Positions 1-23,658 of a stretch of DNA of 23,658 nucleotides are shown here, piece by piece. A program made the position numbers and the translations under genes. This DNA comes from an uncultured Bacteriovorax sp. (lineage in GTDB: Bacteria > Bdellovibrionota > Bacteriovoracia > Bacteriovoracales > Bacteriovoracaceae), in assembly GCA_946482295.1 (NCBI GenBank), contig CAMLRB010000027.1, positions 1 to 23,658 on the forward strand, written 5' to 3'. The notes beneath the pieces are model-generated. The model saw only the letters and a program-made list of their open reading frames with translations. It was not told the origin of the DNA and did not search any database. Position 1 is the first letter of the stretch. Each line of letters starts with the position of its first letter.

Positions 1-380
1 GTTGATGAAAGATCTTTATTCCAATTCATATCTTCATACAACGAAGACACATCTAATTTCAAAGTGGGATCAAGCTTCAAAACAAAGTCCTGACAGGCTT
101 CCCAAAATTCAAGTGTCGCAGGCCTCAACGCATATATACGACTTTTACCTGAAGCTGAAACAGTCACTAAATTCTCGCTCAACATTTTTCTAAGATGCAT
201 CGAAGTATTCGCTACACTTTGATCAATCTTCACGGCCAAAACATCTACACTTAGTGGCGCTTGTGACAAAAAGTGAATTAACTTAATTCTCACTGGAGCA
301 GCGAGCCCACCAATCATGCCTGCCATGGTGTTGAATGAAGAATCTTGTTGAAGTTTTAAGGCCTGCAATTTTTTATTCAT
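1..380 (-). CDS. ArsR-family transcriptional regulator (partial, C-terminus outside window)
   Basis: The first 126 residues are visible, reading leftwards from the ATG at 378-380; the gene runs off the window. A winged helix-turn-helix of ArsR type spans about residues 20-90: 'LAAPVRIKLIHFLSQAPLSV', then 'VDVLAVKIDQSVANTSMHLR' as recognition region and 'GKSRIYAL' as wing. After it 'FWEACQDFVLKL' continues into what may be a further domain; ArsR proteins with a C-terminal rhodanese domain have this layout, but the rest is not visible. It diverges from a persulfide-dioxygenase-like gene, as BigR-type repressors do from blh. A perfect dyad lies in the shared promoter, so autorepression and control of the neighbour are likely (inference). 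There is no Shine-Dalgarno sequence; the predicted -10 ends 6 bases before the ATG. The family call is solid, the ligand unknown. Confidence 0.85.
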   Translation of the reverse strand, partial: MNKKLQALKLQQDSSFNTMAGMIGGLAAPVRIKLIHFLSQAPLSVDVLAVKIDQSVANTSMHLRKMLSENLVTVSASGKSRIYALRPATLEFWEACQDFVLKLDPTLKLDVSSLYEDMNWNKDLSS

Positions 381-386
381 TGTAGT

Positions 387-415
387 ATCCTAACATATAT
401 CATTCAATAAATCAA
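387..415 (-). promoter_or_regulatory. Promoter of the ArsR-type gene
   Basis: On the minus strand TTGATT (410-415) and TAGGAT (387-392) are separated by 17 bases. Only 6 bases (381-386) separate the -10 from the ATG, so transcription would begin at about the start codon. The -35 overlaps the dyad at 401-422. Confidence 0.5.
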
Positions 416-422
416 TTGAATG
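401..422. promoter_or_regulatory. Perfect inverted repeat, probable ArsR-type operator
   Basis: CATTCAAT (401-408) and ATTGAATG (415-422) are perfect 8-base inverted arms with a 6-base spacer. The dyad overlaps the predicted -35 elements of both divergent promoters, the right place for a repressor to silence both genes. AT-rich dyads of this kind are typical of ArsR/BigR operators. That this protein binds here is inferred from position. Confidence 0.65.
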
Positions 423-444
423 TTTGAATTTGGTCATTTATCCT
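416..444 (+). promoter_or_regulatory. Promoter of the MBL-fold hydrolase gene
   Basis: TTGAAT (416-421) and TATCCT (439-444) are separated by 17 bases, giving a leader of about 20 bases that carries AAGGAG at 459-464. The -35 lies inside the right arm of the dyad. Confidence 0.45.
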
Positions 445-470
445 AAATTTAAAGTTATAAGGAGCTTAGT

Positions 471-1346
471 ATGAATATAAAACACTTTTTTGATCCAGAT
501 ACTTTTACTCTCACTTATATAGTCAGTGATCCTGCTTCTAAAGATGCTATTATTATTGATCCCGTTTTGGATTTCGATCCAGCTTCAGGAACTGTGTCAG
601 ACGAAAGTCTCAAGCCAATCTTACATTATATCGCTGAAGAAAAGCTCAACATAAGGGCCATTTTGGAAACCCATGCTCATGCTGATCATTTATCGAGTTC
701 ACAATTATTAAAACAACTCTTTCCACAGGCCATTCTTGGAATTAGTGAGAAAATTAAAATTGTGCAAAAAACTTTTAAGGATCATTTCAATATAGAGTAT
801 TTGAAAACCGACGGTTCACAGTTTGATAGATTATTTAAAGACTTTGAAGAGGTTCAATTTGGTACTTTGAAGATGCAGGCCATTCCGACTCCTGGACATA
901 CTCCTGCATGCATGAGCTATTATTTCGACGGCCACGTTTTCACAGGCGATGCCCTTTTTATGCCTGATTATGGAACAGGCCGCTGTGATTTCCCTCGTGG
1001 TAGCGCAAGCGATCTTTATCAATCCATTGCAAAGAATCTTTATTCTCTTCCTGACAGTACTAAATATTATACTTGTCATGACTATTTACCTAATGGGCGT
1101 GCATTGAAATTTCAATCAACTATTGGTGAAAGCAAAAAATCAAATGTGCAAATTAAGGCGGAAACACGTGAAGATGAATATATAAATTTTAGACAAGAAC
1201 GTGATAAAACTCTTAAGGCCCCTCGCCTACTTTTACCAAGCATTCAAATAAATATAGATGCTGGAAAATTCCCCCCCAGAGAAGCAAATGATAAATCCTA
1301 TTTAAAATTGCCGCTTAACTCAAAAGTTACATCTGGAAAATTATGA
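471..1346 (+). CDS. MBL-fold metallo-hydrolase, persulfide dioxygenase (ETHE1/Blh)-like
   Basis: This 291-residue protein has the full metallo-beta-lactamase fold signature: THAHADH (H68, H70, D72, H73), TPGHTP (H143), 'VFTGDALF' (D160) and 'YTCHDYLP' (H203). The long 'PDYGTGRCDFPRGSASDLYQ' stretch is typical of the ETHE1/Blh branch, whose known members are iron-dependent and oxidise glutathione persulfide to sulfite. The tail from about residue 235 ('INFRQERDKTLKAPRLLLPS') also matches Blh-type proteins. There is no signal peptide, so it is cytoplasmic. AAGGAG (459-464) precedes the ATG by 6 bases. The divergent ArsR-type gene and the dyad between them suggest induction by sulfide or persulfide (inference). 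A generic glyoxalase-II-like hydrolase is the alternative. Confidence 0.87.
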   Translation: MNIKHFFDPDTFTLTYIVSDPASKDAIIIDPVLDFDPASGTVSDESLKPILHYIAEEKLNIRAILETHAHADHLSSSQLLKQLFPQAILGISEKIKIVQKTFKDHFNIEYLKTDGSQFDRLFKDFEEVQFGTLKMQAIPTPGHTPACMSYYFDGHVFTGDALFMPDYGTGRCDFPRGSASDLYQSIAKNLYSLPDSTKYYTCHDYLPNGRALKFQSTIGESKKSNVQIKAETREDEYINFRQERDKTLKAPRLLLPSIQINIDAGKFPPREANDKSYLKLPLNSKVTSGKL

Positions 1347-1357
1347 AAGATTAAAGA

Positions 1358-2254
1358 TTAAGGATAGTTTACAGGTATCGGAGGATCATTTGGGAGTGGG
1401 ATACGCTCATCGTCACCAGGAACATTAGGAAAAGTTCCATCTCTCCATGCTTTTTTAGCCGCTTCAATTTTTTCCTGTGAACTAGAGACGAGATTCCACC
1501 AAATGAATCGTTCCTCTGGAAAACGCTCTCCTCCAACGATGACAAAAAGGGCATCGGCTGAAAAGCTGACTTCAATCGCGCTGTCTCCTTTAAAGACAAT
1601 CATCTGAGTTGACTGGAAAGTTTCGCTTCCCACGTTCACACATCCTTCAACCACATAAAGAGCGTGTTCGTGCCCAATACGTTCAAATGAAAAATCTCCG
1701 ACATCTTTCGCACGTAAAACGATAAACGTCATCGGACTGTAAGCATGAAGTTTTGATTTCATCCCAAGCGCTTCTCCCGCCACAACGTGAGCGGAGTAAG
1801 TAGGATTTTCGATGAAAGGAATATCTTCTTTTTTGTAATGATGAAAACTTGGATCAACTTCTTCTTTATCTTTTGGAAGGGCCACCCAAAATTGTAATCC
1901 ATGAATCGTGCGATCATGTGTTCTGGCCTCAGACGTTTCACGTTCAGAGTGAGCAATTCCCTTTCCGGCCGTCATCCAATTTACTTCACCTGGTACAATC
2001 AGCTGTTGGTAGCCAAGAGAATCGCGATGAAAAATTTCGCCTTCAAAGAGATATGTGAGAGTGGAAAGACCAATGTGAGGATGAGGTCTTACATCCATGT
2101 GGTCTTTTGGTGCGTGCATGTAAGCAGGTCCCATGTGATCGAGAAAAATAAATGGTCCTACCATGCGACGTTTGGCCCACGGTAAAATTCTGCGTACGGG
2201 AACACCGATATCTTTTTCTCTGGGATTAATGATGAGATCAATTTCATTTTTCAT
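1358..2254 (-). CDS. Pirin family protein
   Basis: This 298-residue two-domain cupin has the pirin N-terminal signature 'RPHPHIGLSTLTYLFEGE' and 'MTAGKGIAHSE'. The four likely metal ligands are H58, H60, H102 and E104, all present. 'HGLQFWVALP' (residues 118-127) is also characteristic. Pirins bind one iron in the N-terminal barrel; bacterial members include quercetinases and proteins that modulate metabolic enzymes, so the exact role cannot be read. Full family length, no signal peptide. A purine-rich AGAGG precedes the ATG. It converges on the MBL-fold gene with only 11 bases between stops and no visible terminator. Confidence 0.93.
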   Translation of the reverse strand: MKNEIDLIINPREKDIGVPVRRILPWAKRRMVGPFIFLDHMGPAYMHAPKDHMDVRPHPHIGLSTLTYLFEGEIFHRDSLGYQQLIVPGEVNWMTAGKGIAHSERETSEARTHDRTIHGLQFWVALPKDKEEVDPSFHHYKKEDIPFIENPTYSAHVVAGEALGMKSKLHAYSPMTFIVLRAKDVGDFSFERIGHEHALYVVEGCVNVGSETFQSTQMIVFKGDSAIEVSFSADALFVIVGGERFPEERFIWWNLVSSSQEKIEAAKKAWRDGTFPNVPGDDERIPLPNDPPIPVNYP

Positions 2255-2343
2255 AGTGGCCTCTTTTTCCTTAAATGTTGCCTTGTTCTGTCTTATTTGT
2301 CTGCAATGAATTTCTCGGCCTCTGTTTTGAATAAATTCTTTCG

Positions 2344-3021
2344 ATGATTGAGAGAATTAAAAAACGCCCGCGTCTATTTATCATGATTATTGGATTGATT
2401 GCTTCGCTTCTTTTTTTTGAAGAAGTTGTTGACGATGTTTTTCATGATCCAACTGTTGGCGATTATGAGGCGAGCGTCTTTGATAAAAGAATTGCTGACC
2501 AAGTGCTTAAAATGCAGACAACAACACTCAATCAGGTGATGATTGATTTAACGGCCCTTGGGTCCGTGAGTGTGATCGCAACACTTTTTATTATTCTTGC
2601 ATCAGTCATGATGGTCTACCGCGATTTTCGGGGACTCATTTATTTAAGTGTTGTACTCGTTGGTGCTGGAGCAATTCCATTTTGGTTAAAGAATATTTTT
2701 AATCGAGAGCGTCCCATCGTCGACAATCACCTTGTGCGCGTTTCAGATCTCTCCTTTCCCTCAGGTCACACTTTTGCAGCAACGGCCCTCTATATCGCTT
2801 TGGCGTATTATACGGCGAAGTTTGCACGAACTTGGTGCCATGAGCTTTTCTTTTATTTTTTAGGTTTCCTTGTCATAATGACAGTAGGTGTTTCACGGAT
2901 TTATTTAGGCGTTCATTTTTCAACGGACGTTATCGGTGGACTCAGTAGTGGAGCGGCCTGGGGATTTTTAGTCTCAATAATATTTGAATCACAAAAATTA
3001 ATAAAAAGAGGTTTAACATGA
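2344..3021 (+). CDS. PAP2 (type 2 phosphatidic acid phosphatase) membrane protein
   Basis: This 225-residue integral membrane protein carries all three PAP2 motifs: K116-X6-R123-P124, P139-S-G-H142, and S184-R185-X5-H191-X3-D195. Hydrophobic segments lie at about 11-25, 75-92, 98-115, 145-160, 167-183 and 200-214. PAP2 enzymes remove phosphate from phosphatidic acid, undecaprenyl pyrophosphate or related lipids on the outer face of the inner membrane; which of these cannot be told. No Shine-Dalgarno sequence precedes the ATG; TAAATT ends 6 bases upstream but has no good -35. The stop overlaps the next start by 4 bases (ATGA), so the two are translationally coupled although their products look unrelated. 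Confidence 0.92.
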   Translation: MIERIKKRPRLFIMIIGLIASLLFFEEVVDDVFHDPTVGDYEASVFDKRIADQVLKMQTTTLNQVMIDLTALGSVSVIATLFIILASVMMVYRDFRGLIYLSVVLVGAGAIPFWLKNIFNRERPIVDNHLVRVSDLSFPSGHTFAATALYIALAYYTAKFARTWCHELFFYFLGFLVIMTVGVSRIYLGVHFSTDVIGGLSSGAAWGFLVSIIFESQKLIKRGLT

Positions 3022-3890
3022 AATCATTTTCAACATGTTTATGGTTTGATAGCGAAGGACTGCCAGCAGCAGAATTTTACACATCTCTCTTTCGAGACTC
3101 GAGCATCGAAATAGTCAATCCTTATCCAGAAACCGGTCATGATATTCATGGAGGAACCGCCGGAAAAGTGATGGTCGTTTATTACAAATTAATGGGACAG
3201 GAATTTTTAAATCTTAATGGTGGACCTATCTTTACTCACTCTCAATCTTATTCAAATTTTGTGTCGCTTAAAAATGAAGTTGAGCTAGATAAAATTTGGA
3301 ATGCATTTCAACCCAATGGAGAAGTTCGAATGCCATTAAAGGCCTATGAATGGTCACCAAAATACGGATGGGTGAAAGATCGTTTCGGTGTTGAATGGCA
3401 GTTAATGTTAGATCCAGAAGGTACAGAAGGAATTTTTCCGGCCATGCTTTTCACAGATAAGATGTATGGAAAAGGAGAAGCGGCGATCAATTACTACACT
3501 AGGCTTTTTCCAAATTCCTCGATCGAGAACATGTATCGAAATCCCCAGGATAATACAGTCATGTATGCTTCATTTAAGCTCTTTGGAAAAAACTTTGTGC
3601 TCATGGAAGGTCCAGGTGAACATGCTTCGAAGTTCAGCGAAGCATTTTCCATAACCGTTCCCTGTAAAGATCAGGCAGAGATCGATTTCTACTGGAATGA
3701 AATGACAAAAAACGGCGGTGAAGAATCTCAGTGTGGTTGGTTGAAAGATAAATTCGGTCTCTCGTGGCAGATTGTTCCAGAAGGTGTTGAAAAAATAATG
3801 TCAGGAAAAAACAAGGAAGCCGCTATGGCGGCCATGTTACAGATGAAAAAATTTGACATAGCCGCTTTAGAAAAAGCAGCGCAGGCATAA
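3018..3890 (+). CDS. Tandem VOC-fold (PhnB-like, '3-dmu-9_3-mt') protein
   Basis: This 290-residue cytoplasmic protein has two copies of a PhnB-like glyoxalase/VOC module. Copy 1 is about residues 1-140 ('STCLWFDSEGLPAAEFYTSL' to 'YGWVKDRFGVEWQLML'), copy 2 about 145-265 ('AMLFTDKMYGKGEAAINYYT' to 'CGWLKDKFGLSWQIVP'). Each copy opens with the 'F....A..FY..LF' helix and closes with 'GW.KD.FG..WQ'. Many such proteins are called 3-demethylubiquinone methyltransferase by domain name, but the domain is not a methyltransferase and the function is unknown. A C-terminal helical tail (266-290) carries 'EAAMAAMLQMKKFDIAALEK'. Translation is coupled to the upstream PAP2 gene. Confidence 0.88.
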   Translation: MKSFSTCLWFDSEGLPAAEFYTSLFRDSSIEIVNPYPETGHDIHGGTAGKVMVVYYKLMGQEFLNLNGGPIFTHSQSYSNFVSLKNEVELDKIWNAFQPNGEVRMPLKAYEWSPKYGWVKDRFGVEWQLMLDPEGTEGIFPAMLFTDKMYGKGEAAINYYTRLFPNSSIENMYRNPQDNTVMYASFKLFGKNFVLMEGPGEHASKFSEAFSITVPCKDQAEIDFYWNEMTKNGGEESQCGWLKDKFGLSWQIVPEGVEKIMSGKNKEAAMAAMLQMKKFDIAALEKAAQA

Positions 3891-3920
3891 ATCTTGTATT
3901 TACTTTCATAGGAGGATCCT

Positions 3921-4100
3921 ATGAAAAAACTATTTATAATTGGTTTAATTTTAGTGGGATGTTCACAAAATTCGACTGAACGTCCAGTAAATGCCCCAGA
4001 CAATACTAGATCTCCAGCATCATCTGACAGAATAGAACTTGAACAAGGTCGTGGGCCACTCGAAAAATGTCAATCAAGCCCACACAGCAAAACGTGTTAG
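3921..4100 (+). CDS. Small lipoprotein, 59 residues
   Basis: A short gene with a strong AGGAGG box (3910-3915) just upstream of the ATG. The product begins MKKLFIIGLILVGCSQNS: two lysines, a hydrophobic core and the lipobox LVGC (C14), so it should be lipidated by Lgt and cut by signal peptidase II. The mature part is about 46 residues, hydrophilic, with two further cysteines (near 50 and at the last residue, 59) that could form a disulfide. No family is recognised. It follows the PhnB-like gene by 30 bases and its stop overlaps by 4 bases the stop of the convergent lipoprotein. The lipobox plus the ribosome site make it a convincing gene despite its size. Confidence 0.75.
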   Translation: MKKLFIIGLILVGCSQNSTERPVNAPDNTRSPASSDRIELEQGRGPLEKCQSSPHSKTC

Positions 4101-4561
4101 TAGATTTCACCTGTTGGTAAGACAGTCATAGGCTGACCAAAAGTAATGGAATGAACTTCTTTGAAGTTAGATTTTTTGAGCTGACCTTCAATACACTTCT
4201 TTAGAGGTTCAGGAAGTTTGTTATTGTTGTCGTCAACGTCTATGAAAGTAGCTTTTCCTTTTTTGTCACTGCTGATGATTGTGCAGATTTGATAAGGGAC
4301 CTTTATTTCAGGACTGATTGTATCAACGCACTTTTTAACAGCATTATAAACAATAGGGGCAGAAGATTTTTTTATCATCGCGATTTGGACTGGTTTATCT
4401 GGAGTTTTTTTATCTTTGTTGAGAAAATCTAAACCGCGCTTCGTACAATTGACTTGAGGATCAAAAACGGGTCCTTTTGGTTCTTCGATGATTTCAGTTA
4501 GAGGATTAGTTCCGCAAGAAACAAAACTTACCAGTGTTAACAATAATAAAAATTTTATAAT
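4097..4561 (-). CDS. Hypothetical lipoprotein, probable AUU start
   Basis: The mature protein (about 135 residues after the cysteine) has no recognised family, but its layout, 'VKKCVDT', a beta-rich 'YQICTIISSDKKGKATFIDV' stretch, then 'LPEPLKKCIEGQLKKSNFKE', loosely recalls the TonB-like C-terminal domain of AgmX/PglI proteins (weak). The frame has no ATG or GTG between the upstream stop and the lipobox VSC. A TTG at 4541-4543 would give a signal peptide without positive charge and has no ribosome site. ATT at 4559-4561 gives IIKFLLLLTLVSFVSC, a normal lipoprotein signal, with AGGGG 5 bases upstream; I chose that. The start overlaps the end of the AraC-family gene, so the two are probably coupled. 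Confidence 0.7.
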   Translation of the reverse strand: MIKFLLLLTLVSFVSCGTNPLTEIIEEPKGPVFDPQVNCTKRGLDFLNKDKKTPDKPVQIAMIKKSSAPIVYNAVKKCVDTISPEIKVPYQICTIISSDKKGKATFIDVDDNNNKLPEPLKKCIEGQLKKSNFKEVHSITFGQPMTVLPTGEIY

Positions 4562-5412
4562 CTCATCCCCTGCTTGGTTTGATCTTGTTTTCTAAAATCG
4601 CGTGGAGAGAGTCCGGCAATTTTTTTAAATGATTTCGAAAACGAGAAGCCATCAGTATAACCTACATTTACAGCGACGACATCAATATTGTCGGAGGTTG
4701 TCGAGAGAAGATTCATTGCTTTTTGAATGCGAAGGACGGCCAAGTAATGAAGAGGCGTATCTCCAAGGGACATTTTAAATTTTTTAGCGAGTCCTGCGCG
4801 GGACAGACCCGATTCACGGGCAAGTTCTTCAAGAGTCCAATCACGAGACGGATCGGCATGCAAAAGCTCAAGTGATTTGCGAACACCTTGATCATTAAGA
4901 GCGTAGGCCCAATTTGACAGTGATGAATCCATAGACATGATGATTTTTCTAAAAGTATATGAAAAGAGTATATCCAATAAAGAATGTGTAATGCTTGCTG
5001 AGCCGATTTTCGGTGAGCGCACTTCACTCGCTAATAAATTGATCACGGATTGATATTGATGAACATCATCAGCTTCATCTGTCTTCACAATAAACCATTC
5101 TGGAATATTGGCGAGCATAGGATGAACGGGATCATTCCAGAGCTGATAAACTCCACTCACCAAGGTGACACCTATAGTTGTTTTAAGTTCATGCGAACGG
5201 GCACGTGCCATGAAAGCGAGATCCCCTTTCTGTAATTTGAGAACTTCTTTTGATCCCTTCGTTGTGATCGTGGCCTCACCGGAAAGAATAAGATGCAACC
5301 CCATACTTTTATCACATGGGAAATGATGACTCTCGCCTTTGGCAAAAGTGGTGTGATTAAGAAGTCGGCTCTTTAGACCGGCCTGTTGTAAGACATCGGC
5401 AAGTATATCCAT
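4555..5412 (-). CDS. AraC-family transcriptional regulator with cupin sensor domain
   Basis: This 285-residue regulator (from the ATG at 5410-5412) has an N-terminal cupin of the Cupin_6/AraC_N type (about 1-165; 'MGLHLILSGEATI', 'LQKGDLAFMARARSHEL') and a C-terminal double helix-turn-helix of AraC/XylS type (about 185-275; 'WTLEELARESGLSRAGLAKK', 'VAVNVGYTDGFSFSKSFKK', 'GLSPRDFRK'). A TTG five codons earlier is less likely: the promoter -10 ends only 6 bases before the ATG, so the mRNA would begin at the ATG. It diverges from an NmrA-like reductase gene; AraC regulators of this subtype often control a neighbouring reductase. The last codons overlap the start of the downstream lipoprotein. 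Confidence 0.9.
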   Translation of the reverse strand: MDILADVLQQAGLKSRLLNHTTFAKGESHHFPCDKSMGLHLILSGEATITTKGSKEVLKLQKGDLAFMARARSHELKTTIGVTLVSGVYQLWNDPVHPMLANIPEWFIVKTDEADDVHQYQSVINLLASEVRSPKIGSASITHSLLDILFSYTFRKIIMSMDSSLSNWAYALNDQGVRKSLELLHADPSRDWTLEELARESGLSRAGLAKKFKMSLGDTPLHYLAVLRIQKAMNLLSTTSDNIDVVAVNVGYTDGFSFSKSFKKIAGLSPRDFRKQDQTKQGMRL

Positions 5413-5418
5413 AAAAGT

Positions 5419-5447
5419 ATAATACAATAGACTCTAGGACATGTAAA
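5419..5447 (-). promoter_or_regulatory. Promoter of the AraC-family gene (leaderless geometry)
   Basis: On the minus strand TTTACA (5442-5447) and TATTAT (5419-5424) are separated by exactly 17 bases, each one mismatch from consensus. Six bases separate the -10 from the ATG, so +1 falls at about the A of the start codon. The -35 overlaps the left copy of the TAAACTGG repeat. Confidence 0.7.
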
Positions 5448-5493
5448 CTGGACTTTTGCGCATTCAAAGTATACAAAAAAGGACCTAAACTGG
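5444..5493. repeat. Direct repeat of TAAACTGG, possible AraC-family binding sites
   Basis: TAAACTGG occurs at 5444-5451 and 5486-5493, 42 bases apart, which is four helical turns. Each copy is preceded by GGAC (5437-5440 and 5481-5484). AraC-type proteins bind direct repeats. One copy covers the regulator's own -35, the other lies just before the reductase gene. Confidence 0.5.
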
Positions 5494-5497
5494 TCCT
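5480..5497. promoter_or_regulatory. Inverted repeat upstream of the NmrA-like gene
   Basis: AGGACC (5480-5485) and GGTCCT (5492-5497) form perfect 6-base arms around TAAACT. The element ends 3 bases before the ribosome site AGGAGA. It could be an operator, or a small hairpin in the 5' end of the mRNA. Confidence 0.5.
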
Positions 5498-5513
5498 AAC
5501 AGGAGAACGCAAA

Positions 5514-6350
5514 ATGAATAAAATATTAGTCTTAGGTGCAAACGGAACAGTCGGAACAGAGCTTGTAAAACTTTTAAACAAAGGTGGTGAACAAGTATTA
5601 GCCGCAACATCAAAAAAGGAAACTAAACCAGGAGAGGTTCACTTTAATATTCAAACTCGTGAAGGTCTGGAAAATGCTTTCAATGGTGTCACTAAGCTCT
5701 ACTTAATGTCGCCTCCAGGATTAACGAATCAAGATGAACTTCTTATCCCTCTCATTAATGAAGCGAAAAAAAGAGGTCTTAAAAAAGTGATTCTGATGAC
5801 TGCAATGGGTGCCAATGCAGATGAAAACTCACCGTTTAGAAAGGCGGAAATCGCACTGGAAAAATCGGGACTAACTTATAATATTATTCGTCCGAACTGG
5901 TTCATGCAAAACTTCAACACGTTTTGGATTCAAGGAATCAACGGCCAAAACAAGATTTTTCTTCCAGTAGGAAAAGCAAAAGGAAGTTTTATCGATGCTC
6001 GTGATATTGCACTCACGGCCTTCACTCTTTTTAAGACAGATAAATTTGATAATCGAGATTTTGATCTCACTGGATCACGTGCTCTTGATCACGATGAAGT
6101 GGGAAGAATTCTATCAGATGTTTCTGGACGAACCATTGGGTATCAGGACATCACATCGGAAGAAATGTACGATGGACTTCGTGGTGCAGGTCTTCCTGAA
6201 AACTATGCCAAATTTTTGATCGTTATTCTTGAATACTTCAAATTAGGTTATGCTGAACGCACAACTGACAACGTGGCCCTCATTACAGGAGAGAAACCAC
6301 GTACAATCGAGAGTTATGCGCAAGATTACAAGTCGTCTTGGTTAGTCTAA
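5514..6350 (+). CDS. NmrA-like NAD(P)-binding reductase (atypical SDR)
   Basis: This 278-residue cytoplasmic Rossmann protein starts MNKILVLGANGTVGTELVKL, with the GXXGXXG dinucleotide motif at residues 8-14. Other NmrA/QorB-type features are 'KVILMTAMGANADENSPFRK' in the middle and 'LTYNIIRPNWFMQNFNTFW' around residues 120-138, where the usual SDR catalytic Tyr-Lys pair is absent, as in atypical SDRs. C-terminal substrate region: 'FDLTGSRALDHDEVGRILSD'. Likely a quinone or azo-type oxidoreductase, or a redox sensor; the substrate is not deducible. AGGAGA (5501-5506) lies 7 bases before the ATG. The divergent AraC-type gene is the probable regulator. It converges on nrfA. Confidence 0.87.
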   Translation: MNKILVLGANGTVGTELVKLLNKGGEQVLAATSKKETKPGEVHFNIQTREGLENAFNGVTKLYLMSPPGLTNQDELLIPLINEAKKRGLKKVILMTAMGANADENSPFRKAEIALEKSGLTYNIIRPNWFMQNFNTFWIQGINGQNKIFLPVGKAKGSFIDARDIALTAFTLFKTDKFDNRDFDLTGSRALDHDEVGRILSDVSGRTIGYQDITSEEMYDGLRGAGLPENYAKFLIVILEYFKLGYAERTTDNVALITGEKPRTIESYAQDYKSSWLV

Positions 6351-6360
6351 TTTCGTGTCT

Positions 6361-7716
6361 TTAATTTCTTAAAACAATTTCCCCTTCACGGATGCGGTCC
6401 ATGGCCTGAACAATCAGGCGGGCCGCCTCTTGAGGGGCGTGAAAGCCATAAGAGTTTTCAGCCTCAATAAAGTCGATCAGGAACTGAGCTTCTCTTTGAT
6501 AATTGAGAGCTTTATCCAGACGATCTTTGGCCATTTTGTTCTTTTGTGCCACCTTTATGTTATCCATAAAAGTCATGAGAGCATCCATCGCCTTCTTTCT
6601 CATTTCGAGGTGACGCTCTTGAATAGTCTGCACTCTTTCTAACAAATCTTTTTCCGGAGTATGGTGGCAAGTCTGACATGATTTATTCACGTTCAGCATA
6701 GGTGATCGAACATGGTGATTAGTAATTTTCATGGCCCCTACGCGCTCATATGGCATGTGGCAGTCCGTACATGAAACACCCGCTTTAGCGTGAATCCCTT
6801 GCGAGTACATTTCAAACTCAGGGTGCTGAGCTTTAAGAACTGGTGCTTGCGTTTCTGCGTGGACCCAGTCTTTATGTTTGTTTTCTTGGTAGTAACTGAG
6901 GATTTGATCGCCTTTGATCCCTTTAGACCATGGGAACGTCAACGTTTTCTCAGGTCCTTTGAAGAAGTATTCAACGTGGCATTGAGCACACACAAATGTT
7001 CTCATCTCTTGTTTAGTTGCTTGTTTATTAACATCGTAGTGTTGCACACCTTGGGATTTTTTATATTCTGCAATCCCAATCATGAAAGCTGGCTTTGTTA
7101 CACGCAACTCCATTGTTGAAGGAGTGTGACAATCAATACAGCTCACTGGATGTTTTACATTCGAACGTGCATCTTTATAAGGAAGTTTATTAAGAGCATG
7201 AAAGCCAGCGAAGATATCGCCATTTCCAGCTTTCATCATGGGAACATATGTTGAAGCATGACAGTTGATACAGGCCCCTGGTTGTTTTGAGAATTCCTGC
7301 CGTTTTGTATATTCTTGATCCAGAAGCATGTAAGCGTGTCCTCGCTCTTCTCTAAAATCATGAGAGAAAGCGTAACCATTCCACATTCTTTTCAACTGTG
7401 GATCTTCTTCAATTCTTGATTGCGAAACAACGCTGCGTGGATCGGCCTGATCTGGTGTTCTTGGAGTCGCTTCCGATCCACCGTAACGCGTGCGTTGTTG
7501 ATCGACTGTACGTTTATAAGAATCATATTGCTGTGGAAAATTTTTTCCCCATACTGCTGGATCGTCTTCCATTTCTCCAATTTCAACTACTCGGAAGAAA
7601 GTGTGCTTTGATTCCGTTTTTTTCTCCATAATGTTAACGAGCAAGAGACAGATTCCCACTCCAACAACTGCAGAGAGAGTCATGAGGGTAATGAGTTTTC
7701 CTTTTGATTTCATCAT
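6361..7716 (-). CDS. nrfA: Cytochrome c nitrite reductase, ammonia-forming, catalytic subunit (CXXCH variant)
   Basis: This pentahaem enzyme reduces nitrite to ammonium with six electrons in the periplasm. The 451 residues begin with an uncleaved-looking membrane anchor (about 8-29). Haem sites: CINCH 149-153, CIDCH 193-197, CAQCH 243-247, CTDCH 316-320, CQTCH 347-351. Likely active-site residues by family comparison are R125 (RGH), Y250 ('CAQCHVEYFF') and H298 ('LKAQHPEFE'); 'ITNHHVRSP' near 331-339 is also typical. The first, catalytic haem has CXXCH rather than the classical CXXCK, so histidine, not lysine, would be its proximal ligand. This variant exists in a known minority of NrfA proteins and needs no dedicated haem lyase; none is seen here. 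It lies 19 bases after nrfH and is cotranscribed. A second ATG directly follows the first. Confidence 0.96.
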   Translation of the reverse strand: MMKSKGKLITLMTLSAVVGVGICLLLVNIMEKKTESKHTFFRVVEIGEMEDDPAVWGKNFPQQYDSYKRTVDQQRTRYGGSEATPRTPDQADPRSVVSQSRIEEDPQLKRMWNGYAFSHDFREERGHAYMLLDQEYTKRQEFSKQPGACINCHASTYVPMMKAGNGDIFAGFHALNKLPYKDARSNVKHPVSCIDCHTPSTMELRVTKPAFMIGIAEYKKSQGVQHYDVNKQATKQEMRTFVCAQCHVEYFFKGPEKTLTFPWSKGIKGDQILSYYQENKHKDWVHAETQAPVLKAQHPEFEMYSQGIHAKAGVSCTDCHMPYERVGAMKITNHHVRSPMLNVNKSCQTCHHTPEKDLLERVQTIQERHLEMRKKAMDALMTFMDNIKVAQKNKMAKDRLDKALNYQREAQFLIDFIEAENSYGFHAPQEAARLIVQAMDRIREGEIVLRN

Positions 7717-7735
7717 AGCAACCTACTTATCCTTC

Positions 7736-8191
7736 TTAATGGGCATGGCCAACGGAGCGATGACAAGAAACGCATGAACGCCCTTCATCCATTCCTTGTT
7801 GATGAATTGTCGTATTCATTAAATTGAAGTGACAATTCATACACGCTTTCATTGTTATATTAAAATTGTGAGATCTAATTTGAAGAGGATCTTTATAGTT
7901 ACCCGTTGTGAATTTTAGCGAGTGCCAAAATCCATTGTCTGCTTTGTTAATATACTTCAACACAAAGTTTTTTGGAGTGTGACAAGAGTTACAAGTTGCC
8001 ACGGCATGATGGCTACCGCGACTCCAGCTCTCATATTGATCGCGCATCAAATGACAATTCATGCAGGCCTTAGGATCGTCGGAAAAATAAGAATATCCCT
8101 TAGCATAGATGAAGGTATAAGACCCAAATCCAATGATGAGTCCAATTAACGAAGCTGCGAGTATAAACAGTAAAGGTATTTTCTTATTCAT
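7736..8191 (-). CDS. nrfH: Cytochrome c nitrite reductase small subunit, membrane quinol dehydrogenase
   Basis: NrfH is the NapC/NrfH-family tetrahaem protein that takes electrons from menaquinol and passes them to NrfA. The 151 residues have one N-terminal membrane helix (about 5-30) and four CXXCH sites: CMNCH near 43, CNSCH near 68, CMNCH near 117 and CVSCH near 140. The first is followed by 'LM', giving the CXXCHXM arrangement in which Met ligates haem 1 in NrfH. The usual family size and the position directly before nrfA make the call firm. Upstream (8192-8239) I see no Shine-Dalgarno sequence and no convincing FNR-type TTGAT-N4-ATCAA site. TTGGCA is present but the matching -10 is poor, so regulation cannot be read. 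Confidence 0.96.
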   Translation of the reverse strand: MNKKIPLLFILAASLIGLIIGFGSYTFIYAKGYSYFSDDPKACMNCHLMRDQYESWSRGSHHAVATCNSCHTPKNFVLKYINKADNGFWHSLKFTTGNYKDPLQIRSHNFNITMKACMNCHFNLMNTTIHQQGMDEGRSCVSCHRSVGHAH

Positions 8192-8239
8192 AACTTATTC
8201 GATTTTTGCAGAATAGGTGCCAAAAAAATATGACTTTGA

Positions 8240-8782
8240 TTAGGCTTTTGGAAAATCTTTTGATTCACCTGTGCGGTAATCCAGAAGCCCGTTCATTTTT
8301 TCATTTGTGTAAAAATGAAGTTCAACGAGAACTCCGAATCGTGGGTGAAGTTTCATTGCAATTAATTTGAACCCGGCCTTGAGTTTGGGAACCAACACTG
8401 CATTATTAGTGGCGCGGTGAAGACTTGAAATGATCTGAAAACCTTCGCCCTTGGCCTTCTCTATCATCATGTTCATCATTTTTTTATAAACACCCTGGTT
8501 TCGATACTCTGGAAAGACTGCGGAATTCACCATATAAAATTCTTCGGCGTCTTTTTGAACACCCCAACTCCATCCGGCAAGTTTTTCACCATCTTTGCAA
8601 ATGAGGTGGAAGCGAATTTCTGTTTTGCACTTACTTTGCAGCGTTTTGAATTTTTCTGATTCTTCGTCGGACCAGTAGAGCGAATAGTTCACATCATTGT
8701 TTTCGGCAAACAATTTGGGACGATTCTCTCTGAAAAGAGGAAAAAATTCTTCGGACGAAATAAATGAATAAGTTAAATGCAT
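8240..8782 (-). CDS. GNAT-family acetyltransferase
   Basis: This 180-residue cytoplasmic protein has the GNAT core: beta-rich 'LAGWSWGVQKDAEEFYMVNS', then 'VFPEYRNQGVYKKMMNMMIE' (about residues 92-111) where the R/Q-X-X-G-X-Y/A signature binds acetyl-CoA. 'GFQIISSLHRATNNAVLVPK' and 'AGFKLIAM' match the following strand and helix. The substrate is unknown. It reads in the same direction as nrfHA and ends 48 bases before nrfH, so read-through is possible, but nothing ties it to nitrite metabolism. The divergent DoxX-like gene starts 71 bases away. Confidence 0.82.
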   Translation of the reverse strand: MHLTYSFISSEEFFPLFRENRPKLFAENNDVNYSLYWSDEESEKFKTLQSKCKTEIRFHLICKDGEKLAGWSWGVQKDAEEFYMVNSAVFPEYRNQGVYKKMMNMMIEKAKGEGFQIISSLHRATNNAVLVPKLKAGFKLIAMKLHPRFGVLVELHFYTNEKMNGLLDYRTGESKDFPKA

Positions 8783-8853
8783 CAGTCAATTATGACAAAG
8801 ATGGTACAAAAGTTGAAGCTTAGTTTATAGAAGTTTTTTTCAAGGAGGAATTA

Positions 8854-9312
8854 ATGGAAAAAACAAACATTCCAATCACATCCGAAACTCAATATTCTGA
8901 ACACGCCTACAATGTTTTAAAAACTGGTTTCGTTCTTGCCCCAATTGTTGCAGGTGCAGACAAATTTTTTAATTACCTCACAGAATGGCCTGATTATCTG
9001 GCCCCCTTTTTCCCTGAGATGCTGAATGTTTCCTCTTCCACTTTCATGTTGGGAGTTGGTGTTGTTGAAATCATAGTTGGGATTGGGGTCTTACTAAAAC
9101 CTAAAATTTTTGCTTACATTCTGAGTGCGTGGTTAGTTGGTATAATTGTCAACCTCTTCATGCTGGGTGGCTACTACGACATTGCTCTTCGGGATTTAGG
9201 TCTTTCATTAGGAGCCTTTGCCCTTGGTCAATTGGCCGTTCCTCATGAACATCACCTGCACGCAGGTGAAAGAAGCTGGAGACGAGATTATCACCGTCAT
9301 CCTGCTCATTAA
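8854..9312 (+). CDS. DoxX-like membrane protein with His-rich C-terminus
   Basis: This 152-residue protein has four predicted membrane helices (about 22-38, 62-81, 86-104, 113-128). The first contains 'VLAPIVAGADKFFNYLTEWP', resembling the DoxX/DoxD-family 'aG.dKf' motif. The tail after residue 130 is unusual: HEHHLHAGERSWRRDYHRHP then AH, with 7 histidines in 22 residues, a possible metal-binding tail facing one side of the membrane. AAGGAGG (8842-8848) precedes the ATG by 5 bases. DoxX-like proteins have been linked to thiol and redox handling but the biochemical role is generally undefined. It appears monocistronic. Confidence 0.75.
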   Translation: MEKTNIPITSETQYSEHAYNVLKTGFVLAPIVAGADKFFNYLTEWPDYLAPFFPEMLNVSSSTFMLGVGVVEIIVGIGVLLKPKIFAYILSAWLVGIIVNLFMLGGYYDIALRDLGLSLGAFALGQLAVPHEHHLHAGERSWRRDYHRHPAH

Positions 9313-9373
9313 TTTCCGAGTAATCTATGCTGGATTAGAGCACAGCGGATTTCATCAGAGGAGAATATGAAAT

Positions 9374-9718
9374 ATGCTCGTCTTTATGAAAAGTACATTC
9401 ACAATTTTTGGAACCGCACTCATATTACTTCAACAAAATGCGATTGCAGCGATCAATTATACTTGCCCGCAGAAATCAACTGCGGGTGTGAAAGAGATTG
9501 CTCTCTTTGATGGAAATCCTAGAGAAAATGCCCGACTCGCTCCTTTTAGAGATTCGGAACCTCAAATGTGGAGCTTCCCTAAAGCGAAGTCTGAGCCTCT
9601 TTATCTAGGTTGTTATTATGGAAAACGAGAGGAAGCAACTTATAAAGAGTTGCCGTCAACTCTTACAAAATGCGTAAGAAGATATCAGAACTCAACGCCA
9701 TATTTCGAATGTACCTAG
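9374..9718 (+). CDS. Small exported protein, STY0301-like
   Basis: The 114-residue product has a signal peptide ('KSTFTIFGTALILLQQNAIA', cleavage after AIA near residue 25), so the mature protein of about 89 residues is periplasmic or secreted. The layout 'INYTCPQ...IALFDGNPRENARLAP...WSF...LYLGCYYGK...LPSTLTKCVRR' with four cysteines resembles the STY0301 family of small exported proteins, function unknown; I hold this loosely. The ATG at 9374 is 10 bases after the AGGAG core (9359-9363). An in-frame ATG at 9386 would give a cleaner signal peptide but is too far from the ribosome site. An out-of-frame ATG at 9367 lies between them. Confidence 0.7.
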   Translation: MLVFMKSTFTIFGTALILLQQNAIAAINYTCPQKSTAGVKEIALFDGNPRENARLAPFRDSEPQMWSFPKAKSEPLYLGCYYGKREEATYKELPSTLTKCVRRYQNSTPYFECT

Positions 9719-9731
9719 TGGATTTGAGAAT

Positions 9732-10178
9732 TTATTTTCGTGTATACTCCGCGATCATCACTCCACCCGCATCAAATGTCCGGCTTAAGACAAATCCAAA
9801 TCGTTCGTAGAGATTTCTCGCCGGAACATTTTGTTCGCCAGTCGAAACGATTAGAGGCATTCCAGGTGTTCTTGTATTTAAAACATTCTGAAGAAGGGCC
9901 TTCCCAATTCCATTTTTAAAGAATTCGGGATCTACACACATGCGAGAAATTCGAAGATAAGAGTCTTCTGGTTGAGTGGCAACGAAACCAATGAGTTTTC
10001 CATCAAGAACAAAACCGCGAAAATTTTCTTCGGCCTGCTGAAGTTCCTCTAGTGTTTCGTGCAATGGAGGGATGGCATCGGTCCCAATCAATTTTGCTTC
10101 AATGGCATAAGATGCTCTCTGAACTCTATAAATTTCTTCAAGATAGCTTTGTTCGCGGGTATCAAGTTTAACAATCAT
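9732..10178 (-). CDS. GNAT-family acetyltransferase
   Basis: This 148-residue protein has a canonical GNAT fold: 'GKLIGFVATQPEDSYLRISR' (strands 3-4), 'CVDPEFFKNGIGKALLQNVL' (motif A with the Q/N-X-X-G-X-G/A pyrophosphate loop as KNGIGK) and 'NVPARNLYERFGFVLSRTF' (motif B, near residues 115-133). It probably acetylates a small molecule or an N-terminal amine; the substrate is unknown. The start follows the stop of the upstream lipoprotein gene by 7 bases, so the two form a short operon. The ribosome site is weak (AGAG), in line with coupled translation. Confidence 0.9.
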   Translation of the reverse strand: MIVKLDTREQSYLEEIYRVQRASYAIEAKLIGTDAIPPLHETLEELQQAEENFRGFVLDGKLIGFVATQPEDSYLRISRMCVDPEFFKNGIGKALLQNVLNTRTPGMPLIVSTGEQNVPARNLYERFGFVLSRTFDAGGVMIAEYTRK

Positions 10179-10185
10179 GTGTACT

Positions 10186-10578
10186 CTAATTTAAGTTTTC
10201 GATTCGTTCAGTTTTAAAAGTCTTATTATGAGTCAAATAGACTCTTCCATCAACAAAGATATGCACGACGAACATTTTCTCTGTCTGATTCACATTGACG
10301 AACTCTCCGGTACAAACATCTTTCAAGCATTCTGATGATTCGGGAGTGAGATCACGAACATTATACCAACCCAATTTTTCTACGAAGGCTTCTTCTGAAT
10401 TTTCAATCCCTCGAAGTTCGGTCACTCTTGCGACTCGATTATGCAATGTCATCACAACATCGTTCACTTGAATTTTTTTATGACTAGAAAATGTTCTAAA
10501 CGTCGGAGAGGAATCAATTGTTGTCGAACATCCAGTGATTAAAAATAATGCAATAAGAATAAAAAAAGGTTTGCGCAT
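10186..10578 (-). CDS. Hypothetical lipoprotein
   Basis: From the ATG at 10576-10578 the product is 130 residues beginning MRKPFFILIALFLITGCSTT, a clear lipoprotein signal with lipobox ITGC (C17). GGAG lies 6 bases before this ATG, so I prefer it to the TTG five codons upstream. The mature domain is beta-rich ('IQVNDVVMTLHNRVARVTEL', 'MFVVHIFVDGRVYLTHNK') with two cysteines near 84 and 88 that may pair. No family is recognised. The ribosome site lies in one arm of a perfect 6-bp hairpin, which could dampen translation. It is first in a two-gene unit with the GNAT gene. Confidence 0.75.
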   Translation of the reverse strand: MRKPFFILIALFLITGCSTTIDSSPTFRTFSSHKKIQVNDVVMTLHNRVARVTELRGIENSEEAFVEKLGWYNVRDLTPESSECLKDVCTGEFVNVNQTEKMFVVHIFVDGRVYLTHNKTFKTERIENLN

Positions 10579-10582
10579 TTGT

Positions 10583-10601
10583 GCTCCAGACAATGTGGAG
10601 C
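10583..10601 (-). promoter_or_regulatory. mRNA hairpin over the lipoprotein ribosome site
   Basis: GCTCCA and TGGAGC are perfect 6-base arms with a 7-base loop just upstream of the ATG at 10578. In the minus-strand mRNA the 3' arm holds the GGAG ribosome site. It may be a translational damper or a coincidence. Confidence 0.4.
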
Positions 10602-10623
10602 TTGAGTATCGGCACTTAACGCT

Positions 10624-10637
10624 TTCACAAAAGTGAA
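10624..10637. promoter_or_regulatory. 14-base palindrome TTCAC-AAAA-GTGAA
   Basis: TTCAC (10624-10628) and GTGAA (10633-10637) are perfect inverted arms in the 154-base gap between the divergent lipoprotein gene and the 59-residue gene at 10733. It looks like a transcription factor site. A TTTGATCAAA palindrome at about 10674-10683 is the only other symmetric element in this gap, and I could not place a convincing promoter there. Confidence 0.35.
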
Positions 10638-10732
10638 TTTTTCCTCAAGGAAGTTTTGCACATGCTGCGTATTTTTGATCAAAGCTTTTCAATCTAGAAC
10701 TAAGGTCCCCCACATAAAGAAGGAATTCTAAG

Positions 10733-10912
10733 ATGGCAGGACAAGTCGCAAAGCAACCACTCACGAAACGCTTAGAGGATATTATTCACTTCATGCTCGC
10801 AGGTGTACTCCAAGGTAAAAATACCTCTATCGACCTCGAAAATATTTGTGGAGATGACTACCTCGTCTTCTCAGTCAAAGGGACTGAGGAGACGTGGAAA
10901 GTGAAAATTTGA
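10733..10912 (+). CDS. Small hypothetical protein, 59 residues
   Basis: The frame opens with ATG at 10733, preceded by AAGGA (10720-10724), and ends TGA at 10912. The product starts MAGQVAKQPLTKRLEDIIHF and ends 'DDYLVFSVKGTEETWKVKI'. It predicts an amphipathic helix (about 10-27) and a C-terminal beta hairpin (about 43-59), a compact cytoplasmic fold with one cysteine. There is no signal peptide or membrane segment. No family is recognised. Codon use looks ordinary and the ribosome site is plausible. The gene is isolated: upstream genes diverge from it and the receiver gene converges on it after 7 bases. Confidence 0.62.
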   Translation: MAGQVAKQPLTKRLEDIIHFMLAGVLQGKNTSIDLENICGDDYLVFSVKGTEETWKVKI

Positions 10913-10919
10913 AATAAAA

Positions 10920-11300
10920 CTAAGACGCTTTAATGATTAATTCGAGTCGATCAAAATCAACAGGCTTCTGAACAAGATAAGTGTTAGGCAATTCGTCTGA
11001 AAGATGTGCGATTTCTGGAAGTGCACCAGTGATGAGCACTATAGGCGTTTCTGAGTTCACACCAAGACCATTTCTAAGGGCCACAAGTAGATCAATCCCA
11101 TTAAGGCGAGGCATTTTGTGATCGAGTAAAATGAGATCGTACTTTTCAACCGTACATTTCATCATGGCCTCAACACCATCATTAGAAAATGTTAGGTTTT
11201 TCTCGCCCATTGTTTCATTTAAGAACATTTTAAAAACCTGGTGGATTTCTTGCTCATCATCAACGATCAAAATGTTTTTCATGTTTTGTACTTCCATCAT
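10920..11300 (-). CDS. Response regulator, receiver domain only
   Basis: This 126-residue protein is a lone CheY-like receiver. The acidic pair is D14-D15 ('LIVDDEQ'), the phosphorylation site D60 ('LILLDHKMP'), the switch residue T91 ('LITG') and the conserved lysine K112 ('VQKPVDF'). There is no output domain, so it must act by protein contact or as a phosphate relay. AGGA sits about 7 bases before a double ATG (11295-11300); a third ATG at 11280-11282 matches the start of its paralogue. It lies 74 bases downstream of the paralogous receiver gene and is probably cotranscribed. The partner kinase is not evident; the large kinase at 18132-20048 is a distant candidate only. Confidence 0.92.
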   Translation of the reverse strand: MMEVQNMKNILIVDDEQEIHQVFKMFLNETMGEKNLTFSNDGVEAMMKCTVEKYDLILLDHKMPRLNGIDLLVALRNGLGVNSETPIVLITGALPEIAHLSDELPNTYLVQKPVDFDRLELIIKAS

Positions 11301-11355
11301 TTTGTTATCCTAAAAAAGTAACACGTTTATCGGTCTTATTAAGTTCTATCGTAGA

Positions 11356-11369
11356 TGAAGATTTCTTCA
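11356..11369. promoter_or_regulatory. Palindrome TGAAGA-TT-TCTTCA between the receiver genes
   Basis: Perfect 6-base inverted arms with a 2-base centre lie in the 74-base gap between the two receiver genes. No U-run follows on the minus strand, so it is not a standard terminator; the two-base centre suits a protein site better than an RNA loop. Confidence 0.3.
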
Positions 11370-11374
11370 AGCTT

Positions 11375-11734
11375 CTAACCCTGTAAAATGAGCTGTAATT
11401 TTTTGAAATCTACAGGTTTGTTTAAGAAATAAGTTTTCGCTAATTCGTGGGGAGTGTGGTCGATTTCAGGGATATAGCCAGAGATGACAATTATAGGAGT
11501 CACTCTATTAGGTCCATGAGTTGTTCGAATTGCGACAAGTAAATCAGCGCCATTGAGTTTAGGCATACGATGGTCAAGCAGAATAAAATCGAATTTATTA
11601 AGCGAACATTTCATCAAAGCATCGACACCATCAGTGGCAACCGTGATGTTCTCCTCACCCATTATTTTTAATAAATAGTGTTCATAGAGCTCACGAATGT
11701 CTTGCTCATCATCGATGATAAGGATCTTTTTCAT
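11375..11734 (-). CDS. Response regulator, receiver domain only (paralogue)
   Basis: This 119-residue lone receiver has D8-D9 ('LIIDDEQ'), phosphorylation site D54 ('FILLDHRMP'), switch residue S85 ('VISG') and K106 ('LNKPVDF'). It aligns without gaps to the receiver encoded just downstream, with about half the residues identical, including the shared 'DGV.A.MKC', 'LLDH.MP.LNG.DLLVA.R' and 'KPVDF' blocks, so the pair arose by tandem duplication. Differences concentrate in the loop after the lysine-proximal strand (residues about 71-78 and 87-98), the surface that usually contacts partners. AAAGG precedes the ATG. The hypothetical membrane gene 36 bases upstream reads the same way. Confidence 0.92.
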   Translation of the reverse strand: MKKILIIDDEQDIRELYEHYLLKIMGEENITVATDGVDALMKCSLNKFDFILLDHRMPKLNGADLLVAIRTTHGPNRVTPIIVISGYIPEIDHTPHELAKTYFLNKPVDFKKLQLILQG

Positions 11735-11770
11735 AGGGCCTTTATCGGCATTTCAGGCCGGATATAAAAT

Positions 11771-12103
11771 TCATTTACCCGATAGCAACTGTCGGATAAA
11801 GCGTTTTAATTGCTCTTTTTCCCTGATAATTTCTGCTTTTGAACGCAATCCCATCTTTCTTAGGATCTTTACAATCGGAGCACGATTAAGAGTGGCATTC
11901 ATAACGAGGTAAGGGATTGAAACAATGGGAGCGAGAATCCACAATTTTTTCTTACGCGTACGGGACAAAAAAAATTGAGCAATGACGACACCGGCATTAA
12001 TGAACTTTGCTGCCGTCTCCAAGCTCACTTCTCGATCAACTTTTTTGAGTCGTATGGAAGCGGTTTGACGATCATAAGGAATTTTTGAATTTGAAAGTTC
12101 CAT
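11771..12103 (-). CDS. Hypothetical small membrane-hairpin protein
   Basis: This 110-residue protein has a strong GGAGG box before its ATG. Two hydrophobic stretches (about 33-46 and 54-69) are joined by the very basic turn 'SRTRKKKLW', so a helical hairpin in the inner membrane with a cytoplasmic loop is likely. N-terminal (1-30) and C-terminal (80-110) parts are charged; the latter is helical ('LRSKAEIIREKEQLKRFIRQ'). No family is recognised. It is first in a same-strand group with two lone receivers, so a link to that signalling pair is possible but rests only on position. Confidence 0.65.
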   Translation of the reverse strand: MELSNSKIPYDRQTASIRLKKVDREVSLETAAKFINAGVVIAQFFLSRTRKKKLWILAPIVSIPYLVMNATLNRAPIVKILRKMGLRSKAEIIREKEQLKRFIRQLLSGK

Positions 12104-12155
12104 AATGTTCCTCCACGTCCATTTTACCCCAGGCCTCTAAAGAATATAAAGGAAC

Positions 12156-12184
12156 TCGAAATCAAGACTGTTTTGCTTTATAAT
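12156..12184 (+). promoter_or_regulatory. Promoter of the paired membrane-protein genes (leaderless geometry)
   Basis: TCGAAA (12156-12161) and a consensus TATAAT (12179-12184) are 17 bases apart. Eight bases separate the -10 from the ATG at 12193, and no Shine-Dalgarno sequence is present. Confidence 0.6.
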
Positions 12185-12192
12185 TGATCCTT

Positions 12193-12558
12193 ATGAAATT
12201 ATTTATTACTAAAATAATTGCCTTCTATATAGGCTGTTTTACCTGCTATTTTCTACAGAAAGAATTGCATTTCACTGCTGTGACGGCGGCAGCATGCATT
12301 GGTCTTGCTGGCTCGTTTTTACATTTCCCACGCTTTTATGAAAAAAGTGGATTGCATGCGGCCCTTTACTCTGGGGCTTTCGCTGGAATGACATCACTCA
12401 CACTTCTTCGCAGTCCAATGGACGTTTTTATTCTTTCTCTTTTCTGCGCCATACTTTTTATTTCAAGTCGCCCTTTCGCTAACGGATTTGGAGGACGACT
12501 TGGAACAATTGCTTTCATTTCTTCTGCTGTCTTTTTTGTAATGAGGAAAATGTTGTGA
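12193..12558 (+). CDS. Small membrane protein, first of a paralogous pair
   Basis: From the ATG at 12193 the product is 121 residues with about four membrane helices (about 5-22, 30-43, 56-70, 77-91) and a last hydrophobic stretch 'LGTIAFISSAVFFVM'. Its second half, 'LHAALYSGAFAGMTS...FILSLFCAILF...GFGGRLGTIAFIS', matches the next protein at the same spacing, so the two are paralogues. An upstream in-frame TTG (12184) overlaps the -10 box and cannot be the start if that promoter is used. The stop overlaps the next start by 4 bases (GTGA). No named family is recognised; a two-subunit membrane complex is the natural reading. Confidence 0.72.
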   Translation: MKLFITKIIAFYIGCFTCYFLQKELHFTAVTAAACIGLAGSFLHFPRFYEKSGLHAALYSGAFAGMTSLTLLRSPMDVFILSLFCAILFISSRPFANGFGGRLGTIAFISSAVFFVMRKML

Positions 12559-12956
12559 TCAATTTATCTATTCTTGGGGTTTCTATTTTTAGTTCTCAAC
12601 TCACTTATGTCTTGGCAAAAAAAACACATTGGGGATCCATTCGCATTTCTGCGATGACAACTTTAATTTTCGTACTCATTATGCATTTAACTTCTATCCC
12701 CTTCGCAGAAACTTTAAATGCTGCTTTTTTGGGTGCAAGTTTCCTGGGAATGAGTGATCCTTCTCTCTTTTGTCATCGCGATCTTTTTATGGGTAGCCTT
12801 ATTTTTACCTTAATTTTTATTTTCATTTTGCCTTATAACATTGGACTGGGCGGTGCTCTTGGGACTGCGGCCTTCGTCTCTTGCTTGATCATTCGCCTCA
12901 TTCGCAAAGCTATCCCTATAACTAGGCGCAACTTTCCATCATTCAAAAGAGTTTGA
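12555..12956 (+). CDS. Small membrane protein, second of a paralogous pair
   Basis: This 133-residue protein starts at GTG inside the stop of its partner, so translation is coupled. About four hydrophobic helices (3-18, 30-46, 56-66, 78-95) are followed by 'GLGGALGTAAFVSCLIIRLI', the counterpart of the partner's 'GFGGRLGTIAFISSAVFFVM'; 'LNAAFLGASFLGMSD' matches 'LHAALYSGAFAGMTS'. A basic tail, 'RKAIPITRRNFPSFKRV', is absent from the partner and should lie in the cytoplasm. Pairs of small homologous membrane proteins translated together often form obligate heterodimers with opposite topology (known for SMR and Fluc pairs); that is only a hypothesis here. Function unknown. Confidence 0.72.
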   Translation: MINLSILGVSIFSSQLTYVLAKKTHWGSIRISAMTTLIFVLIMHLTSIPFAETLNAAFLGASFLGMSDPSLFCHRDLFMGSLIFTLIFIFILPYNIGLGGALGTAAFVSCLIIRLIRKAIPITRRNFPSFKRV

Positions 12957-12987
12957 TAAATAGCTCTCAACTTCACAGGGAGCCTTC

Positions 12988-13368
12988 ATGAAAATTACAC
13001 TCGCATTTTTAATTCTAATTTCATCGACCTCTACTTTTGCTAAAGATAGCCGTTGGAAAATTTGTAAAGGTGACGTTGTTCTCTTCGAAGAAAACAGCAA
13101 GCTCATTATGAATGTATATGAACATCGCTCAAGTACAGGTCGCTCGACAGAACTCACACTTATTTATGGTGGCCATACATTAACTGGAACTTTCGATAAC
13201 AGTGAAAGCGATAGCGGTCTTATCAATTTGAAAAATGCGCAATCTACTTTTAACGGATGGATGACGGCTGATTCGCAATCGGATGTAATTGAATTGAGCG
13301 GCCACTTGAACGTGAATGCTTCAACTCCAGTAGAAGCAAAACTCAACTGCGAGTTATTGGCCGATTAG
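12988..13368 (+). CDS. Hypothetical exported protein
   Basis: This 126-residue protein begins MKITLAFLILISSTSTFAKD, a standard signal peptide with cleavage after FA-K near residue 18. The mature domain of about 108 residues is rich in short beta strands ('VVLFEENSKLIMNVYEH', 'ELTLIYGGHTLTGTFDN', 'DVIELSGHLNV'), with cysteines near 26 and 122 that could join the two ends. AGGGAG lies just before the ATG. It follows the membrane pair by 31 bases and may share its transcript. Its stop overlaps by 3 bases the stop of the convergent arrestin-like gene. No family is recognised. Confidence 0.7.
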   Translation: MKITLAFLILISSTSTFAKDSRWKICKGDVVLFEENSKLIMNVYEHRSSTGRSTELTLIYGGHTLTGTFDNSESDSGLINLKNAQSTFNGWMTADSQSDVIELSGHLNVNASTPVEAKLNCELLAD

Positions 13369-14120
13369 AGCAACTTTGGCTTCACTTCAGCGAGTATTGT
13401 TTGGAGTGAAGCAATGATAAAATCTTGATTGATCGAATCACCATAAATCATATATTGCTTTGAAGTGAAGACTTGTTCGAAATCTTTGGTCTTCTTCTGT
13501 GTTTGCATTGTTCCGCTAGACATATCTATTCCACGTAAATTAAAAGAATACTTAAGAGTCAGCGTTTTTTCTTTTTCACTTAAACAGAGAATCAGTGAAT
13601 CGATGTTACTCATTTCACGTGAAGTCGGCGGCATCAGTTTCACTTCAACCATCCCTTTCACACTTTTCATTTCTTTTACTTTAAAGCGAATAAAGTTTTC
13701 GATAATTTCTAAAGTTTGTTTAATCACCGGACGTGGTTCAATTACAAGTTCAATGTGACCGGCCGGTTGAACATCGTCTTTATCAAAAAACGTCAGATAG
13801 AGACTTCCATTTTTATCTGTCACAGAAGATGTTTCTGAAATTGTAAATTCGAATGAGAACTCTTTTTCTTCATTTGCATTAAGGGCGATGTTCGAGCCAA
13901 GGTTGTTTTCTGCCAGTTTGGAAAAAGCTTTGGCATCTTTTGTTTTAATTTTTTTGTAATTTCCTTCTGCCAGCATGATTTTAACTAGCGAAAGAGTGAT
14001 GTTGTCGGCGCTATGATTGCGAATTTTTAAACTGCCTTTAATAATATCGCCTTGATTCCATTTTTCTCCAATGGCCTCAAGTGTAAATTCTAATGGTTTT
14101 AAAAACGTTGTTCCTTTCAT
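13365..14120 (-). CDS. Arrestin-like (Spo0M-type) cytoplasmic protein, tentative
   Basis: The product is 251 residues from the ATG at 14118-14120, chosen because GGAG lies 5 bases before it; an ATG 11 codons upstream (14153) has no ribosome site. The opening 'LEFTLEAIGEKWNQGDIIKG', then 'SLKIRNHSADNITLSLVKIM', and later 'NANEEKEFSFEFTIS' have the alternating beta pattern and 'G..I.G.L.I.N' turn of arrestin-fold proteins such as Spo0M. A second beta-rich half runs from about 135. There is no signal peptide or membrane segment. Family assignment rests on pattern only and a different immunoglobulin-like sandwich is possible. It lies 46 bases downstream of the deacetylase gene on the same strand. 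Confidence 0.55.
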   Translation of the reverse strand: MKGTTFLKPLEFTLEAIGEKWNQGDIIKGSLKIRNHSADNITLSLVKIMLAEGNYKKIKTKDAKAFSKLAENNLGSNIALNANEEKEFSFEFTISETSSVTDKNGSLYLTFFDKDDVQPAGHIELVIEPRPVIKQTLEIIENFIRFKVKEMKSVKGMVEVKLMPPTSREMSNIDSLILCLSEKEKTLTLKYSFNLRGIDMSSGTMQTQKKTKDFEQVFTSKQYMIYGDSINQDFIIASLQTILAEVKPKLL

Positions 14121-14166
14121 GCGATCTCCAAAACGCTGTAAAGGAATCATCATATAGCAAGATTAA

Positions 14167-15051
14167 TTAGAGGGAAAGAATTTCGTTTAGCTTGGCCTTA
14201 AGGGCGTAGAAGACATCGAAGGCCTGTTTCTTACCGCCTCTATCATAGACAATTTGAGGAATGATCCCATTGTTGGCATAAGTATTTTTAGGGGCTTCAA
14301 GATAGATTGGATCTTTATACGCTTCAGCGATGCTGATGATAGACCATCCCTGTTTACGTAGTTCCTTGACCAGTGAATCGATGAACATAACAGTCGCATC
14401 CATTTCATGAAGAAGGATGACATGTTTTGGGGAACGTCCAATTGTTCTGACGGCGAGGTCATCGTAAAAATTCGCCGCTCCAATCACATGATTGAGAAAA
14501 AGTTTTTCAACTTTTTTGAAATCAATTTCTCTTCCTTTAGTTCTTGCTTGATTAATTTTTGATGAAAAAAGATAATCATCATTATCTATGGAGACCATGC
14601 CATTTCTATAATTTTTATCTTTTAACCAGGAACGCATCGGATCTCGTAATTTTTCCTCCCTCCCTTCATGTAAATATGGATAACGAAAATATTTTTGACC
14701 TGTAAAAAGAGGAGTCAAGAATTCATCGGCTTTCTTGGCATCTTTTGAAAACTCATCGAATCCAACATCATCTAGACGAGGATGTGAACAAGAGTGGTTG
14801 GCAATAAAATGTCCTGCATCTTTGTATTTTTTAAGTTGAGTGATAACTTCACTGGTTTTTTCTCTTTTACATGGATTGGCAAAGATCATCACGGGCGGTA
14901 CGTTCAGTGCTTTGAGTTTTTTTATGAGCGTGGTAGTTCTCTCTTCACTAGTAAAAAAAGCTGACGAAGGCATGGGGGCATCGTCAAAGGAAAGCGCAAC
15001 CTCTTTAGAATAAGCAGTTAGAGGAAGAAAAAGGAGAATAAGTATTTTCAT
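14167..15051 (-). CDS. Exported polysaccharide deacetylase (NodB-fold)
   Basis: This 294-residue protein has a signal peptide (1-15, MKILILLFLPLTAYS, cleaved before KE) and a carbohydrate esterase 4 domain: motif 1 'LSFDDAP' (D23 catalytic base, D24 metal), motif 2 'NHSCSH' (H86 and H90, metal), motif 3 'FRYPYLHEG' (R123), and late 'HVILLHEMD' (H215 catalytic acid). All catalytic and metal residues are present. Such enzymes remove acetyl groups from peptidoglycan or other N-acetyl-hexosamine polymers in the periplasm or outside. The start overlaps the LysR stop by 4 bases, so the regulator and enzyme are coupled. Predatory relatives deacetylate prey peptidoglycan; whether this one does cannot be said. 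Confidence 0.93.
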   Translation of the reverse strand: MKILILLFLPLTAYSKEVALSFDDAPMPSSAFFTSEERTTTLIKKLKALNVPPVMIFANPCKREKTSEVITQLKKYKDAGHFIANHSCSHPRLDDVGFDEFSKDAKKADEFLTPLFTGQKYFRYPYLHEGREEKLRDPMRSWLKDKNYRNGMVSIDNDDYLFSSKINQARTKGREIDFKKVEKLFLNHVIGAANFYDDLAVRTIGRSPKHVILLHEMDATVMFIDSLVKELRKQGWSIISIAEAYKDPIYLEAPKNTYANNGIIPQIVYDRGGKKQAFDVFYALKAKLNEILSL

Positions 15052-15944
15052 AGCGCTCCAAATCCACGAATAATTTTGACGATAGGGTGATTATCAAGTT
15101 CTTCCGTCGACATATTGGCGTAGATGTAAATGGAGTGCTTCCAATATCCGTCGCGAGGCCCCACCATAAATAATCTATTTTGGTAAAGAGACGATTTAAT
15201 GTAAGGCAATGGAAGAAAAGTACATCCAGTTCCACTGGCCACGAATCGCGCAAGACAAGACACAATATTACTTTCGAGAAGCACTGTTCTTTTTAGGCCT
15301 TCTTTTTTCATGAAAGTGACAAGTTCTTTTCCCAATTTAGTCGAAGGTGTCGGGATAATCAGATCTTGTCCGAAATAATCCATAACTTTCAAAATATTCC
15401 CGGGATTATCAAAGGTAGGAATTTTAGGGATTGTTGATGATGTGACAAAAAATACAGGAAAATCAATCTTGATAAACTTCCAGGATGTCTGAACTTTTTC
15501 ATGACTAAGGAGAATGTCTGTCTGATTGTTTTCTGTTCTACTGAGGGCCTCTTCTGTCGTTGAAGAAAAAATTTCAAGTTTTCCCTTCATTCTTCTGGCG
15601 ACTTTCGCCAAAACTTCGGCAACAAAGGGACGTTCCACTTCGTCAGTAACAAGAATTCGGGCAACCGGGGAACTTATTTTAAGTGTTTTTTCTTCCACGC
15701 ATTTTGAAACTTCATCTTTGAGATCAAAAAATAGTGAAGATGATTTTTGTAATTCATGTCCTTTTGAAGTTAAGCTGACAGATTTACCATTACGAAGAAA
15801 AAGCGGTGTCCCGAGTTGCTCTTCTAAGTTTTTAATCTGTTGACTGAGTGAAGGTTGAGTGATTCCTAAAATTCCAGCGGCCTTTGAAAAATTCAAGTGT
15901 TCCGCACAGACGAAGAAGGCATATAGATAATTCATATTATACAT
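15048..15944 (-). CDS. LysR-type transcriptional regulator
   Basis: This 298-residue protein has an N-terminal winged helix-turn-helix (about 4-65: 'FVCAEHLNFSKAAGILGITQ', 'PSLSQQIKNLEEQLGTPLFL', 'GKSVSLTSKG') and a periplasmic-binding-type effector domain (about 90-298, for example 'ARILVTDEVERPFVAEVLAK'). The layout around 'MNYLYAFFV' loosely recalls NhaR. The ATG at 15942-15944 fits the promoter; a second in-frame ATG at 15933-15935 matches the usual family start. It diverges from the three-gene HTTM set across a 77-base gap with two perfect dyads, and is coupled to a polysaccharide deacetylase downstream. It probably regulates itself and the divergent genes (inference). Confidence 0.93.
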   Translation of the reverse strand: MYNMNYLYAFFVCAEHLNFSKAAGILGITQPSLSQQIKNLEEQLGTPLFLRNGKSVSLTSKGHELQKSSSLFFDLKDEVSKCVEEKTLKISSPVARILVTDEVERPFVAEVLAKVARRMKGKLEIFSSTTEEALSRTENNQTDILLSHEKVQTSWKFIKIDFPVFFVTSSTIPKIPTFDNPGNILKVMDYFGQDLIIPTPSTKLGKELVTFMKKEGLKRTVLLESNIVSCLARFVASGTGCTFLPLPYIKSSLYQNRLFMVGPRDGYWKHSIYIYANMSTEELDNHPIVKIIRGFGAL

Positions 15945-15960
15945 ATAGGATTATCCTATA
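15944..15960. promoter_or_regulatory. 17-base perfect palindrome, probable LysR operator
   Basis: TATAGGAT (15944-15951), one central base, ATCCTATA (15953-15960). It covers the regulator's own -10 and start codon, so binding would block its expression. The symmetric T-N11-A core suits LysR-type sites. Confidence 0.65.
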
Positions 15961-15981
15961 ACAGGCAGGCAATTATTGCAA
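15953..15981 (-). promoter_or_regulatory. Promoter of the LysR-type gene (leaderless geometry)
   Basis: On the minus strand TTGCAA (15976-15981) and TAGGAT (15953-15958) are 17 bases apart, and the ATG follows the -10 by 8 bases. No Shine-Dalgarno sequence is seen. Each element overlaps one of the two dyads. Confidence 0.45.
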
Positions 15982-15987
15982 TTGCCT
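15967..15987. promoter_or_regulatory. Second perfect dyad over the divergent -35 elements
   Basis: AGGCAATT (15967-15974) and AATTGCCT (15980-15987) are perfect 8-base arms with a 5-base spacer. The right arm contains the TTGCCT -35 of the rightward genes and the dyad also covers the leftward -35. Confidence 0.65.
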
Positions 15988-16010
15988 ATTTTGTATTTTT
16001 CGTCTATAAT
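15982..16010 (+). promoter_or_regulatory. Promoter of the three-gene HTTM set
   Basis: TTGCCT (15982-15987) and consensus TATAAT (16005-16010) are 17 bases apart. The ATG at 16022 follows the -10 by 11 bases, giving a leader of about 5 bases and no Shine-Dalgarno sequence. Confidence 0.7.
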
Positions 16011-16021
16011 CAAGAACAGAT

Positions 16022-16366
16022 ATGGCTTACTTCTCGAATAATTCATTAATCGAAATAAAAAGTTTCATCAAATCTCATTTCAAAAACGTTACCGAAATCG
16101 AAATGATTTGCTTTTTCCGCCGAGATCAGACGAAGACCTTCTCCCCGAGAGATATCTGCAGTCAAATGTTCTTGAGCGAATTAATGACGAAACAAACTTT
16201 GGATCACTTACTATTGAAAGAATTAATCATCAAAATCAATGATTCGAACTTTCAATTCAATAAAAATTCGCCGTTTGAGATGAATGGATCTCTAAACATT
16301 CTCCAAGAGTTGTTCGTTCATCGAAAAGCGGCGATTATTGACACACTTTTCAGTACTCAATCTTAA
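16022..16366 (+). CDS. Hypothetical protein, possible winged helix
   Basis: This 114-residue soluble protein has no signal peptide. The middle, 'TFSPRDICSQMFLSELMTKQ' then 'TLDHLLLKELIIKINDSNFQ' (about 38-78), reads like a small winged-helix unit: helix, turn, helix, then two strands ending 'FQFNKN'. A final helix follows (about 89-110). If correct it could be a small DNA-binding or scaffolding partner; the assignment is pattern-based and no named family is recognised. It is the first gene behind a strong promoter overlapped by a dyad, divergent from the LysR gene. The next gene starts 21 bases after its stop. Confidence 0.65.
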   Translation: MAYFSNNSLIEIKSFIKSHFKNVTEIEMICFFRRDQTKTFSPRDICSQMFLSELMTKQTLDHLLLKELIIKINDSNFQFNKNSPFEMNGSLNILQELFVHRKAAIIDTLFSTQS

Positions 16367-16387
16367 AATACCAATTAAACTAAAGAG

Positions 16388-16798
16388 ATGACTCTTTTCC
16401 AAAAGTATCTCAATCTCGTAAAACCTCTGTTTCCTTCATGGAAGTTTTACGATGATTACTCAGAAACAATTATGCTTTTTTACCGTAGCGACGTTTCTGA
16501 CATCTGGAAACCACTTTATCGAACGCCTAAAACCTCTTTAAAGGGTCTTTTTGTCAACGCTCAAGGCAATTTGAGTCTTGCGATCCATTCCCATATTGGA
16601 CAGCTTTTAAACGACATTGAGACTCATGAAGGACAAATTCCTTTTGACCAAACGTTGTCTTACAAACTCACCATCAATATGGTTCAAGCTGCAATTACAC
16701 CTCAACAAAAATTTCAATTCAAACTAGCAAGTGTAAATAAAGAAGGGATCATCCAAGAAGATATTCTGCTCTCACCTATTTATGAGGTGAGTATTTAA
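16388..16798 (+). CDS. Hypothetical protein upstream of the HTTM-like gene
   Basis: This 136-residue soluble protein is rich in aromatic residues at the N-terminus ('FPSWKFYDDYSETIMLFYRS', about 15-34), followed by mixed alpha/beta sequence and a C-terminal strand 'DILLSPIYEVSI'. There is no signal peptide or membrane helix. The ribosome site is poor (AAAGAG abuts the ATG), so translation may depend on the gene 21 bases upstream. The stop TAA shares one base with the next ATG (TAATG), tight coupling with the HTTM-like membrane protein that suggests the two products work together. Not recognised as any named family. Confidence 0.68.
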   Translation: MTLFQKYLNLVKPLFPSWKFYDDYSETIMLFYRSDVSDIWKPLYRTPKTSLKGLFVNAQGNLSLAIHSHIGQLLNDIETHEGQIPFDQTLSYKLTINMVQAAITPQQKFQFKLASVNKEGIIQEDILLSPIYEVSI

Positions 16799-17568
16799 TG
16801 ACAATCGTAGCAGCATATGAACTCATTGCTCGCTTGATGGCCTTCGCCCTTTTTTGGCAGTCTATTGAATTCATCAAACTCAAGAACGAAATAACAGAAA
16901 AAGGAATTTGGCGCTGGAGTGATCTTCGAACAGAACTACTTTTCCTTCCTGCGCTTCTTGTGAAGTTTTTCGATTACATCATGCCTGAAAAAAATTTCAC
17001 ACGAATGATGAAGGTGAGATTAATGGCAACACTTGTCCTCATCATTTATCCTCAATCATCCAGCATCATCGCACTTTTGTTTGTGACAACTTTTTTGATC
17101 ACCATCAGGTGGCGAGGATCTTTTAATGGTGGTAGCGATTATATGTCTCTCATCGCGCTTCTTACTCTGCTCGTTGGATCGATGAACGTTCGCTGGATGG
17201 AAGGAGCGCTTTGGTATCTCACAATTCAAGTCATTCTCTCATATTTTATAGCGGGAGTTCATAAGGCAAAAAGAGCGAAATGGCAGACGGGAGAAGCGGC
17301 CGCTGACTTTATCTCGGCCCCTCATTATCAGGCGCCTCGCTTTGTTTTAAAAGCACTCGAGCATCCATTTATTTCCAAAATGTTTTCGTGGTCCGTCCTT
17401 TTATTTGAACTCGCCTATCCCTTAGTGCTGCTCTTTCCTAAGACGTTCTTCATTTTCGGAGTGCTCTTTCACCTCAGCAATTTCGCTATCTTTGGCCTCA
17501 ATCGCTTCTTTTGGGTTTGGCCCGCGACATACCCGGCCCTCTACTTATGCGCTTCATTGTTGAAATAA
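16798..17568 (+). CDS. HTTM-like (vitamin K-dependent carboxylase-related) membrane protein
   Basis: This 256-residue protein has several predicted membrane helices (about 8-22, 47-60, 75-104, 117-129, 138-154, 197-213, 215-233, 240-254). Typical HTTM features are 'FNGGSDYMSLIALLTLL' (110-126), 'YFIAGVHKAKRAKWQTGEAA' (149-168, matching the family 'aG..K....W..G.A') and 'LLFELAYPLVLLFPKTFFIF' followed by 'HLSNFAIFGLNRF'. HTTM domains are related to gamma-glutamyl carboxylase, but bacterial short forms have no known reaction. The conserved Lys and the His at 225 are the residues to examine. It is last in the three-gene set, with its ATG overlapping the preceding stop by one base. Confidence 0.75.
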   Translation: MTIVAAYELIARLMAFALFWQSIEFIKLKNEITEKGIWRWSDLRTELLFLPALLVKFFDYIMPEKNFTRMMKVRLMATLVLIIYPQSSSIIALLFVTTFLITIRWRGSFNGGSDYMSLIALLTLLVGSMNVRWMEGALWYLTIQVILSYFIAGVHKAKRAKWQTGEAAADFISAPHYQAPRFVLKALEHPFISKMFSWSVLLFELAYPLVLLFPKTFFIFGVLFHLSNFAIFGLNRFFWVWPATYPALYLCASLLK

Positions 17569-17640
17569 TTTCAAATGTGTCCCGAACTTTTAAAAAGCGT
17601 GGTAAACAAAATCACCTTTTGAAACTTATTAGGAGTCATT

Positions 17641-18129
17641 ATGAAATTTATTCTATTATTTGCTGCTTTAGTTTCTACACACGCTGCATTTGCTGAAACA
17701 TCTATCTATGAAGAAAACAATAAAGTGATTGCTTCTCTTGATGCTCATACAGATGCAAAAAAACTTTATACTGTTTTGAAGGTTTCTGAGACAGAAGCTC
17801 GTTCTGGAAAAGTAAAAGTTTTTAATTCAACAGATAAAAAAGCAACTATCTACTGTTACAAATCAAAAATCCCTGTAGGACTTCCTTACGGATGTACTCT
17901 TTCAATCGACATTAAAAACAAAGCAAAAGGAACAGTTGTAAAACTAGATGGGAATCGTCTGTTTGCTCATTTAACAAAAGAAGACTCTAAAGCACTTTTT
18001 AAAGCGCTTAACGTTCCAGCGATCAATGGATTTATGGGTGCTTCAAAAATATTCTCAACATCAGATGATAGAGCTGCAATCACTTGTTCATTCGAAACAA
18101 ACTGCCACATTTCAATGGATCATTACTAA
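17641..18129 (+). CDS. Hypothetical exported protein
   Basis: This 162-residue protein has a clear signal peptide (MKFILLFAALVSTHAAFAET, cleavage after AFA at about 18) and AGGAG (17631-17635) before the ATG. The mature part (about 144 residues) contains four cysteines (near 72, 85, 149 and 155), enough for two disulfides, and 'AKKLYTVLKVSETEARSGKV' as a helical segment. No lipobox is present, so the protein is periplasmic or secreted. No family is recognised. It lies 72 bases after the HTTM-like gene and is probably transcribed separately. It converges on the histidine kinase with only 2 bases between stops. Confidence 0.75.
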   Translation: MKFILLFAALVSTHAAFAETSIYEENNKVIASLDAHTDAKKLYTVLKVSETEARSGKVKVFNSTDKKATIYCYKSKIPVGLPYGCTLSIDIKNKAKGTVVKLDGNRLFAHLTKEDSKALFKALNVPAINGFMGASKIFSTSDDRAAITCSFETNCHISMDHY

Positions 18130-18131
18130 GC

Positions 18132-20048
18132 TTATTGTTTTAAGGGAATGACGACAGTAAACGTCGTTCCCGCTTTTTCTTCACTATGAACGCTCACTTT
18201 TCCATTATGACCTTCGACAAGTCCCCTTACTAAAGTTAATCCTAATCCCCATCCGATAATCGATCCTTGTTTGACTTTTTCAGCTCGTTTAAACTGCTGA
18301 AAAAGTTTTTCCTGCTCTTCTTTTTTGATGGGATTTCCTTCATTGTGAACTGCAATGATTATTTGATCTCTTGATGCTTTCAAAGAAACAATTACGTCTT
18401 TTCTTGGGTCACCGTACTTAATAGCGTTGTTACATAAATTTTCAAGGATCCTTCGAACGGCATCAGAATCAATGTTGCCAATGATTTCTTCTCCATCAAC
18501 AAAGACGAATCGATTCCCATGAATACTAGTCAGTTCATCTAGCGTTTCTTTTACGAGTTCTGTAACATTTTTCTTTTGAAATTTAAGAACTAGTTTTTCA
18601 CCGGCATTTATCAAGTTTGCATCTAATAAATCTCGAATCATGTGATCAGCTCGGTCCATGAGATCCGAAATTCTAAATGCAATTTTCTGTATGGCAGGAT
18701 CTTCAGATTTTCTAGAAATGAGTTGTGAACTCATTTTTGCAGCAGCTAGCGGTGTTCGAAGATCGTGAGACAACATGGCCACGAATCTCTCGCGCATTTC
18801 CCGTTCTTCATTTAAACGTTCGAGAATCATTTTGTGATCGTGAATATCAGTGTTCGCACCTACCCACTTTATGATTCTTCCATCATTACTTTTAATCGCA
18901 ACTGCACGAACAAGATGCCATCGATAGGTGCCATCTGTACCTCTTTTAAATCGTTGTTCCATCTCAAAATAATCACGTTTTTCATGAACTGTATTTTCTA
19001 CTTCAACTAGGGTTTCAGCGACATCTTCCGGATGCATGGGCAAGGCCTGGGGATCATTCCAAACCATTCCTCGAGGTTGATTAAGATATTTGTACCACCA
19101 ATCACTATACCAATCGACCTGCAGCTTAGCATCTGCTGTCCAAACAATCATCGGAAGTGCATTCGCAATTTCTTGAAAACGTTTATTATCTTCTTCCACC
19201 ATCATTCGCAATTGGACATGTTCGGTGACATCGGCAACGATGGCCATGATACCTTTGATATTGCCGTTTAAATCACGAAAGGGATGATAACCAAAATTCA
19301 ATATACGAGTTCTAGTTCCATTATCTCCTACAATTTTGAAGGGAATTTCACGGCCAATATGGGCCTTTCCATTGCGATAAACATTATCAAGGAGTGGAAT
19401 AAAATCATCAGCTTCGTGCTTGGAAAAAACTTCTCTGACAGTTTTTCCGACAACTTTTTTTTGAAGAAGCTCCTCATATGCAGGATTGGCCAATGTATAA
19501 AGATGCTCAGGTCCAATGAGTATGCACATAGGAATGGGCGATTGTTGAAAAAAATCATTCAATTCTTTTTCATGCATTTGATCGATTTCATTGCGATATT
19601 TTACGAATTCCGATGAGGCATTTCCGATTCCTCTATGAATAGCATCAAGGATAATTTTCTCAGACAAATCATCTAAACGTTCATTGTCACCACGAAAAAA
19701 ATCAAAGAGTATCCGTGTTAAAATTCTATATTCGATTAAAATATCATTAAGGTCGTAATGCATATGTGATGCTCGTTCACGTCCATGAGTTCCACCAATA
19801 TGCGCGCTCTCTTTTGTGTTATCTGCTGTTTTCCCCTCTGAGAGGGCCTCAATAAGATTTTCTAAAAAGTAAGGAAGACTATCGACAAGACTTTCTCGAT
19901 CAGTCATTGTTGCTGATTCCATCTCTCGACGTGCTCGTTCCACAAATTCTGCAATAACTTGATCTTTGATCCGACTTAATTTGTTTGCGGCCTGTTCGGG
20001 TGTAAGAGTGATCATACCTATTTTCACTGCTAAATCGATGCCGTTCAT
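18132..20048 (-). CDS. Sensor histidine kinase with RsbRD-like N-terminus and two PAS domains
   Basis: This 638-residue soluble kinase has no membrane segments. Domain order: RsbRD_N-like helical sensor (about 18-155, including 'HYDLNDILIEYRILTRILFD'); PAS 1 (about 165-280, 'FQQSPIPMCILIGPEHLYTL'); PAS 2 (about 290-405, PAS_3 type, 'WYSDWWYKYLNQP', 'MHPEDV', 'VGANTDIHDHK'); HisKA (about 415-480) with phospho-acceptor H428 in 'LSHDLRTPL'; HATPase (about 490-636) with N box 'NLCNNAIKYG', G1 'VHNEGNP' and G2 'GWGLGLTL'. The G1 box shows N-E-G rather than the usual D-X-G. No response regulator is adjacent, so it is an orphan; the receiver pair at 10920-11734 is one possible target. It diverges from the ClC gene. 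No Shine-Dalgarno sequence is seen at the ATG. Confidence 0.93.
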   Translation of the reverse strand: MNGIDLAVKIGMITLTPEQAANKLSRIKDQVIAEFVERARREMESATMTDRESLVDSLPYFLENLIEALSEGKTADNTKESAHIGGTHGRERASHMHYDLNDILIEYRILTRILFDFFRGDNERLDDLSEKIILDAIHRGIGNASSEFVKYRNEIDQMHEKELNDFFQQSPIPMCILIGPEHLYTLANPAYEELLQKKVVGKTVREVFSKHEADDFIPLLDNVYRNGKAHIGREIPFKIVGDNGTRTRILNFGYHPFRDLNGNIKGIMAIVADVTEHVQLRMMVEEDNKRFQEIANALPMIVWTADAKLQVDWYSDWWYKYLNQPRGMVWNDPQALPMHPEDVAETLVEVENTVHEKRDYFEMEQRFKRGTDGTYRWHLVRAVAIKSNDGRIIKWVGANTDIHDHKMILERLNEEREMRERFVAMLSHDLRTPLAAAKMSSQLISRKSEDPAIQKIAFRISDLMDRADHMIRDLLDANLINAGEKLVLKFQKKNVTELVKETLDELTSIHGNRFVFVDGEEIIGNIDSDAVRRILENLCNNAIKYGDPRKDVIVSLKASRDQIIIAVHNEGNPIKKEEQEKLFQQFKRAEKVKQGSIIGWGLGLTLVRGLVEGHNGKVSVHSEEKAGTTFTVVIPLKQ

Positions 20049-20055
20049 TTACAAC

Positions 20056-20070
20056 GCATCGTTTCGATGC
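20056..20070. promoter_or_regulatory. Inverted repeat between the kinase and ClC genes
   Basis: GCATCG (20056-20061), TTT, CGATGC (20065-20070). It lies 8 bases upstream of the kinase ATG and 9 bases before the ClC -35. Either an operator or a small hairpin in the kinase mRNA leader. Confidence 0.4.
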
Positions 20071-20078
20071 AGTTCCCA

Positions 20079-20107
20079 TTGAGCCAGTTCGACTTCTGCA
20101 TTATTTT
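20079..20107 (+). promoter_or_regulatory. Promoter of the ClC gene (leaderless geometry)
   Basis: TTGAGC (20079-20084) and TATTTT (20102-20107) are 17 bases apart. The ATG at 20114 follows the -10 by 6 bases, ACCTCC, the opposite of a ribosome site, so a leaderless transcript is the simplest reading. Confidence 0.55.
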
Positions 20108-20113
20108 ACCTCC

Positions 20114-21460
20114 ATGTATAAAAAAAATATTTTCACCCGAAGAAAAATGATTCTTCTTTGTTTGGCAACGTCATTACTGGGAATTCTTTCTTTTTTCATT
20201 GCTAAACTCCTGCTCCTCTCTATCGCTTTTTTTACAAATTTATTTTGGTTTCAACGACTATCCATTCAGTCTGTAGAACTCGTAAATATGAATGTGCATG
20301 TCACTCATCTCATCATTCCCATTCTTGGTGGATTGATAGTGGGCCTCATGGCCAAATATGGAAGTCAGGCGATACGTGGTCACGGTATCCCTGAGGTCAT
20401 GGAAAATATTCTGACGAAAGAAAGTAAAATTCCTCGCCGTATGACTTTGTTAAAACCACTCTCCGCCGCTATTGCCATTGGTTCAGGAGGTCCATTCGGA
20501 GCTGAAGGTCCCATCATTGCAACCGGAAGTGCTGTTGGGGCGTGGCTTGGAAGACATACAAACTTTAATGAGTATGAGAGAAAAATTCTTCTTTCAGCTG
20601 GTGCAGCCGCTGGAATGACATCCATATTCGGCACTCCCCTCTCAGCTGTCTTTATTACAATTGAACTTTTACTTTTTGAATTTAGTGCTAAATCTTTTAT
20701 ACCTGTTTTGATTGCTGTCTCGACAGCATTTTCGATTCGCCTTGCAACTGGACACACTGGACCTGAATTTCCCATTGGGGATTTCACTGAGCATGTTAGT
20801 GGATGGAATACGCTTTTTTATTTTTTTGCCGGTGCCCTTGCGGGATTGTTCGCTTGTTTTTTTACAAAGATCGTTTTTTATGTCGAAGATACGTTTGAAA
20901 AACTTTCGCTGCACTGGATGTGGTGGCCCGCAATTGGTGGATTCTTTGTCGGCGTGATCGCACTCATTGAGCCTCGTGTTTTAGGTGTCGGCTATTCCAA
21001 TATCACAAACGCACTTCAAGGAAAATTACTTCTCATTCCTGCTATCACTCTCCTCGTTTGGAAATTTCTTGCTTGGGCCATTTCTCTTGGCTCTGGAACA
21101 TCGGGAGGAACTCTCGCTCCACTCCTCACTTTCGGTAGTTCACTGGGAGTTATTATTAGCCTCATTGGTCAAGCAGTCTTTCCTGAAATCGGAATTGTCA
21201 CTCAAGTCACCGCACTCGTTTGCATGTCCTCAATGTTTTCAGGAGCAACTCGCGCTGTTCTCACTTCAACTGTTTTTGCTCTTGAAGTAACAGGGGCACA
21301 CTTTGGAGTGGCCCCTCTATTAATCGGAAACTGTGCGGCCTACCTCATCTCCTCATTCTTTTTGAAAGAAACTATTCTTACAGAAAAAATCGTAAGACGA
21401 GGCATTCATGTACCGGATGATTATTTTGCAACAAAAACGGAATCCACTACTTCGCCGTGA
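20114..21460 (+). CDS. ClC-family chloride channel/transporter
   Basis: This 448-residue integral membrane protein has the three ClC selectivity motifs: GHGIP (89-93), GAEGP (129-133, gating glutamate E131) and '[16 protein letters not shown]' (330-345). There are no C-terminal CBS domains. Compared from memory with E. coli ClC-ec1, three positions differ: the Ser of GSGIP is His90; the second proton glutamate ('IIEE') appears as 'TIEL', with Leu185 at that position; and the Tyr of the chloride gate appears lost near residue 419 ('FLKETIL'). This makes strict 2:1 chloride/proton exchange uncertain. The GHGIPEVM form occurs in a known group of bacterial ClC proteins. It overlaps the convergent gdx gene by 14 bases. 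Confidence 0.94.
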
Positions 21461-21767
21461 CCTTTAGTCCGATAATCGAAATGAGCAAAAGAGCGAGGAA
21501 AAAAAGTTTCAGTGGTGAAGCCGATTCTTGAAAAAGAAAAATTCCACACACCGCTGCTCCCAGAGCTCCGATGCCTACCCACACGCCATAGGCCGTTCCA
21601 ATCGGCAACGTTTGAGTTGCACGTGCGAGCAAAAACATACTGAGAGCAAGTGTAACGAGAGTAAATAGACTGGGAATGAGTTTGGTGAAACCGTCTGTGT
21701 ATTTGAGGCCGATGGCCCAACAGACTTCAAATAATCCAGCGACTACTAACATAATCCAAGATGACAT
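21447..21767 (-). CDS. gdx: SMR-family guanidinium exporter (Gdx/SugE type)
   Basis: This 106-residue protein has the four helices of small multidrug resistance proteins. The sequence '[16 protein letters not shown]' (12-27, with the essential E14), '[20 protein letters not shown]' (59-78) and '[20 protein letters not shown]' closely follows the Gdx (formerly SugE) subtype rather than QacE/EmrE. Gdx proteins exchange guanidinium for protons across the inner membrane as antiparallel dimers. AGGAG (21774-21778) lies 6 bases before the ATG. A guanidine-III riboswitch directly upstream supports the substrate assignment independently. The 3' end overlaps the ClC gene by 14 bases. Confidence 0.95.
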
Positions 21768-21773
21768 AGAACA

Positions 21774-21788
21774 CTCCTTTTAAAAGAG
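21774..21788 (-). promoter_or_regulatory. Hairpin over the gdx ribosome site (riboswitch expression platform)
   Basis: In the minus-strand mRNA CUCUU (21788-21784) can pair with AGGAG (21778-21774) across a 5-base loop, with one G-U pair. The 5' arm begins with the last base of the aptamer, so ligand folding would compete with this hairpin and free the ribosome site. Inferred from base pairing only. Confidence 0.55.
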
Positions 21789-21828
21789 CGTCGTCTTGTC
21801 TTAACCGGGTACGGCGCATCTCGTCCGG
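21788..21828 (-). ncRNA. Guanidine-III (ykkC-III) riboswitch
   Basis: The minus-strand sequence reads CCGGACGAG, AT, GCGCCGTACCCGG, TTAA, GACAAGACG, ACGC over 41 bases. It matches my recollection of the Thermobifida fusca guanidine-III aptamer at all but about four positions, including the invariant CCGGACGAG, CGCCGUACCCGG and GACAAGACG blocks. CCGG/CCGG forms the outer helix. GCGCCGU pairs with ACGACGC but with one C-A mismatch where the Thermobifida sequence has C-G. The 3' end runs into a hairpin on the gdx ribosome site, so guanidine binding should raise translation of the exporter. The gene immediately downstream is a Gdx-type exporter, the classic target. Confidence 0.92.
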
Positions 21829-21837
21829 GATAATAGC

Positions 21838-21865
21838 ATTTTAATTATTTTTTTTGCTCTGTCAT
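21838..21865 (-). promoter_or_regulatory. Promoter of the riboswitch-gdx transcript
   Basis: On the minus strand ATGACA (21860-21865) and TAAAAT (21838-21843) are 16 bases apart. The predicted start, near 21831, falls 2-3 bases before the aptamer, giving a leader that is almost entirely riboswitch. Confidence 0.55.
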
Positions 21866-21912
21866 CATTTGGTCTATGTCTCCAATTGATAACTTTCTGT
21901 ACTTTTTAGAAT

Positions 21913-22449
21913 CTAATAAACTTTTTTGAATTCAAGATTAATACGGTTATCGCCTTGGGAAAACCAGATCTGATCATGGTCGATGTTCACATCAAAGTTC
22001 ATTCCTCGCTCAACAAAAGATTCAATATCCTGCCCGTCGCTAACCGTTAAATGAGTGATGTTCAAGTGATCAAAGCGCTGAACGGTGTTTTCAATCGATT
22101 TAAACCAGTTCTCGCTTGTTTGTCCTTGATAAGTATAGATCGAAACCTCTTTGGCCTTAGAACACATCTGACGGATTCTACGCTCGTCTGGGTGGCCAAG
22201 ATCAATCCAGTGGTCAATCGAGCCGTCGTAATTAATTTTCCACATATCTGGCTCTTCATCAGAACTCAGGCCTTTGGTAAACTCAATCCCCTCCTGAGAA
22301 AGGAGAACAAAGGCGACAAGCCGATACATCATTCGCAAATCGGTCTCAGAAGGATGTCGAGCAATCGTTAAATTGTAATCTTCATAGTGATGAATATTAA
22401 GATTAGCTACAGCTAATTTGACTTTGAATATAGTAGATTTAAGTGCCAT
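21913..22449 (-). CDS. yaeQ: YaeQ family protein
   Basis: This 178-residue protein starts from the ATG at 22447-22449, which gives the family N-terminus MALKSTIFKVKLAVANLNIH; an ORF extension 16 codons upstream is not family sequence. Diagnostic blocks are 'LTIARHPSETDLRMMYRLVA', 'FTKGLSSDEEPDMWKINYDG' and 'WIDLGHPDERRIRQMCSKAK'. YaeQ adopts a fold related to PD-(D/E)XK nucleases, with H-P-S-E-T and D-E-P-D-X-W as conserved patches, but its reaction is unknown; an older link to RfaH-type transcription was not sustained. GGAA lies too close to the ATG to be a good ribosome site. The TAGACT element 8 bases upstream is consistent with a leaderless mRNA. Confidence 0.93.
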   Translation of the reverse strand: MALKSTIFKVKLAVANLNIHHYEDYNLTIARHPSETDLRMMYRLVAFVLLSQEGIEFTKGLSSDEEPDMWKINYDGSIDHWIDLGHPDERRIRQMCSKAKEVSIYTYQGQTSENWFKSIENTVQRFDHLNITHLTVSDGQDIESFVERGMNFDVNIDHDQIWFSQGDNRINLEFKKVY

Positions 22450-22457
22450 TTCCGATG

Positions 22458-22486
22458 AGTCTACAGCACAAGTGACATTTTGTCCC
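22458..22486 (-). promoter_or_regulatory. Possible promoter of yaeQ
   Basis: On the minus strand GGGACA (22481-22486) and TAGACT (22458-22463) are 17 bases apart, each matching consensus at four of six positions. The -10 ends 8 bases before the ATG. Weaker than the other leaderless-type promoters here. Confidence 0.35.
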
Positions 22487-22594
22487 TGGTCCCACAATGT
22501 TTACTAAATCAAAAACTTTCTTACAAAGGGCACCTTTTCGTAACGTGGGAACAAACGACGCTGGCAATTTATTCCTGAATTCGTGTACAAAAAT

Positions 22595-22611
22595 CCTTGT
22601 CGCAAACAAGG
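22595..22611 (+). promoter_or_regulatory. Hairpin just before the barrel-protein start
   Basis: CCTTGT (22595-22600), CGCAA, ACAAGG (22606-22611): a perfect 6-bp stem whose 3' arm enters the G-rich ribosome site (22608-22615) of the GTG start at 22622. The rest of the 22450-22621 gap also holds a small AAAGG-GCA-CCTTT dyad (22525-22537) and no further gene that I can support. Confidence 0.4.
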
Positions 22612-22621
22612 GGGGACTCCA

Positions 22622-23617
22622 GTGGTAGCAAAAATTTTAATTCTTTCGACACTCTTTCTCGCAACAGAAGCTTTCTCACAAGCAACAATCGAAACGTCTT
22701 TAGGTGGAGACTCTCAAGTTCTCGATTACATCGCCAAACACTTTTCAGCGTCCTATCACGGAGAACTTTATGGAGTTCGTAGAGATGCTTTAAGCGAAGA
22801 CAAAGGCCAGAAAGAAATCAAAGATTTTAGAATTATGCACAACCCGACTCTCATCTATAAACCGATCGAGAATTGGCAACTTCTCTCATCTGCTGAATTT
22901 AAATTCAGTGACCAGGAAGCTGCGGTTTCAGGCGCTGGCTACCCAAATGGTTTCTACCGCGCACTCGTTACCCTCACACGTAAAAATGTATTAACTGAAG
23001 CTGATCACGGCGTAAAACTCGATCTCGGTATCGGTCGTCGCCAATTTGCAACAGGAGCTGCTCAAAACCTGGAAGGTGAACGTACACTCACTTCATATGG
23101 TAACAACCGCGTATTTGCGACAGTTTCAAAAAATATTGGCAATACAAGTCTCTCACTCTTCTCGCAATATCTTCATAACGACATCAAAAAGTCTTCAAAA
23201 TCTCAGTGGAAACACTCTGCTGAATTTATTCCATCAGTGAACATTCAAATTACTGACAAACTTTCATACTTTTGGAATGACGACATCATCATAAACACCG
23301 CAAAAATGGACGATACTGATTCATCAACAGGAATCACACACGAAATGAACGTGGGTTACGTGACTTACCAATGGAATGATAAAATCAGCACATACTACCA
23401 ATTAAAATATTACCACAGTGAAGGTTTCGAAAGAGGTTTCCAATCGAAGACGGATTTCATGGAACACTACACTGGTTTAACTTACGCTTTCACAGCAAAA
23501 AATTCTGTAACGTTTGAAGTGGGCAGCGAACTCGCAACAGCTCGTGACGGACGTGACGTATTCTCTAAAAAAGTGAGTCTCCCAGAACTCGCTCTTTACG
23601 TAGATCTCGCGATCTAG
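22622..23617 (+). CDS. Probable outer-membrane beta-barrel protein
   Basis: The product is 331 residues from the GTG at 22622. That start is chosen because a G-rich ribosome site (AAGGGGGG, 22608-22615) precedes it and the product then begins (M)VAKILILSTLFLATEAFSQ, a clean signal peptide; a GTG 13 codons earlier would add a polar stretch. The mature protein consists of alternating amphipathic strands ('VKLDLGIGRRQFATG', 'NRVFATVSKNIGNTSLSLFS', 'EMNVGYVTYQWNDKISTYYQ', 'GLTYAFTAKNSVTFEVGSEL') separated by polar turns, about 12-14 strands, ending with the strand 'ELALYVDLAI'. This is a porin-like barrel; the last residue is Ile rather than the common Phe. Specific family and cargo are unknown. 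A terminator follows directly. Confidence 0.78.
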   Translation: MVAKILILSTLFLATEAFSQATIETSLGGDSQVLDYIAKHFSASYHGELYGVRRDALSEDKGQKEIKDFRIMHNPTLIYKPIENWQLLSSAEFKFSDQEAAVSGAGYPNGFYRALVTLTRKNVLTEADHGVKLDLGIGRRQFATGAAQNLEGERTLTSYGNNRVFATVSKNIGNTSLSLFSQYLHNDIKKSSKSQWKHSAEFIPSVNIQITDKLSYFWNDDIIINTAKMDDTDSSTGITHEMNVGYVTYQWNDKISTYYQLKYYHSEGFERGFQSKTDFMEHYTGLTYAFTAKNSVTFEVGSELATARDGRDVFSKKVSLPELALYVDLAI

Positions 23618-23624
23618 TCTTATC

Positions 23625-23658
23625 GGTGCCTGCCTCCGAGCGGGCACCTGTCTTTTTT
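23625..23658 (+). terminator. Rho-independent terminator of the barrel-protein gene
   Basis: GGTGCCTGC (23625-23633) pairs with GCGGGCACC (23640-23648), nine pairs with one G-U and a 6-base loop, followed by TGTCTTTTTT to the window end. It lies 7 bases after the stop. This is the only strong intrinsic terminator I can identify in the window. Confidence 0.9.

Follow-up and report, generated by a model that had tools for sequence, protein, structure and literature searches.

The paper that described guanidine-III (ykkC-III) riboswitches in 2010 lists Actinobacteria and delta-Proteobacteria as their sources and names emrE and speB as the associated genes (PMC2864571), and the review PMC12186494 gives 237 representatives, mainly from Actinobacteria. 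A translational ON switch has been proposed for the class (PMC5696562; review PMC12186494). Here, we compare with the described members, above all with the Thermobifida fusca structure (5NWQ; Rfam RF01763), a locus found in a stretch of 23,658 nucleotides (the window) from an uncultured Bacteriovorax sp. of the phylum Bdellovibrionota. All positions refer to the window unless a locus identifier is given.

A scan of the window against 4227 Rfam families (cmscan) returned a single match above a gathering score, RF01763 (Guanidine-III), at 21853-21785 on the minus strand. The match reached 58.5 bits against a cut-off of 36, with an E value of 5.8e-10, and the alignment covered the full length of the model (positions 1 to 67 of 67). 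The guanidine-III aptamer claimed by an earlier note on this DNA, which had proposed this Infernal/Rfam check on the minus strand, is thus confirmed, and the 41-base segment that the note had drawn at 21788-21828 (minus strand) proved exact in its coordinates, with all three of the named sequence blocks present. No tRNA was detected in the window by ARAGORN. Taken whole, the leader (21840-21750) shows no unusual stability (z, -1.01), as 33 of 200 shuffles folded equally well or better, so that stability was rejected as support and the case for a riboswitch rests on the covariance model and not on folding energy.

Residue numbering, helices, and binding pocket were taken from PMC5696562. On that scale, the 41-nt core (21788-21828, minus strand) keeps the pocket residues C6, G7, and G17 and has the pairing potential of the published H-type pseudoknot, with P1 joining residues 1-4 to 21-24 and P2 joining 12-18 to 35-41. 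Both features are shared with the T. fusca structure, as is the placement of the aptamer just before the ribosome binding site. Altogether, 23 of the 26 residues numbered in PMC5696562 are kept; the exceptions are positions 10, 28, and 38, where published guanidine-III has G and the window has A, and the A at position 38 creates in P2 the one departure from the published pairing, a C15 x A38 mismatch. The distance from the end of the aptamer to the ribosome binding site also differs, being given as 16 nt for T. fusca (PMC5696562), whereas the GGAG of the window starts 10 nt after the core. The combination of A10, C15, and A38 was shared by 46 of 54 distinct non-Bdellovibrionota leaders and by 12 of 31 Bdellovibrionota leaders (85 leaders, left from 102 motif matches after the removal of 6 without a start by pattern and 11 duplicates).

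When 28 distinct aptamers (25 from Bdellovibrionota and 3 others) were aligned, 90.8% of the P1/P2 cells were paired, and sliding the register by 1 to 3 columns left 23 to 42% paired. Changes on both sides of a pair amounted to 26 cells versus 9.8 in shuffles, none of 500 shuffles being as high, with the reservation that kinship among the aptamers inflates the shuffle control and leaves the slid control unaffected. Within P2, two positions were often unpaired, 15-38 in 16 of the 28 aptamers and 14-39 in 10 of them. By the covariance model and the retained pairing, therefore, this is a real, canonical guanidine-III (ykkC-III) riboswitch before gdx in a Bdellovibrionota genome. A known kind of riboswitch, the expected gene, and a lineage broadly on record make it an ordinary member of its family.

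The gene that follows, gdx (21447-21767, minus strand), is an open frame of 106 amino acids, assigned by family models and structure comparison to the sugE-type SMR guanidinium exporters. Its ATG (21767-21765) sits 20 nt downstream of the aptamer core, so that a guanidine-related gene carries the element in its 5' leader, and the Shine-Dalgarno (SD) sequence GGAG (21774-21777, minus strand) lies 6 nt before the ATG. Upstream, a sigma-70-like promoter may occupy 21838-21865 on the same strand (-35 ATGACA at 21865-21860, 16-nt spacer, -10 TAAAAT at 21843-21838). The promoter-like pair has 10 of 12 matches; 21380-21960 holds two such sites, where shuffles average 0.8, and we therefore regard the promoter as no more than plausible. 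Its use would set the transcription start near 21831 and would leave outside the RNA most of the hairpin at the 5' end of the Rfam match (21853-21829), which overlaps the promoter-like -10. The earlier note had placed promoter, aptamer, expression platform, and exporter within about 100 bases; the spacing, aptamer, SD, and ATG stand, and the promoter remains the weak element of that layout. To the guanidine-III examples known, the locus adds a compact and clean one from a phylum of predatory bacteria.

At the protein level, the product matched the SMR family PF00893 with 98.9 bits and passed the curated SugE model NF008512 (136.4 bits versus a cut-off of 126), while scoring below the cut-off of each of the remaining 20 SMR models listed. 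The nearest solved structure was the SMR protein 6wk5, with 129.5 bits, compared with 41.1 bits for the best EmrE. We take PDB 6wk5 to be Gdx-Clo. Its residues E13, W16, S42, and W62 align with Glu14, Trp17, Ser43, and Trp63 of the window protein; these key residues are shared, and we saw nothing notable that differs. According to PMC7695847, W16 is conserved among Gdx proteins and is replaced by Gly or Ala in the Qac subtype; the window protein has Trp at this position (W17). From its sequence, then, the gene directly downstream of the aptamer is a Gdx/SugE-type SMR exporter, the subtype to which it had been assigned beforehand, and it presumably transports guanidinium. The gene is convergent with a ClC gene, and their 3' ends overlap by 14 bp (21447-21460).

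As to function, we are highly confident that the element is a translational ON switch for gdx that works by SD release. When guanidine is absent, aptamer nucleotides 38-41 and the next five bases would pair with AAGGAGUGU and bury the SD. Guanidinium, held by G7 and G17 over C6, would stabilise the pseudoknot and its triplex; nucleotides 35-41 would then be engaged in P2, which would bar the SD-burying hairpin. With the SD freed, ribosomes would load, and the Gdx made would export guanidinium. The predicted OFF-state hairpin lies at 21771-21791 (minus strand), where a 9-nt arm (21791-21783) that holds aptamer nucleotides 38-41 pairs with 21779-21771, which holds the GGAG. This hairpin appears with 9 bp in the predicted leader folds and alone is worth -7.8 to -7.9 kcal/mol, compared with -4.1 kcal/mol for P2 without pseudoknot and ligand, so that P1, the triplex, and guanidine must pay for the pseudoknot, as a switch needs.

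Folding programs cannot hold a pseudoknot, and the bound state was imitated by making the aptamer bases unavailable; on this footing, opening the GGAG of the window costs 7.8 kcal/mol when the leader is free and 1.8 kcal/mol with the aptamer bases unavailable. When P2 alone was forced in the window leader, two G of the SD stayed paired (unpaired probability of 0.07), and when the rest of the aptamer was blocked as well, the SD became partly free (0.2 to 0.4 unpaired per base). Along similar lines, the mean opening cost in 29 of the 31 Bdellovibrionota leaders (two without an SD-like word were dropped) was 5.9 free and 2.2 with the aptamer unavailable. The spacer-shuffle control gave a mean of 2.4 free and no gain, and 27 of the 29 leaders exceeded their own shuffle means. 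A computed gain in SD opening was obtained for 25 of the 29, the four without it being L011, L081, L082, and the gdx copy of L103.

Pairing between the aptamer tail and the SD was also compared with swaps between species in 27 of the 31 Bdellovibrionota leaders (four were too short), where it averaged -10.4 versus -8.9 and none of 300 swaps was as good; the leader sequences are related, and these tests therefore overstate independence. Outside Bdellovibrionota, the swap test was negative, with 156 of 300 swaps as good among 51 of the 54 leaders, mostly from Streptomyces. In the computed folds, the aptamer pairing and the SD pairing are thus mutually exclusive, an arrangement that recurs in relatives and that is short and can be probed by mutation. 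From this modelling, release of the SD is probably how the element works in this phylum, and protection of the mRNA may be a second route compatible with it; ligand binding and regulation in cells we infer. At L092 (1518 onwards), a guanidine-III element precedes a gdx whose ATG comes 10 nt after the aptamer; a simple pattern detected no SD-like word, and the SD-release model set out above therefore does not hold at this locus.

The strongest alternative puts that second route first: the chief effect of the compact 5' pseudoknot would be to shield the mRNA from scanning by RNase E, and SD sequestration would be secondary. This route is reported for guanidine-III by the review PMC12186494, citing Richards and Belasco 2021, it is compatible with an ON switch, and the predicted transcription start would leave 3 nt ahead of the aptamer. 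That start site is a prediction, however, and the window has a strong hairpin burying the SD, which is found again in relatives, so that we regard RNase E protection as unlikely, if far from negligible, as the main effect. Control of transcription, through an intrinsic terminator in competition with the aptamer, is described for guanidine-I and -IV by the review PMC12186494 but appears very improbable here, because no terminator-like site was found across 21380-21960 and the hairpin at 21791-21771 has no following U run and holds the SD in its 3' arm; a terminator was rejected accordingly. A relic or chance match without function is scarcely credible given the E value, the retained pocket residues, the open gdx frame, and the fact that 39 of 368 Bdellovibrionota genomes carry the element ahead of gdx. 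The reading that we retain is SD release in response to guanidine.

Those 368 Bdellovibrionota genomes were scanned with RF01763, which exceeded its cut-off in 29 and reached an E value of 0.001 in 35. For prevalence, this count was supplemented by a model built from 29 aptamers, which matched in 42 of the 368, both scans having been run with tightened filters, at which weak matches are lost. A gdx lay directly downstream in 39 of the 42, or about 1 in 10 of the 368, many of these 39 being in the training set of the model and thus detected by construction. The three left out of the 39 (G340, G249, and G333) had no gdx in the stretches of ca. 0.9 to 1 kb covered. The G340 match (L182:127-168; E value, 1.1e-6), with no gdx in 0.9 kb, may be due to chance or may be a real element before another gene.

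Among named organisms, the element exceeded the Rfam cut-off in 9 of the 19 loci scanned, including Asticcacaulis and Myxococcus, and the Bdellovibrio bacteriovorus genome L005 gave 49.1 bits with RF01763. At the time of the 2010 description, Bdellovibrio was classed in the delta-Proteobacteria. The suggestion that the window would extend the known range of the class is accordingly weak, as delta-Proteobacteria are in the 2010 list (PMC2864571) and the Rfam model is already over its cut-off in the 29 genomes counted above. A literature search with poor coverage of subscription journals found nothing that treats riboswitch, Bdellovibrio, and guanidine jointly. Two of the six motif matches dropped for want of a start (L046 and L109) look like real elements; at L190, in the same place as L109, gdx stands behind a canonical-type aptamer and the expected start reads ATT, which may be a rare start, a sequence error, or decay. 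L014, labelled Comamonas, has a leader and a Gdx that closely resemble the Myxococcus ones (L015 and L019), possibly through a mislabelled assembly or transfer.

Ten of the 39 gdx-linked genomes were not over the Rfam cut-off (G005, G006, G011, G012, G049, G086, G131, G176, G185, and G368). Nine of them have U at position 3, as in a variant form of the aptamer, and in the tenth, G368, a run of N interrupts a canonical body. The Rfam cut-off thus under-calls this Bdellovibrionota variant, which we found at L001, L002, L017, L020, L103, L107, L108, and L110, with related forms at L011, L106, L147, L181, and L188. Like the window aptamer, the variant keeps C6, G7, and G17 and precedes gdx; it differs from the canonical form of the window by a U3-A22 pair in P1 and, in P2, by A13-U40 and a mismatch of A14 with C39. 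Of the 31 distinct leaders from Bdellovibrionota, 12 are the variant or close to it, 7 are of a Bdellovibrio type (A15 x A38), and 12 are canonical like the window, and none of the 54 leaders from outside the phylum was of the variant type. Among the side findings, this variant and the two genomes in which it also stands before a LysE-type exporter gene are the most novel.

In these two genomes, L020 (Bdellovibrionaceae MAG ACE_BDE3) and G303, a variant riboswitch is followed by a lysE-type gene and an FMN_bind_2 gene, and then by a second variant riboswitch and gdx, the two-aptamer clusters spanning L020:2556-4315 and L103:169-1911. The lysE copy of L103 has C in place of U at position 18, is below the Rfam cut-off, and has no SD-like word. 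Both LysE proteins, those of L020 and G303, fail to reach the curated cut-offs of the models for lysine and arginine exporters. One could imagine from this a Bdellovibrionota guanidine-III lineage of its own, its triplex remodelled (A13-U40, A14 x C39) and its members in part overlooked by Rfam, that in two genomes would control a LysE/ArgO-type exporter and FMN_bind_2 beside the riboswitch-gdx unit, so that a second guanidino compound would be exported and the ligand preference possibly shifted; we consider this improbable. LysE as a general guanidine-III target was rejected, as L020 and G303 were the only positives among 30 LysE loci scanned for the motif (of 53 matches listed). Applied to 20 of the 30, Rfam agreed with the motif scan, with the lysE copy of G303 below the cut-off. 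No link between LysE or a lysine exporter and a guanidine riboswitch appeared in the titles and abstract openings among the literature matches listed, many of which probably concern the verb "lyse."

Regarding the lineage of the window, the three best named loci for Gdx among the matches listed were Bdellovibrionota MAGs, with 78, 74, and 73% identity. Alphaproteobacterial Gdx proteins among the matches listed (Asticcacaulis L004 and Caedibacter L016) reach 76%, and Gdx alone therefore does not decide the lineage. The neighbouring ClC and NrfA reach up to 75% and 81% identity, respectively, in the 368 Bdellovibrionota genomes, the only phylum searched with them. Together, the three similarities support the guess of a Bdellovibrionota origin made before the source of the DNA was given. 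Horizontal transfer or an exchange of aptamer type was considered with 39 Gdx proteins (29 from Bdellovibrionota and 10 from others), but their tree, in which 6 of 36 inner branches were starred, left the window unplaced; the five rows nearest to it carry the variant aptamer, whereas the window carries the canonical one.

A conserved gdx neighbourhood was rejected by a tblastn search with Gdx, ClC, YaeQ, the kinase, and the last window gene over the 80 loci listed, where, besides Gdx, matches were limited to the kinase, at L010 and L012; gene order around gdx is therefore not conserved in those stretches. The window NrfA scores below curated cut-offs; its gene and an adjacent one for an nrfH-type cytochrome (together 6361-8191, minus strand) make up an ammonia-forming nitrite reductase pair.
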